DNA of 64,000 nucleotides from positions 1 to 64,000 of the forward strand of contig NZ_JAIWYX010000011.1 in assembly GCF_020251205.1 (NCBI RefSeq), given 5' to 3'. Source of the stretch: Arthrobacter sp. M4. GTDB taxonomy: Bacteria > Actinomycetota > Actinomycetes > Actinomycetales > Micrococcaceae. Shown here piece by piece: positions 1 through 64,000 of this stretch; position 1 is the stretch's first letter, and the number at the start of each line of letters is the position of its first letter. The notes under the pieces are model-generated. The model was not told where the DNA came from. It made no database searches and saw nothing but the letters and a program-made list of their open reading frames with translations. A program made the translations under genes and the position numbers.

Positions 1-607
1 CAACCACGCCGCTACGCGGAGGTTTTCAAATGAGGCAACGTATCGGGCTGCGCGGAGGTTTTCTATGAGTCAATGCGGTTCCTTGAAAATGTGCCAGTCA
101 TCACATAGGTTCTTCCTAGCCGTGTCGATGGGGCACTGCCGGTTTGCAGGGGGGATCAAACAGTGGCTGACGGTGCCAACCGCGTACGGGGCAATTTCAA
201 TGCCCCGGAGAACAGGCCAAGCCAGCAGATCCTGGACGCTTTGTCGTGCGCCCTAGCAGGTGCAGCGGTTGGTAGTGGGAAGCCATTGAACGATCGTTTC
301 GGCCTCAAAACCGGTGGTGAACTCGGCAGCAGCGTTGATTTCGCTGCCAAAGGCGTTCCCGTGGCATCGGACGGCACCACCACGTAGCCGTTCCCACGCG
401 GAGATTGCGGCCACGGCCGCGGAGCCACGTCAGTGCAGGATGACCAGCCAGAGACGGCCAGGGGCTTCCTTCAGCACGGACGTGGCTTTCCGCTTTTCGG
501 CGTCGGATGTGCGCGGCGGGAAGTCGCCCGCCCAGCCGGTAGATTAGTAGGCAGTACCTTTTGCCAGTTTTTTGCCCCAGTGGTGTTATAGAAACGGATC
601 CTGTCCC
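1..607. other. Left-edge region without a confident gene
   Basis: No ORF here has convincing coding character. Visible items are an imperfect duplication (11-40 and 47-75) carrying a GGAGG plus ATG in each copy, a possible 74-codon plus-strand ORF starting with GTG at 163 after a GGGGGG run, and a stop-bounded minus-strand open stretch (543-430) that reads like a protein C-terminus but has no start. The end of the region should hold the proS promoter: TTGCCA at 561-566 and TATAGA at 587-592 are weak candidates. The region may be a decayed gene or regulatory DNA; I cannot tell which. Confidence 0.5.
11..75 (+). repeat. Imperfect tandem duplication, 36-bp period
   Basis: A 17-bp unit (GCTNCGCGGAGGTTTTC) occurs at 11-27 and 47-63, and each copy is followed by a similar ATGAGNCAANG stretch. 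Each copy therefore carries GGAGG plus an ATG. The first ATG (30) opens a 13-codon ORF whose TGA (66-68) overlaps the second ATG (65). The array may extend to the left of the window. Confidence 0.6.
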
Positions 608-2419
608 GTGGTGATTCGCCTCTCCCAGCTTTTCCTGCGCACTTTGCGTGAAGACCCCGCCGATGCCGAGGTAGCCAGCCACAAACTGTTGGTGCGCGCC
701 GGTTACATCCGCCGCGCGGCCCCCGGAATCTACACCTGGCTGCCACTCGGCCTCAGCGTCCTGCGGAAGGTTGAGGAGATCATCCGCCAGGAAATGTCTG
801 CCATCGGCGGGCAGGAGGTCCACTTCCCTGCGCTGCTCCCCAAAGAGCCCTACGAGGCCACCAACCGCTGGACCGAATACGGCGAAGGGATCTTCCGGCT
901 GAAGGACCGCAAGGAAGCCGACTACTTGCTGGCACCCACGCACGAAGAAGTGTTCACACTCCTGGTGAAGGACCTCTACTCCTCGTACAAGGACCTTCCG
1001 CTGAGTCTTTACCAGATTCAGACCAAGTACCGTGACGAGGCACGGCCACGGGCCGGCCTGCTGCGTGGCCGCGAGTTCATCATGAAGGATTCCTACTCCT
1101 TCGACGTCGACGACGAAGGCCTGGATGCCAGCTACGCCGCCCACCGTGAGGCATACCTGAAGATCTTCGCCCGCCTCGGCCTCGAAGTGGTCCCCGTTGC
1201 CGCCACTGCAGGCGCCATGGGTGGTTCAAAGAGCGAGGAGTTCCTGCACCCCACGGACATCGGCGAGGACACGTTCGTTCGCTCGCCCGGTGGCTACGCC
1301 GCCAACGTGGAAGCTGTCACTACGGTGGTTCCCGAGGAAATTGACTTCAGCAACGCCCCTCCGGCCCACGTTCGCAACACGCCCAACACGCCCACTATTG
1401 AAACTCTGGTGGAAGCTTCCAACCAGATTGCACCGCGCAGCGAGGCCGACGGCGGTGCGTGGACTGCCGCCGATACCCTCAAGAATGTGGTCCTTGCCGT
1501 CACGCTGCCCACGGGTGAACGCCAAATCGTGGTTCTTGGCGTCCCCGGTGACCGCGCGGTGGACCTCAAGCGGGTAGAAGCCAACATCGGTGCTTTCCTT
1601 CCCATAGCCGGCGAGGTGGTTCTGGAGGCTGCCGGCGAGGAAGACCTCCGGAAGCACCCGGGCCTGGTCAAGGGCTACATCGGGCCGGGCCTTACCCTGG
1701 ACGAGCCGCTCCTCGGACTCGAGGGCTCCACCAAGCTGCTCTACCTGGTGGATCCCCGCGTGGTCTCCGGTACTGCCTGGATCACGGGCGCCAACCTGCC
1801 TGGAAAGCACGTCTACGGCCTTGTGGCCGGCCGGGACTTCGGCTGGGACGGCGTCATCGAGTGCACCGAGGTCCGTGCGGGGGACGAGGCGCCGGACGGC
1901 TCCGGTCCGCTGGAGACGGCTCGCGGCATCGAGATGGGCCACATTTTCCAGCTCGGCCGCAAGTACGCCGAAGCCCTTGACCTCAAGGTCCTTGACCAGA
2001 ACGGCAAGCAGGTGGTGGTCACCATGGGTTCCTACGGTGTTGGTGTCACTCGTGCGGTGGCCGCACTCGCCGAGTCCAACCACGACGAGAAGGGACTTGT
2101 GTGGCCCCGTGCTGTGGCCCCGGCGGACATCCACGTCGTAGCAGTCGGCCGCGGCGACGAGATCTTCCAGACTGCCGAGAAGCTTGCCCTTGAGCTGGAA
2201 GCTGCCGGGCTGGACGTGATGTACGACGACCGCCCCAAGGTTTCACCTGGGGTCAAGTTCGGTGACGCGGAACTGATTGGTGTGCCCACCATCCTTGCCG
2301 TTGGCAAGGGCCTCGTCGACGGCATAGTTGAGATCAAGGACCGCCGGTCCGGCAACGCTGAGAACGTCCCAGTCGAAAAGGCCGTCGACTACGTCGTGAA
2401 CGCCGTTCGTTCCCGGTGA
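608..2419 (+). CDS. proS: Prolyl-tRNA synthetase
   Basis: Class II aminoacyl-tRNA synthetase that charges tRNA-Pro with proline in the cytoplasm. The 603-residue length and the long insertion between motifs 2 and 3 fit the bacterial (E. coli-type) form with an editing domain. The N-terminal [12 protein letters not shown] and [16 protein letters not shown] (motif 2 region) are typical, followed by the C-terminal anticodon-binding domain. I chose the GTG at 608 (GTG at 611 is equally possible) because the conserved protein begins at VIRLSQLF; the 12 residues encoded upstream look non-coding. No Shine-Dalgarno is visible, so the mRNA may have a very short leader. The TGA overlaps the GTG of the next gene, implying translational coupling. 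Confidence 0.96.
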
Positions 2420-3231
2420 TCGCCGGACTCGAGGGTATCTCCGGGTTCGAATCGATTGAGGCCACCACTGTCCTCCTGATCGTGGTGGCCGGATTCGCGG
2501 CAGGTTGGGTGGACGCCGTCGTTGGCGGCGGCGGCCTGATTCAGTTGCCCGCGCTGCTGCTGGTTCCCAACATCGCGCCTGTTCAGGCGCTTGCCACCAA
2601 CAAGATGGGGTCCATATTCGGAACCACCGCCAGCACGGCAACCTACTACAGGCGAGTCCAGCCGGACCTCAAGACGGCAGTTCCGATGGCCGTGATCGCC
2701 TTGGCGGGGAGCTTCGGCGGCGCCGTGCTGGCTGCAAACCTGCCAGCCAGCGTGTTCAAGCCCATCATCGTCGTGGCGCTGGTTGTGGTGGCTGTGTTCA
2801 CCGCACTGAAGCCAAATGCCGGTGAAATCACGGCCTTGAGGCATGACGGCCGGACGCACTACGTGGTGGCCTGCCTCATCGGCGCAGTCATCGGTTTCTA
2901 CGACGGACTGATTGGACCAGGCACGGGTTCCTTCCTGGTGATCGCACTGGTGTCGGCAATGGGTTACGCCTTCCTGGAGGCCAGTGCCAAAGCGAAGATC
3001 GTCAACATGGCCACCAACGCCGGCGCGCTGATTTTCTTCCTGCCGCACGGATCCCTGCTCTGGGGGCTGGGCTTGGTGCTGGGCTTGTCCAATATGCTCG
3101 GCGGGTACCTAGGCGCCAGGACAGCGGTAAGCAAGGGAAGCAAGTTTGTGCGGATCGTGTTCCTGATAGTCGTGGGAGCGCTCATAGTGAAGCTGGCCGC
3201 CGACGTGTGGCAGGACAACTTCGGCCGCTAA
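2416..3231 (+). CDS. TSUP (TauE/SafE) family membrane transporter
   Basis: Polytopic membrane protein of 271 residues with about eight hydrophobic segments. The [19 protein letters not shown] repeat motif near residue 30 and a second half with [15 protein letters not shown] are hallmarks of the sulfite exporter TauE/SafE family (two homologous half-repeats). Members export sulfite, sulfoacetate or related anions; the substrate here cannot be read from sequence. The GTG start overlaps the proS stop (GTGA), so it is probably cotranscribed and coupled, although a functional link to proline charging is not evident. Confidence 0.88.
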
Positions 3232-3301
3232 CCCAACCAAGCGGTTCCGGCACCACAGTCAAAGCGCCGCCCGGGCTCTGGTTGGCCCCGCGGCTGCGGC
3301 G

Positions 3302-3316
3302 TAGCATGCATCCATG
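3302..3316 (+). promoter_or_regulatory. Leaderless promoter core of PLP decarboxylase
   Basis: TAGCAT at 3302-3307, six nt, then ATG at 3314. There is no Shine-Dalgarno upstream. No good -35 is visible. Confidence 0.6.
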
Positions 3317-4699
3317 TGGGCCGATTCCAGTGAGTTTGAGGGCGCCCTAGACCGCGCCGCGCAGCATGCCAAAGACTGGTTGGGCAGCTTGCCTGGCCGG
3401 CAGGTCAAGCCCCGGCGAACAGCCGACGACTTCGAGGCGGACTTTGGCGGACCCTTGCCGACAGAAGGAATGCCCCCGGCGGAAGTGGTCGACTTCCTGG
3501 CCGCGCATGCCGAGCCGGGCCTGATGGCCATGCAATCAGGCCGATTCTTCGGCTGGGTCATCGGCGGAACCCTACCGGCTGCAATGGCCGCCGACTGGTT
3601 GGTGACCGCGTGGGACCAGAACACCGGACTTCTCTTCGCCACGCCGGCGACGGCGGCCATCGAGCACGGGGCGGGGCAATGGATCGTCGAGTTGTTGGGC
3701 CTGCCAAGGAACTCGGATGCCGGCTTCACCACCGGCGCCAGCATGGCCAACTTCACTGCGCTCTGCGCTGCACGCTGGCGCGTACTGGCCGACGCCGGCT
3801 GGGACAGCAACATCCAAGGCCTGGCTGGCGGTCCTTCTGTTCGGGTAGTGGTGGGCGCTGAGCGCCACGAGACAGTGGACATGGTGCTGCGCTACCTGGG
3901 ACTCGGCTCCCCGGAAGTTGTCCCGGTGGACGGTGAGGGAAGAATGCAACCCGGCGCCCTGCTGGACGTGCTGGGAAGGGGCTCCGGACCTACGATTGTC
4001 TGCCTCCAGGCGGGAAACCTTCACTCCGGCGCCTTTGACCCCTTCCCTGAGTGCGTGGCGGCAGCCCGCGACGCCGGAGCCTGGGTGCACGTGGATGGTG
4101 CCTTCGGCTTGTGGGCGGCCGCGTCAAAAGAGCTGCGGCACTTGGTGGAGGGCGTAGAACTCGCCGACTCCTGGGGCACTGACGCCCACAAGACCCTGAA
4201 CGTCCCGTACGACGCCGGCGTGGTCATCGTCCGGGACATTCCTGCCCTGCGCTCGGCCATCGGCATGCACGCAGAGTACCTTCCGCAGGAAGATCACGGC
4301 CCCGGCGACCCCATGGAAAAGGTCCCTGAATTGTCCCGTCGCGCAAGGGGAGTGCCTGTCTGGGCCGCACTGCGGAACCTGGGGCGCCAAGGTGTCGACG
4401 ACCTCGTTTCCGGTCGGGCGGCGATGGCTGCGGAACTCGCGCGCAGGCTTAGGGAAGTTCCCGACGTCGAGGTGCTCAACGACGTCGTCTTCACCCAACT
4501 CGTTCTCGCCTTCGGCAACGATGGGCGGACCAGGGCGGTGACCCGGCACGTTATGGCCGATGGCCGCGTGTGGATGTCCGGATCCCGTTGGAAGGACCGC
4601 GACGTATTGCGCGTATCGGTGACCAATTGGGCAACAGACCAAACAGACCTTGAAGCCGCCGTCGAGGTTATCACCGACGCCCTCGCTGCCACACGCTAG
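3314..4699 (+). CDS. PLP-dependent decarboxylase family protein
   Basis: A 461-residue fold-type I PLP enzyme of the group II decarboxylase (glutamate/aromatic-amino-acid decarboxylase) family. TTGASMANFTAL near residue 140 binds the cofactor phosphate, HVDGAFGLW holds the Asp that contacts the pyridine nitrogen, and Lys293 in GTDAHKTLNVP is the expected Schiff-base lysine. The substrate is not predictable. The start is supported by a TAGCAT -10 six nt before the ATG and no Shine-Dalgarno (leaderless). The stop region overlaps the convergent kinase gene by 4 nt. Confidence 0.88.
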   Translation: MWADSSEFEGALDRAAQHAKDWLGSLPGRQVKPRRTADDFEADFGGPLPTEGMPPAEVVDFLAAHAEPGLMAMQSGRFFGWVIGGTLPAAMAADWLVTAWDQNTGLLFATPATAAIEHGAGQWIVELLGLPRNSDAGFTTGASMANFTALCAARWRVLADAGWDSNIQGLAGGPSVRVVVGAERHETVDMVLRYLGLGSPEVVPVDGEGRMQPGALLDVLGRGSGPTIVCLQAGNLHSGAFDPFPECVAAARDAGAWVHVDGAFGLWAAASKELRHLVEGVELADSWGTDAHKTLNVPYDAGVVIVRDIPALRSAIGMHAEYLPQEDHGPGDPMEKVPELSRRARGVPVWAALRNLGRQGVDDLVSGRAAMAAELARRLREVPDVEVLNDVVFTQLVLAFGNDGRTRAVTRHVMADGRVWMSGSRWKDRDVLRVSVTNWATDQTDLEAAVEVITDALAATR

Positions 4700-5724
4700 G
4701 ACCTGACATCGTCTCCGGGCTCGGGGAGTCCATGGGCGTGTGGCAGGTTGCCGAGGGTCTGTCCGGCCAGCGTGCTGGCCACCCACAGCGAGCGGGCCAT
4801 ATCACCTTCGTGTCCCGGGGTAGCCGCATAGGACAGGGCATTGTCGACTTCGCGGGTCAGGCTCCATTGCCGGGCGGCCTCGGGATCGAGTCCTGCGGTG
4901 AGGCTGAAATCCGTGCAACGCTGGCGCAACGCTGATTCAGGGTCGCTGGCTGGAAGGTCGCGGATTCGGTTCCACAGCAGCGGCGCAACCGCGAATTCAG
5001 CCTCCCCAATCATCGGCTGCGGATCTATCGCCGCATAGCGCGTGCCATGGTCGGTGCTGTTTGCTCCGGGAACGGCCAGGATGTTCAAGTAGTGCAGGTC
5101 CGTGTGAACCAGGACATCGTGCCCTGCGCGGCGACCGACGGCGCCGCGGACCTGGCATACCTCCAACGCCGCCTCGAGCAACCAGCGTGGAAACGGCCGG
5201 CCGAGCCGCTCCCATTCGGCTGGCAGGTCGTCGCTCCACTGCTCTGCACGCGCGGCGATGTGGTTCAGTTCAAACCACTCGGACCTCAGGTCCGGGGTCA
5301 GCGACAAACGGCCAACGACGGCGGCCCACGCCTCGCGTGCCTCATCCATCGGGACGGTCTGCAGGGAACGGAAAGCGTCCAGTCTCTGCAGCAACATGGA
5401 GCAGCTGTCTTCATCCGACTCCAGGAGCCGAACAGCCCCGCGCCCGTTCCAGAGCGTCAGTGCTTGACGTTCGACGCGCGCCTCGTCATGCGGGTAGGCG
5501 ACCTTCAGCACCGCGGGTTCCTGGCCCCGGACCACCGGAATGACGATTGCTCCGTGGCCATTCCAGGGTATTTCTCCGGGCACCAGGTCCACGTCCAGGC
5601 CCCACCGCTCCACATTCCCGCGGATTAGCTCCGGCAGGCGGGCGAGCCAATTCCGCCCGCCGGGGGTTCGGACGTACCGCGCCGCCAGGTCAGCCGGAAT
5701 AGGGACCTCGGTTGTACTGCTCAT
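4696..5724 (-). CDS. Aminoglycoside/hydroxyurea phosphotransferase-like kinase
   Basis: A 342-residue protein of the protein-kinase-like APH fold, closest in style to the streptomycin 6-kinase/hydroxyurea kinase group. The catalytic loop HTDLHYLN (HxDxxxxN) and the metal-binding AIDPQPMIGE segment are intact, so it should be an active small-molecule kinase. Whether it confers resistance or has a metabolic substrate is unknown. An in-frame TTG at 5742 exists, but TAGTCT at 5737-5732 lies exactly seven nt before the ATG at 5724, so I take this as a leaderless start; the GGAGG directly before it is too close to act as a ribosome site. Confidence 0.8.
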   Translation of the reverse strand: MSSTTEVPIPADLAARYVRTPGGRNWLARLPELIRGNVERWGLDVDLVPGEIPWNGHGAIVIPVVRGQEPAVLKVAYPHDEARVERQALTLWNGRGAVRLLESDEDSCSMLLQRLDAFRSLQTVPMDEAREAWAAVVGRLSLTPDLRSEWFELNHIAARAEQWSDDLPAEWERLGRPFPRWLLEAALEVCQVRGAVGRRAGHDVLVHTDLHYLNILAVPGANSTDHGTRYAAIDPQPMIGEAEFAVAPLLWNRIRDLPASDPESALRQRCTDFSLTAGLDPEAARQWSLTREVDNALSYAATPGHEGDMARSLWVASTLAGQTLGNLPHAHGLPEPGDDVRS

Positions 5725-5737
5725 TCCCTCCAGACTA
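5722..5737 (-). promoter_or_regulatory. Leaderless promoter core of APH-like kinase
   Basis: On the minus strand TAGTCT (5737-5732), seven nt, ATG (5724). Confidence 0.55.
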
Positions 5738-5745
5738 CTCAAGCA

Positions 5746-6474
5746 TCAGACGATCCCCGTGGAACCAAGCAGGCTGCCGATGCCGAACGTCGCGGCCAAG
5801 GCAAGGGCACCACCAACAACTACGCGCAACGCGGCCCGTGTCCGTGAACCGCCCCCGATCCAGGCGCCCACGGCTCCGGTCAGTCCCAAGGCCAGCAAAA
5901 CCGCCAAGAACGTGACCGGGACACGCAGTGGAACCGGCGGAAGCAGGATGGCCAGGAGAGGCAGGACAGCCCCGGCCACGAATGCCACGGCTGACGCGAA
6001 GGCGGCATGCCACGGGTTGACGATGTCGTTTTCGTCGATGTTCAGCTCGGCTGAAAGGTGCGCCGCGAGCACATCGTGGGCTGTCAGTTCTTCCGCGACG
6101 GTGCGGGCCGTGGCGGGGCTGAGGCCCTTTCCTTCGTAGATCGCTGCCAGCTCGGCCAGCTCGGCGTGCGGGTCCTCTTCGAGTTCGCGCTTTTCCTTGG
6201 TGATCAAGGCCTTTTGGCTGTCGCTCTGGCTGCTGACGGAAACATACTCGCCAAGCGCCATGGATACAGCGCCGCCCACCAGGCCAGCTGCACCCGCGGC
6301 GAGGATGGGACCGGTTTGGGACGTTGCGCCGGCGACGCCCACTACGATAGCGGCCACCGACACAATGCCGTCGTTGGCGCCGAGGACACCGGCGCGCAGC
6401 CAGTTGAGGCGATGCGCCAGGTCGTTGCCGTGCGGCTCATTCTCGTGGAGCCCTGCAGCTTCAATGGATGCCAT
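5746..6474 (-). CDS. VIT1/CCC1 family metal transporter
   Basis: A 242-residue membrane protein. The N-terminal half has LRAGVLGANDGIVSVAAIVVG and GGAVSMALGEYVSVSSQSD, which are the signatures of vacuolar iron transporter (VIT/CCC1) proteins. A cytosolic helical stretch follows (rich in Glu, residues about 95-145), then three C-terminal hydrophobic segments. The family moves Fe2+ or Mn2+, normally out of the cytosol. The ATG at 6474 is preceded by GGTGGA with good spacing; the ORF continues upstream but without family similarity. It lies about 50 nt downstream of the ferritin-like DUF4439 gene on the same strand, so an iron-related operon is possible. Confidence 0.88.
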   Translation of the reverse strand: MASIEAAGLHENEPHGNDLAHRLNWLRAGVLGANDGIVSVAAIVVGVAGATSQTGPILAAGAAGLVGGAVSMALGEYVSVSSQSDSQKALITKEKRELEEDPHAELAELAAIYEGKGLSPATARTVAEELTAHDVLAAHLSAELNIDENDIVNPWHAAFASAVAFVAGAVLPLLAILLPPVPLRVPVTFLAVLLALGLTGAVGAWIGGGSRTRAALRVVVGGALALAATFGIGSLLGSTGIV

Positions 6475-6525
6475 GATTCCACCCAACCACCATGGACGTG
6501 GCACTGCCAGCAAAGTGAGGCTCAA

Positions 6526-7746
6526 CTAAGGTGTGGCAGCTCCGGCCCCTGGTTCCAGTTGGGGCAATTCCGCTTTGTTGAGGGCAAGTCCCGGGAACGA
6601 TCCAGGTGTCCCGCCCCAGGACCGGGCGCGCTGTCCGGAGGCCAGCAGTTGGCTGACTCCCCAGGCCTTGGCATCGCTGGAACCGAAGGCGACCACGTCG
6701 GCATACACATCCATCAGTCCCGTTTCGAGTTCTGCCAGGGCAGTGGAGGGTTTTGCCGCCAGGGCGGCAGGCAGTTGGTAGCCGGCTTCCCGGGGCGGGG
6801 CAGGAACACAATTCGTGCGGCTGAGCTCTTCCGCACGGCGGACGTTCGACTGGTGGGCGGCCAGAAGGGCAGCTGCCGCTTTGCCGCCGTCGGGGTCCAG
6901 CCGGGTCTGTGCCACCTGGTAGACATAGACGGCCTCTGCTTCGCTGCGGGCCGCCATCGCAAGCGCGCCCGCCAGGTTGGCACTCGGGGCGGGGTCGCTA
7001 TGGCTGTCGTTTTGGCGTTGGAGTGCCCCACAGCCTGGCACTCCGGAGCCTGTGGCAGTGGGACTGTTGTCAGCTGTTGGTACCTGCGTCGGCGAGCTCG
7101 GAGTAGGTGGGGCGGCCAGGCTTCCTTCAGGCGAGCTGGGGGCTGGGAGCCGCCAGCTGGCGGCAAGGTCGCTTGCCTTCAGGAATTGTGCCGTTCCGAC
7201 GGCGGCGAGCAGGCGTCCCGTGCCACCGTCGCTGCGCGCGGCGTCAGCCAGACGACGCATAGCGCTCGTAGCCAGCCGACTCACAAAACCGGTCGGGTCG
7301 GCCACGGTCGTGCCCGCCGTCGTCGAGCCGGTGGCCGAAGCAGCCGCCGTCGAACGGCTGGCGGTACCAGTCGCCGCCGAGCCGCCGGCCTCCGTCGCCG
7401 TCGAACTGGCCGGTGCGGAGCTCGTTGCCGACGGCGCGACGCCCGGGCGTTGGAGGGCACGGGCATGGAGCGAAAGCATGTCGGCCGCGGATTCCGATGG
7501 CCGGGATTCAGTCAGGCGGCCGGCGTCCTCGAGGAGCGACAGCGTGTCGGTGAACGCGGCCTTGCGCGCTGTGTCGGAGAACGACGGTTCCGGCGGGGGC
7601 ACCTGTGCCGGAATCAGGGTGGCACCGAGACCCAGCACCACCGCCGCAGTCACGCCGGCCAGCGCCATGCGAACCTTCTGCCCGGTAGGCGGCGCCGTCG
7701 ATGCCAACCCGTCCGTACGGTCCGCTGAATCCTTGCCCTCGCTCAT
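6526..7746 (-). CDS. DUF4439 ferritin-like domain protein, membrane anchored
   Basis: A 406-residue protein. A hydrophobic segment near residues 27-46 (ALAGVTAAVVLGLGATL) anchors it, and a long Ala/Ser/Thr-rich linker (about residues 90-160) separates an N-terminal helical region from the C-terminal DUF4439 domain (about residues 240-385). That domain has the AARSEAEAVYVYQVA helix expected of a ferritin-like four-helix bundle. Function is unknown in the family. The start is uncertain: ATG 7746 is chosen because it gives a short cytoplasmic tail before the membrane segment; GTG 7824 is the upstream alternative. It is divergent from rimP and upstream of the VIT gene. Confidence 0.75.
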   Translation of the reverse strand: MSEGKDSADRTDGLASTAPPTGQKVRMALAGVTAAVVLGLGATLIPAQVPPPEPSFSDTARKAAFTDTLSLLEDAGRLTESRPSESAADMLSLHARALQRPGVAPSATSSAPASSTATEAGGSAATGTASRSTAAASATGSTTAGTTVADPTGFVSRLATSAMRRLADAARSDGGTGRLLAAVGTAQFLKASDLAASWRLPAPSSPEGSLAAPPTPSSPTQVPTADNSPTATGSGVPGCGALQRQNDSHSDPAPSANLAGALAMAARSEAEAVYVYQVAQTRLDPDGGKAAAALLAAHQSNVRRAEELSRTNCVPAPPREAGYQLPAALAAKPSTALAELETGLMDVYADVVAFGSSDAKAWGVSQLLASGQRARSWGGTPGSFPGLALNKAELPQLEPGAGAATP

Positions 7747-7809
7747 CACAACAGTCCATGGTGTCACGCGCTGGCCAAAGTCCGTGCAGCAGGCCGCCCT
7801 GAATGTCGA

Positions 7810-7815
7810 TAGGCT
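7810..7815 (+). promoter_or_regulatory. -10 candidate for the rimP-nusA operon
   Basis: TAGGCT at 7810-7815 would place transcription start near 7822 and give a leader of about 33 nt with the GGGAGG ribosome site of rimP. No convincing -35 is seen. Confidence 0.4.
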
Positions 7816-7854
7816 TAGAGTCACAACATCATCTACCGGGAGGCGGCTGGCATC

Positions 7855-8469
7855 ATGAGCACTTCGGAAGCCACGACTTCAACGGCACGGACCGGAACTG
7901 ACGCTTCGGCGTCCGCGCCAAACAATCCGGAAGCTGCCAGGCTGAGGGCACTGCTGGAACCCACGGTTCAGGCACGCAGACTGTATTTGGAGGATGTTGC
8001 CATCCACGTTGCCGGCTCCCACCGGACGGTCCACGTAGTCGTGGATCTCCCCGAGGAGGAAACCGGTGGCGTCAGCCTGGACGTCATCGCCGATATTTCC
8101 CGCGAGCTGTCCACTGTGCTTGACAACGATCCCTATGCCGACACGCGTCCGTACGACCTTGAGGTATCTTCACCGGGCGTTGGACGTCCGTTGACCGAGC
8201 CCCGCCACTGGCAGAGGGCCCGCGGGCGCCTCGCCAAGGTCAATGTGATCCAGGGCGAGAACCTCAAGGGGCGGATCCAGTCCGTCGACGATGAGGGCGT
8301 CACGCTCGTCCCCGAAATTGAGGTCAAGAAGGGCATGAAGCCCCGCCACGGCGATCCGATCAAACTTCCCTTCGACAAGATCCGTTCCGGAAAAGTCGAA
8401 ATTGAGTTCAGCCACCTCGACGAGGTTGGGCTGGAAGACGAGCACAACGGACCTTCCGAGGAGGCCTAA
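7855..8469 (+). CDS. rimP: Ribosome maturation factor RimP
   Basis: RimP helps 30S subunit maturation. The 204-residue protein has the two-domain RimP layout: an N-terminal alpha/beta domain with [11 protein letters not shown] and the strongly conserved [14 protein letters not shown], then a C-terminal SH3-like domain ([15 protein letters not shown]). It has an extra N-terminal Ala/Ser/Thr-rich stretch of about 25 residues and an acidic C-terminus. GGGAGG sits 10 nt upstream of the ATG. The TAA overlaps the ATG of nusA (TAATG), the usual rimP-nusA coupling. Confidence 0.95.
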
Positions 8470-9446
8470 TGGACATTGACATGAGCGCACTAAGGCTCTT
8501 GGAGCGTGAGCGTGAAATCCCGCTGGACCTCCTGATCCCCACCATCGAGCAGGCATTGCTGGTGGCCTATCACAAGACCCCCGGCGCTTTCGAAAGGGCG
8601 CGCGCAGAGCTGGACCGCAAGAGCGGCCACGTGACCATTTGGGCCACGGAGCTCGACGACGACGGCCAGGCGATTGGTGAGTTTGAGGATACGCCGGAAG
8701 GCTTCGGCCGGATCGCTGCCAGCACCGCGCGGCAGATCATCCTCCAGCGACTTCGCGACGTCGAGGACGACAACGTCCTGGGCGAATTCAAGGGCCGTGA
8801 AGGCGAGCTCGTGTCTGGCATGATCCAGCAGGGCAACAACCCCCACATGATCCAGGTGAACCTTGGCTCAGTAGAAGCGTTGCTGCCTCCACCCGAGCAA
8901 GTTCCGGGGGAGAGGTACCTGCACGGCAACCGTGTGCGCGCTTACGTTGTGGACGTGCACCGCGGCGCAAAGGGTCCCTCCATCACGCTTTCCCGATCCC
9001 ACCCCGGCCTGGTGCGCAAGCTGTTTGAGCTGGAGGTTCCGGAGATCGCGGACAAGTCCGTGGAGATCGTGGCGCTGGCCCGTGAAGCCGGCCACCGGAC
9101 CAAGATCGCCGTCAAGGCCAACGTCCCGGGCGTCAACGCCAAGGGGGCCTGCATCGGTGAGATGGGTTCGCGCGTCCGCGCCGTTATGACTGAACTGAAC
9201 GATGAGAAGATCGACATCGTTGACTACAGCGACGACCCGGCGACCTTCATCGCGAACTCCTTGTCGCCGTCGCGTGTGAATTCCGTCACCATTGTCGACG
9301 CTGGGAGCCGCTCCGCGCGGGTTGTCGTTCCGGACTACCAGTTGTCGCTTGCCATCGGCAAAGAAGGACAGAACGCCCGTCTGGCGGCCAAGCTGACCGG
9401 CTGGCGGATCGACATCGTCTCGGACGCCGCGGGCAAGGAGTCGTAG
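8469..9446 (+). CDS. nusA: Transcription termination/antitermination protein NusA
   Basis: NusA binds RNA polymerase and nascent RNA and modulates pausing, termination and antitermination. The 325-residue length is the short actinobacterial form without C-terminal acidic repeats. Domain order is an N-terminal polymerase-binding domain (1-110), an S1 domain ([21 protein letters not shown] region), KH1 ([18 protein letters not shown]) and KH2 ([20 protein letters not shown]). It starts inside the rimP stop codon and is followed by a strong hairpin terminator, so part of the transcription ends before ylxR. Confidence 0.96.
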
Positions 9447-9452
9447 GCCTGG

Positions 9453-9494
9453 AAGCCGGGCTCCGGGGGAAGGCCTCCGGAGCCCGGCTTTTGC
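9453..9494 (+). terminator. Intrinsic terminator after nusA
   Basis: A perfect 14-bp GC-rich stem (9453-9466 with 9477-9490), a 10-nt loop and a short TTTT tail. Confidence 0.75.
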
Positions 9495-9528
9495 GTGCCC
9501 CCGATTCGGAGCGTGCGTGTCGGAGGGC

Positions 9529-9534
9529 TAGAAT
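9529..9534 (+). promoter_or_regulatory. -10 candidate for ylxR-infB
   Basis: TAGAAT lies just downstream of the nusA terminator and about 105 nt before the ylxR start, suggesting an internal promoter for the ylxR-infB part. Confidence 0.45.
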
Positions 9535-9641
9535 GGAATGGACCGGGTTTGCGGCCGGTATCCGTGCGCCTTGGAACCCTGATCGCTGGAGTCAGCGGGC
9601 AGGCGGTCCAGGGCGAACTGTATGACAGAGGCAGGTAAATA

Positions 9642-9983
9642 GTGGCTGGACTGCTCAATAGCGGGCACCAGCCTGTGCGTACCTGCATCGGATGCCGTCA
9701 GCCGGATTCCCGGTCGGTGCTTGTCCGGCTCGTCGCCGAACGCGGCGGCTCGTCCGCCGTTGTGGTGGATGTTCGACGCCGGATGGCTGGCCGGGGTGCA
9801 TGGCTGCACCCCAGTGAAACGTGCCTGGCGCTGGCAATCAAGCGGCGTGCATTCGGCAGGGCCCTTCCGGGCACTACCGGATTCGCCGACGTCGAACGTT
9901 ACATCGCGGCAAGCATGACCTCTGCGGACGCTTCGGCAACCGCAGGAAAACCGTCCAAACCTGAAAGCGGGTCAGATATCTGA
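9642..9983 (+). CDS. YlxR/RnpM family RNA-binding protein (DUF448)
   Basis: A 113-residue protein with the family signature RTCIGCRQ near residues 13-20 and GRGAWLHP near residue 50. YlxR proteins are small nucleic-acid-binding proteins encoded between nusA and infB; in Bacillus the homologue (RnpM) modulates RNase P. The C-terminal 30 residues are a Ser/Ala/Lys-rich tail. The GTG start at 9642 gives the canonical N-terminus. Between its end and infB lie 152 nt with no obvious element. Confidence 0.88.
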
Positions 9984-10135
9984 TGGAAACCCGATGAGCT
10001 ACCAGCTATGAGTGCGCAGCGATGACAACTCTGTTGCGCTCTGCAATGGGCTCTTCCGCCACGCCCGTGGGGAAGGCCTGCAGTAAGAAGTAGACGGTTC
10101 GTGCCTGGCTCGGTGCGGACCGAGACAGGAGAAAT

Positions 10136-13027
10136 GTGGCCAAGTACCGCGTTCACGAGCTCGCGAAAGAGCTCGGAATCACCTCGAAGGAAGCAGTAAC
10201 CAAACTGCAGGAGCTGGGCGAATTCGTCCGCTCGGCTTCTTCCACCATCGAGGCCCCCGTCGTGAGGAAGCTTCGCGACGCTTACCCCGCCGCCGGCGCC
10301 GCCAAGGCGGAAGCCCCGGCAGCCCCCAAGGCACCGGCCCGCCCGGTCGAAAGCCGCCCTGCGCCGACCCCCGGCCCCGCGGCCCCCAAGCCTCCCGCGC
10401 CCGCAGCACCGGCTCCGGCCGCACCTACCCCTGCTGCCCGTCCGGCGCAGGCCCAGGCACCGTCCCCCGCAACGCCCGCTGCGTCGTCGGGTCCCAAGCC
10501 CGGCGCGCGTCCTGCGCCGCGGTCCGAGGCCCCGTCACGTCCGGGCGCTGCGCCTGGCCGTCCAGGCGCCACTCCTGCCCGTCCCGGTGCCACGTCGGGA
10601 CGCCCGGCCGGACAGGGACCGCGCCCCGGTGGCCCGCGTCCCGGGAACAACCCCTTTGCTACGTCGCAGGGCATGCCCCGCGGTCGCGGTGACGCAGAAC
10701 GTCCGCCGCGTCCGGGCAACAACCCCTTTGCAACCTCGCAGGGTATGCCGCGGCCCGGTGGCCGCACAGAGTCCGAGCGTCCTGGCGGTCCCCGTCCGGC
10801 GCCGGGTGCAGGTGGTCCGCGTCCCGCGGCCGGTTCCGGTGGTCCCCGTCCGGGTGCTCCGCGTCCCGGTGCTGCCCGTCCGGGCGCCCCGCGTCCTGGT
10901 GGTGCAGGCGGCCCCCGTCCGACTCCCGGCATGATGCCTAACCGTACTGAGCGCCCCACTCCCGGAACGGCTGCACGCCCCGGCGGCGGCCGTGGTCCCG
11001 GACGTCCCGGCGGCGCCGGTGGACCCGGCGGTGGCGGAGGTGCTCCTGCCGGCGGTGGCTTCGGCAAGGGCGGTCGCGGTCGCGGCGGTACCCAGGGTGC
11101 CTTCGGCAAGGGCGGCGCCGGACGTGGCAAGCAGCGCAAGTCGAAGCGTGCAAAGCGCCAGGAATTGGAGCAGATGAGTGCTCCGTCCCTGGGTGGCGTA
11201 ACGGTTCCGCGCGGCGACGGCGAGACGGTCATCCGTCTGCGTCGCGGCTCGTCCATCACCGATTTCGCCGAGAAGATCGATGCCAACCCGGCTTCGCTCG
11301 TGACCGTGCTGTTCCACCTCGGTGAAATGGCCACGGCTACGCAGTCCCTCGATGAGGACACCTTCGCGCTGCTCGGTGCGGAACTTGGCTACAAGCTCCA
11401 GGTCGTGTCCCCGGAGGACGAGGAACGCGAACTCCTCGACTCGTTCGACATCGACCTTGAGGCTGAGCTGGAGGCCGAAGGCGACGACGTCCTCGAAGCA
11501 CGTCCGCCGGTAGTCACGGTTATGGGTCACGTCGACCACGGTAAGACCCGCCTCCTCGACGCCATCCGCAACTCCAACGTTGTGGCTGGCGAGCATGGTG
11601 GCATCACCCAGCACATCGGTGCGTACCAGATCAGCCACGAGCACGAAGGTGCCGTGCGGGACATCACCTTCATCGACACCCCGGGTCACGAGGCCTTCAC
11701 GGCCATGCGTGCCCGTGGTGCGAAGGTCACCGACATCGCCATCCTGGTGGTCGCAGCTGACGACGGCGTGATGCCGCAAACGGTTGAAGCGCTGAACCAC
11801 GCACAGGCTGCCGGCGTACCGATTGTGGTTGCCGTCAACAAGATCGACAAGGAAGGCGCCAACCCGGACAAGGTCAGGGGCCAGCTCACCGAGTACGGCC
11901 TGGTGCCCGAGGAATACGGTGGCGACACCATGTTCGTCGAAGTTTCCGCCCGCCAGAACATCAACATCGATGGGCTCATTGACGCAGTGCTCCTGACGGC
12001 TGACGCCGCGCTTGACCTCCGGGCCAACCCTGACAAGGACGCCCGAGGCATCGCGATCGAAGCCAACCTGGACAAGGGCCGCGGTTCCGTGGCTACCGTC
12101 CTGGTGCAGTCCGGAACCCTGGCTGTCGGCGATACGATCGTGGCCGGTACGGCGCACGGCCGTGTCCGCGCAATGTTCGACGAGGACGGCAACGCCCTGG
12201 ACATCGCCCTGCCGTCACGTCCGGTCCAGGTCCTCGGCCTGTCCAACGTGCCCCGTGCAGGCGACACCTTCCTGGTCACGACGGACGAGCGCACCGCCCG
12301 CCAGATCGCTGAAAAGCGTGAGGCTGCCGAGCGCAACGCCCAGCTGGCCAAGCGCCGCAAGCGGATCAGCCTGGAAGACTTCGACCAGGCAGTGGCCGAA
12401 GGCAAGATCGACACCCTCAACCTCATCCTCAAGGGTGACGTGTCCGGTGCCGTTGAAGCCCTCGAGGACGCCCTGCTCAAGATCGATGTTGGAGACGAGG
12501 ACGTTCAGCTCCGTGTCATCCACCGTGGTGTGGGTGCCATCACGCAGAACGACGTCAACCTGGCCACGGTGGACAACGCCATCATCATCGGCTTCAACGT
12601 CAAGCCGGCTGAGCGCGTTGCTGAACTGGCCGAGCGCGAGGGCGTGGACATGCGCTTCTACTCGGTCATTTACGCCGCTATCGACGACATCGAACTGGCG
12701 CTCAAGGGCATGCTGAAGCCGGAGTACGAGGAAGTCCAGCTGGGTACAGCGGAGGTTCGCGAGATCTTCCGTTCGTCCAAGTTCGGCAACATCGCCGGTT
12801 CGCTTGTCCGCTCCGGCACCATCCGCCGCAACTCCAAGGCCCGCGTCATCCGCGACCGCAAGACCATCGGAGAGAACCTCTCCGTGGACTCGCTCAAGCG
12901 CTTCAAGGACGACGCCACCGAGGTCCGCGAAGGATTCGAGTGCGGTATCGGCCTGGGGTCCTACAACGACCTGGCTGAAGGCGACATCATCGAGACGTTC
13001 GAGATGCGCGAAAAGCCGCGCGTCTAG
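10136..13027 (+). CDS. infB: Translation initiation factor IF-2
   Basis: GTPase that brings initiator tRNA to the 30S subunit and promotes subunit joining. The 963 residues comprise an N-terminal helical IF2_N domain (1-50), a very long Pro/Gly/Ala/Arg-rich disordered region (about 60-340), a second IF2_N domain (about 360-450), the GTPase domain with GHVDHGKT near residue 463, DTPGHEAF and NKID, then domains II to IV. A 14-residue peptide ([14 protein letters not shown]) occurs twice in the disordered part, at residues 169-182 and 193-206. The GTG start follows an AGGAG site. Confidence 0.97.
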
Positions 13028-13040
13028 TCTCTGTGGCTCC

Positions 13041-13077
13041 GCGGGCGGGGCGGCCGGCTACCGGCTGCCCCGCCCGC
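13041..13077 (+). terminator. GC-rich hairpin between infB and rbfA
   Basis: A 17-bp stem (13041-13057 with 13061-13077, one G-U pair) with a 3-nt loop and no U tract. It may be a weak terminator, a processing site or an mRNA-stabilising 3' end. Confidence 0.5.
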
Positions 13078-13109
13078 ACCATTCGATCAACATCACAGGA
13101 GAAAATTCC

Positions 13110-13610
13110 ATGGCTGATCCGGCACGCGCCGCCAAGCTGGCGCAGCGCATCAAGGTGGTCGTCGCCGAAGCTCTCGGCCGCAGGGTCAAGGACCCCCGCG
13201 TCGAGGCAATCACCATCACCGATGCCCGAGTCACGAATGACCTTCAGCACGCAACCGTCTACTACACAGTGTTCGGTGACGACGCGGCCAAGGCCGATGC
13301 CGCCAAAGCACTGGACAAGGCCCGGGGAGTGCTCCGGCAGGAAGTCGGCCGAAACATCACGGTACGCCTGACGCCTACCCTGGAGTTCGTCGCGGACCAG
13401 ATCCCCGTCAATGCCTCGAACCTGGAGGAACTCCTGCGCGTGGCGAAGCAGCGTGACGCCGAGGTTGCGGCACTGGCCGCCGGCGCCAAACACGCCGGTG
13501 ATCCGGACCCATATAAGACGGACGCCGCTGACATCGACGAAGACGACTTCGACGAAGAGGACATCGAACTCGGCGACGATGACGACATCGACGAGGACGC
13601 CAACCGCTGA
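13110..13610 (+). CDS. rbfA: Ribosome-binding factor A
   Basis: RbfA binds free 30S subunits and helps 16S rRNA 5'-end maturation. The 166-residue protein has the single KH-like RbfA domain (about 1-115; VKDPRVEAITITDARVTNDL and LTPTLEFVAD motifs), followed by an unusually acidic tail of about 30 residues composed mostly of Asp, Glu and Ile. The ATG at 13110 is preceded by AGGAG at 13097-13101; the open frame extends upstream into infB without similarity. It is followed by a strong terminator, so the rimP-rbfA block ends here. Confidence 0.95.
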   Translation: MADPARAAKLAQRIKVVVAEALGRRVKDPRVEAITITDARVTNDLQHATVYYTVFGDDAAKADAAKALDKARGVLRQEVGRNITVRLTPTLEFVADQIPVNASNLEELLRVAKQRDAEVAALAAGAKHAGDPDPYKTDAADIDEDDFDEEDIELGDDDDIDEDANR

Positions 13611-13635
13611 GCGGGTTTTAGACGCCCGTTGGCAT

Positions 13636-13676
13636 GGACAGGGCCTGGACCAAACGGTCCAGGCCCTGTCCCTTTC
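13636..13676 (+). terminator. Intrinsic terminator after rbfA
   Basis: A perfect 16-bp stem (13636-13651 with 13656-13671), AAAC loop, then CTTTC. Confidence 0.8.
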
Positions 13677-13731
13677 GGAGCTACGTTGCCCTTCGGCGAG
13701 TTGCAGCAGCCACGGAAACTACTTACGTCGC

Positions 13732-13746
13732 TAGTATCGGACCATG
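13732..13746 (+). promoter_or_regulatory. Leaderless promoter core of nucleoside deaminase
   Basis: TAGTAT at 13732-13737, six nt, ATG at 13744. No Shine-Dalgarno. Confidence 0.6.
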
Positions 13747-14238
13747 GCTGCGGAAAATGAGTCTCGGTTGGCGAATTCACCGGAAGGGTATTTGGAGCAT
13801 GCCGTCAGGCTTGCGGTCCGGAACGTCAACGACGGCGGTGGACCGTTTGGCGCCGTCGTGGTCACCAAGGACGGTTCCGTCCATGAGGGCGTCAACCGGG
13901 TGACGCGCGACAACGACCCCACTGCGCACGCCGAAGTGGTGGCGATCCGCCGCGCTGCGGAGGCCACCGCGAATTTCGATCTGGGCGGCGCGGTGCTGTA
14001 CACCAGCTGCGAACCCTGTCCGTTGTGCTTGGCGGCGGCGCTCTGGGCGCGCATCGACAGAGTGTTCTACGCCGCCGACAGGCACGGCGCAGCGGCGGCA
14101 GGCTTCGACGACGCCGTTTTCTACGAGTATTTTGCAGGGAACCGGCCCGAATTGCTGCCGGTGCGGCACTCGCCGGTCCCTTCCTCCGCGGCACCCTTCG
14201 AAGCGTGGCGCGCCAACGAGGAACGCGTCGAGTATTAG
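13744..14238 (+). CDS. Nucleoside deaminase, guanine deaminase-like
   Basis: Zinc-dependent deaminase of the cytidine deaminase fold, 164 residues. The zinc site is complete: HAEV (His ligand and catalytic Glu, near residue 60) and TSCEPCPLC (two Cys ligands, near residue 84). The N-terminal GGPFGAVVV and the overall length match bacterial guanine deaminase (GuaD/YkfA-like) better than tRNA adenosine deaminase, so guanine to xanthine is the likely reaction. It has its own leaderless promoter and interrupts the conserved rbfA-truB order. Confidence 0.82.
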   Translation: MAAENESRLANSPEGYLEHAVRLAVRNVNDGGGPFGAVVVTKDGSVHEGVNRVTRDNDPTAHAEVVAIRRAAEATANFDLGGAVLYTSCEPCPLCLAAALWARIDRVFYAADRHGAAAAGFDDAVFYEYFAGNRPELLPVRHSPVPSSAAPFEAWRANEERVEY

Positions 14239-14256
14239 GCGAGACGTTGGCGGACG

Positions 14257-15417
14257 CTAGGCGCCGTTCTTCGACGGCAGCCGCTTCACGCCGTCGAGCA
14301 GTTCCTCCGTTGGCCCGCACAAGGCAATCCTGATCCAACCCTCGCCGATGGAACCGAAAGCCGTTCCCGGCGCGAAAGCAACACCGGATTCAGCCAGGAA
14401 CTGGTGAACCCACGCACGCACATTCCCGTCGCTGAGGTGGGACACATCGGCCCAGAGGTAGAAGGCGCCCTGCGCATCGAGGTGACGGATGCCCTTCCCA
14501 GCAAGTACTTCTGAAGCCGCGTCCCGGTTGGTCCGATAATGCTGCCGGGCCTGCTCCACATAGTCCTGCGGTCCCGTCAACGCGGCCAGGGCGGCGTACT
14601 GGGAGGGCGAGGCAACGCAGGACACGATCGCCTCCATAACATTGTTCATGGTGCGCTCCAGGCCCGGAGGGCAGACAAGCGCGCCGATGCGCAGGCCGGT
14701 CAGGCCGAACGTTTTGGACAAAGTCAGTGAGGTGAAAACCCTGGCCTCGCCCGGCGCTGTGCTGTCAAAGCGGGCCGGGCTGACGTGCGGGACGTCGAAC
14801 GTGAAGGCTTCGTAGCATTCGTCGGAGATGATCCACAGGTCCCTGCGCCGGGCAAGTGCCACCAAGTCCCGGGTCAGGGACTCGCTGATCACCGCGCCCA
14901 GGGGGTTGGACGGCGAGTTGATGACCAGTACGCGCGTCCGTTCCGTGATGAGGGCCTCGATGTCGGCGATCTGCGGCTGGAAGTTCTGCTCCGGGTAGAG
15001 CGGGTAGCCCACCGGAACAGCATTCAGAAGCTTGCTGGTCATTGCGAAGGTCGGATAGCCGGGGTTGGGGATGAGGATTTCGTCGCCGGGGGAGAGCAGC
15101 ATGCTCATCACAAAATGCAGGCCCTGCTGGGCGCCATCCACCACGTACACGCGTTCCGCTCCGACGTCCACGCCGTTGGTCATCCGGAATCGTTCAGCGA
15201 AGGCTTCCCGGAGGGCATGAATCCCCGCATTGGGTGTGTAGTTCGTCTCGTCCCGGTCCAGGCAGGCTATTCCGGCGTCGAGGATATGGCGGGGGAGTGG
15301 GAATCCCGGTTCGCCGATGCTGAGAATCACGGCTCCCGGCGTCCGCCAGGCGGCTTCGGTGATTTCCCGGATTTGGTTCACGGGGACGTCATGGATGTGG
15401 GCGGCAAGCTCGGGCAT
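14257..15417 (-). CDS. Class I/II PLP-dependent aminotransferase
   Basis: A 386-residue fold-type I aminotransferase. NSPSNPLG, DECYEAFTFD and the Schiff-base lysine in SLTLSKTFGLTGLRIG are all present, as is the C-terminal Arg region (GWIRIALC). The N-terminus (PVNQIREITEAAW, SIGEPGFPLP) resembles aspartate/prephenate or N-succinyl-DAP-type transaminases, but the amino donor cannot be assigned. The start at 15417 is chosen because TAGTAT on the minus strand lies exactly seven nt before it; ATG 15426 overlaps that hexamer and cannot be on such a transcript. It is divergent from truB with a 51-nt gap. Confidence 0.88.
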   Translation of the reverse strand: MPELAAHIHDVPVNQIREITEAAWRTPGAVILSIGEPGFPLPRHILDAGIACLDRDETNYTPNAGIHALREAFAERFRMTNGVDVGAERVYVVDGAQQGLHFVMSMLLSPGDEILIPNPGYPTFAMTSKLLNAVPVGYPLYPEQNFQPQIADIEALITERTRVLVINSPSNPLGAVISESLTRDLVALARRRDLWIISDECYEAFTFDVPHVSPARFDSTAPGEARVFTSLTLSKTFGLTGLRIGALVCPPGLERTMNNVMEAIVSCVASPSQYAALAALTGPQDYVEQARQHYRTNRDAASEVLAGKGIRHLDAQGAFYLWADVSHLSDGNVRAWVHQFLAESGVAFAPGTAFGSIGEGWIRIALCGPTEELLDGVKRLPSKNGA

Positions 15418-15430
15418 GCCAGCCATACTA
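15415..15430 (-). promoter_or_regulatory. Leaderless promoter core of aminotransferase
   Basis: On the minus strand TAGTAT (15430-15425), seven nt, ATG (15417). Confidence 0.6.
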
Positions 15431-15455
15431 GCCGGGGTGGCACGGCGCGCCCGGA

Positions 15456-15471
15456 TATACTGAAAAGCGTG
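15456..15471 (+). promoter_or_regulatory. Leaderless promoter core of truB
   Basis: TATACT at 15456-15461, seven nt, GTG at 15469. No Shine-Dalgarno. Confidence 0.65.
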
Positions 15472-16425
15472 CTTTCGGGACTGGTGATCGTGGACAAACC
15501 GCAGGGATGGACCAGCCATGACGTGGTGGCCAGGATGCGGCGGCTGGCTGGTACCCGCAAGGTTGGCCATGCCGGTACATTGGATCCGATGGCCACCGGC
15601 GTCCTGGTGCTTGGGATCAACAAGGCGACCCGCCTGTTGACGTACATCGTTGGCACTTCCAAGACGTATGAGGCCACCATTCGGCTGGGCCAATCCACCA
15701 ACACCGACGACGCGGATGGCGAGGTCACCTCCGAAACCGGGGCGGCCGGCGTCGACGAGGCGGCCATCGCAGCAGGCATCGAGGACCTCACCGGCGATAT
15801 CCTCCAAGTGCCCAGCAGCGTGAGTGCCATCAAGGTGAACGGCGAACGGTCCTACGCCCGTGTCCGCGCTGGCAAAGACGTCCAGCTGGAGGCCCGTCCG
15901 GTGACCATCCGACGCTTTGAAGTTCACGCTATTCGGCGCGTTGACGGCGGCCGCCTGGTGGACGTGGACGTTACGGTCGAGTGCTCTTCGGGAACCTACA
16001 TCCGCGCTTTGGCCCGTGATCTGGGGGTTTCACTGGGCGTCGGCGGGCACCTGACCGCGCTGCGTCGCACTCACGTGGGCCCATACACAATAGGGCAGGC
16101 GCGCACGCTGGAACAGCTGGCGGAGAACCTCGAAGTCCTTGAAATGTCTGCGGCGGCGAGGGCGCTGATGCCCAACAGGGAACTGACAGCCGAGGAAACC
16201 GCGGAGTTGTCTTTTGGCCGTCGGATTGCCGCGGGACCTGGAGCCGGTACCGCCAACGCCGCGACGCCGGAAAAGCCGGCCGCCGCTTTTTCGCCCGAAG
16301 GAGAGCTGGTGGCCCTCCTCGCCGATGCAGGAAACCATGCCCGCCCGGTTCTCGTGTTTGCCCCGGACTCACCTTCCGGCGCCATCGGGTCGCCGGGCCT
16401 CAATTCCCCGCAGGAGGGACGCTGA
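15469..16425 (+). CDS. truB: tRNA pseudouridine(55) synthase TruB
   Basis: Makes pseudouridine-55 in the T-arm of tRNAs. The 318-residue protein starts with the canonical SGLVIVDKPQGWTSHDVV, contains the catalytic Asp in GHAGTLDPMATGVL (about residue 40), the YEA/IRLG strand, VPSSVSAIKVNG and the CSSGTYIRALARDLG motif, and ends with a variable C-terminal extension. The GTG at 15469 fits both the family N-terminus and the TATACT promoter; the long open frame upstream is antisense to the aminotransferase. Its TGA overlaps the ATG of the next gene. Confidence 0.95.
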   Translation: MLSGLVIVDKPQGWTSHDVVARMRRLAGTRKVGHAGTLDPMATGVLVLGINKATRLLTYIVGTSKTYEATIRLGQSTNTDDADGEVTSETGAAGVDEAAIAAGIEDLTGDILQVPSSVSAIKVNGERSYARVRAGKDVQLEARPVTIRRFEVHAIRRVDGGRLVDVDVTVECSSGTYIRALARDLGVSLGVGGHLTALRRTHVGPYTIGQARTLEQLAENLEVLEMSAAARALMPNRELTAEETAELSFGRRIAAGPGAGTANAATPEKPAAAFSPEGELVALLADAGNHARPVLVFAPDSPSGAIGSPGLNSPQEGR

Positions 16426-16781
16426 TGATGGACGGCTATTTTTACGCGGTGCTGGCGGTAGGCGTCCTGTCTACGGTCCTGTGTGTTGGCGCGGGGATCC
16501 TGAAGAAGTCGCCCAACGACGTCACCATCTTCTCCGTCGCGCTCGTGGAGCTCGTCCTGCTGGTGTACCTCGTGGGCTCGATCGTGCGCGTCATCATCGG
16601 TGAAAAGATCGCCGGTGAAGCATGGGAATTTTGGGGCTACCTCGCCACCGCCCTGCTCCTGCCGCCCGCCGCGGTCTACTGGTCAGTCCTGGAGCGCACG
16701 CGGTGGAGCAACTTCGTGCTGGGGGCGGTCGGTGTGACGGCATTGGTTATGGCCGCCCGAATGAACCAGATCTGGTACTGA
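16425..16781 (+). CDS. Small membrane protein of unknown function
   Basis: A 118-residue protein with about four hydrophobic helices (residues 5-25, 35-58, 68-86, 95-112) and a short polar loop after helix 2. No family is recognised. The ATG overlaps the truB stop (TGATG), with GGAGG at 16412-16416, so it is translated from the truB mRNA. A second, similarly sized membrane protein follows at once. Together they are an unassigned membrane pair between truB and ribF. Confidence 0.75.
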   Translation: MMDGYFYAVLAVGVLSTVLCVGAGILKKSPNDVTIFSVALVELVLLVYLVGSIVRVIIGEKIAGEAWEFWGYLATALLLPPAAVYWSVLERTRWSNFVLGAVGVTALVMAARMNQIWY

Positions 16782-16800
16782 TGTGAAGGAAGAACCCAAG

Positions 16801-17223
16801 GTGACCACAAAGACCACCGGACAACCGCGCGATACCCGCAACACCGGGCCCGGGCGCCTGCTGATCGCCGTCTACGCAATCTTCGCGATCTCCGCCACCG
16901 CCCGCGCCGGCTTCCAGATTGCCACCAAGTTCGGTGAGGCGCCATTGGCGTACGCACTGTCGGCCTTCGCCGCACTGGTCTACATCCTGGCCACAGTTTC
17001 CCTGGCCAAGGCTGGACGGACGTGGTTCAGGATCTCGCTGGCGGCCGTGCTCGTGGAACTCATCGGCGTGTTGGTGGTGGGCGCCATCAGCATCTTCGAA
17101 CCAATCGCGCTGCCCCACGACACCGTGTGGAGTGTGTTTGGCCGCGGATACGGCTTTGTTCCGCTGGTGCTGCCGGTCCTTGGATTGATCTGGCTTTACC
17201 GCCGCCGTCCCGCGGCGGCCTGA
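16801..17223 (+). CDS. Small membrane protein of unknown function
   Basis: A 140-residue protein with four predicted membrane helices (about residues 20-40, 52-70, 80-103, 113-135), a Thr-rich N-terminus and a C-terminus ending in Arg-Arg-Arg-Pro-Ala. No family is recognised. GTG 16801 has AGGAAG at a good distance (16786-16791); an in-frame GTG at 16783 would begin directly after the previous stop. It lies in the truB operon with its neighbour, ahead of ribF. Confidence 0.72.
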   Translation: MTTKTTGQPRDTRNTGPGRLLIAVYAIFAISATARAGFQIATKFGEAPLAYALSAFAALVYILATVSLAKAGRTWFRISLAAVLVELIGVLVVGAISIFEPIALPHDTVWSVFGRGYGFVPLVLPVLGLIWLYRRRPAAA

Positions 17224-17341
17224 ATTGGGCAGCACCGCCTGGACAGGTTGACTGGCGGAATACGGGTACCCTTAGAGAGTTCCGGCGCCGGATAACCCTG
17301 CGGGCGGGACGTTTGAACACAGGCAGCAAGAGGCGAGGTTG

Positions 17342-18373
17342 ATGGTCCACATCTGGAACGATCCCACCGAGGTCCCGGCGGACTTTGGCCCGTCCGTGGT
17401 CACCATTGGGAACTTCGACGGCGTTCATCGTGGGCACCAGCAGGTGCTGTCCCGCCTGGTGCGGACAGCACGTCAGCACTCAGCCCGCGCCGTCGCCGTG
17501 ACGTTCGATCCACATCCGGCCCAGTTGCACCGACCTGACTCTGCCCCGGAACTCATCATGGGCCTGCAGGACAAGATGGATGCCCTGGCAGAGACCGGCG
17601 TGGATGCAGTCCTGGTCCTGAAGTACACGCATGAACTGGCCGCAATGAGCCCGGCGGAGTTCGTCGGCGGTGTGCTGGTTGATTGCCTACACGCCGCGCA
17701 CGTGGTTATCGGTCACGATCTGCGCTTTGGCAAAGGCAATTCCGGCGACGTATCCACCATGCAGGAGCTCGGCAGGACTTTTGGCTTCGAGGTCCAGGTG
17801 ATCAGCGAGTTCGGCGCCAGCGGCTTCCCACTCGGAGCGCCCGACGCCGGCCCTTCGGGCAGCGATCAGGCCGGCCAGGGAGTCGACGACGACGGCACGG
17901 GCCGCCGCTGCTCGTCCACCTGGGTTCGTGAGGCCCTCGCCGAAGGTGATGTCAGCACCGCGGCGGCCGTCTTGGGGAGACCGCACCGGATGCGGGGCGA
18001 GGTGGTGCACGGTGCGGCCCGTGGCCGAGCCCTGGGCTTCCCAACGGCGAATCTTTCCCACGACGCCACCGGATACATTCCGGCCGACGGGATCTACGCC
18101 GGGTGGCTTGTGGACGAGGCAGGCACCCGCTGGCCCGCGGCGATCTCTGTTGGTTCCAACCCCACGTTTGACGGCGTGAGCCGCCAGGTTGAGGCCCACG
18201 TCATCGACCGCCCGGATGAGGACGTTGAAGACTTCAATCTGTACGGTCAGACGGTAATTGTTGAATTCACCGCACGCCTGCGCGGAATGGTGGCCTACCG
18301 TGGTCCGGAGGCCCTGGTGGAGCAGATGCGGCTGGACGTGGTGCAGGCGCACGGCTTGTTGCTGGGCCGCTAG
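17342..18373 (+). CDS. ribF: Bifunctional riboflavin kinase/FAD synthetase
   Basis: Converts riboflavin to FMN and then FAD. The 343-residue protein has the N-terminal nucleotidyltransferase module (GNFDGVHRGHQ near residue 22, the HxGH-like ATP site; FDPHPAQL) and the C-terminal flavokinase module (GRGRALGFPTANL, near residue 225, and YAGWL). The linker carries an expanded Gly/Asp/Ser-rich insertion (about residues 160-185) not usual in shorter homologues. Start ATG 17342 has GAGG just upstream; a TTG directly before it is a weaker choice. Confidence 0.95.
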   Translation: MVHIWNDPTEVPADFGPSVVTIGNFDGVHRGHQQVLSRLVRTARQHSARAVAVTFDPHPAQLHRPDSAPELIMGLQDKMDALAETGVDAVLVLKYTHELAAMSPAEFVGGVLVDCLHAAHVVIGHDLRFGKGNSGDVSTMQELGRTFGFEVQVISEFGASGFPLGAPDAGPSGSDQAGQGVDDDGTGRRCSSTWVREALAEGDVSTAAAVLGRPHRMRGEVVHGAARGRALGFPTANLSHDATGYIPADGIYAGWLVDEAGTRWPAAISVGSNPTFDGVSRQVEAHVIDRPDEDVEDFNLYGQTVIVEFTARLRGMVAYRGPEALVEQMRLDVVQAHGLLLGR

Positions 18374-18424
18374 CTCCCACACATCGGTCAGCGGACCACG
18401 GTCATTGGCGAGGAAGGCAAAACT

Positions 18425-19279
18425 GTGGTGATCAACAAGAACACTCGCGAGCTGGATGAGGGCATCGTCAAGGATTTCAGCTCCAGAATGAGCTACTCCT
18501 CCTACCTCCAGCTTCCTGTGCTGTTGAGCGCACAGCAGCCGGTGAGCAGGCCGGTCCATCATGACGAACTGCTGTTCATCATCCAGCACCAGACCACCGA
18601 ACTCTGGCTAAAGCTGGTCCTCCATGAGCTGCGGAGCGCGGCGGATTGGCTTCACAACGACGACCTTGGCGCAGCGCTGAAGGCGATTGCGCGCGTGAAG
18701 CACATTCAAAAGACGCTGACGGAACAATGGTCTGTCCTGGCCACTTTGACTCCCACCGAATACGCGCAGTTCCGCGGCTTCCTGGGCCACTCGTCAGGCT
18801 TCCAGTCCAGCCAGTACCGCGCGGTCGAGTTCATCCTTGGGAACAAGAACAGCGGGATGCTCCAGGTCTTCGACGCGGAACCGGAGGCGCGCAGCATGCT
18901 GGAGGACCTGCTCCACGCCCCCAGTATTTATGACGAGTTCCTGGCCTACCTGAAGAGGCAAGGTCATCCGATCCCGCAGTCTGTGCTGGACCGTGACGTC
19001 ACCAAGGCCCATGAACTCGTCCCCGAGCTTGTCCCCGTCTTTAAGGACATCTACGAAAATGCGGGGAAGTATTGGGGCGCCTACGAGGCCTGTGAGGAAC
19101 TGGTGGACCTGGAGGACAACTTCCAGTTGTGGCGGTTCCGCCATCTCCGGACCGTCCAGAGAACCATCGGCATGAAGACGGGCACGGGCGGTTCCACCGG
19201 CGCGGCATTTCTCCGCAAGGCCCTGGACCTGACGTTCTTCCCGGAGCTGTTCGCGGTCCGCACGGAGATCGGCGCATGA
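18425..19279 (+). CDS. kynA: Tryptophan 2,3-dioxygenase
   Basis: Heme enzyme that opens the indole ring of L-tryptophan to N-formylkynurenine, the first step of the kynurenine route. The 284-residue protein has MSYSSYLQLP near the N-terminus, HHDELLFIIQHQTTELW, and SGFQSSQYRAVEFILG, which are diagnostic of bacterial TDO. GTG 18425 is preceded by GGAAGG; GTG 18428 is also possible. No kynureninase or formamidase gene follows: downstream is a 258-nt gap leading to rpsO. Confidence 0.93.
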   Translation: MVINKNTRELDEGIVKDFSSRMSYSSYLQLPVLLSAQQPVSRPVHHDELLFIIQHQTTELWLKLVLHELRSAADWLHNDDLGAALKAIARVKHIQKTLTEQWSVLATLTPTEYAQFRGFLGHSSGFQSSQYRAVEFILGNKNSGMLQVFDAEPEARSMLEDLLHAPSIYDEFLAYLKRQGHPIPQSVLDRDVTKAHELVPELVPVFKDIYENAGKYWGAYEACEELVDLEDNFQLWRFRHLRTVQRTIGMKTGTGGSTGAAFLRKALDLTFFPELFAVRTEIGA

Positions 19280-19318
19280 GGGTGGCCACTGACTCCTCCT
19301 CCGACTGGAACTGCCGGA

Positions 19319-19360
19319 GCTGCTCGGGGACCAGCGGGGCCGCGCCGTGCTGGGAGCAGC
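19319..19360 (+). other. Imperfect hairpin after kynA
   Basis: GCTGCTC (19319-19325) pairs with GAGCAGC (19354-19360), and CCAGC (19331-19335) with GCTGG (19349-19353). There is no U tract. It lies inside a 29-codon ORF starting at 19276 that overlaps the kynA stop and does not look coding. Possible terminator or gene remnant. Confidence 0.35.
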
Positions 19361-19386
19361 TGTAGCCGGGACGCGCGGGCGGCCTT

Positions 19387-19417
19387 TTCGACAACATTGC
19401 GCGGCTCCGGCTAAAAT
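19387..19417 (+). promoter_or_regulatory. rpsO promoter candidate
   Basis: TTCGAC (19387-19392), 19-nt spacer, TAAAAT (19412-19417). It would give an rpsO leader of about 115 nt, long enough for S15 autoregulation. Confidence 0.5.
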
Positions 19418-19538
19418 AATCGTTGGTCCCGGCTGCAGTCCGTGGTTGCTGGGCCTGTTTTGTGTGCGGAGACGCGTACTCGACAACCCGTCAGTGAAGT
19501 GCTGTTTCGGGACACACGGCACAACTCTAGGAGTTCAT

Positions 19539-19808
19539 GTGGCACTTGAAGCCGCTGTCAAGCAGTCCATCATCAAGGAATTCGCAACCTCCGAAGGCGA
19601 CACCGGTTCGCCCGAGGTCCAGATTGCAGTTCTTACTCAGCGGATCAAGGATCTGACTGAGCACATGAAGGAGCACAAGCACGACTTCCACACCCAGCGC
19701 GGCCTGCTCGCCCTGGTTGGTCGTCGCAAGCGCATGCTGACCTACCTCAAGAAGGTTGACATTGCCCGCTACCGTTCGCTCATCGAGCGCCTCGGCCTGC
19801 GTCGCTAG
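19539..19808 (+). CDS. rpsO: 30S ribosomal protein S15
   Basis: Primary 16S rRNA-binding protein of the small subunit platform. The product is 89 residues, the family's usual length, with [38 protein letters not shown] and the C-terminal [13 protein letters not shown]. The GTG at 19539 follows AGGAG at 19529-19533; the ATG two bases earlier is out of frame. It is followed by a terminator and then pnp, the common rpsO-pnp arrangement. Confidence 0.97.
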
Positions 19809-19818
19809 TTTGACTTCG

Positions 19819-19855
19819 GGCGGCCTGGTTCCGCGTGGACCGGGCCGCCTTCTTC
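19819..19855 (+). terminator. Intrinsic terminator after rpsO
   Basis: A 12-bp stem with G-U pairs (19819-19830 with 19838-19849) followed by TTCTTC. Confidence 0.7.
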
Positions 19856-20061
19856 AGCACAACTAAATTCAAAGACCAACATCAGGGATTCAACCGCATC
19901 GCGCATTCGCGGTCCTCGGTAGTGGTTCCCGGGAGGTTTCGCCACGGCGGACCGGCCCGAGGGCCTCGATCGATGACCGGGTGTTCGTACAGGCTCGTGG
20001 ACAGAGACAGCCTGAGTTGATGCGGCTGGATTTCCGTAAAAATGAAACGGAGGTGGCTCTC

Positions 20062-22320
20062 ATGGAGGGTCCCGAAATCCAGTTCTCAGAAGCGATCATC
20101 GACAACGGCCGCTTCGGCAAGCGCGTCATCCGCTTCGAAACCGGCCGTCTGGCCAAGCAGGCTGCGGGTGCCGCGATGGTGTACATCGACGAAGACACCG
20201 CCCTGCTGTCCGCAACGACGGCTGGCAAGCAGCCGCGCGAAGGCTTCGACTTCTTCCCGCTCACGGTGGACGTCGAGGAGCGCATGTACGCCGCCGGCCG
20301 CATCCCCGGCTCCTTCTTCCGCCGCGAGGGACGTCCGTCCACGGAGGCCATCCTCGCCTGCCGCCTGATGGACCGACCGCTGCGCCCTGCCTTCGTGAAG
20401 GGCCTGCGCAACGAAGTCCAGATCGTGGTGACCGTCCTGGCAATCAACCCGGACGAACTGTACGACGTTGTGGCGATCAACGCGTCCTCCATCTCCACGC
20501 AGCTCTCCGGCCTGCCGTTCTCCGGCCCCATCGGTGGCGTGCGCGTCGCCCTCATTGCTGACGAGCAGGGTTCCCAGTGGGTTGCCTTCCCCAAGCACTC
20601 CCAGCTCGAGAACGCTGTCTTCGACATGGTGGTCGCTGGCCGCATCGCGGGCGACGACGTCGCCATCATGATGGTCGAGGCCGAAGCCACAGACAACTCC
20701 TGGAGCCTCATCAAGGGAGAGGGCGCCACCGCCCCCACCGAAGAGGTTGTGGCTGAGGGCCTTGAGGCTGCCAAGCCGTTTATCCGCGCACTGTGCGAAG
20801 CCCAGGCCGACCTGGCTGCCCGCGCTGCCAAGCCGACCGTCGAGTTCCCGATCTTCCTCGACTATGAGGAAGACGCCTACGCCGCCGTCGAATCCGCTGC
20901 TGCGGAGAAGCTGGCTGCTGTCTTCCAGATCGCTGACAAGCAGGCCCGTGAGAACGCAGCCGACGAGCTAAAGGACGAGGTCCTTGCCGGTCTTGCCGAG
21001 CAGTTCCAAGGTCGCGAAAAGGAAGTCTCCGCGGCCTTCCGCTCCGTGACCAAGAAGGTTGTCCGGCAGCGCATCCTCCGCGACCAGGTCCGCATCGACG
21101 GCCGCGGCCTGACGGACATCCGCCAGCTCACCGCCGAGGTTGAGGTCCTGCCGCGAGTTCACGGTTCTGCGATCTTCGAGCGCGGCGAAACCCAGATCAT
21201 GGGTGTCACCACGCTGAACATGCTGAAGATGGAGCAGCAGATCGACTCCCTGTCGCCGGAGAAGACCAAGCGCTACATGCACAACTACAACTTCCCGCCG
21301 TACTCCACGGGCGAGACCGGTCGTGTTGGTTCGCCCAAGCGCCGCGAAATCGGCCACGGCGCCTTGGCCGAGCGCGCCCTGGTGCCGGTGCTGCCGTCCC
21401 GCGAGGAATTCCCGTACGCCATCCGCCAGGTCTCCGAGGCGCTCGGCTCCAACGGCTCTACGTCCATGGGTTCGGTTTGTGCATCCACGCTGTCGCTGCT
21501 GAACGCCGGTGTCCCGCTGAAGGCTCCGGTTGCCGGTATTGCCATGGGCCTGGTTTCCGACGAGGTGGACGGCCAGACCCGCTACGCAGCCCTGACCGAC
21601 ATCCTCGGAGCCGAAGACGCCTTCGGTGACATGGACTTCAAGGTTGCCGGTACCTCCGAGTTCGTCACGGCGATCCAGCTGGACACCAAGCTCGACGGCA
21701 TCCCTGCCTCCGTGCTCGCGGCAGCCCTCAAGCAGGCCCGCGAAGCCCGCCTGCACATCCTGGACGTCATCAACGCCGCGATCGACACCCCGGACGAGCT
21801 GTCCGAGTTCGCTCCGCGCGTTATCGCCATCAAGATCCCCGTGGACAAGATCGGCGAGGTCATTGGCCCCAAGGGCAAGATGATCAACCAGATCCAGGAA
21901 GACACCGGCGCCGACATCTCCATCGAGGACGACGGCACCGTGTACATCGGCGCAACGGACGGCCCGTCCGCCGAGGCTGCCCGTTCCGCGATCAACGCGA
22001 TCGCCAACCCGCAGGTTCCGGAAGTCGGTGAACGCTACCTCGGCACCGTCGTCAAGACCACCACGTTCGGCGCATTCGTCTCCCTGACGCCGGGCAAGGA
22101 CGGCCTGCTCCACATCTCGGAGCTGCGCAAGCTGGCCAACGGAAAGCGTGTGGACAACGTCGAAGACGTCGTCACCGTGGGCCAGAAGCTCCAGGTCGAG
22201 ATCACCAAGATCGACGACCGCGGCAAGCTGTCCCTCGCCCCGGTAATTGCCGAGGACGAGGGTTCCTCGGAAGCCGCTGACGCCGACGAAGCCGCACAGA
22301 CCGCGGAATCGGCCGAGTAG
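20062..22320 (+). CDS. pnp: Polyribonucleotide nucleotidyltransferase (PNPase)
   Basis: Phosphorolytic 3'-5' exoribonuclease, trimeric, also able to add nucleotides. The 752-residue protein has two RNase PH-like domains (about 1-230 and 330-560) separated by a helical domain, then KH ([18 protein letters not shown]) and S1 ([20 protein letters not shown]) domains and an acidic Ala/Glu tail. The ATG at 20062 has GGAGG at 20049-20053. The 200-nt gap from rpsO contains no clear promoter beyond a TAAATT at 19864, so read-through from rpsO is likely. Confidence 0.97.
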
Positions 22321-22343
22321 CAAGAGCAGTTCCACTTCGCTGA

Positions 22344-22376
22344 GCGGGGCCGGTGGCATAGTCCCACCGGCCCCGC
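22344..22376 (+). terminator. Hairpin after pnp
   Basis: A perfect 13-bp GC-rich stem (22344-22356 with 22364-22376) without a U tract. Confidence 0.55.
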
Positions 22377-22435
22377 CCGCACTTAACTCTCACTTTCAGC
22401 TGCCCCGCCGTCGCTTTCGCATTCCCGGCCGCTGG

Positions 22436-22441
22436 TAGCAT
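22436..22441 (+). promoter_or_regulatory. -10 candidate for M16 peptidase
   Basis: TAGCAT at 22436-22441 would give a leader of about 29 nt before the ATG at 22478. Confidence 0.4.
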
Positions 22442-22477
22442 TGCACCCAGATTCCGGCCCCGACCTGAAAGGTCTTG

Positions 22478-23821
22478 ATGACAGTCGTACCCCTGCCGTT
22501 GGAGCAGACCACTCCCGGAGGAGACCTCATCCACGGAGCCGAAGGCGGATCGGTGGTCCGGCGATCAGTTTTGCCCGGCGGTGTTCGGGTCCTTACGGAG
22601 TCCATGCCCGGACAGCGTTCGGCTACCATCGGCTTTTGGGTCGGTGTGGGGTCCCGCGACGAGGCCGAGGGACAGCACGGTTCCACCCACTTCCTGGAGC
22701 ACCTGCTCTTCAAGGGGACCAAGCGCAGGACGGCTCTCGAGATTGCCTCAGCCTTCGATGAGGTAGGTGGCGAATCCAACGCGGCCACGGCCAAGGAAAG
22801 CACCTGCTATTTTGCCCGCGTCCTCGATTCCGACCTCCCGATGGCCATCGACGTCATTGCCGACATGATCACCGGCGCCGTCCTTGATCCTGCCGAGCTG
22901 GAGCAGGAGCGCGATGTGATCCTCGAGGAAATCGCCATGGACAGCGACGATCCCACGGACGTTGCCCACGAACATTTCGTTGCCGCCGTCCTGGGTGCCC
23001 ATCCGCTGGGCCGTCCTATCGGCGGCACTCCGGCCGCCATCAAAGCGGTAGCCCGGGACTCCGTCTGGGAGCACTACCGCCGCTACTACCGCCCCCAGGA
23101 GCTGGTAGTCACCGCCGCGGGTGGATTGGATCACGACGACGTCTGCCGCCGTGTGCTTGAGGCCCTCCGGAGCGCAGGCTGGGAGCTCGTGGATGGCGCC
23201 TCTCCCGTGGACAGGCGGTCCACCGTGAGGGCCGACATCGCGGGTACGGCCGGCCTCCACGTGGTCACCCGCCCCGTGGAGCAGGCCAACATCATCATGG
23301 GATGTCCCACAATCGTGGCCACGGATGACCGCCGGTACGTCATGAGCGTGCTCAACGCTGTGCTGGGCGGAGGCATGTCTTCGAGGCTCTTCCAGGAAAT
23401 CCGGGAGAAGCGTGGCCTGGTCTACTCCACGTATTCCTTCGCTTCGTCTTATGCCGATGCGGGCTACTTTGGCATGTACGCAGGCTGCACGCCGTCGAAG
23501 GTCCGCCAGGTGCTGGACCTCCTCGGTTCTGAACTGGACAAGCTCGCGGCCGATGGCATCACGGATGACGAGCTTCGCAAGGCCGTTGGGCAGTTGTGCG
23601 GAGGGATCGTCCTGGCACTGGAGGACACAGGGTCCCGGATGTCGCGTCTGGGGCGCGCCGAGCTGGTGTCGGGCGAATTCCAGGACATTGACGAGACGCT
23701 GGCCCAAATCAAGGCTGTCACTGCCGGGCAAGTGCAGAAGTTGGCTCGCGAACTGGCGGCAGCCCCGCGCACCGTGACCGTCGTCGGCCCCTTCCAGGAG
23801 ACGGAGAGGTTCGGGTTCTGA
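22478..23821 (+). CDS. M16 family zinc peptidase
   Basis: A 447-residue pitrilysin/mitochondrial-processing-peptidase-like protease, the gene usually found right after pnp in actinobacteria and firmicutes. The inverted zinc motif HFLEH near residue 75 is intact, with the distal Glu in ELEQERDVILEEIAM. The C-terminal half has the second M16 domain, including GGGMSSRLFQEIREKRGLVY. Substrates are not known. ATG 22478 is preceded by AAAGG; an adjacent TTG is less likely. Its stop codon lies inside the potential start region of the next gene. Confidence 0.92.
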   Translation: MTVVPLPLEQTTPGGDLIHGAEGGSVVRRSVLPGGVRVLTESMPGQRSATIGFWVGVGSRDEAEGQHGSTHFLEHLLFKGTKRRTALEIASAFDEVGGESNAATAKESTCYFARVLDSDLPMAIDVIADMITGAVLDPAELEQERDVILEEIAMDSDDPTDVAHEHFVAAVLGAHPLGRPIGGTPAAIKAVARDSVWEHYRRYYRPQELVVTAAGGLDHDDVCRRVLEALRSAGWELVDGASPVDRRSTVRADIAGTAGLHVVTRPVEQANIIMGCPTIVATDDRRYVMSVLNAVLGGGMSSRLFQEIREKRGLVYSTYSFASSYADAGYFGMYAGCTPSKVRQVLDLLGSELDKLAADGITDDELRKAVGQLCGGIVLALEDTGSRMSRLGRAELVSGEFQDIDETLAQIKAVTAGQVQKLARELAAAPRTVTVVGPFQETERFGF

Positions 23822-23892
23822 ACATCCCGCCAGCCTCCGGCGGGGCGCGCCCGCAAAGCTCCGGCCACGCCAGGGAGCAACTGGCGGCGCTT

Positions 23893-24306
23893 TTGGGTCG
23901 CTGGCGGGGGACCACGGAGATCTTGCCTTCGCCCGGCGGGCCGGTACGGTTGGCTGATGCCGAGGTCACCTTTACCCTTGCGGCCGGCGGCTACGCCGTA
24001 ATACAGAGCTATCGCCACACGGAGCCGGACGGCAGCCACTTTGAAGGTCACGGGATTTTCACCGTGGACCCCGACCAAGGGGACACGCTGTGGTATTTCG
24101 TGGATAACGCCGGGAGTGCCCCGGAGGCCCCCGCCCGCGGCACTTGGCACGGCGACACGCTGGTGATTGAGCGCCGCACCGCCGAGGGCACGTCGAGGCA
24201 CACCTTCCGCGTTGACGACGGCGTCCTCACCCAAATTGCCGAGCTGCGGCATGGCGGCGCGACAGCGTTCACACCCTTTTTCACGTCTGTCTGCCGGAAG
24301 ACCTGA
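23893..24306 (+). CDS. DUF1579-like / lipocalin-type beta-barrel protein
   Basis: A small protein rich in beta strands (LLGRWRGTTEILPSPGG, then alternating strands such as YAVIQSYRHTEPDG and DTLWYFVD) resembling DUF1579 or nitrobindin-like barrels. Function is unknown. The recorded TTG at 23893 gives 137 residues but starts within the first conserved motif. In-frame coding continues upstream with no ATG, GTG or TTG; a CTG at 23818, seven nt after GGAGAGG, would add 25 residues including REQLAA and overlap the M16 stop. The true start is therefore uncertain. Confidence 0.6.
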   Translation: MGRWRGTTEILPSPGGPVRLADAEVTFTLAAGGYAVIQSYRHTEPDGSHFEGHGIFTVDPDQGDTLWYFVDNAGSAPEAPARGTWHGDTLVIERRTAEGTSRHTFRVDDGVLTQIAELRHGGATAFTPFFTSVCRKT

Positions 24307-24332
24307 GTGTCGCTTCCCTCTGGCCGCCGCTG

Positions 24333-24599
24333 CTAGCCGCCGGCGAAGGGTGGGAGGACGTCCACAACGTCGCCGGAACGCAGTGCAACAGACCTGTCCC
24401 TGATCGCTATTTCGTTGCACAGGAAGCTGCTGCGGCCGATGATGCGGGCGAGCGACGGTGTTCCTGAGGGCGGTGCGGGCCGGACTACCGCCAGCACGGC
24501 GTCGAGCAGTTCCTCCAGCGTGGCTCCCTCGCCAAGTTCATGGCGTTCTTCATCGACGCCCGCCGCGGCACGCGCGGCAGCAAAGTACCTTACCAACAC
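24333..24599 (-). CDS. moaD: MoaD/ThiS family molybdopterin synthase small subunit
   Basis: Ubiquitin-like sulfur carrier, 88 residues, ending in the essential Gly-Gly (DVLPPFAGG) that is thiocarboxylated and donates sulfur in molybdopterin synthesis together with MoaE. LVRYFAAARAAAG at the N-terminus is typical of MoaD. The GTG start is 6 nt after the moaA stop on the same strand, so moaA-moaD form an operon. The partner moaE lies on the other strand at 31697-32152. Confidence 0.9.
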   Translation of the reverse strand: MLVRYFAAARAAAGVDEERHELGEGATLEELLDAVLAVVRPAPPSGTPSLARIIGRSSFLCNEIAIRDRSVALRSGDVVDVLPPFAGG

Positions 24600-24605
24600 T
24601 CTTGC

Positions 24606-25727
24606 CTAGCCTCCGATGGCGCTCATGCTGCGGTCCGGCTGAACGAAGTCCGCCGCACCCAAACCTGTGTGGTCCATGCCGTGGGCTTTGGGTTTGGCCC
24701 ACATGGCGTCCTGCCAGCGTTGCGTAAGCTGCTCGTCGTCTGCCCCTGCGCGCAACAGTCCCAGCAGGTCGAATTCTTCCCTTGAAAACAGGCAGCTCAT
24801 GATCTTGCCTTCCGCGGTGATGCGCGTCCGGCGGCAGTCAGCGCAGAAGGGCTCGGTGACGGAGGCGATGATGCCCACTGTGCCGAGGACCGGACCCTGT
24901 GCTTCGCCCGAGGCAGGGTCCCTGTGACGGACCTGGAATCGTTCAGCGGGGGCGCCGTCACGGGCGCGCGGATCCGGTCCCAGGACAAATTCGGAAGACA
25001 ACAGGTCCCGGATTTCTGCCGCGGTAATCATGTCCCTGCGCGTCCAGCCATGGTCCGCGTCGAGGGGCATTTGCTCGATGAACCGCAGTTCGTACCCGCG
25101 CTCCAGGGCCCAGGCCAGCAGTCCTGGGGATTCGGTTTCGTTGATGCCACGCATCAGCACAGCATTGAGTTTGACGGGCCCCAAGCCGGCATCGTGGGCT
25201 GCTTCCACGCCGGCCAGGACGCGGTCCAGGAAAGGCCGGCGGGTCAGCTTCGCGAAAGTCTCTTCATGCAGGGAGTCCAGGGACACGTTGATGCGCGTCA
25301 GTCCAGCCTGCTTGAGGGCTTGTGCCTTCTTGTCGAGGCCTACTCCGTTGGTGGTCATGGAAATGGGCAGTTCCGGAAACTTTTGCCGCAATGCCCCGAT
25401 GATGTCCACCAGGTCGCCCCGGACAAGGGGTTCACCTCCGGTCAGCCGCAGCTCCCGTACGCCCAAGCGCTCCACACCCAGGCTGACGATCCGCACGATT
25501 TCCTCGGCGGTCATTACGGCCTGTTTCGACAACCATTCCAGCCCCTCGGCAGGCATGCAGTAGGTGCAGCGAAGGTTGCATTTGTCGGTCAGGGACAAGC
25601 GCATGTCCGTGGCCTGCCGGCCAAAGCGGTCCAGCAATCCGCCGGGCAGGCCGGCTGGCCGCGGCGGTGGCACCAACCCACCCCCATCAACACCGCGCCA
25701 TTGCGGTACGCCCAGCTGAACACTCAT
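24606..25727 (-). CDS. moaA: GTP 3',8-cyclase MoaA
   Basis: Radical SAM enzyme for the first step of molybdenum cofactor synthesis (GTP to 3',8-cyclo-H2GTP). The 373-residue protein has the SAM-cluster motif CNLRCTYC near residue 51, the GGEPL motif, the second cluster cysteines in FCADCRRTRIT and MSCLF, and the conserved C-terminal Gly-Gly. A 40-residue Pro/Gly-rich N-terminal extension precedes the core, but the ATG is fixed by a TAGCCT -10 six nt upstream. It is divergent from the response regulator with a 151-nt gap. Confidence 0.95.
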   Translation of the reverse strand: MSVQLGVPQWRGVDGGGLVPPPRPAGLPGGLLDRFGRQATDMRLSLTDKCNLRCTYCMPAEGLEWLSKQAVMTAEEIVRIVSLGVERLGVRELRLTGGEPLVRGDLVDIIGALRQKFPELPISMTTNGVGLDKKAQALKQAGLTRINVSLDSLHEETFAKLTRRPFLDRVLAGVEAAHDAGLGPVKLNAVLMRGINETESPGLLAWALERGYELRFIEQMPLDADHGWTRRDMITAAEIRDLLSSEFVLGPDPRARDGAPAERFQVRHRDPASGEAQGPVLGTVGIIASVTEPFCADCRRTRITAEGKIMSCLFSREEFDLLGLLRAGADDEQLTQRWQDAMWAKPKAHGMDHTGLGAADFVQPDRSMSAIGG

Positions 25728-25739
25728 GTTTTCAGGCTA
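25725..25739 (-). promoter_or_regulatory. Leaderless promoter core of moaA
   Basis: On the minus strand TAGCCT (25739-25734), GAAAAC, ATG (25727). Confidence 0.6.
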
Positions 25740-25866
25740 CGCCACTGTTCCCGTTGGGGCCTCACCGAGGCGACTTTTATGTCAGCACCTTGGTGGGAGT
25801 TCTTACGGATTCCCTACGCTTTTGGTCCATACCGCTTTTGCCGCTGCTGCTGCGGCGGCGCGAATC

Positions 25867-25881
25867 TATGCTGATGTTGTG
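25867..25881 (+). promoter_or_regulatory. Leaderless promoter core of the response regulator
   Basis: TATGCT at 25867-25872, six nt, GTG at 25879. It supports the GTG over the ATG at 25726. Confidence 0.6.
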
Positions 25882-26628
25882 AATAGCCAGCGGCCGCAGG
25901 CAACTCCCGCCACCAGGCCTCCAGGACTCGGCAACCGGCGCATCCTCCTTGTCGAGGATGAGCAAACCATTGCCGATGTTGTCCGGGACTACCTCCATCA
26001 GGCCGGCTTCCAAGTGGATTACGCGAAAGACGGGTTTACGGCCCTCCAACTGGCTGCCAGCCGAAGCCCGGACCTGATTGTCCTGGACCGTCTCCTTCCC
26101 GGGCTCGACGGCGTGGAGGTCTGCAGGCGCATCCGCCAGACAATGAGTGTTCCCGTGATCATGGTGACCGCCCTCGGCACGGAGGATGACCGGATCCTGG
26201 GCCTGGAAAGCGGCGCTGACGACTATGTCACCAAGCCTTTCTCCCCGCGGGAGCTTGTGCTTCGGGTTAAATCGGTCCTGCGGCGGAGCATTAAGGAATT
26301 CACGCCCGAGCCCGTCGTGGAGACAGCAGGATTCCACCTGGACCCGGCGTCCCGAACGGTGCTGCACCAGGGCAGGCAATTGCCGCTGACGCTCCGCGAA
26401 TTCGACCTGCTGGCCTTTTTCCTGCGCCGTCCCAACCAGGTTTTCAGCCGCGAGGAACTGATCAAGGCCGTTTGGGGCTGGGACTTTGGCGATCTTTCCA
26501 CTGTGACCGTCCACGTCCGGCGGTTGCGGGAGAAGATCGAGGACGACCCCAATAAACCCGTCTTGCTGAAAACCGTGTGGGGCGTTGGCTACCGCTTCGA
26601 ATCGGGAGCTCGCCATGCAGGTGCCTGA
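25879..26628 (+). CDS. OmpR-family response regulator
   Basis: A 249-residue regulator with a receiver domain and a winged-helix DNA-binding domain. The acidic pocket is in LVEDEQ, the phospho-acceptor Asp in IVLDRLLPG, the Thr in MVTALG and the Lys in YVTKPFSPREL. The C-terminal domain has LTLREFDLLAFFLRRPNQVF, SREELIKAVWGWDF and KTVWGVGYRF. An unstructured 20-residue N-terminus precedes the receiver. The 14-nt overlap with the kinase gene and the following molybdoenzyme suggest that it controls this cluster. Confidence 0.93.
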   Translation: MNSQRPQATPATRPPGLGNRRILLVEDEQTIADVVRDYLHQAGFQVDYAKDGFTALQLAASRSPDLIVLDRLLPGLDGVEVCRRIRQTMSVPVIMVTALGTEDDRILGLESGADDYVTKPFSPRELVLRVKSVLRRSIKEFTPEPVVETAGFHLDPASRTVLHQGRQLPLTLREFDLLAFFLRRPNQVFSREELIKAVWGWDFGDLSTVTVHVRRLREKIEDDPNKPVLLKTVWGVGYRFESGARHAGA

Positions 26629-27769
26629 GCTCTTCACCATCCTCGGCTGGATCCTGCTGTGGGCCGCAGTGGTTGGCGTCCTCACCGTTGTGCTGCTGAG
26701 GCTCCTGCGTGGAGCATCGATCCTTGTCCAGATTTTCCTGGTGGTGATTGCCACAGTGGCGGTCCTGGTGGCGGGCATGGTCAGCGCCTTCAACGCCATG
26801 TTCATCTCAGCGCGTGACCTGGAAGTGATGTGGTACATCCTGGGCATCGCGTCGGCGGTGGCGGCCGGAATCGCGCTGATGCTCGGTGCCGGCGTCTCTG
26901 CCAATGCGCGGAGGCTTGTTGCCGCCGCACAGCGGATCGGGAGGGGCGAGGAGTTGGATGAAGAGACGCCGGCGATGAACGCGGAACTCGCCCGCTTGGC
27001 GGAGGAACTCGCCTCCAGCAGCCGGAGCCTGGAAGAATCCCGACGGCGGGAGGCCGCCATCGAGGGCGCCCGCCGGGAACTTGTGGCTTGGATTTCGCAC
27101 GATCTCCGGACGCCGCTGGCCAGCATGCGCGCCATGGCCGAGGCACTTGAGGATGGCATGGCCACAGACGTTGCAGCCTACTATCGGGGGATTATCGGCC
27201 AGACTGACCAGATGGCCGCGATGGTGAACGATCTCCTCGAACTGTCCAGGATCCAGGCCGGAACCATGCGGCTCAGCACCGAACCCGTGGACCTTTACGA
27301 CCTGGTCAGCGATGCCATCGCGGACCTTTCGCCACTTGCCCGCCGCCGGAACATCAGCCTCGACGGCGGCGGAGAGCGGCAGACCCTTGCAGCCGCGGAC
27401 GGACCGAGCCTTGGCCGGGCCGTGCGGAACGTCGTGCACAACGCGATTCTCTACAGCCCGCCGGACTCCAGCGTTCACTTGGACGTCGGCCATGAAGGAG
27501 GGGACGCCGTCGTCGCCGTTCAGGACAGTTGCGGCGGCATCGCCGACGACGACCTGCCGCACCTTTTCGAGGCCGGCTGGCACAAGGACCGCGCGGGGGC
27601 TGCCCCGCAGCCAGGGTCCGAAGGCGGGTCCAGCGGCCGTTACAGCGGGGCTGGGGTCGGCCTGAGCATGGTGTCCGGAATCGTCCGGGCACACGGCGGA
27701 ACCGTCACCGTTGAAAACAACGACGGCGGCTGCCGCTTTGAGCTTCGACTCCCGGCAGGTGCGTCATGA
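26615..27769 (+). CDS. Sensor histidine kinase
   Basis: A 384-residue kinase partner of the preceding regulator. Three hydrophobic segments occupy residues 5-100, with almost no extracytoplasmic loop, followed by a HAMP-like/coiled-coil stretch, the H-box (AWISHDLRTPLASM), the N-box (RAVRNVVHNAILYS), DSCGGI and GVGLSMVSGIVRAHGG. ATG 26615 is preceded by GGGAG; the frame upstream lies in the regulator gene. Its stop overlaps the next gene's ATG (ATGA). With so little outside the membrane it probably senses a membrane or intracellular signal. Confidence 0.92.
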   Translation: MQVPELFTILGWILLWAAVVGVLTVVLLRLLRGASILVQIFLVVIATVAVLVAGMVSAFNAMFISARDLEVMWYILGIASAVAAGIALMLGAGVSANARRLVAAAQRIGRGEELDEETPAMNAELARLAEELASSSRSLEESRRREAAIEGARRELVAWISHDLRTPLASMRAMAEALEDGMATDVAAYYRGIIGQTDQMAAMVNDLLELSRIQAGTMRLSTEPVDLYDLVSDAIADLSPLARRRNISLDGGGERQTLAAADGPSLGRAVRNVVHNAILYSPPDSSVHLDVGHEGGDAVVAVQDSCGGIADDDLPHLFEAGWHKDRAGAAPQPGSEGGSSGRYSGAGVGLSMVSGIVRAHGGTVTVENNDGGCRFELRLPAGAS

Positions 27770-29406
27770 GCAGGGGCATAAAGGTAGGGGACATGGGTAC
27801 AGGTGGCGCAACGACAGTGGGCGGCACGAAGACACGAATCGCGGCTGCGGCGTCAGGAGTTGTCGCGGCTGGCTCAGGAGTCGCCGCTGGTGAGCTGGTG
27901 GCAGGTTTCCTGAGTCCGACGCTGACGCCGGTGACTGCGGTGGGCGGCTGGGTGATCGACCTGGTGCCCCCCGGCGTCAAGGATTGGGCGATCGCACTTT
28001 TCGGCACCGCCGACAAAGCCGCCCTTCTGGTTGGCATGGCCTTGGTCATTACTTTGCTCGCCGCCGTCGCCGGCTTGGTGGAGTACCGGTGGGCGGGCGG
28101 GGGTTCGTGGCTGGTAGCTGCAGCGGGTGCGCTCGGACTTGCAGCGGTGTTGACGCGGGCCCAGGCGACGATGATCGCTCCCGTGGCTCCTGTGGCCGCC
28201 ACAGTTGTCACCATCGCGGTGCTGCGGGCACTCATTGGGCGTCTTCGGGTCCAGACCGCCGAAGCGATGGCTCAAAACGTGCCTTCCGGGAACGCTGGAA
28301 GCGACGAAAACGAGGCGCGCGATGCCGTGCCGCCCACAACGTCCCGCCGGAGCTTTGCCCGGGCGTTTGGACTCGCCGCCGTCCTTGCTGCCGCGGGCGG
28401 GGCAGTAGCCGCCGTCGTCCATCGCGCCGCGAGCGTTGCCGCGGAAGTGCGTGGCAGGCTGTCCCTGCCAACCCCGGCCTCACCCGCCACACCTATACCG
28501 GCCGGTGCCGAGCTTGGCCTCGAGGGGATGCCGCCGCTCGTCACCCCGAACGGCGAGTTTTACCGGATCGATACCGCCCTTGCCGTTCCTACGCTGAATC
28601 CGGATGAATGGACCCTCAAGGTGACGGGGATGGTGGACCGTGAGGTCACCATCGACTTCGCGACGCTGTTGGGAAAGCCCCTCGTTGAGCGCTACGTCAC
28701 GATTGCCTGCGTTTCCAACGAGGTGGGCGGCCAATTGATCGGCAACGCCCGCTGGCTCGGTTGGCCGGTCCGCGAGTTGTTGCAGCAGGCTGGCCCAAAG
28801 CCGGGGGCGGACATGGTGCTCTCCACGTCCAGCGACGGGTTCACAGCGGGGACGCCCTTGGAGGCGCTGACGGACTCGCGCGACGCGCTGCTGGCTATCG
28901 GCATGAACGGAGAACCCCTGCCATTGGAGCACGGCTTCCCCGTTCGCCTGGTGGTACCCGGCTTGTACGGCTTCGTGTCGGCAACAAAATGGCTGACCAC
29001 GCTCAAGGTCACTCGTTTCGCCGACGACGTCGCATACTGGACACCGCGTGGCTGGAGCGACCACGGACCCATCAAAACGCAGTCCCGCATCGACGTCCCG
29101 CGTGCCGGGCGGGCATTATCCGCCGGTACAGTCCACTTTGGCGGCATAGCGTGGGCACAACACAGGGGAATTGCCCGTGTTGAACTGCGCATCAACCGGG
29201 GTCCATGGCAGCAGGCCGTCCTGGCACCGGGAATCTCACAGGATACGTGGTACCAGTGGCAATTCAGCACGGACCTTGGCCGTGGAGACTACGAGGTGCA
29301 GGTTCGTGCCACGGACTCCACAGGTACGCCGCAGGCTGAGGAACGGAGGGCGCCCGCCCCGGACGGCGCCACCGGCTATCACACGCTGAGCATCAAGGTG
29401 GGATAG
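27766..29406 (+). CDS. Membrane-anchored sulfite oxidase-family molybdoenzyme
   Basis: A 546-residue protein. The first about 160 residues contain four hydrophobic helices, a polar linker follows, then SRRSFARAFGLAAVLAA near residue 190: a twin-arginine motif leading a fifth helix. After it comes an oxidoreductase molybdopterin-binding domain with the Mo-ligand cysteine in IACVSNEVGG (about residue 315) and a C-terminal Mo-co dimerisation-like domain (about 425-546). The layout implies Sec insertion of four helices and Tat export of the catalytic domain. The substrate is unknown. The start overlaps the kinase stop (ATGA). Confidence 0.9.
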   Translation: MSRGIKVGDMGTGGATTVGGTKTRIAAAASGVVAAGSGVAAGELVAGFLSPTLTPVTAVGGWVIDLVPPGVKDWAIALFGTADKAALLVGMALVITLLAAVAGLVEYRWAGGGSWLVAAAGALGLAAVLTRAQATMIAPVAPVAATVVTIAVLRALIGRLRVQTAEAMAQNVPSGNAGSDENEARDAVPPTTSRRSFARAFGLAAVLAAAGGAVAAVVHRAASVAAEVRGRLSLPTPASPATPIPAGAELGLEGMPPLVTPNGEFYRIDTALAVPTLNPDEWTLKVTGMVDREVTIDFATLLGKPLVERYVTIACVSNEVGGQLIGNARWLGWPVRELLQQAGPKPGADMVLSTSSDGFTAGTPLEALTDSRDALLAIGMNGEPLPLEHGFPVRLVVPGLYGFVSATKWLTTLKVTRFADDVAYWTPRGWSDHGPIKTQSRIDVPRAGRALSAGTVHFGGIAWAQHRGIARVELRINRGPWQQAVLAPGISQDTWYQWQFSTDLGRGDYEVQVRATDSTGTPQAEERRAPAPDGATGYHTLSIKVG

Positions 29407-29486
29407 TCACATCGGGGCTGTGTGGTCACGGGGCGGCGTAACGCATCCTAGGCTGGGAATGACACCGACCTTCGAGGAGGACAAAC

Positions 29487-30695
29487 GTGGCCCGATCCGT
29501 TGCTGACCACCGCCAGGCCGTGCTGGAGCTGCTGGCCGATGCCGCCGCCGCCAGGCGCAGCGAACAGCTTCCTTTGTCCGCGGGGCTGGGCCGGGTCCTG
29601 GCCACAGATGTCGCCGCGCCATTGAGCCTCCCGCCTTTCGACAACTCCCAAATGGATGGATACGCCGTGAGGAGTGCCGATTTCGGGGCCCAGGGCGCCA
29701 CGCTCCGCGTTGCTGATCCCGTCCCCGCGGGTGCCGCGCCCCGCGCGCTGGAGCCGGGAACCGCTGCACCGATCATGACAGGAGCCATGCTGCCCGAAGG
29801 GGCTGACGCCGTCGTCCCCATTGAGCGTGCGGTGCCTGACAGCTTCCCGCTGCCCGGAGCTGAAGCCACTGTCATCCTGCCGGAGGTGGCGCCAGGCGAC
29901 TTCGTCCGTCCAATTGGCAGCGACATAACCGTCGGTGCCACGGCGCTTGTGGCCGGAACTGCCCTTGGCCCGGCGCAACTGGGGCTCCTGGCCGCACTTG
30001 GCCTGACATCCGTCGTCGTCCGATCGCCGCTGCGGGTCCTCCTGATCACCACAGGTGACGAAGTCGTTGAGCCAGGAACCAGCCTGACCCCCGGGAAAAT
30101 CTACGATGCCAACGGGACCCTGCTGGAGGCAGCCATGGTCCAGGCCGGACTGACGGTTCACCGTTCAGGCATCACGGTGGACGACCCAGGAGCGCTGCTT
30201 GCCCTCCTGCGCAGCCGCGCGGCCGAGGCCGACCTCATCGTCAGCACCGGCGGAGTCAGCAAAGGCGCCTACGAGGTAGTTCGCCAGGCACTTCACGCCC
30301 AGCCCGTCGAATTCCTTTCGGTTGCCATGCAGCCCGGCGGGCCGCAGGGTATCGGCAGGTTCGACGGCGTTCCCTTCCTTGGGTTTCCAGGCAACCCGGT
30401 GAGCTGCCTGGTTTCCTTTGAGATGTTTCTTCGACCGGTCCTCACAGCCCTCGTGGGGGCCCCGCCGGCCCGAACGGCGTTGACCGCGCGACTCGCCGAG
30501 CCACTCAGCTCGCCAGCCGGCAAACACCAGATCCGCCGTGGTACCTACCTGCCTGAGCTTGGCACCGTGCGGCTAGAAGGAGGGTCAGGATCCCACCTGG
30601 TCCATGCCCTGGCCAACTCGAACTGCCTGGTCCACGTCCCTGTCGGCGTCACGGATCTCCCGGCTGGCCAGGACGTGGAAATATGGATGTTGTGA
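29487..30695 (+). CDS. moeA: Molybdopterin molybdotransferase MoeA
   Basis: Inserts molybdenum into adenylylated molybdopterin, the last core step of Moco synthesis. The 402-residue protein has the MoeA domain order: N-terminal domain ([12 protein letters not shown] near residue 52), domain III with [24 protein letters not shown] and [21 protein letters not shown], and a C-terminal beta domain. The GTG follows GAGGAGG, a strong ribosome site. The stop overlaps the moaC start, beginning the moeA-moaC-mog-moaE string. Confidence 0.94.
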
Positions 30696-31210
30696 GAGAT
30701 ACAGACCCGGACAATACACTTCCCAGTTCGGACGGCCTGACGCACCTGCGCCTCGACGGGACCGCCCACATGGTTGATGTGTCCGCCAAGGACGTCACTA
30801 CGCGCGAGGCGTCCGCATCCGCCGTCGTCCACACCACCAAGGACGTCTTGGCGCTCCTCGGGGCCGGTGACCTTCCCAAGGGCGATGCGCTGGCCGTCGC
30901 AAGGGTGGCGGGCATTATGGCAGCGAAGAAAACTCCCGAGTTGATTCCGCTCTGCCACCCGCTGCCCATATCGAAAGTCACCGTCGACTTCGAGCTTGGC
31001 CTGGACACCGTCGCCATCCTGGCCACTGTCAAGACCCGGGGCGTTACCGGTGTCGAGATGGAGGCCCTCACGGCCGCGTCAGTGGCAGCCCTGAGCGTCT
31101 ACGACATGATCAAGGCAGTGGATAAGCATGCAGTCATCAGCGGCGTCCGCGTCCTGGCCAAGAGCGGTGGCAAGAGCGGCGACTGGAGCCTCGCGGAAGG
31201 GGCCCCGTGA
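30683..31210 (+). CDS. moaC: Cyclic pyranopterin monophosphate synthase MoaC
   Basis: Converts the MoaA product 3',8-cyclo-H2GTP to cyclic pyranopterin monophosphate. The 175-residue protein carries the diagnostic [30 protein letters not shown] (active-site His) and [20 protein letters not shown] segments. The ATG at 30683 overlaps moeA by 13 nt; GTG 30692 is an alternative three codons in. It overlaps mog at its 3' end (GTGA), so translation of the four genes is chained. Confidence 0.95.
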
Positions 31211-31713
31211 GCGGCTGCGAGCCAAGCAACGGACCTCGCAAGGCCGGCGTCGTGATAGCTTCCACGCGCGCGGCCGCGGGCGTCTACACGGACGAGACCG
31301 GTCCCGTAATCAGCGACTGGCTGACGGAGCACGGGTTCGAGCCTTTCCCTGTGATGGTAGTGCCCGATGGCGAGCCTGTCGGGGCGGCCCTTCGCGCCCT
31401 GCTGACCCAGCAGCCCGCCGTCGTCATCACCAGCGGCGGGACCGGGCTCAACCCGGATGACCGCACCCCGGAAATGACCCTGCCGTTCCTGGACCGCGAG
31501 ATACCGGGAATCATGGAGGGCATCCGCCGTGCAGGAGCCGCCAAGACACCCCTGGCCATGCTCAGCCGCGGACATGCGGGCGCGGCGGGCCAGACCTTTA
31601 TCATCAACCTGCCCGGATCACCCAAGGGCGTCATGGACGGCTTGGCCGTGCTGGACCCGGTGATCGGTCACCTTTGTGAACAACTGGAAGGAAGCCATGG
31701 CCACAACCACTGA
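31207..31713 (+). CDS. mog: MogA/MoaB family molybdopterin adenylyltransferase
   Basis: Adenylylates molybdopterin before MoeA inserts molybdate. The 168-residue protein has [11 protein letters not shown] near the N-terminus, [15 protein letters not shown] (substrate loop) and [15 protein letters not shown] His-rich end (SHGHNH) closes the protein and could bind metal. The GTG overlaps the moaC stop, and its own 3' end overlaps moaE by 17 nt. MogA and MoaB cannot be told apart on sequence alone. Confidence 0.9.
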
Positions 31714-32152
31714 CTTCGAAGTGGTCCGCGCCGTCCTCAGCTCGGAACCCATTTCCGTCGACCAGGCGATTACCGCCGTCGAATCCGATACGGCAGGGGC
31801 CGTGGTCAGCTTTAGCGGCGTCGTCCGCAACCACGACGACGGCAAGGCCGTAAACCGGCTCAGCTACAGTGCCCATCCCACAGCCCACCAGGTAATGTCC
31901 GACGTTGTTGCCGAACTGGTGGCCGAACATTCCGGCGAGGCACAACAGCCTGTCCGGATCTGGGCCGCCCACCGCGTCGGCATGCTGGAAATCGGTGACC
32001 CCGCCCTGGTTTGCGCTGTGTCCGCGGCACACCGCGGCCAGGCCTTCGCCGTCTGCTCCGAGCTCGTGGATCGGATCAAGGCGCGTGTGCCCATCTGGAA
32101 GGAACAGTTCTTCAGCGACGGAACCGTCGAGTGGGTCGGGGCGGGGGACTAA
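31697..32152 (+). CDS. moaE: Molybdopterin synthase catalytic subunit MoaE
   Basis: Large subunit of molybdopterin synthase, which uses the MoaD thiocarboxylate to make the dithiolene. The 151-residue protein has VSFSGVVRNHDDG near residue 45, AAHRVGMLEIGDPALVCAVS and the Lys in RVPIWKEQFFSDG, all conserved in MoaE. The ATG at 31697 has GGAAGGAAG just upstream, inside the end of mog. Its partner moaD is on the opposite strand at 24333-24599. Confidence 0.94.
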   Translation: MATTTDFEVVRAVLSSEPISVDQAITAVESDTAGAVVSFSGVVRNHDDGKAVNRLSYSAHPTAHQVMSDVVAELVAEHSGEAQQPVRIWAAHRVGMLEIGDPALVCAVSAAHRGQAFAVCSELVDRIKARVPIWKEQFFSDGTVEWVGAGD

Positions 32153-32196
32153 GGACGTCGCGCGTACAGCGCGTACATCGCGTCCCGCGTGGAAAT

Positions 32197-32215
32197 CCGG
32201 CCATCAGCTGGCCGG
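32197..32215 (+). other. Inverted repeat abutting the dapB -10
   Basis: CCGGCCA (32197-32203), TCAGC, TGGCCGG (32209-32215), directly followed by the TAGGGT -10 of dapB. It may be the terminator of the moa operon (no U tract) or an operator. Confidence 0.45.
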
Positions 32216-32231
32216 TAGGGTTAAGGGCATG
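32216..32231 (+). promoter_or_regulatory. Leaderless promoter core of dapB
   Basis: TAGGGT at 32216-32221, seven nt, ATG at 32229. Confidence 0.55.
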
Positions 32232-32987
32232 ACCGAACAACTTGCTGTCGCCGTGCTGGGCGCCCACGGGCGCATGGGAACCGAGGCCGTCAAGGCCATC
32301 GAAGCCGCGGCCGACATGAAGCTCGTGGCCGCACTCGGCCGCGCGGACTCGCTGGATACCTTGGTCGACGCCGGCGCCCGCTACATTGTCGACCTCACCG
32401 TTCCGGACAGCACGGAAGCCAATGTCAGGTTCGCAGTCGAACATGGCATGCACGCCGTTGTGGGCACCACAGGATGGGACGCCTCCCGCCTCGATTCCCT
32501 GAAGGGCCTCCTCTCCTCGCATCCGGGGACGGGAGTGCTCATCGCACCGAACTTTGCCCTTGGTTCCGTCCTTGCCTCTGCCTTCGCAGCCAAGGCGTCC
32601 CGCTATTTCGAGTCGGTCGAGATCATCGAACTCCACCACCCGAACAAGGTGGATGCGCCGTCCGGCACCGCCGTTCGTACTGCCCAGCTGATCGCTGCCT
32701 CGCGAGCCGACGCCGGCGTTGGCCCCAGCCCCGATGCCACCGAGACGTCCCTCGATGGTGCCCGTGGTTGCGAAGTGGATGGTGTGCGCGTCCACAGCGT
32801 GCGGCTCCGTGGCCTCGTGGCACACCAGGAAGTCCTCCTTGGCGGTCCCGGCGAGCAGCTGACCTTGCGCCACGATTCCTTCGACCGCGCTTCGTTTATG
32901 CCGGGTGTCCTCCTTGGCCTGCGCAACGTTGCCGCGCACCCGGGCCTTACCGTTGGCCTGGACGGCTACCTGGACCTGGGTGTCTAG
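32229..32987 (+). CDS. dapB: 4-hydroxy-tetrahydrodipicolinate reductase
   Basis: NAD(P)H-dependent reductase of the diaminopimelate/lysine pathway. The 252-residue protein has the nucleotide-binding GAHGRMG near residue 11, GTTGWD, and the catalytic His-rich ELHHPNKVDAPSGTA near residue 140. The ATG at 32229 is set by the leaderless TAGGGT promoter and the family N-terminus; the longer open frame upstream is antisense/overlap noise. It is followed at once by an uncharacterised membrane protein gene overlapping its stop. Confidence 0.95.
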   Translation: MTEQLAVAVLGAHGRMGTEAVKAIEAAADMKLVAALGRADSLDTLVDAGARYIVDLTVPDSTEANVRFAVEHGMHAVVGTTGWDASRLDSLKGLLSSHPGTGVLIAPNFALGSVLASAFAAKASRYFESVEIIELHHPNKVDAPSGTAVRTAQLIAASRADAGVGPSPDATETSLDGARGCEVDGVRVHSVRLRGLVAHQEVLLGGPGEQLTLRHDSFDRASFMPGVLLGLRNVAAHPGLTVGLDGYLDLGV

Positions 32988-33477
32988 CCGCGTGGGCGGG
33001 GTGTGGGCAGTTCTGAAGAGGAACCGTACCAAGATCTGGGTGGGCGCCATCACGGCCCTGCTGGTGCTGTATCTGGTGGTGTCCTTTCAACGATCCCTGC
33101 TGCTGTTGGGGGATGCCAACTGGACGGCAAAGGGCATTGGTGCCGCATATCTGGTGCTGCCCGCCGTGGGCGCTTGGGCCCTGATTCGCGAATTGCTGTT
33201 CGGGGCCAGGACGGAACAGATGGCCAAGGTCCTCGACGCCGAGGGAGGCCTTCCCGAAGACAATCTTCCGCGCACGCCGGGCGGCCGCATTGTCCGCTCC
33301 GCGGCAGACGCCGAGTTCGAAAAGTATCGGCTTGAAGCGGAGGCTGCCCCCGATGACTGGCGGTCGTGGTTCAGGCTGAGTTGCGCCTATGACGCTGCGG
33401 GGGACCGCAAGCGGGCGCGATCGTCCATGCGGGACGCCGTTCGGCTGTTTCGGGCCGAGTCGGTCGGCGGCCGTTAG
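32980..33477 (+). CDS. Membrane protein with C-terminal TPR-like helices
   Basis: A 165-residue protein. Two hydrophobic helices (about residues 20-40 and 52-75) are followed by a soluble part ending in a helical hairpin (DWRSWFRLSCAYDAAGDRKRARSSMRDAVRLF) that looks like one TPR unit. No named family is recognised. Start codon uncertain: GTG 32980 overlaps dapB by 8 nt, while GTG 32992 and 33001 are also in frame. It is probably cotranscribed with dapB; a link to cell-wall precursor synthesis is only inferred from position. Confidence 0.7.
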   Translation: MSSRVGGVWAVLKRNRTKIWVGAITALLVLYLVVSFQRSLLLLGDANWTAKGIGAAYLVLPAVGAWALIRELLFGARTEQMAKVLDAEGGLPEDNLPRTPGGRIVRSAADAEFEKYRLEAEAAPDDWRSWFRLSCAYDAAGDRKRARSSMRDAVRLFRAESVGGR

Positions 33478-33487
33478 CCAACCGCTG

Positions 33488-34723
33488 CTAGCGAACTCCG
33501 CCGCGCGGATTGCGGGCCAGGCTGGAGGCAGCATGGGCCAGCCATTCGAGCGGCCCACGCCAGCCAAGCACGCTGAACAGCATTCCAATTCCGATGGCCA
33601 GGAACGCATGGGCAAGGTACAGGCCCTCAGGCGTCCAACCGCTTGGCAGCGGCCGTTTGTACGTGGCTGCTACGGCCCACACATGCACCGAATACAGCGT
33701 CAATGTCATGGCTCCGGGGCCGCTGAACGGCAGCAGAAGCCTCAAGCCAAGCCAGTCACTCAAGCGTCCCACCAACAGGCATAAGCCGATCACCGCCGCG
33801 GCCACCCCCGAGGTGTGCAACAGGTCCAGGGTGGTGCCGGAGTGCGGTGCGCTGGTGGCCAGCCACCACCACGACCCCGTCTGGTCCACGCCTGCCAGGT
33901 TCACTTGGAGGAGGCTGTCCAGCGGGTACGAATGGCTGTCCCTCGTGGCCAGCAGGGCCTCCCGGCCGCCCCATTCGTCGATGGCCAGCACCCCCATGAC
34001 CTTGGCCGTGGCTGCCACAGCGGCCCCGCCTGTCACCAGCAGCAGCTGAACGCCCGCCGTCGTGAGCGCCAGCCGGCCTATGGCTAGGCCGATCAGTAGG
34101 TAGGAGAGCCACTGCAGTACGGGGTAGTAGCCGGTCACGAAGATGTCGGCCACCAAGGCAGCAGGCGTTTGGAAGTCTTCGATGGAGGGGTTGTGTCCCA
34201 ACTGCAGGGGCGGTAATGGGTCCAGGAACCAAGGCCGGATCAGGTAGCCCAGGACCGGGGACAACAGCACCCAGCCAGCCGCCCAGGCGCAGAGCACCGG
34301 CAACCGCAGCCCGATGAACGGCAGCACGCACAGGAATAACACCGCATAGTGGACCAGAATGACGGCGACGTTGACTTCCAGACCGCCCAGCAGGAGCCCG
34401 ACGGCGCCGATCACCGCGGCGCGTGCCGCGATGCCGCGTCGGTGCGCCCAAAGTTCAGGTCCCGACGGCGGTCGCGTCCTTCCCGTTGACAGTGCCAGGC
34501 CGACGCCGGCGAGGACAGCGAACAGGGCAGCAGATCGGCCGGAGAACGTAAGCCCTACCCACGTGGGTGTCAGGGTGCTGTCCGCGCTGAAGGTTGCCAT
34601 GAGATGCGTGGCCATCATTCCCAGCAGGGCCAGTCCGCGCGCGCCATCAATTCCTTGTAGCCGAGCCGGTGCCTGGCTGCTGCGCGTCCGCCCGCGCGCG
34701 GGTGCCGTTCCGGGGCCAGTCAT
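33488..34723 (-). CDS. Polytopic membrane protein, acyltransferase/DUF418-like
   Basis: A 411-residue protein with about ten hydrophobic segments. The N-terminal RLQGIDGARGLALLGMMATHL resembles the start of the heparan-alpha-glucosaminide acetyltransferase-like (DUF1624) and DUF418 families, in which a membrane-embedded enzyme transfers acyl groups to extracytoplasmic sugars or lipids. The C-terminal YSVHVWAVAATYKRPLPSGW region fits that architecture. Its target is unknown. It faces away from the SOS-regulated gene (about 90 nt between starts), so the LexA box at 34787 could also affect it. Confidence 0.78.
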   Translation of the reverse strand: MTGPGTAPARGRTRSSQAPARLQGIDGARGLALLGMMATHLMATFSADSTLTPTWVGLTFSGRSAALFAVLAGVGLALSTGRTRPPSGPELWAHRRGIAARAAVIGAVGLLLGGLEVNVAVILVHYAVLFLCVLPFIGLRLPVLCAWAAGWVLLSPVLGYLIRPWFLDPLPPLQLGHNPSIEDFQTPAALVADIFVTGYYPVLQWLSYLLIGLAIGRLALTTAGVQLLLVTGGAAVAATAKVMGVLAIDEWGGREALLATRDSHSYPLDSLLQVNLAGVDQTGSWWWLATSAPHSGTTLDLLHTSGVAAAVIGLCLLVGRLSDWLGLRLLLPFSGPGAMTLTLYSVHVWAVAATYKRPLPSGWTPEGLYLAHAFLAIGIGMLFSVLGWRGPLEWLAHAASSLARNPRGGVR

Positions 34724-34786
34724 GAGCCGATCGTCTCATATCTGGCTGTGGCAATCGGATGAACTCTCTGTCAGAGGAGCGTTGTG

Positions 34787-34804
34787 TTCGAATATATGTT
34801 CGAA
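34787..34804. promoter_or_regulatory. LexA (SOS) box before the DUF222-like gene
   Basis: TTCGAATATATGTTCGAA, 16 of 18 positions palindromic and one base off the actinobacterial TCGAAC-N4-GTTCGA consensus. It directly abuts the TACCAT -10 at 34805, so bound LexA would block RNA polymerase. The same core precedes recA and the LysM gene in this window. Confidence 0.85.
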
Positions 34805-34819
34805 TACCATGGCGTTATG
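34805..34819 (+). promoter_or_regulatory. Leaderless promoter core of the SOS-regulated gene
   Basis: TACCAT at 34805-34810, six nt, ATG at 34817. It begins right where the LexA box ends. Confidence 0.65.
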
Positions 34820-35197
34820 GACGATCAGTCGAGCCGCCTCCAACAGCCACTTCAGCGGCCAATCCGCCCCTCCGCCGGGCGATCTCCGTGTGAGCTGCCC
34901 CTCAAGGCACTGAGTCCCGGCGTGGTGGAATTCCTCTTCCGTCAACTGGTAACCGGCCGGCCTGCCGAAGACACGGAATGGCGTGACGAGGGGATCCTGA
35001 TGACCCAACAGGAGCCCGGAGCCGAGTTGGCGCGCCGCCTGGCAGAGAGTGATGTGGACGCCCTGACGCCTACGGAACTGTTCGAGTATGTCCGGGCTGC
35101 CCAGTCCCTCGTGGACTGGGCGGAGGGCCTGCGTCGTCGTGCTGTTAACAGCTACTGTGCCAACTCACAGACCAATCCCGGCGCCGCGGCGTTTTGA
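34817..35197 (+). CDS. SOS-regulated small protein, DUF222 N-terminus-like
   Basis: A 126-residue protein. The C-terminal half (LTPTELFEYVRAAQSLVDWAE and the following basic helix) resembles the start of DUF222/13E12-repeat proteins, which normally continue for several hundred residues into an HNH nuclease. Here the protein stops soon after that helix, so no nuclease domain is present. The N-terminal 60 residues are not recognised. The ATG at 34817 is set by the TACCAT promoter; ATG 34784 upstream would read through the LexA box. Function unknown; DNA-damage induction is inferred from the box. Confidence 0.7.
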   Translation: MDDQSSRLQQPLQRPIRPSAGRSPCELPLKALSPGVVEFLFRQLVTGRPAEDTEWRDEGILMTQQEPGAELARRLAESDVDALTPTELFEYVRAAQSLVDWAEGLRRRAVNSYCANSQTNPGAAAF

Positions 35198-35242
35198 TGT
35201 CCGTCAGGCGGTGCCCATTGTCCTAACAAGCCCGTAACAAGG

Positions 35243-35258
35243 TAACGTTTTTCGTATG
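35243..35258 (+). promoter_or_regulatory. Leaderless promoter core of dapA
   Basis: TAACGT at 35243-35248, seven nt, ATG at 35256. Confidence 0.6.
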
Positions 35259-36167
35259 GCTGAAACTCCCGCGAACATTCCTGCATTCGGTACCCTCCTG
35301 ACCGCGATGGTCACGCCCTTCTCGAAGGATGGCAAGGTCGATTACCAGCAGGCCGCGGAACTGGCCACCAAGCTCGTTGACGATGGTTGCGACGGCCTGG
35401 TCGTTACCGGCACTACCGGCGAGACGTCCACGCTGACCGATGATGAAAACCTGGGCATGTTCCGTGCCGTCAAGGAGGCCGTTGGCGGCCGCGCAAAAAT
35501 CATTGCGGGAACCGGCACCAACGACACCGCCCACTCAGTCCACCTTTCCCAGCGTGCGGCCGAAATCGGCGTCGACGGTTTGCTCATCGTCACGCCTTAC
35601 TACAACAAGCCCAGCCAGGCCGGCGTCCGCGCCCACTTCGAGACCATCGCGTCTGCCACTGACGTCCCCGTTATGCTCTATGACATCCCGGGACGCTCCT
35701 CGATCCAGATCGCCCCGGACACCATGATCCGGCTGGCGGAGCACCCCAACATCATCGCGGTCAAGGACGCCAAAGCCGACTTCGCCGCAGCCACCCGCGT
35801 TATGGCGTCCACTGACCTCCTTTTCTACTCGGGCGACGACGGCCTGACCCTCGAGTGGATGGCACTTGGCGCAGTTGGCCTCGTGGGCGTCACCACGCAT
35901 GTGGCCACCCGCCAGTTCCGCGACCTTATCGACGCTGTCAACGGGAACGACTTCGCGACGGCCCGCAGGATCAACTTCGCGCTGGAACCCGTGGTGCGCG
36001 CCACCATGACGCGCGTCCAGGGCGCCGTGGCCGCCAAGCAGATTCTTAAGTGGCAGGGAGTCCTGCCCAACTCGGTTGTCCGTTTGCCCCTCGTGGAGCC
36101 GGACGACGCTGAGATCGCAATCATCCGCGAGGATTTGGCGGAGGCCGGAATGGACTTGACCGTCTAA
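35256..36167 (+). CDS. dapA: 4-hydroxy-tetrahydrodipicolinate synthase
   Basis: Class I aldolase condensing pyruvate with aspartate semialdehyde, the committed step toward diaminopimelate and lysine. The 303-residue TIM barrel has GTTGETSTL near residue 50, the catalytic Tyr in MLYDIPGRSS and the Schiff-base Lys in IIAVKDAKADF (about residue 171). It has its own leaderless promoter. RNase J follows 28 nt later with its own ribosome site, probably on the same mRNA (dapA-rnj is a common actinobacterial order). Confidence 0.96.
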   Translation: MAETPANIPAFGTLLTAMVTPFSKDGKVDYQQAAELATKLVDDGCDGLVVTGTTGETSTLTDDENLGMFRAVKEAVGGRAKIIAGTGTNDTAHSVHLSQRAAEIGVDGLLIVTPYYNKPSQAGVRAHFETIASATDVPVMLYDIPGRSSIQIAPDTMIRLAEHPNIIAVKDAKADFAAATRVMASTDLLFYSGDDGLTLEWMALGAVGLVGVTTHVATRQFRDLIDAVNGNDFATARRINFALEPVVRATMTRVQGAVAAKQILKWQGVLPNSVVRLPLVEPDDAEIAIIREDLAEAGMDLTV

Positions 36168-36195
36168 CCGCCTGCCGCCGGAAAGTAGCAAGAAT

Positions 36196-37887
36196 ATGAC
36201 CCAAACCGCCCTTCCCGGACTAGCAACTCCGCCGAAGCTGCCCAAAGGAACGCTTCGGATTGTGCCGCTCGGTGGGTTGGGGGAAATCGGCCGCAACATG
36301 ACGGTCTTCGAGGTAGACGGCAAGCTCCTTGTCGTTGACTGTGGCGTGCTCTTTCCCGAAGAGACACAGCCGGGCGTGGACCTCATCCTGCCTGATTTCT
36401 CGTACATCGAGGACAGGCTGGATGACGTCGTCGCTGTCGTGTTGACGCACGGCCACGAGGATCACATCGGTGCCGTTCCCTATCTTCTCCGCCTTCGCGA
36501 AGACATCCCGCTGGTTGGCTCGCAGCTGACCTTGGCGCTGGTCGAGGCCAAGTTGCAGGAACACCGGATCAAGCCCTACACACTTGCCGTCACCGAAGGC
36601 CAGGCCGAGCAATTCGGCCCATTCGGTTGTGAATTCGTTGCCGTGAACCACTCAATTCCGGACGCACTCGCGGTTTTCATCCGTACCGAGGGCGGCACCG
36701 TACTGCACACCGGCGACTTCAAAATGGACCAGCTCCCCTTGGACGGCAGGATCACCGACCTGCGCCACTTCGCCCGGCTTGGCGAAGAAGGGGTGGACTT
36801 GTTCATGGCCGATTCCACCAATGCGGACGTTCCGGGTTTCACCACCGCGGAAAAGGAGATCGGGCCGACCCTGGACCGCCTGTTCGGCCAGGCCGCCAAA
36901 CGCATTATCGTGGCATCGTTCTCCTCGCACGTCCATCGCGTCCAGCAGGTCCTGGACGCGGCAGCCAAGCACGGCCGGAACGTTGCCTTCGTCGGCCGTT
37001 CCATGGTTCGAAACATGGCCATCGCTGCCAAGCTCGGCTACCTGGACGTACCTCCGGGCATCCTGGTTGACATCAAGAACGTTGACGAGCTTCCAGACCA
37101 TAGGGTCGTGTTGATGTCCACCGGTTCCCAAGGGGAGCCGATGGCCGCCCTGTCCCGCATGGCCAGCGGCGACCACCGCGTCGTCGTGGGTGAGGGTGAC
37201 ACCGTCATCCTCGCCTCCAGCCTGATACCGGGCAACGAAAACGCCGTGTTCCGTGTCATCAACGGACTCCTGAAGCTTGGCGCCGAAGTAGTCCACAAGG
37301 GCAACGCAAAGGTTCACGTCTCCGGCCATGCCGCGGCGGGGGAGCTGCTGTACTGCTACAACATCCTCAAGCCCCTCAATGCCATGCCCGTGCATGGCGA
37401 GACCAGGCACCTGATCGCCAACGGCCGTATCGCCGAGTCTGCCGGTGTTCCGGGGGAGCGGGTCATCCAGGGTGATAATGGCTCAGTCATCGACCTCCGT
37501 GACCATGAGGCCAACATCGTTGGCCAGGTTGAAGCCGGTTTCGTATACGTCGACGGCTCCAGCGTCGGCGAGATTACCGACGCCGACCTCAAGGACCGCC
37601 GCATCCTCGGCGACGAGGGATTCATTTCGGTCATCACCGTCGTCAACCGGACTACGGGCAAGATCGTTTCCGGCCCTGAGATCCACGCCCGCGGCGTGGC
37701 CGAAGACGATGCGGTGTTCGACGAGATCATTCCAAAGATCAACGCTGCCCTCGAGGAAGCCATCGTCAACCACACCGACCACACGAACCATCAGCTCCAG
37801 CAGGTGGTCCGTCGCGTTATCGGCACATGGGTCAATCGGAAGCTGCGCCGCCGTCCCATGATCATCCCGGTGGTCCTGGAAGCCTGA
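36196..37887 (+). CDS. rnj: Ribonuclease J
   Basis: Metallo-beta-lactamase/beta-CASP ribonuclease with 5'-3' exo- and endonuclease activity in RNA processing and decay. The 563-residue protein has the zinc motif HGHEDHIGA near residues 84-92, further metal ligands around HTGDFKMD, the beta-CASP region with SSHVHRVQQ and VSGHAAAGEL, and the C-terminal RNase J domain. The ATG has a purine-rich site (GGAAAG) upstream. A 16-bp terminator hairpin follows. Confidence 0.96.
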   Translation: MTQTALPGLATPPKLPKGTLRIVPLGGLGEIGRNMTVFEVDGKLLVVDCGVLFPEETQPGVDLILPDFSYIEDRLDDVVAVVLTHGHEDHIGAVPYLLRLREDIPLVGSQLTLALVEAKLQEHRIKPYTLAVTEGQAEQFGPFGCEFVAVNHSIPDALAVFIRTEGGTVLHTGDFKMDQLPLDGRITDLRHFARLGEEGVDLFMADSTNADVPGFTTAEKEIGPTLDRLFGQAAKRIIVASFSSHVHRVQQVLDAAAKHGRNVAFVGRSMVRNMAIAAKLGYLDVPPGILVDIKNVDELPDHRVVLMSTGSQGEPMAALSRMASGDHRVVVGEGDTVILASSLIPGNENAVFRVINGLLKLGAEVVHKGNAKVHVSGHAAAGELLYCYNILKPLNAMPVHGETRHLIANGRIAESAGVPGERVIQGDNGSVIDLRDHEANIVGQVEAGFVYVDGSSVGEITDADLKDRRILGDEGFISVITVVNRTTGKIVSGPEIHARGVAEDDAVFDEIIPKINAALEEAIVNHTDHTNHQLQQVVRRVIGTWVNRKLRRRPMIIPVVLEA

Positions 37888-37917
37888 GACCATCGCCACA
37901 GGCAACATGCTGCTTGC

Positions 37918-37951
37918 GAAGGGCCGGAAATCCGCGGATTTCCGGCCCTTC
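37918..37951 (+). terminator. Hairpin terminator after rnj
   Basis: A perfect 16-bp inverted repeat (37918-37933 with 37936-37951). It ends 4 nt before the ftsK -10, so it could also act as an operator. Confidence 0.65.
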
Positions 37952-37955
37952 GCGG

Positions 37956-37971
37956 TAACGTGGCGAATATG
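37956..37971 (+). promoter_or_regulatory. Leaderless promoter core of ftsK
   Basis: TAACGT at 37956-37961, seven nt, ATG at 37969. It rules against the GTG at 37960, which would lie on the -10 itself. Confidence 0.6.
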
Positions 37972-40821
37972 GCGACTCGTACTTCCTCCGCGCCTAGGGG
38001 CAGTTCCAGCAGCAAAACCGGAGGATCCGGCCGTGCCTCCACTGGCCGGTCCGGCAAGCCCGGCAGCTCGTCCCGTACGCGCCAACTCCCCGCGGCCGGT
38101 CATGGCCAGCCGTGGATCCAGCGTGTCCTGAGTGGTGCCTGGCAGGGGATCGGGCACCTCGTTGGCGCCGGAGTCCGCCGGATCGGGCACGATGTCAGCG
38201 ACCTGCCGCCGGAGGATCGGCGCGACGGCGCGGCCCTCTTCAACCTCGCCCTGGGAATCTTCATCGCCACATTCGCCTGGTGGGGTTTCTCGGGCTGGCT
38301 GCCCGACGCCGTCTACGCCGTCGTTAACGGAACCTTCGGCTGGATGTCACTGGTGTTGCCGCTCATGCTTTTTGTCTGCGCGTTCCGGCTCTTCCGGGAG
38401 CCCCAGGACAGTCGGGGCAACAATCGGGTGGGAATCGGCTTCCTCATCATGACCTTCGCCGGTTGCGGCCTTGCGCACCTCATCGGTGGCTCGCCCACGG
38501 TGGCGGACGGCTTCGACGGCTTGCGCAAGGCCGGCGGCATGGTTGGCTTCCTGGCCGCCTCGCCGCTGGCGGCCATCCATCCGGTGGTGCCAGCATTGCT
38601 CTACAGTGCGCTGGCTTTTGTGTCAGTGCTGATCATCACGGCTACACCGTTTACGGCCATTCCGCGCCGCATCCGTTCGGCGTATGAGCATCTTATTGGC
38701 CTTGACCTGGCGGATCGTGAGCAGCATGACGCCCACGATCGCAGCTATCTCTACGGCGAAGAAGAAAAGGCAGCGCCCAGGAAAAAGAAGCGCCGCTTGT
38801 TCGGCAAGGACGAGGAATCCGGCAAGGGCCTGGAGGGTTACGTTGGTGACGAGGCCTTCGAGCACGCCCTCGTGGACGACGACGCCGGGAACGATGGCCA
38901 TGCGCCAGACGGCACGGACAAGGCGCCGGCCGTCCCGCCGGGAGTCCGCCGGCCCACGCAGGCAGAACTCGCCGTCGAGAAGATCAAGGCCGCGCAGGGC
39001 CTCGCGCAGGGCGGGGAGAGTCCCACGGAAGCCATTCCGGTACTGGACGGCCCGGGCGGCCCAAGTGCGGCTGCCGCCGTACCCAAAGTCCCCTCGACGC
39101 CGGTCGCCCCACCGCTGCCCACCCCCATTCCGCAGCGCACGGAGCAGCTCTCACTGGCGGGCGACGTCACCTATACGCTCCCGTCGTCGGACTTCCTTAC
39201 TCCCGGCTCTGTCCCCAAGGAACGAACGGAAGCGAATGACGCTGTCGTTGCTGCCCTGACGGACACGCTCCAGCAGTTCAATGTCGACGCCTCTGTGACC
39301 GGCTTCAGCCGCGGTCCCACGGTGACCCGGTACGAAATCGAGCTGGCACCGGGCACCAAGGTGGAACGCGTCACGGCGCTGTCCAAGAATATTTCCTACG
39401 CCGTCGCGTCCAGCGACGTGCGCATCCTGAGCCCTATTCCGGGTAAATCGGCGATTGGTATCGAGATCCCCAATGCGGACCGTGAGACCGTGTCGCTGGG
39501 CGATGTGCTCCGCAGCCAGAACGCCCGCCGCACGGATCACCCGATGGTCATGGGTGTTGGCAAGGACGTCGAGGGCGGATTCGTCGTCGCGAACCTGGCC
39601 AAGATGCCCCACATGTTGGTGGCTGGTGCCACCGGTGCAGGTAAGTCATCCTTCGTGAACTCGATGATCACCTCCATCCTGATGCGCGCCACGCCGGACG
39701 AGGTGCGCATGGTCATGGTGGACCCCAAGCGCGTGGAGCTGACTGCCTACGAGGGCGTGCCGCACCTGATCACCCCAATCATCACCAATCCGAAGAAGGC
39801 CGCCGAGGCGCTGCAATGGGTGGTGCGGGAGATGGACGCCCGCTACGACGACCTGGCCAACTACGGCTACAAGCACATCGACGACTTCAATAAGGCTGTC
39901 CGCGCAGGGAAGGTGGTCCCGCCACCGGACTCTAAGCGCGTCATCAAGCCCTACCCCTACCTGCTGGTGATCGTGGACGAGCTCGCCGACCTGATGATGG
40001 TGGCTCCCCGCGACGTTGAAGACTCCATTGTGCGCATCACTCAGCTCGCCCGCGCGGCAGGTATCCATCTGGTGCTCGCCACGCAGCGTCCGTCCGTGGA
40101 CGTCGTCACCGGCCTTATCAAGGCCAACGTGCCGTCCCGTATGGCCTTTGCCACATCGTCCGTCACCGACTCAAGGGTGGTCCTGGACCAGCCCGGTGCC
40201 GAGAAGCTCATCGGCCAGGGTGACGCCCTGTTTCTGCCGATGGGCGCTTCCAAGGCGATGCGCGTCCAGGGCGCCTGGGTCAGCGAGTCCGAGATCCACC
40301 GCGTGGTGGAGCACGTGAAGGGCCAGTTGCAGGCTGTCTATCGCGAGGACGTGGCCGCCGACGCGCCCAAGAAACAAATCGATGACGACATCGGAGACGA
40401 CCTCGAGGTGCTGCTGCAGGCTACCGAGCTCGTAGTGACCACGCAGTTTGGCTCGACATCCATGCTGCAACGGAAGCTGCGTGTCGGTTTCGCCAAGGCG
40501 GGCCGCCTCATGGACCTCCTGGAGTCCCGAGGTGTTGTTGGTCCCTCCGAGGGTTCCAAGGCGCGTGACGTCCTGGTCAAGCCCGACGACCTCGCCGCCG
40601 TCCTTGCCGCGATCAAGGGCCAGGACGGCCCGGCTACACCGGACGCGCACACGGCAGCCCTCAGCGACAATGCCAACGCCAACATCGCCTCCGGCGGTTA
40701 CGCGGAAGACCTTGTGGCCGCTGACCTGGACAATCGGACCCAGGCCGTCGACTACCACGACGGCGCTGACGGGTCCGACGACGACGGCGGCGAGGACGCC
40801 TGGTCGCTCACGGGCCGGTGA
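37969..40821 (+). CDS. ftsK: DNA translocase FtsK/SpoIIIE
   Basis: Septal DNA pump that clears and aligns chromosome termini during division. The 950-residue protein has a basic Ser/Arg-rich N-terminus, four to five membrane helices (about residues 85-235), a charged and Pro/Ala-rich linker, the motor domain with Walker A GATGAGKSS near residue 555 and Walker B LVIVDELADLMM, and the C-terminal gamma winged helix (STSMLQRKLRVGFAKAGRLM) that reads orienting sequences. An acidic Asp-rich tail ends the protein. Confidence 0.95.
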   Translation: MATRTSSAPRGSSSSKTGGSGRASTGRSGKPGSSSRTRQLPAAGHGQPWIQRVLSGAWQGIGHLVGAGVRRIGHDVSDLPPEDRRDGAALFNLALGIFIATFAWWGFSGWLPDAVYAVVNGTFGWMSLVLPLMLFVCAFRLFREPQDSRGNNRVGIGFLIMTFAGCGLAHLIGGSPTVADGFDGLRKAGGMVGFLAASPLAAIHPVVPALLYSALAFVSVLIITATPFTAIPRRIRSAYEHLIGLDLADREQHDAHDRSYLYGEEEKAAPRKKKRRLFGKDEESGKGLEGYVGDEAFEHALVDDDAGNDGHAPDGTDKAPAVPPGVRRPTQAELAVEKIKAAQGLAQGGESPTEAIPVLDGPGGPSAAAAVPKVPSTPVAPPLPTPIPQRTEQLSLAGDVTYTLPSSDFLTPGSVPKERTEANDAVVAALTDTLQQFNVDASVTGFSRGPTVTRYEIELAPGTKVERVTALSKNISYAVASSDVRILSPIPGKSAIGIEIPNADRETVSLGDVLRSQNARRTDHPMVMGVGKDVEGGFVVANLAKMPHMLVAGATGAGKSSFVNSMITSILMRATPDEVRMVMVDPKRVELTAYEGVPHLITPIITNPKKAAEALQWVVREMDARYDDLANYGYKHIDDFNKAVRAGKVVPPPDSKRVIKPYPYLLVIVDELADLMMVAPRDVEDSIVRITQLARAAGIHLVLATQRPSVDVVTGLIKANVPSRMAFATSSVTDSRVVLDQPGAEKLIGQGDALFLPMGASKAMRVQGAWVSESEIHRVVEHVKGQLQAVYREDVAADAPKKQIDDDIGDDLEVLLQATELVVTTQFGSTSMLQRKLRVGFAKAGRLMDLLESRGVVGPSEGSKARDVLVKPDDLAAVLAAIKGQDGPATPDAHTAALSDNANANIASGGYAEDLVAADLDNRTQAVDYHDGADGSDDDGGEDAWSLTGR

Positions 40822-40882
40822 CACCCACCGATCGGTAATGCCCTCGCTGGCGGATGACCAGCACTCGAGCGCGGCAGACCGG

Positions 40883-40897
40883 TAGCCTAGTGGGGTG
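40883..40897 (+). promoter_or_regulatory. Leaderless promoter core of pgsA
   Basis: TAGCCT at 40883-40888, six nt, GTG at 40895. Confidence 0.6.
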
Positions 40898-41488
40898 ACA
40901 AGCACCGATGCCGGCCGCGCCGGCTCTACTGTGTGGAACCTGCCGAACATCCTGACGATGCTGCGCATCGCCCTGGTGCCGTTCTTCGTCTGGTTCCTGC
41001 TCGCCGACGCTTCCAGCCACGGCCCCTGGCGCTGGGCAGCCGTGGCCGCGTTCGCCGTCGCGATTTATACGGACAAGCTCGACGGCGACATCGCCCGCAG
41101 CCGCGGTCTGGTCACCAATTTCGGCAAAATCGCAGACCCTATCGCAGACAAGCTGTTGACCGGCTCGGCACTGGTCCTGCTGTCCGTGCTGGGTGAGCTC
41201 CCGTGGTGGGTCACCGTGGTCATCCTCGTCCGCGAGTGGGGCATCACGGCGCTCCGCTTCCTTGTGATCCGGTACGGCGTGATTCCGGCGTCCCGTGGCG
41301 GCAAGCTGAAGACAGCCGTCCAGACGGTCGCCATCTTCCTGTACATCGTTCCCCTGGCCTCCTTCGCTCCGTGGCTTGGCGTTGTGGCGTTCTGGGTCAT
41401 GATGGCAGCGGTTGCGGTCACGGTGTGGACCGGCGTCGAATACGTTGTGCAGGCCCTCCGCCTGCGGGCGGCAGGACGGCGCTCATGA
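40895..41488 (+). CDS. pgsA: CDP-diacylglycerol-glycerol-3-phosphate phosphatidyltransferase family protein
   Basis: Membrane CDP-alcohol phosphatidyltransferase, 197 residues, probably making phosphatidylglycerol phosphate. The family motif is complete and near-canonical: D-KL-DGDIAR, eight residues, G-KIA-D-PIA-D (about residues 63-85). Five to six hydrophobic helices cover the rest. The pgsA-cinA-clgR order is conserved in actinobacteria. Its TGA overlaps the ATG of cinA (ATGA). Other head groups (e.g. cardiolipin synthase type) are possible in this family. Confidence 0.9.
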   Translation: MTSTDAGRAGSTVWNLPNILTMLRIALVPFFVWFLLADASSHGPWRWAAVAAFAVAIYTDKLDGDIARSRGLVTNFGKIADPIADKLLTGSALVLLSVLGELPWWVTVVILVREWGITALRFLVIRYGVIPASRGGKLKTAVQTVAIFLYIVPLASFAPWLGVVAFWVMMAAVAVTVWTGVEYVVQALRLRAAGRRS

Positions 41489-41982
41489 GCCGCAGTATTG
41501 CCGCAACCGCGTCGGCAGCCGTGGTGAAGGCCATCGACCTGGGGATCACTGTTGCTACCGCCGAATCCTTGACCGCCGGCTTGGTGGCCGCCACACTGGC
41601 CGACACGCCCGGTGCCTCCGGAATGCTTCAGGGCGGTGTTGTCGCCTACCAGAACTCGGTTAAATCGAACGTCCTCGGCGTGCCCGGGGAGCTCTTGGAA
41701 TCGCTTGGATCGGTGGACGGCCAGGTCGCCGCGGCAATGGCTGACGGAGCCCGGACGGCGTGTGGTGCCGACTTCGGCGTAGCCACCACCGGCGTGGCAG
41801 GGCCGGAACCGCACGACGGCAAGCCCGTAGGCACCGTATTCATTGGCATCGCGACGGCGGCTGGCGCCAAGTCCTTCGAGTACGCCTTTTCCGGCAGTCG
41901 GGCAGAGATCCGCGTGGGGGCCTGTGCCGCCGCGCTTGAGCGGCTGCTCGAAGGGCTCGAAGATTTAGATTACCGCCAGTAA
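41485..41982 (+). CDS. CinA C-terminal domain protein (nicotinamide-nucleotide amidase type)
   Basis: A 165-residue stand-alone CinA-C domain, the PncC type that deamidates nicotinamide mononucleotide in the NAD salvage cycle. TVATAESLTAGLVAATLADT, GGVVAYQNSVKSNVLGV and TTGVAGPEPHDGKPVGTVF are the conserved segments. The ATG overlaps the pgsA stop; the longer frame upstream is an out-of-frame reading of pgsA. Because the N-terminal CinA domain is absent, a competence role is not implied. Confidence 0.9.
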   Translation: MSRSIAATASAAVVKAIDLGITVATAESLTAGLVAATLADTPGASGMLQGGVVAYQNSVKSNVLGVPGELLESLGSVDGQVAAAMADGARTACGADFGVATTGVAGPEPHDGKPVGTVFIGIATAAGAKSFEYAFSGSRAEIRVGACAAALERLLEGLEDLDYRQ

Positions 41983-42028
41983 AGTTGCAGGGAACAAAAA
42001 CCGATGCCCAATAGTTGTTACTTTGTGT

Positions 42029-42049
42029 CGCCCCGGATCGACCGGGGCG
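42029..42049. other. Inverted repeat upstream of clgR
   Basis: CGCCCCGG (42029-42036), ATCGA, CCGGGGCG (42042-42049), placed just before a TAGGAT -10 candidate (42052-42057). It is either the cinA terminator (no U tract) or an operator for the clgR promoter. Confidence 0.5.
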
Positions 42050-42051
42050 CC

Positions 42052-42057
42052 TAGGAT
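42052..42057 (+). promoter_or_regulatory. -10 candidate for clgR
   Basis: TAGGAT; the resulting leader to the ATG at 42212 would be about 145 nt and contains the in-frame ATG 42119. Confidence 0.4.
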
Positions 42058-42211
42058 GTAGAGACAAACCGGTTCACTTCCACAGTGGGCCGACTTGAAA
42101 GGGAGCAAGGCGATACAGATGGTAAAACAGCCCGTATCCGTAAACGGCGTTGTCCGCTGGAAGGATGTGGGCTTGGCCGATCAGGTAAAGAGCGAACAAA
42201 AGGAGCGCAAG

Positions 42212-42571
42212 ATGGTTGTACTGCGTCACGAGATCGGTGATGTCCTGCGCGATGTCCGCCAGCGTCAAGGCCGCACCCTCCGTGAAGTCTCGCACAGTGC
42301 TCGCGTGTCGCTCGGCTACCTGAGCGAAGTTGAGCGCGGTCAGAAAGAAGCCTCTTCGGAGCTGCTGTCCTCAATCTGCTCTGCCCTGGATGTTCCGCTT
42401 TCCAGCATGCTCCGCGAGGTCAGCGACCGGGTTGCCGTGGCGGAAGGCCTGGCAGTTCCAGACACCGTGCCCCAGGAGTTCTCCCAGCGCTACGCGCGTG
42501 ACCTTGATCGCGCGCTGAACGCTGAGTTGGGCGACGAGCTGTCAGCGGGTATGTTCTCCGCAGCCCGCTAA
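42212..42571 (+). CDS. clgR: ClgR-type helix-turn-helix transcriptional regulator
   Basis: A 119-residue regulator with a Cro/C1-type HTH ([34 protein letters not shown], split here over residues 16-50). It matches ClgR, the activator of clp protease genes in Streptomyces, Corynebacterium and Mycobacterium, also by its position after pgsA-cinA. ATG 42212 has an AGGAG seven nt upstream. ATG 42119 would add 31 unconserved residues. The C-terminus ends in Ala-Ala-Arg; in Streptomyces and Corynebacterium, ClgR is itself degraded by Clp proteases. Confidence 0.88.
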
Positions 42572-42597
42572 GGCAGTAAACCAAAGCGTATACAAGG

Positions 42598-42643
42598 GTG
42601 CCCCCGGCTAGGTGATGAATCCACCGGCCGGGGGCACTTTTTG
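42598..42643. terminator. Terminator between clgR and marR gene
   Basis: An 11-bp GC-rich stem (42598-42608 with 42627-42637) followed by TTTTT on the plus strand. Placed between convergent genes; the plus-strand orientation has the better U tract. Confidence 0.8.
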
Positions 42644-42660
42644 GTTAACGGCAGCCTCAA

Positions 42661-43182
42661 TCATTCACGGCTGAAGTCGACGCTTTCGTATGCCGCATTG
42701 AGCTTGGTCATGTAATGCGCCAAGGTCTGGATCTCCTCGAGCGGCCATTCGCCCAGCCTGTCCCGGAACACTTGGCGACGAGCGTCCTGGACCTGGTGCA
42801 TCTTTTCTTCACCCTTCGGCGTGAGGCGGATGGACTGGGCGCGACCGTCCTGCGGATCGGCCTCTTTATACACCAGGCCGAGGCTTTCCAGGAAAGCAAT
42901 CTGGCGGCTGACTGAGGGCTTGCCCACGCCAATGCAGGACGCCAGCTCCGTCAACCGGATGGGGCCGTCTTTCCGGATGATTGCCAGCAGGCCATAGGCG
43001 GCGGGCTCCATGTCAGGGTGCACCTGGCGGGACAGTTGGTGTGAAACCGATCGGGCCCTGCGCCAAAGGATGCTCAGCTGCTGTTCAACCTGTTGCAGCG
43101 CGGCATCCACAGTGTCACCGGGGACGCCCTCCATGGGGGCCTGCACACCGTCGGCAGTAACGCTGCCAGGAGTATTGCTCAT
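42661..43182 (-). CDS. MarR family transcriptional regulator
   Basis: A 173-residue winged-helix regulator. IRLTELASCIGVGKPSVSRQI is the recognition HTH (about residues 75-95) and DPQDGRAQSIRLTPKGEE the beta wing, both typical of MarR. No ligand can be inferred. The start at 43182 is chosen because TAGAAT on the minus strand lies seven nt before it; the ATG at 43191 overlaps that hexamer. It is divergent from the DUF3046 gene with a gap of about 73 nt. Confidence 0.88.
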   Translation of the reverse strand: MSNTPGSVTADGVQAPMEGVPGDTVDAALQQVEQQLSILWRRARSVSHQLSRQVHPDMEPAAYGLLAIIRKDGPIRLTELASCIGVGKPSVSRQIAFLESLGLVYKEADPQDGRAQSIRLTPKGEEKMHQVQDARRQVFRDRLGEWPLEEIQTLAHYMTKLNAAYESVDFSRE

Positions 43183-43195
43183 GGCAACCATTCTA
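43180..43195 (-). promoter_or_regulatory. Leaderless promoter core of marR-type gene
   Basis: On the minus strand TAGAAT (43195-43190), seven nt, ATG (43182). Confidence 0.6.
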
Positions 43196-43255
43196 GGGAA
43201 CTTGCAGTAGCTCGGGCGGCATGTGTGTCAAGTCATGCCGTGAGAGACTCTAGTG

Positions 43256-43489
43256 GTGCGAATCAGTGACTTTTGGCGCCTTATGGATGACGAGTTTGGA
43301 ACGGGCTACTCCCGTGTCCTGGCTAAGTCCCTTGTTCTGACGCGCGTAGGCGGGCGGACGGCCCAGGAAGCGCTGGCCGCAGGAGTTGATGCCAAGGACG
43401 TATGGCTTGCAGTCTGCGACATCCAGGATGTGCCGGAAGAGCGAAGGCTGGGCCGCGATATCAAGCCACGGCGGTCATCAGAAAGCTGA
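43256..43489 (+). CDS. DUF3046 protein
   Basis: A 77-residue protein beginning VRISDFWRLMDDEFG, the signature of DUF3046, an actinobacterial family nearly always encoded just upstream of recA. Function is unknown. Two consecutive GTG codons (43253, 43256) could start it; the second gives the family N-terminus. No Shine-Dalgarno is seen, so it is probably leaderless, though the upstream GACTCT is a poor -10. Confidence 0.85.
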   Translation: MRISDFWRLMDDEFGTGYSRVLAKSLVLTRVGGRTAQEALAAGVDAKDVWLAVCDIQDVPEERRLGRDIKPRRSSES

Positions 43490-43547
43490 AACTGGGCCGG
43501 AACCAGCAGGGGAAGCCGGCTCCCGCTGACACGCCGAACGGCGGTTG

Positions 43548-43565
43548 TTCGAATATCTGTTCGGA
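43548..43565. promoter_or_regulatory. LexA (SOS) box of recA
   Basis: TTCGAATATCTGTTCGGA. The core TCGAATATCTGTTCG is identical to that of the box at 54707. A TATGCT -10 candidate lies at 43572-43577, so the box covers the -35/spacer region. Confidence 0.88.
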
Positions 43566-43571
43566 TGAGGC

Positions 43572-43577
43572 TATGCT
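43572..43577 (+). promoter_or_regulatory. -10 candidate of recA
   Basis: TATGCT, 6 nt downstream of the LexA box. The resulting recA leader is about 170 nt (43585-43755) and contains no recognised element. Confidence 0.5.
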
Positions 43578-43755
43578 CCTAGCAGAGGAACATAGATCCT
43601 GAGCCGGGAAATTTCTGTCTCTGTTTAGGCCCCGAATTGTCCACATAGCGACGGCTGCCACGCAAAAGTGTCAGAGGCCGGGACTAGCGTCGGTAGTGAC
43701 AGTAAACGGCGGCTCAGGTGCCGCATCCAGCGAGAAAGCATCAGAGGTGTAAACC

Positions 43756-44802
43756 ATGGCGGTAAACCCCGATCGTCAGAAAGCGCTCGACGCAGCGCTT
43801 GCCCAGATCGACAAGCAATTTGGCAAGGGCTCCATCATGCGTCTCGGTGACGATACGCGGGCGCCTATCGAGGTTATTCCCACTGGCTCAATCGCCTTGG
43901 ATGTCGCACTGGGCATTGGCGGCCTGCCGCGTGGCCGAGTCGTGGAAATCTACGGACCTGAATCGTCCGGTAAAACTACGGTTGCCCTGCACGCGGTGGC
44001 CAATGCCCAGCGAAACGGCGGGATCGCGGCATTCATCGACGCCGAACACGCCTTGGACCCGGACTACGCCGCCAAACTGGGCGTGGACACCGACGCACTG
44101 CTGGTTTCCCAGCCGGACACCGGTGAACAGGCCCTCGAAATCATGGACATGTTGGTGGGCTCCGGCTCCCTGGACATCATCGTCATCGACTCGGTGGCTG
44201 CCCTTGTGCCGCGTGCCGAAATCGAGGGCGAAATGGGCGACTCGCACGTCGGTCTGCAGGCACGACTCATGAGCCAGGCACTCCGCAAGATCACCGGCCG
44301 CCTCAGCCAGACCAAGACCACCGCAATCTTCATCAACCAGCTCCGTGAAAAGATCGGTGTGTTCTTCGGCTCTCCGGAAACCACTACTGGTGGTAAGGCG
44401 CTGAAGTTCTACGCATCCGTCCGCATCGACGTCCGCCGGATTCAGACATTGAAGGAAGGTGCCGATTCCGTCGGCAACCGGACCAAGGCCAAGATCGTCA
44501 AGAACAAGATGGCCCCGCCCTTCAAGACGGCCGAATTCGACATCATCTATGGCCAGGGAATATCCCGTGAGGGCGGCATTATCGACATGGGCGTCGAACA
44601 CGGCATCATCAAGAAGTCGGGCTCGTGGTTCACCTATGACGGCGATCAACTGGGTCAGGGCATGGAAAACTCTCGCCGCTTCCTTCGGGACAACCCTGAG
44701 CTCGCGGCCGAACTCGAGCGGCTGATCAAGGAGAAGCTCGGTGTTGGCGTAAAGCCGGAAGACGGTGACGGAACCCCTAAGCTGAAGGCCGTTGACGGCT
44801 AG
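43756..44802 (+). CDS. recA: Recombinase RecA
   Basis: DNA strand-exchange ATPase and co-protease for LexA self-cleavage. The 348-residue protein has Walker [10 protein letters not shown] near residue 70, the DNA-binding loops ([19 protein letters not shown] and [16 protein letters not shown]), and a C-terminal domain ending in an acidic tail. No intein is present. It has a LexA box 190 nt upstream. recX follows after about 43 nt. Confidence 0.98.
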
Positions 44803-44845
44803 GCGGGGCGGTCAGCACCGGTGGGATCGCTCAGGTCTGGAAGAT

Positions 44846-45412
44846 ATGGTTCCTGACGTCGACCTCGCCGTCACTAAGCAGCCTTCCGGCCCGCACGGGC
44901 AACCCGAACAGGATCGGGAGGCTGATCCGGAGTCCGTGGCTCGGGCGATTGTGCTTCGCCAGCTGACCCAGTCGCCTAAGAGCCGCCATCAGCTCGCCCG
45001 AAAATTGGCCGAGCGAAACGTGCCGGAAGACATCGCGCAGCACGTACTGGACAGATTTGAGGAAGTCCAGCTCATTGACGACTCCGAGTTCGCCAGCATG
45101 TGGGTGCGCAGCCGCTCCGAGTCCCGAAAACTTGCTCCCGCCGCCCTGCGGCGGGAGCTGGCAGACAAGGGAATTGATCCTGAAACAGCAGAATCGGCGC
45201 TGGCCCAGATCAGCGCCGACGATGAGGAGAGCGCTGCACGGAGCCTGGTCCAACGCAAGATTCGGCCCGGGATGGACCTCTCGGAGCGGGAAGCGCGGGA
45301 CAAGCACACACGAAGGCTTGCAGCGATGCTCGCACGCAAGGGGTACCAGCCCTCCCTTGCTTTCCGGGTGGTCAGTGAGGTGCTGGACCAAGCCGGTACC
45401 CTTAATGAGTGA
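44846..45412 (+). CDS. recX: Regulatory protein RecX
   Basis: Inhibitor/modulator of RecA filaments, 188 residues, in its usual place after recA. Three-helix RecX repeats are visible: [17 protein letters not shown], the segment with [12 protein letters not shown], and the C-terminal [15 protein letters not shown]. An acidic, disordered N-terminus of about 35 residues precedes them. ATG 44846 is chosen; a TTG at 44792 would overlap recA. The stop overlaps the miaB start. Confidence 0.92.
45397..45411 (+). promoter_or_regulatory. Leaderless promoter core of miaB
   Basis: TACCCT at 45397-45402, six nt, GTG at 45409, inside the 3' end of recX. Confidence 0.5.
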
Positions 45413-46953
45413 GTTTGACCATTTCCTCTTCTGCCAGCGCGGCTGACGCGGCCGCAGAATCTGTTGACGCTTCTCCACGGACCTATCAGGTGCGCACGTT
45501 CGGCTGCCAGATGAACGTGCACGATTCCGAGCGCATGGCCGGGCTACTGGAAGAGGCCGGTTACGTCCCTGCTGCGGACGGCCACGCAGACGTCGTCGTG
45601 TTCAATACGTGCGCCGTACGGGAAAATGCGGACAACAAACTCTACGGAAACCTGGGGCAGTTGGCGCCTATCAAGGCCGCCAACCCCGGTATGCAGATCG
45701 CGGTAGGCGGCTGTTTGGCCCAGAAAGACCGCGACACCATCCTGCGGAAGGCTCCGTGGGTGGATGCTGTCTTCGGCACGCACAATGTTGGAGCGCTTCC
45801 TGCACTCCTGGACCGCGCCCGGCACAACCATGAGGCCCAGCTCGAGATTTTGGAATCGCTGGACGTTTTCCCGTCGACGCTTCCCACCAAGCGTGATTCC
45901 GTTTACTCGGGGTGGGTATCCATCTCCGTCGGCTGCAACAACACCTGCACTTTTTGCATCGTTCCCTCCCTGCGTGGCAAGGAAAAAGATCGCCGTCCGG
46001 GTGAGATCCTTGCCGAGATTCAGGCTCTGGTGGATGACGGTGCCGTGGAAGTCACGCTGCTCGGCCAGAACGTCAATTCGTACGGAGTCGAGTTCGGGGA
46101 CCGCCAGGCTTTCTCCAAGTTGCTGCGGGCCTGCGGAGAGATCGACGGGCTGGAGCGTGTTCGCTTCACGAGCCCGCACCCGGCTGCTTTCACTGACGAT
46201 GTGATTGAGGCGATGGCGGAAACACCGAACGTCATGCCGCAATTGCACATGCCGCTGCAGTCGGGTTCGGACAAGGTCCTGCGGGACATGAAGCGTTCGT
46301 ACCGTTCCACCAAATTCCTTGGCATCCTGGATAAGGTCCGCGAACGCATCCCGCACGCTGCCATCTCCACGGACATCATCGTGGGCTTCCCGGGCGAAAC
46401 TGAAGAAGACTTCCAGGCCACGTTGGACGTTGTTGAGAAGTCCCGGTTCGCCAATGCTTTCACCTTCCAGTATTCAAAGCGGCCGGGCACGCCCGCTGCC
46501 GAACTGCCGGAACAACTCCCCAAGGCGGTGGTGCAGGAACGCTTCGAGAGGCTGGTGGCCCTCCAGGACCGAATCGCTTCGGAGGAGAACGCCAAACAGG
46601 TCGGCCGCCGCGTTGAAGTCCTCGTGACTGCACAGTCCGGCCGCAAAGCCGAGGAGACCCACAGGCTTTCCGGACGGGGACCTGACCAGCGCCTGGTGCA
46701 CTTCTCCGTGCCTGGGGGAGCGCCGACTCCACGTCCCGGTGATTTCGTGACGGTCCCCATCACGGAAGCCGCAGCCTTCCACCTCATCGCGGATCCCGCC
46801 ACGGTGGACCACTACGTTCTGCGCCGTTCCCGGGCCGGGGACGCGTGGGATCGTTCACAGGCAGACTCCTGTGGCGTTCCTGCCGTCGGCGGCAAGGGCA
46901 CAAGCAAGGGCGTATCGCTCGGTATGCCGTCGCTTCCGGTTCGGCGCGCCTAG
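45409..46953 (+). CDS. miaB: tRNA-2-methylthio-N6-dimethylallyladenosine synthase MiaB
   Basis: Radical SAM methylthiotransferase acting on i6A37 in tRNA. The 514-residue protein has the N-terminal UPF0004 domain with auxiliary-cluster cysteines (TFGCQMN, FNTCAVR, GGCLAQ), the SAM motif [11 protein letters not shown] near residue 180, and a C-terminal TRAM domain (GRRVEVLV). A further 60-residue tail beyond TRAM is not conserved-looking. It works after MiaA, encoded next. Confidence 0.96.
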
Positions 46954-46957
46954 GGCC

Positions 46958-47884
46958 GTGGCCTCCCACGCTGATATGGCGACGGGTTCGGACGCTGAAC
47001 TGCCCGTCATTGCCGTCGTTGGTCCTACTGGTTCAGGCAAGTCGGACCTTGGCGTAGAACTAGCGCTGGCACTGCAAGGGGAAGTCATAAACGCCGACTC
47101 CATGCAGTTCTACCGCGGCATGGACATCGGTACGGCCAAGATCAGCGAATCCGAGCGGCGGGGGGTGCCTCACCACCTGCTGGACATCCTGGATGTGGCT
47201 GAAGAAGCCAGCGTCTCCAGGTTCCAGGCTGAGTGCCGCCAAATCATTGCGGACATCCACGGCCGCGGTAAGCGGGCAATCGTGGTGGGCGGATCCGGAC
47301 TCTACGTGCGGGCGGCCCTGGATGTCCTCGAATTCCCTGGAACCGATCCTGCCCTCCGCCGCAGGCTGGAGAAGGAACTCGTTGCTGTTGGCCTGACAGG
47401 CATGCAGGCCCGCCTGCGGGCAGTCGACCCCGTGAGCGCGGGGCGACTCGGTGACGCCCGCCGGGTAGTCAGGGCTTTGGAAGTCCACGAACTCACGGGC
47501 CGGCCGTTCAGTTCCTTCATGCCCAGCCGCGAGTACTTCCAGCCGGCGGTGCAGATAGGCCTGGACGTTCCGCGCGATGTCCTCCACCAGCGGCTCGCCA
47601 CCCGGGTTCACGCCATGGTGGACGCCGGCCTGCTGGACGAAGTCCGAGCGCTCGACGCCCGCGGGCTGAGGCGGGGAAAGACGGCCTCAAGGGCCCTCGG
47701 CTACGCCCAGTTCCTCCGGGTCCTGGATGGTGCATCCGACGTCGACGCCGCCGCGGAGGAAACCATCGTGGCCACACGGCAGTTCGCCCGGCGCCAACTC
47801 ACATGGTTCCGCGCTGACCCGCGGATCAACTGGCTTCCGTGGGATGACCGCCAGTTGGTGGCCCGCGCTGCAAAACTCTGCTGA
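46958..47884 (+). CDS. miaA: tRNA dimethylallyltransferase MiaA
   Basis: Adds the dimethylallyl group to A37 of tRNAs reading U-starting codons, making the substrate of MiaB. The protein (308 residues from this start) has the P-loop [30 protein letters not shown], and [11 protein letters not shown]. The start is uncertain: GTG 46958 directly follows the miaB stop with a short AGGG; ATG 46976 would remove six residues. miaB-miaA overlap in transcription is likely. Confidence 0.94.
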
Positions 47885-47952
47885 GAACGCTCTGCTATGA
47901 ACGCTCTGCTTAGAACCCGGGACAGGATTTCCGGCGGACGAACCATGCCCGG

Positions 47953-47969
47953 TAGCATTTTGACGCATG
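47953..47969 (+). promoter_or_regulatory. Leaderless promoter core of dapF
   Basis: TAGCAT at 47953-47958, eight nt, ATG at 47967. Confidence 0.5.
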
Positions 47970-48947
47970 GTTGAGACCTCTGCCGGACCGTCTGCCCAAG
48001 CCCCCTCAACAGTGCCCAGCGCCCCGCTACCAGGTGTGCCGGCCGGCCTCGCAGGGCTGCCGTTCTCAAAAGGCCACGGAACCGGCAACGACTTTGTGTT
48101 GATCGCCGATCCCGAAGATCTGCACAAAGTAGGTGCCGAGCAGGTCGCTTTCCTGTGCGACCGCCACTTGGGCATTGGGGCTGATGGCCTGATCCGGGCT
48201 GTGCCGTCCCGTTACCTGCCAGAAGGCCGCGAGTTGCTGGAAATGGACCCCGAAGCTGAATGGTTCATGGACTACCGCAACGGCGACGGTTCCTTGTCCG
48301 AGATGTGCGGCAACGGCGTGCGTGTATTTGTCCACTTCCTCATCACGCAAGGTCTCGTAGCCCTCGGGCCTGGGGAGACCCTGACTATCGGCACTCGGGG
48401 CGGCATCAAGAAAGTGTCCCGCACGCCTAGGGGCTATGCAGTGGACATGGGTCCGTGGGAGTTCATCTTCCCGGAGGACGCCACAGCCAAAGCCATGGAT
48501 TCGCTGGTCAGCGCCACCGGCCTTGATGTTCCCCGGCCTGGTTTGTCCGTCAGCATGGGCAACCCCCACACCGTGGTCGCCCTGGCCGAACTGGGCGAAC
48601 TCTCGGCAATGCAGTTGTTCACGGCGCCCATCGTTGACCCCAAGCCTGTCAACGGGACCAACGTGGAGTTTGTAGTGCCCGCCGAGCCATTGGTCCACGA
48701 AGGCGTCGGAACCATCACCATGCGCGTCCACGAACGCGGAGTGGGCGAAACCCAGTCCTGCGGCACTGGAGCGTGTGCTGCGGCAGTCGCCATCCGGCAC
48801 TGGGCAGGCCAGGGGGCACCGAATTCCTGGCACGTCAACGTCCCAGGCGGTGTGGTTGGCGTCCGTTTCTTCCCGGGACAAGGCGGCCGTGAGCATGTCG
48901 AACTCAGTGGGCCGGCCGTCGTCGTCGCTACTGGAACGCTTTCCTGA
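47967..48947 (+). CDS. dapF: Diaminopimelate epimerase
   Basis: Interconverts LL- and meso-diaminopimelate for peptidoglycan and lysine. The 326-residue protein has [14 protein letters not shown] at the start of the catalytic core, the first active-site Cys in [11 protein letters not shown] and the second in [13 protein letters not shown] Pro/Ala-rich N-terminal extension of about 30 residues precedes the core; the ATG at 47967 is supported by the -10 at 47953. Its 3' end overlaps the convergent methyltransferase by 20 nt. Confidence 0.95.
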
Positions 48948-49542
48948 CCCGCAGGATCCGGAAGGACTTGGATGTGCTTTCCCGGGTGACCGTGAAGGTG
49001 TTGTCCAGCACTTCCGCCAACCAGCGCTGAAGCGAATCCGATCCCAGGTTTTTCTGCACCACCAGCCAGGCTGAGCCGCCCGGCGCGAGCCTCGGCAACC
49101 ACAGCAATAGGAGTGAATGCAGTTCATTCTTGCCGATGCGGATGGGCGGATTGGACCAGATGGTGTCGAATCGCAGATCCGGGTCCACCTCCTCTGGCAG
49201 GCTGGCTTTGACGTTGTTTGCGCCCAGCAGGGCGGCATTTTCGTTGGTGAGGGCCACGCAACGCTCGTTGACATCGACGGCATAGACATGCGCGTGCGGG
49301 GCCCGCAAGGCCATCGTTAGGGCCAGAGGACCCCAGCCGCATCCGATGTCCAGCAGGTTCCCTTGGGGCGAGGGCGGCGGAACTTCCGCAAGCAGGATTG
49401 CCGTTCCTTTGTCGATGCCGTCGGGGCTAAAAATGCCGGAAGACGTCTGCAGCTGACGAGTCCTGCCAACCAGCTCCACAGTAAGCGGTTTGCGGGTGAA
49501 CGGCCCGGCCGGCTGGGCGCTGAAATAGTGTGCAGACTCCAT
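48928..49542 (-). CDS. RsmC/RlmG-type class I methyltransferase
   Basis: A 204-residue SAM-dependent methyltransferase of the MTS (methyltransferase small) family. [17 protein letters not shown] is motif [11 protein letters not shown] motif II, and SNPPIRIG the NPP(I/F) catalytic motif of amino-group methylating enzymes acting on rRNA guanines. The length matches the single-domain actinobacterial form. The start at 49542 (MESAHYF) is backed by a minus-strand TACGCT eight nt upstream; the open frame beyond is not conserved. Confidence 0.88.
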
Positions 49543-49556
49543 AGTTTGCCAGCGTA
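49540..49556 (-). promoter_or_regulatory. Leaderless promoter core of methyltransferase
   Basis: On the minus strand TACGCT (49556-49551), eight nt, ATG (49542). Confidence 0.5.
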
Positions 49557-49661
49557 GTTGGCGGTGGACGGCTTGGGAAACCGCGGTCTTCCCGCGCACA
49601 AGGCAATGGCGCGGGGGACGTGGCAGCAGCCACAGGTGCGGGGGCGATTTGACACGCATGC

Positions 49662-49695
49662 TAGGGTGATGGGCATGTTCTTGATCTTTGAGTAG
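49662..49695 (+). other. Possible leaderless leader peptide MFLIFE upstream of hflX
   Basis: TAGGGT at 49662-49667, seven nt, then ATG at 49675 and a six-codon ORF (MFLIFE, TAG 49693-49695). This is the same promoter spacing as the leaderless genes nearby. It starts a 400-nt untranslated stretch before hflX that may be an attenuation leader. Confidence 0.4.
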
Positions 49696-50101
49696 CAGGC
49701 CCTTCCGCCGACGCCGTCAGCGACGCAGGCCCTGTCATCCCGGTGCCTTTCCGCGCGCGTCACTGCTTCCCAAGGTCATCCCCTGAATCCCCGTCAGTGT
49801 CCTTTTCCGCCGGGACAATGTCCCCGGCGCACAGGATCTGCGTGGTCTGCAGTGGCTCTCCACTTTCCGCGGTAACCGGACGCAGGGACCCGGTGCGAGC
49901 TGGCCGAAGGGTTCTCATCCATCCCAGCCTTCGCTTTCTTCAGCCCAGGAGTGTCCCTTGACTGCCCATAGCCAACCCACAGCACGAAATCAACCGAGCG
50001 CTTCCGCCGACCCAATCGGAGCGGATCAGCCCAGCGCGAATACCGCCCCATTGTCAACGAATCGGCACTATTCTGGAAATGCCGAATATTCAAAGGAGAC
50101 C
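49696..50101 (+). other. Long region between leader ORF and hflX
   Basis: No gene is supported. GCAGGCCCT occurs twice as a direct repeat (near 49695 and 49725). A hairpin is possible at 49809-49828 (GCCGGGA with TCCCCGGC, one bulge). A TATTCT -10 candidate sits at 50069-50074, which would give hflX its own short-leader promoter. Confidence 0.45.
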
Positions 50102-51658
50102 ATGACCACGCAAAAGAAGACCGGAGCCGAATCTCCAGCCCAGGACCTGAGTCCTGAAGAGATTCAGGCTGTCATTGACCGGATTCTTTCGAAGGAGCCG
50201 TCGAACCCCGACGGCGACGGCGCCCGCGGTGTGTTGGGCAGGGCGCAGGCTATCTCCAGCCTGGACGAAGAACACAGCATCTACGACGGCGAGCAGGAAG
50301 ACCTGGCCGAGCGCCGTGCGCTGCGTCGTGTCGCGGGCCTGTCCACAGAACTCGAAGACATCACCGAGGTTGAATACCGGCAGCTGCGCCTGGAGCGCGT
50401 AGTGCTTGCGGGCCTCTGGACTGAAGGAACGCTGGCAGATGCCGAAAACTCCCTCCGGGAGCTGGCGGCCCTCGCGGAGACTGCCGGCTCGGAGGTTCTG
50501 GATGGCATGGTCCAGCGGCGCATGAAGCCGGACCCCGGCACGTTCCTCGGATCCGGCAAAGCGCTGGAACTCAAGGAGATCGTGATGTCCACCGGCGCCG
50601 ACACCGTAGTTGTGGACACCGAGCTTTCTCCCTCCCAACGCCGTGGCCTTGAAGACATCGTCAAGGTCAAGGTCATCGATCGGACCACCCTGATCCTGGA
50701 CATCTTCGCCCAGCACGCAAAGAGCCGCGAAGGTAAAGCCCAGGTGGAACTGGCACAGCTGGAGTACCTGTTGCCGCGCCTGCGTGGTTGGGGTGAGTCG
50801 ATGTCCCGCCAGGCCGGTGGCCAGGTGGGTGGCGCCGGAGCTGGCATGGGTTCGCGTGGTCCCGGTGAAACAAAGATCGAACTGGACCGACGCAGGATCC
50901 GCACACGCATGGCCAAGCTGCGGCGTGAGATCGCCGCGATGAAGCCGGCCCGCGAGACCAAGCGGGCCAATCGCCGTCGTAATGAAATCCCCTCAGTGGC
51001 GATTACCGGGTACACCAACGCTGGAAAGTCGTCGCTGCTGAACCGCTTGACCGACGCGCGTGTGCTGGTGGAGAACGCCCTGTTCGCCACACTGGATCCC
51101 ACAGTCCGGCGGGCCGAAACCCCCGACGGAATCACCTACACTCTTGCGGACACTGTTGGTTTCGTCCGTTCGCTGCCAACGCAGCTGGTGGAGGCCTTCC
51201 GGTCCACTTTGGAGGAAGTGGCGGACTCGGACCTGATCCTGCACGTGGTGGATGCCTCGCACCCGGACCCAGAGGGCCAGATCGCTGCCGTGCGGACCGT
51301 GCTCAGCGAAGTTGATGCGCGAAAGATCCCGGAGATCATCGTCCTCAACAAGGTTGACGTTGCGGACCCGTACGTTGTTGAACGCCTGAAGCAGCGGGAG
51401 CCGCGCCATGCTGTCGTCTCCACCCGGACGGGGCTTGGAATCGGCGAACTGCTGGCGCAAATCAGCGCTTCCATCCCGCGGCCAGGAGTGAAGCTCGAGC
51501 TCCTCATTCCGTACAACCGCGGCGACCTCATCAGCAAGCTGCACGACTCCGATTCGGAGATCCTCAGCCTGGAACACGAGGAGCACGGAACGCGGGTTGT
51601 GGCAAAGGTCCGTGAAGGACTTGCCGCGGAACTCGAGTCGTTCGCGAATCATGGCTGA
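50102..51658 (+). CDS. hflX: GTPase HflX
   Basis: Ribosome-associated GTPase that splits stalled ribosomes under stress. The 518-residue protein has the HflX N-terminal domain (TLADAENSLRELAALAETAG; DTELSPSQRRGLE), the Gly-rich linker GGQVGGAGAGMGSRGPGET, and the GTPase domain with GYTNAGKSS near residue 305, DTVGFVRSLP and NKVD. ATG 50102 follows AAAGGAG. The C-terminus overlaps the start of the helicase gene by 8 nt. Confidence 0.95.
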   Translation: MTTQKKTGAESPAQDLSPEEIQAVIDRILSKEPSNPDGDGARGVLGRAQAISSLDEEHSIYDGEQEDLAERRALRRVAGLSTELEDITEVEYRQLRLERVVLAGLWTEGTLADAENSLRELAALAETAGSEVLDGMVQRRMKPDPGTFLGSGKALELKEIVMSTGADTVVVDTELSPSQRRGLEDIVKVKVIDRTTLILDIFAQHAKSREGKAQVELAQLEYLLPRLRGWGESMSRQAGGQVGGAGAGMGSRGPGETKIELDRRRIRTRMAKLRREIAAMKPARETKRANRRRNEIPSVAITGYTNAGKSSLLNRLTDARVLVENALFATLDPTVRRAETPDGITYTLADTVGFVRSLPTQLVEAFRSTLEEVADSDLILHVVDASHPDPEGQIAAVRTVLSEVDARKIPEIIVLNKVDVADPYVVERLKQREPRHAVVSTRTGLGIGELLAQISASIPRPGVKLELLIPYNRGDLISKLHDSDSEILSLEHEEHGTRVVAKVREGLAAELESFANHG

Positions 51659-53729
51659 ATCGCAAACCATGGCCACCCAGGAAAGCGGGCCTGCCAGCGA
51701 GCCTGATCCTGAGGAGTTTGCCCTCGATCTCCTGGACAAGGCGGTAGAGGGCATGGGTGGCCAAAGCCGAACAGGCCAGCACGAGATGACCAGGCAGGTG
51801 GTTCGCGCTATCGAAAGCGGGAACCACCTGCTGGTTCAGGCTGGAACGGGAACGGGGAAATCGCTCGCGTACCTGATTCCGCTCATTGCCCACTCCCTCA
51901 ACAGCAACAAGCCGGCGCTGGTTTCCACGGCCACCCTGGCACTGCAGACGCAGATTGTTGGCCGTGACCTGCCCCGGCTGCTGAAAACGATCAATCCATC
52001 GCTCGACAGGCCGATTGACGTTGCCCTGGTCAAAGGCCGGGCGAACTACGTTTGCCTGCACAAGCTCGACGGCGGGTTCCCCAGTGAGGAGCCCTCCGAG
52101 GGCCAGCTCTTCTCACTGGGTGAGGACACTAGTGTTCCCCATCTGGCTGCTGCCATGGGCGGACCGTCGTCCCAGCTCGGCAAGGAGGTCCTGCGGCTAC
52201 GGGAATGGGCCAAGACCAGTCCAACGGGGGACCGGGACGAGCTAATGCCCGGCGTGACGGACCGCGCCTGGCGGCAGGTATCCGTCACTGCGATGGAATG
52301 CCTGGGTGCGCAGAAATGTCCTGTGGCGGAGGAGTGTTTCAGTGAACGCGCCCGCCAGCACGCTGCCGAGGCAGACGTTGTAGTCACCAACCACGCCATG
52401 CTGGCAGTCAGCGCTTTTGAGGGCCTGGCCGTGCTTCCGGAGTACGACGTGGTTGTGGTGGACGAGGCGCACGAACTGCAGGACCGTGTAACCGGCGCGG
52501 TCTCCGGCCAGCTGTCCGTCGCCATGGTCCACGCTGCGGCGTCCAGCATGCGCAAACGTACTGCGATCACAGTTGACGCGCTCAACGCGGCGGCCGCCGC
52601 CCTTGAACTGGCTTTGACGGCTGTTCCCTCGGGCCTTCAACCGAACGGCCTCAATGAAGAACAGCTTGACGCCGTCGACCAGCTCCGTGAAGCCTGCCGG
52701 GCCGCGCTGTCCGATTCGAAGGGTGATTCCTCCAACGCGGCCGACGGCGGGCGGCAGCTTGCGCGGTCACGCACCATGTTGATCTTGGAACTCTGCGAAC
52801 GGCTGCTGGCCGCCCGGGAGAACCGGGAGGTGGTGTGGTTTTCCCGCACTGGTTCCTTTGACCCCCAGCAGGGGTACAGCCAGCCGGATGACGCAGCTCC
52901 CGCCCTGGTTAATATCGCTCCGCTCAGCGTGGCCGGAAAGCTCCGGGATGGCCTGTTCGACGGTCATACGGTCATCCTGACGTCGGCAACGCTGGCTATC
53001 GGATCGGCGTTCGAACCGGCGGCCGGGGGCCTTGGGCTGCTGGGCGACGGTGCGCCCAGCTGGACCGGCGTCGACGTCGGCTCGCCCTTCGACTACCCGA
53101 AACAGGGTATGTTGTACGTGGCCCGCCACCTGCCGAAACCGGGCCGTGGCACTTCCCCGGAAGCCCTGGATGAACTGTACGGACTCATCAAGTCCTCAGC
53201 AGGTGGGGCACTGTGCCTGTTCTCTTCGCGCCGCGCTGCCGAGGAAGCCGCCGAGGCCATGCGGGAACGACTCGAAGTGACTATTCTGTGCCAGGGCGAA
53301 TCCACCATGGCGGCCCTGGTGAAGCAGTTCGCTGATGAACCGGACACCTGCTTGTTCGGGACGATGTCGCTGTGGCAAGGCGTCGATGTTCCCGGTGGTT
53401 CTTGCCGTTTGGTTGTCATCGACCGAATCCCGTTCCCACGTCCCGACGACCCCCTGATGACCGCACGCTCCCGCGCCGTTGCGCAGGCCGGCGGCAACGG
53501 ATTTATGTCGGTGTCAGCCACCCATGCGGCGATTCGCCTGGCACAGGGGGCGGGAAGGCTCATCAGGTCCACCGGAGACAAGGGTGTAGTCGCGGTGCTG
53601 GATTCACGCCTGGCAACGGAACGCTACAGCTCGTTCCTTCGGGCGGCCCTGCCGCCATTCTGGACCACCGAGGACGGCAAGGTAGTGCGGTCCGCGCTGC
53701 AACGCCTCGCCGCCGGGCATCGTAGCTAG
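51651..53729 (+). CDS. DinG/XPD-like ATP-dependent DNA helicase
   Basis: A 692-residue superfamily 2 helicase. Walker A is [12 protein letters not shown] near residue 65, the DEAH box VVVDEAHEL near residue 275. Four cysteines between them (NYVC, MEC, QKC, EEC) fit the XPD/DinG 4Fe-4S cluster. The C-terminal motor domain has [11 protein letters not shown] and QGAGRLIRS. DinG homologues unwind damaged or R-loop DNA. It is coupled to hflX and convergent with lexA; the two stop codons overlap at a CTAG. Confidence 0.92.
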
Positions 53730-54475
53730 AGCGAGCGCAGGACGGAAACTACCTTGCCCATGATCACGGCATGGTCGCCAAGTATCGGCTCGTACTGCGT
53801 GTTTTGGGGGAGCAGCCATGTGTGGCCGTCGCGTTGGCGGAACGTCTTGACTGTAGCCTCGTCGTCGAGGAGCGCAGCCACGATGTCGCCGTTGACGGCG
53901 TCGTTCTGGCGTCGTACAACCACCCAGTCGCCGTCGCAGATGGCGGCGTCGATCATGGAATCACCCGCCACCTTGAGCATAAAGAGTTCGCCATGCCCCA
54001 CGAGCTGGCGCGGCAGCGGAAGAACGTCTTCAACCGATTGATCGGCGAGGATTGGCCCACCGGCTGCGATGCGGCCCACGAGGGGCACCATGGCGGTGTC
54101 GCTGGCACTGGCCAACTCTGTTACCGAGAGTCCGCCCGTGCTGCGGAGTGCTGCGGGTGCTTCAAGGCCTGGAATATTTAGTTCCCCCTCGTCCAACGTG
54201 AGGGGCATGAGCACTTCCATGGCGCGCGGACGCTTGGGATCGCGGCGGAGGTAACCCAGCTTTTCCAACTGCGACAACTGATGGGTGACGCTGGACAGGC
54301 TGGCCAAGCCCACCACGTCACCGATTTCACGCATGGATGGCGGATAGCCGTTCTCGTTGACCGACCTTTGGATTGTTTCCAGGATCTTCTTTTGGCGCAG
54401 GGTCAGGCTCTTGGGGGCCTTTTGCGACGACTGCGCCCGCTGGGTTGGCCTGCCTCCGGTCGCCTTCGCTGCCAT
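53726..54475 (-). CDS. lexA: LexA repressor
   Basis: SOS repressor that autocleaves when RecA filaments form. The 249-residue protein has the winged HTH ([21 protein letters not shown], split around residue 55), the cleavage site Ala-Gly in [10 protein letters not shown], the catalytic Ser in [11 protein letters not shown] and the Lys in [12 protein letters not shown] 54475 is taken as start; GTG 54499 is an alternative with eight more residues. Its promoter carries a LexA-like box, so it is autoregulated. Confidence 0.96.
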
Positions 54476-54616
54476 GTGATCCAACGCCCTTTCTTTCACC
54501 GCGGCACCAGCCGGCGGCGCCCGGGCCTGAAAATGTCAGACCCTCCTGATGCACTGTCTCCATGCTTGCTTCGGTCTTGATTCAGATGCCTGTTTTCAGT
54601 GCTTGTTCTTCACTCC

Positions 54617-54645
54617 AACCTAGGCCAGCCGCCAACGTTTATCAA
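54617..54645 (-). promoter_or_regulatory. lexA promoter
   Basis: On the minus strand TTGATA (54645-54640), 17-nt spacer, TAGGTT (54622-54617). The best -35/-10 pair in the window. Confidence 0.65.
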
Positions 54646-54657
54646 ACATTTGTTCTA
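54642..54657. promoter_or_regulatory. Second, weaker LexA box over the lexA -35
   Basis: TCAAACATTTGTTCTA; two mismatches to TCGAAC-N4-GTTCGA. It overlaps the -35 of lexA by four bases. Confidence 0.6.
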
Positions 54658-54706
54658 GCGAGTCTCGACACCGTTCGGTGATAGGTGCTAAAAATGGAAC
54701 TGCTCG

Positions 54707-54724
54707 TTCGAATATCTGTTCGAA
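54707..54724. promoter_or_regulatory. LexA (SOS) box before the LysM gene
   Basis: TTCGAATATCTGTTCGAA, 16 of 18 palindromic. It lies 117 nt before the LysM start and about 230 nt from lexA. Confidence 0.87.
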
Positions 54725-54840
54725 AACTGTTTGGTATGGATGCTGCTCTTGGGGATTCCTTCGAACATGCGTCCACTTCGGGACCGCACATCAGCTTGAG
54801 GACAGCGCCTGTAGGAGCGCTAGTAGGAAAGGTTCAGCAC

Positions 54841-55254
54841 ATGGCGACAACAATTTCCGCCTTCGCAACCGGACACAGCGGTGGGCTGCGCCAACATGGG
54901 ATGCGGCACTGCACCGTGTCGGGAAGTCGAGCCAGCCAGCCGCCCCTCAAATTGACGCGGCGTGGGCGCGTGGTCTTCTTCGGTGTTCCTGTGATCCTCT
55001 TGGCTGCCGTGCTGCTGGGTATGGCGGGCTTCCTGAATTCTCCTGCCAAGGCTGCTGACATCGCTTCCGAGCTGCATCAGTCGCCTACCGTGAGCGTTAC
55101 AGTGCAGGCCGGGGACACTCTGTGGTCCATCGCGGCTGAGGCCGTCCCGCACCGGGACGTTAGGGATGTAGTGGCGGACATTGCGGCCCTGAACAACCTC
55201 GACGGCGGCCGCGTCCTTCCCGGTCAGCAGCTCTTTGTGCCCAGGGAGAAATAG
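54841..55254 (+). CDS. SOS-induced LysM membrane protein (YneA/DivS-like position)
   Basis: A 137-residue protein: a basic N-terminus, one membrane helix (about residues 46-66, VVFFGVPVILLAAVLLGMAG) and a C-terminal LysM domain (VQAGDTLWSIAAEAV through LPGQQLFVPREK). Single-pass LysM proteins divergent from lexA are SOS-induced cell-division inhibitors in other Gram-positives (YneA, DivS, Rv2719c). The role here is inferred from position, topology and the LexA box. ATG 54841 has AGGAAAGG at the right distance; the ORF upstream to 54685 runs over the LexA box. Confidence 0.85.
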   Translation: MATTISAFATGHSGGLRQHGMRHCTVSGSRASQPPLKLTRRGRVVFFGVPVILLAAVLLGMAGFLNSPAKAADIASELHQSPTVSVTVQAGDTLWSIAAEAVPHRDVRDVVADIAALNNLDGGRVLPGQQLFVPREK

Positions 55255-55317
55255 CGCCGCCCGCCGTGGACACCCTGGCCAATCCGTCACAGTTTCAGGG
55301 CATCCCACAGGCACCTT

Positions 55318-55332
55318 TAAACTGTCATGGTG
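55318..55332 (+). promoter_or_regulatory. Leaderless promoter core of hisC
   Basis: TAAACT at 55318-55323, six nt, GTG at 55330. The ATG at 55327 is only three nt from the -10. Confidence 0.55.
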
Positions 55333-56448
55333 AGTGATCAGCTTGAGCGACTAAATCGACTGCCCCTGAGGGACAACCTGCGTGGCCTGACGCCCTACGG
55401 TGCGCCGCAGATTGACGTCCCTATCCAGCTCAACGTCAATGAGAACACTCATGGGGTGCCTGCCGATGTGCAGGCTGCCATCACCCAGGCCGTTGCAGAA
55501 GCCGCAGTGGGCTTGAACCGCTACCCTGACCGCGAATTCACTGAGTTGCGGGAAGCTTTGGCGGAGTACCTGGGTCACGGGTTGACGGCAGACAACATCT
55601 GGGCAGCAAACGGTTCCAATGAAGTTTTGCAGCAGATCCTCCAGGCTTTCGGTGGCCCCGGACGCACTGCCCTTGGTTTCCCTCCCACCTATTCCATGTA
55701 TCCACTGCTGGCCAGCGGCACCGACACCGAGTACCTGCGCGGCGTGCGTGCAGGCGACTACGGCTTGAGCGCGGAATCCGCGGCAGCGCAAGTCCGTGAG
55801 CTGCAGCCCAACATTGTGTTCCTCTGCTCGCCCAACAATCCAACGGGAACAGGCCTGGGCCTCGACGTGGTGGAAGCCGTCTATGAGGCGGGTGAGGACA
55901 GCCAGACTGTAGTGATCGTTGATGAGGCGTACCACGAATTCGCGCACGACGGCACTCCGAGTGCCCTCACCTTGCTGCCCGGTCGTGAAAGGCTCATTGT
56001 TTCCCGCACCATGAGCAAGGCGTTCGCCCTGGCAGGCGCGCGCCTCGGCTACATGGCGGCAGCGCCGGAAGTCACCGATGCCATCCGCCTGGTCCGTCTG
56101 CCTTATCACCTGTCAGCCATAACCCAGGCAACAGCACTGGCCGCCCTCCGGCACCGGGAAGCCTTGATGGCTGATGTCGAGGACATCAAAGTCCAGCGCG
56201 ACCGCATTGTCGACGGGCTGACGCGCCTAGGCCTGAAGCCCGCTGCTTCGGACTCGAACTACGTGTTCTTTGGCGGGCTCGAAAACCCGCACGAAATCTG
56301 GCGTGGCCTGCTGGACGCCGGGGTCCTGATCAGGGACGTTGGAATCCCCGGCCACCTGCGTGTCACCGCCGGAACCGAGGCCGAGACCACAGCTTTCCTG
56401 GAGGCCCTGGAGTCCCTCCTGTCCAGGCAGGCAGCGCTACCGGCCTAG
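55330..56448 (+). CDS. hisC: Histidinol-phosphate aminotransferase
   Basis: PLP enzyme of histidine biosynthesis (imidazole acetol phosphate to histidinol phosphate). The 372-residue protein has LNVNENTHG near the N-terminus, [18 protein letters not shown], and the Schiff-base Lys in [17 protein letters not shown]. By the leaderless rule the start is GTG 55330, one codon after the obvious ATG. It opens a hisC-hisB-hisH-small membrane protein-hisA operon; hisB follows after 46 nt with its own ribosome site. Confidence 0.94.
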
Positions 56449-56494
56449 ACTGGAAGAAGACCCCCTGCCCCTCCCATTTTTCAAGGACATACCT

Positions 56495-57121
56495 ATGAGT
56501 GAAAACGGCGCCATCACCGCCGCAGGCCGTTCCGCGCGCATGGAGCGTGCCACGAGCGAATCCTCGGTCCTGGTTGAAATCAACCTGGATGGCAAGGGGG
56601 TCGCGGACATCGATACGTCGGTGCCCTTTTACGACCACATGCTCAACGCCCTGTGCAAGCACTCGTTGATTGACATGACGGTCAAGGCGACGGGGGACAC
56701 CCACATCGACGTCCACCACACGGTTGAGGACGTCGCCATCACCTTCGGCGAAGTGCTCCGGACGGCCTTGGGCAACAAGTCCGGAATCCGCCGTTTTGGC
56801 GAGGCCACGGTTCCCCTGGATGAGGCACTGGCACACGCCGTCGTCGATGTTTCCGGCCGTCCCTACCTGGTGCACGGCGGCGAACCGGCGGGGCAGGAGT
56901 ACCACCTGATCGGCGGCCACTTCACGGGCTCCCTGACCCGTCACGTCTTTGAGGCCATCACCTTGCACGCAGGTATCTGCCTGCACATGAACGTTTTGGC
57001 TGGCCGGGATCCCCACCACATTGTCGAGGCACAGTTCAAAGCGTTCGCCAGGGCCCTCCGCGCTGCCGTGGAGCCGGACCCCCGTGTTGAGGGAATCCCT
57101 TCCACCAAGGGAGCACTGTGA
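56495..57121 (+). CDS. hisB: Imidazoleglycerol-phosphate dehydratase
   Basis: Mn-dependent dehydratase of histidine biosynthesis, here the monofunctional 208-residue form without a phosphatase domain. Conserved metal-binding segments are [24 protein letters not shown] and [14 protein letters not shown], with the C-terminal [21 protein letters not shown] 56495 has AAGGA eight nt upstream. The stop overlaps the hisH GTG (GTGA). Confidence 0.96.
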
Positions 57122-57870
57122 GCGGCCAGGTCCTTAAGGACGGCGCGGTGTCGGACCCCGCAGCGTCCTTCAAGCCGGTCTCAGCCGAAGGCAAGCCGAC
57201 CGTCACTGTGCTGGATTACGGCTCCGGTAACGTGCGCTCGGCCGTGCGGGCCCTTGAGCGAGCCGGCGCTGAAGTCACCCTGAGCTCGCGTCCCGAAGAT
57301 GTCTTGAACGCTGATGGGCTGGTTGTCCCCGGCGTCGGCGCCTTTGAAACGGTGATGCGGGAACTCAGGTCCGTGGATGCTATTCGTATGATTGGCCGCC
57401 GCGTTGCGGGAGGACGGCCTGTCCTTGGGATTTGCGTCGGGCTGCAGGTCCTGTTCGAGGCCGGTGTGGAACACGGCACGGAGTCCGAGGGGATGGGGGA
57501 ATGGCCCGGAAAGGTCGAGTTGCTCCCTGCCGCCGTTGTTCCGCACATGGGCTGGAACACTGTCAAGGTCCCCGAAGGATCGCGGCTGTTTGAAGGCATT
57601 GAGGACCAGCGGTTCTATTTTGTGCACTCCTACGGGGTGCAGGAGTGGAACTTCGATGTTGCCCAGCCGCGTATGACGCCGCCACTGGTGACGTGGTCCG
57701 AGCACGGTGCGCCGTTCATTGCCGCCGTGGAAAACGGTCCGCTGTGCGCAACGCAGTTCCACCCGGAGAAGTCCGGTGACGCCGGTGCGCGGTTGTTGCG
57801 GAACTGGGTGGGGGGCCTGGGCGCCCACCACGGTGGCAGCACAGCAAGCGATGCCGGGGAATCCGACTGA
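57118..57870 (+). CDS. hisH: Imidazole glycerol phosphate synthase subunit HisH
   Basis: Glutamine amidotransferase subunit that feeds ammonia to HisF. The 250-residue protein has the class I triad: nucleophile Cys in [12 protein letters not shown], His in [13 protein letters not shown] and the adjacent Glu. [11 protein letters not shown] near residue 31 and PGVGAF are typical. A roughly 28-residue N-terminal extension and a Gly/Ser-rich tail are extra. The partner hisF is not in this window. The next small gene begins at the base after its stop. Confidence 0.94.
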
Positions 57871-58032
57871 ATGTGGTGGTCTGTTGCCCTGATGGGGCTC
57901 GCTGGCCTGCTGGTTGGCGGAGGGATCTCCTTCCGCCAACAGAAGCGGCCCGTGTGGGTCTACATCTCCTTCTTTGCGCTGGCGGCCATGGCGTTGCTCG
58001 CTGCCTACCTCCTCACACTCCCGGGCGCCTAG
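57871..58032 (+). CDS. Small membrane protein inside the his operon
   Basis: A 53-residue ORF starting at the ATG immediately after the hisH TGA (TGA-ATG). It encodes two hydrophobic helices (about residues 4-20 and 30-50) separated by a basic Arg-Gln-Gln-Lys-Arg loop, so it is a likely double-pass membrane protein. No family is recognised. It is followed by hisA after 72 nt. Reported because it is too short for many gene finders; coupling to hisH suggests it is translated. Confidence 0.7.
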   Translation: MWWSVALMGLAGLLVGGGISFRQQKRPVWVYISFFALAAMALLAAYLLTLPGA

Positions 58033-58104
58033 CGCCCCGGGTTGCACCGCCCGTGGAACATTACGCGCCCCACCAACTCCAAAGCACCCCTAACAAGGAC
58101 ATCG

Positions 58105-58851
58105 ATGACCACCGCTTCTGAACTTCCCGTTCTTGAACTCCTGCCCGCCGTCGACATCGTGGACGGGCAGGCGGTCCGCCTGCTCCAAGGCGAGGCCGGC
58201 TCCGAAACCAGCTATGGAACACCGCTGGAAGCCGCCCTGAACTGGCAGGAGGCCGGCGCCGAGTGGGTGCACATGGTGGACTTGGATGCCGCTTTCGGTC
58301 GGGGGAACAACGCGGAGCTGATTAGCGACGTGGTGTCCCAGCTAAGCCTCAAAGTAGAACTTTCCGGCGGCCTGCGCGACGACGAATCCCTCGAGCGAGC
58401 ACTTGCCCTCGGTGTGGCCCGAGTCAACCTGGGAACGGCCGCCCTCGAAAACCCCGACTGGACCCGCAGGGCCATCGATCGCTTCGGTGACAAGATCGCC
58501 GTCGGGCTTGACGTTCGCGGCACAACGCTCGCTGGCCGCGGCTGGACCAAGGAAGGCGGCGATCTGTGGGATGTCCTCGCCCGACTCGAAGACGCCGGTT
58601 GCGCACGGTACGTCGTGACGGACGTCACCAAGGATGGCACTCTCCAGGGTCCAAACGTCGAACTGTTGAAGCAGATGGTGGAGCGGACCGGCAAACCCGT
58701 TGTGGCTTCGGGCGGCATCTCCAGCCTGGACGACCTTCGCGTTCTTCGTGAGCTTGTGCCCCTGGGCGTGGAGGGCGCAATTGTCGGCAAAGCCCTGTAT
58801 GCAGGGGCCTTCACGCTGCCTGAGGCGCTGGACGTCGCCGGTCGCCGGTGA
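58105..58851 (+). CDS. hisA: ProFAR isomerase HisA (probably bifunctional PriA)
   Basis: TIM-barrel isomerase of histidine biosynthesis, 248 residues. [19 protein letters not shown] carries the N-terminal catalytic Asp and [32 protein letters not shown] the C-terminal one; phosphate loops SGGLRDDE and ASGGISS are intact. In actinobacteria this protein is usually PriA, which also does the TrpF reaction; the RGWT segment is consistent with that. ATG 58105 follows AAGGA. Confidence 0.93.
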
Positions 58852-59789
58852 TGCACGGCCACCAGGAGCCCCAGGAGCAGCAGAATGGCGACGGCGCGCG
58901 GCGCCCGGGTCGCGAGCACGCTGGGGGAGCCACGCCGTCGCGTGAACTCCCAGGCCACATCGCCGCGGCACTGGCCAAGGCTGGGGGACTGACAGACTCC
59001 GCGGGACGGCCTTGGGCGGGTCGGGACCTCAGCGGGGACGCCGCCAAGATCCACAATTTCGACGACGACGACGGCACCGCGGACAGGGGCTACCTCGCCG
59101 CAATTGGGGAGCTGCTTTCCGGTACCGGTGCAGAGGCCAACGTTGTGGCCGCACTGGCGACCGCCCGGGTGTTCGTACCGGTCGTTGCCCAGCTGGCACA
59201 GGAGGCCGAAGGTGTCGGCGGCCTTCACGCCGACAAAGAGGCCGACATGGCGCTCGTCACACTCAAGGCCCCTGACGGCCGGAAAGCCATGCCGGTCTTC
59301 ACCTCCGTCGCCGCGCTCGAAGCCTGGCACCCGGAAGCCCGGCCCGTCGCCGTCTACGCGGCGAGGGCAGCACTGTCGGCCGTGTCCGAGGGAGCGGAGC
59401 TGCTCGTCCTGGACCCAGGCTCCGAGGTGACCTTTGTGGTTCGTAGACCGGCGATGTGGTCATTGGCACAGCAGCGGGACTGGACGCCGTCGTATCTGGA
59501 TGATGAACTGGAGTCCACTCTCAGTTCGCTCGCCGTTCGGCACTCCGCTGTTCGGCGCATTCAGACGATGCCAGGGGCTGGCGTGGCCACGGCCACCGCT
59601 TCCGGGAGGACCATGCCGGGCGGCGGCGCGGGACCCGAGCTCTCCGTCATCCTCTATTTGGAAGACGGCCTCGATGCTGCCGGCGTTCAGTCGCTGGTAA
59701 CTGCTGTCAATGCGGACTGGGCACGGAATGAACTGTGCGCCGAGCGCGTTGACTCGATCGAAGTCAAGCTGCGGCGCGCGGCAGAGTAG
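58851..59789 (+). CDS. SseB family protein
   Basis: A 312-residue protein with an SseB-like N-terminal domain: LVTLKAPDGRKAMPVFTSVAALEAW (split around residue 140) and LLVLDPGSEVTFVVRRPAMWSL are the recognisable parts. A Gly/Arg-rich, likely disordered N-terminus (1-35) precedes it. Function in bacteria outside enterobacterial rhodanese-linked SseB is unknown. ATG 58851 overlaps the hisA stop (TGATG), so it is translated from the his mRNA; GTG 58848 is also possible. Confidence 0.82.
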   Translation: MHGHQEPQEQQNGDGARRPGREHAGGATPSRELPGHIAAALAKAGGLTDSAGRPWAGRDLSGDAAKIHNFDDDDGTADRGYLAAIGELLSGTGAEANVVAALATARVFVPVVAQLAQEAEGVGGLHADKEADMALVTLKAPDGRKAMPVFTSVAALEAWHPEARPVAVYAARAALSAVSEGAELLVLDPGSEVTFVVRRPAMWSLAQQRDWTPSYLDDELESTLSSLAVRHSAVRRIQTMPGAGVATATASGRTMPGGGAGPELSVILYLEDGLDAAGVQSLVTAVNADWARNELCAERVDSIEVKLRRAAE

Positions 59790-59844
59790 AGGGGCGCACG
59801 GAAAACATCCTGGAATGCCCCAAGCTGGCAAAAAGGATGTGAGC

Positions 59845-61230
59845 GTGAACTTCGCCCTATACCGGGAACTGCTGACGCACCGACCCATTCGCCGTCTTCT
59901 CCTTGTGGGCATGATCGCAAGGATTCCCCATTCGGCGGCCGGTGTCCTTCTCACCCTGCACATCGTGCTGTCTCTCGGGGAGGGCTACGCCGCCGCCGGC
60001 ACCGCTGCGGCCATCATGACCATCGGCATCGCCCTCGGTGCGCCCTGGCGTGGCCGGCGCGTGGACACTGTTGGCCTGCGCAAGGCGCTGATTCCATCAA
60101 TCGTCTCCGAATCCGTGATTTGGTCCGTGGTTCCATACGTCAGCTACCAGTGGATCCTGCCGCTCGTCTTCATCGGTGGCCTCTTCACGCTGCCCATCTT
60201 CAGCGTCATCCGCCAGTCCCTGGGCGTCCTGGCAGACACTGAGCAGCGGCGGACTGCATATGCCCTCGATTCGATCACTACGGAAGTCGTTTTCATGATC
60301 GGCCCAGCGGTTGGCGCGGTTGCGGCAACAGCAGGGCTCTCGACAGCGGGACTGACCATCGTGGGTGTCTCAACGTCCCTTGCGGGGCTCTTCCTGCTGT
60401 GGTTCAACCCACCCACCCGAAGTGCGCAGGGTGGCTTGGCGGAGGAGTCGGGCGCCCATGGGGCGGCTGGAATTGACGCCGCTGATGCGGCTTTGGTCGC
60501 CACGGCTCCGGCCCAGCTTCATGACCCGGCCGACGTCGGCGGTTCTGCCTTGACACCTTCGCGGCACCGATCTGGGGGAGAAGGCGCTGGCGAAAGTCCA
60601 CGTGTTCCGGGCCGCGATGAACAGCCTCCAGGCAGGTTGGCGCGAAGCCTCGCCTGGTTCACGGCCGCGGTGGCAGCGGTCTTCGCCGTCGCCGCGGGTT
60701 CCGGCGTAGTGCTGAGCGGGACCGACGTCGGCATTGTGGCCCTGCTGGAACGGGGCGGAAGGCAAGCAGACATCGGCATTGTCTTCTTCTTCTGGTGCGC
60801 GGCGTCGGTTGTGGGTGGCGTCCTGTACGGGGCGATGCATCGTCCGCTGCCGCCAGCGATCCTGTTGTTCGGCATGGCTGCGCTCACAGTCCCCATGGGC
60901 TTCGCCCATGACACCTGGACCGTGGCGCTCCTGTCTGTGCTGCCAGGTCTGTTGTGCGCACCGGTGCTTTCAGCTGCCTCAGAGAAAGTTGCGGAGTTGG
61001 TTGATGAGGACCGCAGGGGTGAAGCGATGGGCTGGTACGGTTCCGCTCTCACCGCCGGAGTTGCCCTCGGCTCGCCGCTGGCCGGCGTCTTCATCGATGC
61101 CGTTGGACCTTGGGGAGGCTTCGTTTCGGTGGGCGCCGGTGGAGTTGTGCTGTGCTTGGCAGCGGTAGCGTTCCACCGCGGGAGGCACAGCGGCAAAAAG
61201 GAAGGCCGGGCAATGACCGGCCCCGCCTAA
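59845..61230 (+). CDS. Major facilitator superfamily transporter
   Basis: A 461-residue transporter with about twelve membrane helices. The first half ends with a long hydrophilic loop (about residues 190-265, rich in Ala, Gly and Arg), then a second six-helix half. GIALGAPWRGRRVDTVGLRKAL is the MFS loop 2-3 motif. Substrate unknown; drug efflux is one possibility. GTG 59845 has AAGGA at the ideal distance (59833-59837); ATG 59815 would add ten residues. It follows sseB and is convergent with the DUF1844 gene. Confidence 0.87.
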   Translation: MNFALYRELLTHRPIRRLLLVGMIARIPHSAAGVLLTLHIVLSLGEGYAAAGTAAAIMTIGIALGAPWRGRRVDTVGLRKALIPSIVSESVIWSVVPYVSYQWILPLVFIGGLFTLPIFSVIRQSLGVLADTEQRRTAYALDSITTEVVFMIGPAVGAVAATAGLSTAGLTIVGVSTSLAGLFLLWFNPPTRSAQGGLAEESGAHGAAGIDAADAALVATAPAQLHDPADVGGSALTPSRHRSGGEGAGESPRVPGRDEQPPGRLARSLAWFTAAVAAVFAVAAGSGVVLSGTDVGIVALLERGGRQADIGIVFFFWCAASVVGGVLYGAMHRPLPPAILLFGMAALTVPMGFAHDTWTVALLSVLPGLLCAPVLSAASEKVAELVDEDRRGEAMGWYGSALTAGVALGSPLAGVFIDAVGPWGGFVSVGAGGVVLCLAAVAFHRGRHSGKKEGRAMTGPA

Positions 61231-61308
61231 GTGAGCGACTTCCTTGCCTTCCTGGCCACGCAAGGGGCCTGAGTTGGTCGTCGCGAGATCGGCTTTGCCT
61301 GCACCCTC

Positions 61309-61695
61309 CTAATTGACCGGTCCGGTGAACTTCTCTCCGGGGCCCTTGCCGGGCTCGTCAGGAATAAGGGAGGCTTCCCGGAAGGCGAGCTGTAGGGAAC
61401 GGAGGCCGTCGCGCAAAGGGCCGGCATGCTGGGACCCGATTTCCGGAGCAGCAGCCGTTACAAGTCCAGCCAACGCAGTGATCAGCTTGCGCGCCTCGTC
61501 CAGGTCCTTGAGGTCTTCGGCGTTGGGGTCGTCCGCCAGACCCACCTTGACTGCGGCGGCACTCATGAGATGGACGGCTCCCGTGGTGATGACTTCCACG
61601 GCCGGGACCTCGGAGATATCCCGGATCTGCTGGGCGAGGACGGCGTCGTCGCCGTCGGACTCGTGGATGTGCTGATTGCTGTCAGAAGTGCTCAT
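61309..61695 (-). CDS. DUF1844 protein
   Basis: A 128-residue acidic helical protein. DISEVPAVEVITTGAVHLMSAAAVKVGL and the DLDEARKLITALAGLV helix (both longer than shown in families, about residues 27-95) identify DUF1844, which in actinobacteria is usually next to infC. Function is unknown. The minus-strand AAGCTT six nt before the ATG resembles the leaderless spacing but departs from TANNNT. Confidence 0.83.
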   Translation of the reverse strand: MSTSDSNQHIHESDGDDAVLAQQIRDISEVPAVEVITTGAVHLMSAAAVKVGLADDPNAEDLKDLDEARKLITALAGLVTAAAPEIGSQHAGPLRDGLRSLQLAFREASLIPDEPGKGPGEKFTGPVN

Positions 61696-62100
61696 GTGGG
61701 TAAGCTTGGCACAGACCGACTGGAAGTCGTTATTCGGATTGTCCCCTGTGCTTCAGTTCGCGAAGTAAAGCGAACGGCTAAACGCACCAGGGCAAGCACC
61801 CGTGTCGCCGATGTGCGGACAGGGGCGGTTTTCTGTAGAATTGATTTTCAGTTTGCAAGCGGAGTTCTCTCCCACCCGCGTCAGCCGTTTCCCTGGTGAA
61901 CGATTCCAGGGGCCAAGGTTGCCGGGTAACCGGTCGGACATTGCAGGGCCCAGGCCCATGGCAATGCGCGTAGCCGCGACGGGCTGCCCGTAGAGGGTGG
62001 CAGTTGCGGATGCCCCGACTATTGAGGCCTTCGATTGCACCGGCAATTGGGGGCCTTCTCTGTTTGCCGGCACAACCATCACAATCACAGGAGCTTTGAC
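61696..62100 (+). other. infC upstream region with long leader
   Basis: TAGAAT at 61836-61841 is the best -10 and gives a leader of about 250 nt. Within it CCCTGG can pair with CCAGGG (near 61900-61920), and a short ORF (ATG 61958, eleven codons, TAG) lies midway. The position fits an autoregulatory leader for the IF3-L35-L20 operon, but no L20-site can be confirmed by eye. Confidence 0.5.
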
Positions 62101-63105
62101 ATTAGCGAGCCAAGAATCAATGAGCGTATCCGCGTCCCGGAAGTGCGGTTGGTCGGCCCTGCCGGCGAACAGGTAGGCATCGTCCGTATTGAGGATGCCC
62201 TGCGTTTGGCAGCCGAGGCAGATTTGGATCTCGTTGAAGTTGCGCCGCAGGCCAAGCCGCCGGTGTGCAAGCTGATGGACTTCGGAAAGTACAAGTACGA
62301 AGCCGCGGTGAAGGCCCGTGAAGCCCGGAAGAACCAGACCAACACGGTTCTGAAGGAGATTCGCTTCCGCCTGAAGATCGACACCCATGACTACGAGACG
62401 AAGCGCGGGCACGCGCTTCGCTTCCTGGGTGCCGGCGACAAGGTTAAGGCCATGATCCAGTTCCGTGGTCGCGAACAGCAGCGTCCCGAAATGGGCATTC
62501 GCCTGCTGCAGCGATTCGCGGACGACGTGGCCGAAGTTGGTGTCGTCGAATCCAGCCCCAGGATCGACGGCCGCAACATGGTCATGGTCATCGGACCGCT
62601 GAAGAACAAGGCCGAAGCCAAAGCTGAGGCACGGCGCGCCGCACAGCGTGCCGAAGCCAAGGCCCAGAATGAGGCCAAGGCCGCTGCAGCCCGCGTTGAC
62701 GTTTCCAGCGACAAGGCACCGATGACGCAGTCGCTGGGCGACCTGCTTCCGGAAGGCTTCCTGTCTGCTGAAGCCGCTGACGAGGGTGCTGTGGAGACTG
62801 CAGCGCCTGAGGTGGCGCCTGCCGTCGTTGAGGAGTCCGCCCCGGTGGCGCCTGCCGTCGTCGAGGAGTCCGCCCCGGTGGCGCCTGCCGTCGTCGAGGA
62901 GTCCGCCCCGGTGGCCCCTGCCGCAGCAGTTCCTGCGGCTCCGGCAACTCCGGCTGCGCCTGCAGAGGCGCCGAAGCCCGCTGCGCCGAAGCCCGCTGCG
63001 CCTGCGGCGCCCAAGCCGGTGGCAAAGCCGGCCGCGCCCAAGCCAGTGGCCCGGCCCGCAGCACCCAAGGCTACGCCTAAGCCGCCTGCCAGGAAGACCA
63101 ACTAG
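62101..63105 (+). CDS. infC: Translation initiation factor IF-3 (AUU start)
   Basis: IF3 keeps ribosomal subunits apart and proofreads start-codon choice. The conserved N-terminus [19 protein letters not shown] begins exactly at ATT 62101, with AGGAG at 62089-62093 and seven-nt spacing, so the start codon is the non-canonical AUU known from infC of many bacteria. Domains: N (1-75), linker helix, C (about 85-175). An extra 155-residue tail rich in Ala, Pro, Val and Glu follows, including three tandem 11-residue repeats. 334 residues in all, about twice the usual length. Confidence 0.96.
62812..62910 (+). repeat. 33-bp tandem repeat, three copies, in infC
   Basis: Three almost identical in-frame 33-nt units (62812-62844, 62845-62877, 62878-62910), each encoding [11 protein letters not shown]; unit 1 differs by one synonymous base. 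A fourth, diverged copy begins after them. Copy number is likely to vary between strains. Confidence 0.9.
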
Positions 63106-63221
63106 TACACAGCCGTAGCGGATTACTCCGCGCGGCAAGCAAGCAGCATGCCGTCCCGCAGGGATTGGCTGCGTCAAGAACTGCAGATTAGTTCTGCGGA
63201 TACGTTAGGAGATCGGTTCTC

Positions 63222-63416
63222 ATGCCGAAGATGAAGACCCACAGCGGTGCCAAGAAGCGCTTCAAGCTGACCGGCACAGGCAAGCTGAAGCGCCAGCAGG
63301 CCAACCGCCGTCACTACCTGGAGCACAAGTCCTCCATCCTGACCCGCCGCCTCGCCGGCGACCGCATCGTCTTCAAGGGCGACGCCAAGGTCATCAAGAA
63401 GATGCTCGGCCTCTAA
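63222..63416 (+). CDS. rpmI: 50S ribosomal protein L35
   Basis: Large-subunit protein of 64 residues, the usual length. [20 protein letters not shown] and HYLEHKSS are the conserved parts; it is strongly basic. It stands between infC and rplT as in most bacteria, 116 nt after infC. GGAGAT lies upstream of the ATG. Confidence 0.97.
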
Positions 63417-63535
63417 TTCCAAGTCCTCCGGCGAGTTGCCAACCGGCAACCGTCGACTACAACCAAGCCTTCTCAGGCCAGCCGGGAAACCGGCAGTAGC
63501 AGCTTGGGATCAAGAAATTCTGAAGGAGTACGCAC

Positions 63536-64000
63536 GTGGCACGTGTGAAGCGGGCGGTCAACGCCCACAAGAAGCGCCGGGTTATCCTCGAACGCGCCAA
63601 GGGTTACCGCGGTCAGCGTTCCCGCCTTTACCGCAAGGCCAAGGAACAGCTGCTGCACTCGTTTGTTTACAGCTACGGCGACCGCCGCAAGCGCAAGGGT
63701 GACTTCCGCCGTCTTTGGATCCAGCGCATCAACGCTGCATCCCGCGCCAACGGCCTCACCTACAACCGCCTCATCCAGGGCCTGAAGGCCGCTGAGGTGG
63801 AGGTTGACCGCCGCATGCTGGCTGAGCTTGCCGTCTCCGACGCCAACGCTTTCGCCGCCCTGGTCCAGGTGGCCAAGGACGCCCTGCCGTCCGACACTTC
63901 CGCTCCTGCCGCCAAGGCTGAGGCGCCCAAGGCAAAGGCTACGTCTGCCGCCGCCACCGCTACGGCCGTCAAGGCCGTTGTTGCAGAGAAGCCGGCCATC
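63536..64000 (+). CDS. rplT: 50S ribosomal protein L20 (3' end outside the window)
   Basis: Assembly-initiating 23S rRNA-binding protein. [20 protein letters not shown] and [13 protein letters not shown] at the N-terminus and [20 protein letters not shown] are conserved. GTG 63536 follows AGGAG at 63523-63527. The frame is still open after 155 codons, while ordinary L20 ends near residue 118-125; the extra part is Ala/Lys-rich, resembling the infC tail. The gene is cut by the window edge. Confidence 0.95.

Follow-up and report, generated by a model that had tools for sequence, protein, structure and literature searches.

Within the window, by which we mean the whole 64,000-nucleotide stretch of DNA that was analysed, a small open reading frame, here termed the mini gene, lies behind a LexA (SOS) box. 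The features of the locus, together with the lexA gene of the same stretch, are as follows.

33488-34723, minus strand: divergent acyltransferase-like membrane protein gene (Pfam HGSNAT_cat), upstream of the mini gene
34782-34787, plus strand: -35-like element TTGTGT, read from the sequence
34787-34804, plus strand: LexA (SOS) box TTCGAATATATGTTCGAA, filling the promoter spacer
34805-34810, plus strand: -10-like element TACCAT, read from the sequence
34817-35197, plus strand: leaderless mini ORF of 126 codons, with ATG at 34817 and a TGA ending at 35197
34904-34957, plus strand: conserved helix KALSPGVVEFLFRQLVTG, residues 30-47, from the genus alignments (helix 34-46 in the AlphaFold2 model)
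34991-35149, plus strand: stretch homologous to the helical hairpin at the N terminus of DUF222-HNH (13E12) proteins, residues 59-111, from profile comparisons
35256-36167, plus strand: downstream neighbour of the mini gene, presumably dapA, named from its sequence
53726-54499, minus strand: lexA, with Pfam LexA domains and an adjacent box with one or two mismatches

The sequence-only reading of this DNA had described a LexA box touching the -10 of a leaderless promoter ahead of a 126-residue ORF, and direct inspection of the sequence confirmed this arrangement. The box occupies the 17-nt spacer between the -35-like and -10-like elements. According to excerpts of PMC4181829, the actinobacterial SOS-box consensus is TCGAAC-N4-GTTCGA, with which the box of the mini gene agrees at 11 of 12 positions (here TCGAAT...GTTCGA). 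Because the ATG lies only 6 nt 3' of the -10-like element, the mini transcript would be leaderless. An in-frame GTG at 34784, which would give a protein of 137 aa, was also considered as the start and was rejected, as the loci of the genus do not share a reading frame across the box. In 78 genus loci, the ATG stands 13 nt (52 loci) or 14 nt (26 loci) 3' of the box, so that there is no common frame through the box and the ATG is the likely start.

Perfect copies of TTCGAAYATATGTTCGA occur twice genome-wide, in the mini promoter and at C2:69782, and the reversed control pattern had no occurrence in the whole genome at up to two mismatches. The second exact box lies outside the window and precedes what we take to be an Rv2578c-like ORF. 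Boxes with one or two mismatches also precede the ORF at 43756-44802, presumably recA, and two ORFs that we assume to be dnaE2 and ruvA. A LexA box separates lexA from a divergently oriented LysM-domain ORF (54685-55254), which occupies a place that we take to be that of the ChiZ/DivS-type division inhibitors in other actinobacteria. Elsewhere in this genome, on contig C22 near 144600, a 111-aa ORF with no Pfam match lies behind a one-mismatch LexA box (L107, 1528-1863).

When 99 genomes were searched at the protein level, the mini gene was present in every one of the 60 further genus genomes and in none of the 38 genomes from other families of the order. When 295 genomes of the family were searched, mini matches were obtained in 24 genus genomes, 17 of them beyond the first search, as well as in one g47 genome and nine g36 genomes; two of the nine g36 matches (L098 and L100) were not reproduced by local tblastn. 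The one g34 match of this search was a full-length DUF222 protein and not a mini protein. There is one match per genus genome, and among the 80 of 119 loci listed the hosts are Arthrobacter, Pseudarthrobacter, Paenarthrobacter and one Micrococcaceae bin. The mini gene was thereby seen in three genera of the family, and most family genera show none. No mini gene was found in phage records, and one was found in plasmid records, on a 1.35-Mb Arthrobacter record.

The promoter is retained together with the gene. Across the 78 genus loci, the 16-bp core of the box is identical at 16/16 bases in 73 and at 15/16 in five, the -35 position reads TTG in 77 and TGG in one, and the -10 position reads TANNNT in all 78. 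This count includes L093, whose box lies farther upstream than the first range and was reached with a wider one. The earlier proposal of LexA-type control gained support from these loci, since box, promoter and ORF are kept in 78/78 of them and in two more genera. The protein has been maintained as well. Residues W55, E70, L71, R73, R74, L75, L83, E87, L88 and W101 show no variation across 67 aligned members, a set drawn from an alignment of 84 proteins without L093, L095 and L101, and the median core dN/dS is 0.087 over 129 usable of 2850 pairs. One could imagine that a functional box stands ahead of a gene in decay or of a spurious ORF, in keeping with L095, the single genus locus of the 78 with its ATG out of frame relative to the match, and with the lack of a convincing model in Pfam, NCBIfam and PHROGs. 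Against this stand the dN/dS of about 0.09 and the promoter, which is nearly identical at 78/78 loci; we consider the account hardly credible. As judged from its sequence, the mini gene is a real gene under purifying selection and a core SOS-type gene of Arthrobacter-type bacteria.

The gene downstream is equally constant in position: dapA lies 3' of the mini gene on the same strand in 76/76 genus loci whose stretch covers it (of 78), and the gap measures 59-235 bp in 45 loci, 59 bp being the value here. It could be supposed from this closeness that the box mainly serves dapA or a hydrolase gene and that the ORF is a leader. However, the gap exceeds 800 bp in 31 of the 78 loci, a -10-like element (TAACGT) lies ahead of dapA, and the mini protein itself is conserved, which makes such a leader very improbable. 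In the one gap that was scanned, that of L030 (1819-2574), we found a carbon-nitrogen hydrolase gene; thyX, the candidate for the place between the mini gene and dapA, proved wrong there. Box and mini gene are both present at five of 30 dapA loci of the family (in g1, g36 and g47), and neither was found at the other 25, one g36 genome being among them. No ancestral full-length gene was recognised upstream of dapA at 30 dapA loci (61 genomes searched), which were scanned with the mini profile and the box.

The mini protein of the window matched none of the Pfam families, and NCBIfam, PHROGs and PADLOC held no useful model for it. The DUF222 model PF02720 was matched by 0/67 members at E up to 10, under HMMER filters that drop most weak matches. 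Scattered matches to family libraries among the 67 members involved one or two members each, at E 0.0019 or worse, and were mutually inconsistent. Profile-profile comparison was more sensitive to the likeness that the sequence-only reading had noted between the C-terminal half and the start of DUF222 proteins: this likeness failed with the Pfam model and held with hhalign, which aligned mini columns 52-108 with columns 26-89 of 492 of a DUF222 profile at a score of 43.2 (E 6.8e-6, probability 84.6). For comparison, the reversed profile scored 15.3, and the highest score among 100 column shuffles was 20.1. The target profile consisted of 37 DUF222 proteins collected by the Pfam model alone, seven from this genome and 30 from the family. 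The absence of the HNH nuclease part was likewise upheld, as no HNH domain was matched in the mini protein and the ORF finishes at residue 126.

Further matches came from longer proteins. Among 76 sequences, the mini profile detected the full-length DUF222 protein L101 of another genus at 1e-12, a selected case whose locus was found through the mini gene itself. Scanning the order with the mini profile yielded eight long ORFs (L155-L162) and additionally L163, which covers profile positions 32-71 only. Seven of the eight long ORFs (L155-L160 and L162) have PF02720 above the cut-off, three of these with an HNH domain, and L161 matches the mini module and no Pfam family at 0.001. The best full-length matches to the mini profile occur in other genera; the DUF222 proteins of this genome match it weakly, the best three at 8.7-9.7 bits.

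The AlphaFold2 model of the mini protein contains helices at residues 34-46, 67-77 and 85-119, with block means of pLDDT of 90-98 over residues 71-120 and values of 72.6 (pLDDT) and 0.45 (pTM) for the whole. A matching helix pair (170-178 and 187-217) was found in the model of L101 (pLDDT 73.3, pTM 0.63), where the DUF222 core and then the HNH part come after it. The DUF222 helical core is missing from the mini protein, whose model stops with the long helix 85-119, whereas many helices follow in L101. Taken together, the profile comparison and the agreeing helix pairs identify residues of about 59-111 as the front module of DUF222-HNH proteins; these comparisons support a homology to the N-terminal leader of the DUF222-HNH (13E12) proteins that is real but remote. 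None of the four family libraries searched has a model for the mini protein, which by the same comparisons is a nuclease-free variant of the DUF222-HNH family. Helix 34-46 is outside the stretch matching DUF222 proteins, and the conserved helix of residues 30-47 is absent from the g47 homologue L065, in which the DUF222-type hairpin stays.

Solved structures compared by sequence with the mini protein gave a best E of 0.2, and its fold searches (PDB, viral and VIA-align, the last with a best Z of 5.7) returned nothing beyond common helix arrangements and no function. Residues 201-329 of L101 (model m34d7ee765896), the predicted DUF222 core, were observed to resemble the DNA-binding domain of ParB/Noc/Spo0J proteins (Z 7.9, rmsd 2.4, 100 residues), with chains of this type taking the top five ranks. 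This region starts within the long helix shared with the mini protein. If the likeness is right, the mini protein would contain the helix leading into a DNA-binding domain, the domain itself being absent; we regard this as a lead only, because such a Z in helical models may reflect a common arrangement.

LexA control has been described for part of the 13E12 family. Excerpts of PMC5005354 name Rv0515, Rv1702c, Rv3074 and Rv3776 of M. tuberculosis as 13E12 genes belonging to the LexA regulon, and those of PMC4181829 count 13E12 HNH genes among the LexA targets, bearing out the statement in the earlier reading that some mycobacterial 13E12 genes are LexA-regulated. The sections consulted of PMC6443821 give Rv0515, Rv1702c and Rv3074 as LexA-controlled, with the family not named there. 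Judged by title and abstract start, none of the open-access papers listed deals with the mini gene or with DUF222 genes under LexA control in organisms other than mycobacteria.

We scored full-length DUF222 genes for TCGAAC-N4-GTTCGA between positions -120 and +400 relative to the open frame, requiring at least 11/12 positions and taking the expectation from dinucleotide shuffles; at each locus we scored the ORF with a match to the mini profile or the DUF222 profile. For the other genera of the family, which include g36, some of whose genomes carry the mini gene, a LexA box was found on 8/30 genes (0.0 expected), these eight coming from six genera, two of which gave two each. The box of L135, one of the eight, lies inside the open frame, as does that of L137. 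The order gave 2/8 (0.03 expected) and the class 5/17 (0.0 expected), or 3/17 with a shorter range of -120 to +180; the class genomes may include mycobacteria. In the genus of the mini gene, none of the 39 full-length genes scored (of 41) had such a box (0.05 expected), nor did any of the seven scored (of eight) in this genome (0.0 expected). L195 and L230 of the genus, with a cut 5' end, and L004 of this genome, at a contig end, were excluded from the scoring. At a threshold of 10/12, the genus gave 3/39 against 0.78 expected. Since the genus sample was the top of a hit list and not random, box-bearing full-length genes may exist there unseen.

The layout of the mini promoter, defined as a box of at least 9/12 followed by an in-frame ATG 12-13 nt later, recurs on 6/30 full-length genes of the family, from four genera, with a background of 0 in 39228 positions inside ORFs. 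It was found on 0/8 full-length genes of the order, 0/17 of the class, 0/39 of the genus and 0/7 of this genome. These counts suggest that LexA control of DUF222 genes extends well outside mycobacteria. Full-length DUF222 genes with boxes of 10/12 to 12/12 near their starts include L101, L119, L120, L131, L137, L142 and L144, and further box-bearing ones (10/12 to 12/12) are L145, L161, L346, L351, L352 and L360. In several genes the box lies over the likely start, and the protein would begin MFE or MFD (L161, L346); such an N-terminus, where the box covers the start codon, may be a possible sign of SOS control. Short frames of the class (L345, L347, L354, L358, L359 and L360) were considered as mini genes and rejected, as they reach the end of their stretch and look like cut full-length genes. 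In this genome, the three DUF222 genes L006, L007 and L008 closely resemble one another and contain variable stretches rich in repeats, which suggests recent copying of the DUF222 family.

Building on what the genomes themselves display, namely the gene, its promoter and box, their conservation, the purifying selection, the homology of the module and the shared layout, we propose that the mini gene encodes a LexA-repressed DUF222-HNH front module joined to a lineage-specific helix, which would restrain or redirect the full-length DUF222-HNH proteins of the same cell. We hold this proposal tentatively, with somewhat less than even confidence. LexA would repress the mini gene, and RecA-driven cleavage of LexA would release its expression. 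The gene may derive from an SOS-controlled DUF222-HNH gene that kept its promoter and front module, a descent that fits the shared promoter layout and the module; the mini gene has the look of a DUF222 gene under SOS control that was cut down to these two parts. No intermediate between a full-length DUF222-HNH gene and the mini gene was found. The product would work by protein-protein contact through the hairpin, perhaps as a damage-induced binding module that is a partner or a competitor of full-length DUF222-HNH proteins. The likeliest partners would be the cell's own full-length DUF222-HNH proteins, the weakest step of the proposal, made plausible by the presence of DUF222 in 121/121 genus genomes searched and by the finding that none of the 39 scored genus genes carries an SOS box. 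DNA damage would then raise the nuclease-free form relative to the nuclease-bearing forms, restraining or redirecting the latter. We think it rather unlikely that the mini protein is a dedicated damage-induced antagonist of the multicopy DUF222-HNH proteins and that SOS control has moved in Arthrobacter from the nucleases to the decoy.

Three observations count against restraint of the cell's own DUF222-HNH proteins. The paralogues in the genome match the mini profile weakly (at most 9.7 bits). DUF222 is common in genera without the mini gene (it is present in 117/149 family genomes), so that the DUF222 proteins there do not need it. Finally, genome G134 has both the mini gene and a full-length DUF222 gene whose box scores 10/12. 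It is almost as probable that the partner does not belong to the DUF222 family. In that case, the mini protein would be an SOS effector whose re-used hairpin, by means of the genus-specific SPGVV-FLFRQLV helix, binds another target, such as a replication, repair or cell-cycle protein, a proposal to which we give a similarly tentative standing. The strong conservation in the genus of an N-terminal helix outside the DUF222-matching stretch agrees with this, as do the weak resemblance of same-genome paralogues to the module and the one match per genus genome, as expected of an SOS housekeeping function. It fits less well that the g47 homologue has dispensed with the helix yet retained the DUF222-type hairpin, and that the ChiZ/DivS place is already taken, if the analogy holds, by the LysM protein divergent from lexA. 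A DUF222 partner could also be helped rather than hindered, the mini protein activating or loading DUF222-HNH proteins after damage. Homology and co-occurrence suit an activator as well as an inhibitor, and the present data separate neither sign; we consider such a helper improbable.

A strictly conserved SOS-controlled stand-alone front module would show which part of a DUF222-HNH protein can work alone. We know of no established function for 13E12/DUF222-HNH genes, and a small single-copy gene of this kind in harmless soil bacteria could offer a handle on their role in the damage response. The mini gene, small, unannotated and placed behind a very well conserved damage switch, is a candidate for a component newly added to the known bacterial response to DNA damage.

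Among known systems, truncated dominant-negative or antagonist paralogues keep an interaction module and lose the catalytic part. The mini protein resembles them in that the interaction module is retained and the catalytic part is gone, a likeness in which the antagonism itself is only proposed. DinI, SulA, SidA, DivS and ChiZ are SOS-induced small modulators behind tight LexA promoters, and the mini gene is similar to these in its small protein and tight LexA promoter. It differs from the ChiZ/DivS-type inhibitors, as the mini protein has neither a LysM domain (by Pfam) nor a membrane segment (by eye, a hydrophobic stretch of membrane-helix length). The closest relatives are the DUF222-HNH/13E12 proteins (PF02720 plus HNH), which share with the mini protein the homologous N-terminal helical leader and, in part of the family, a LexA box near the start, with the leaderless layout on 6/30 genes of related genera. 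From these the mini protein is set apart by the missing DUF222 core and HNH domain and by having no Pfam match, as well as by its size, about 110-200 aa in the genus compared with open frames of about 450-850 aa for DUF222-HNH, and the mini gene stands as a single copy per genome in a fixed place near dapA.
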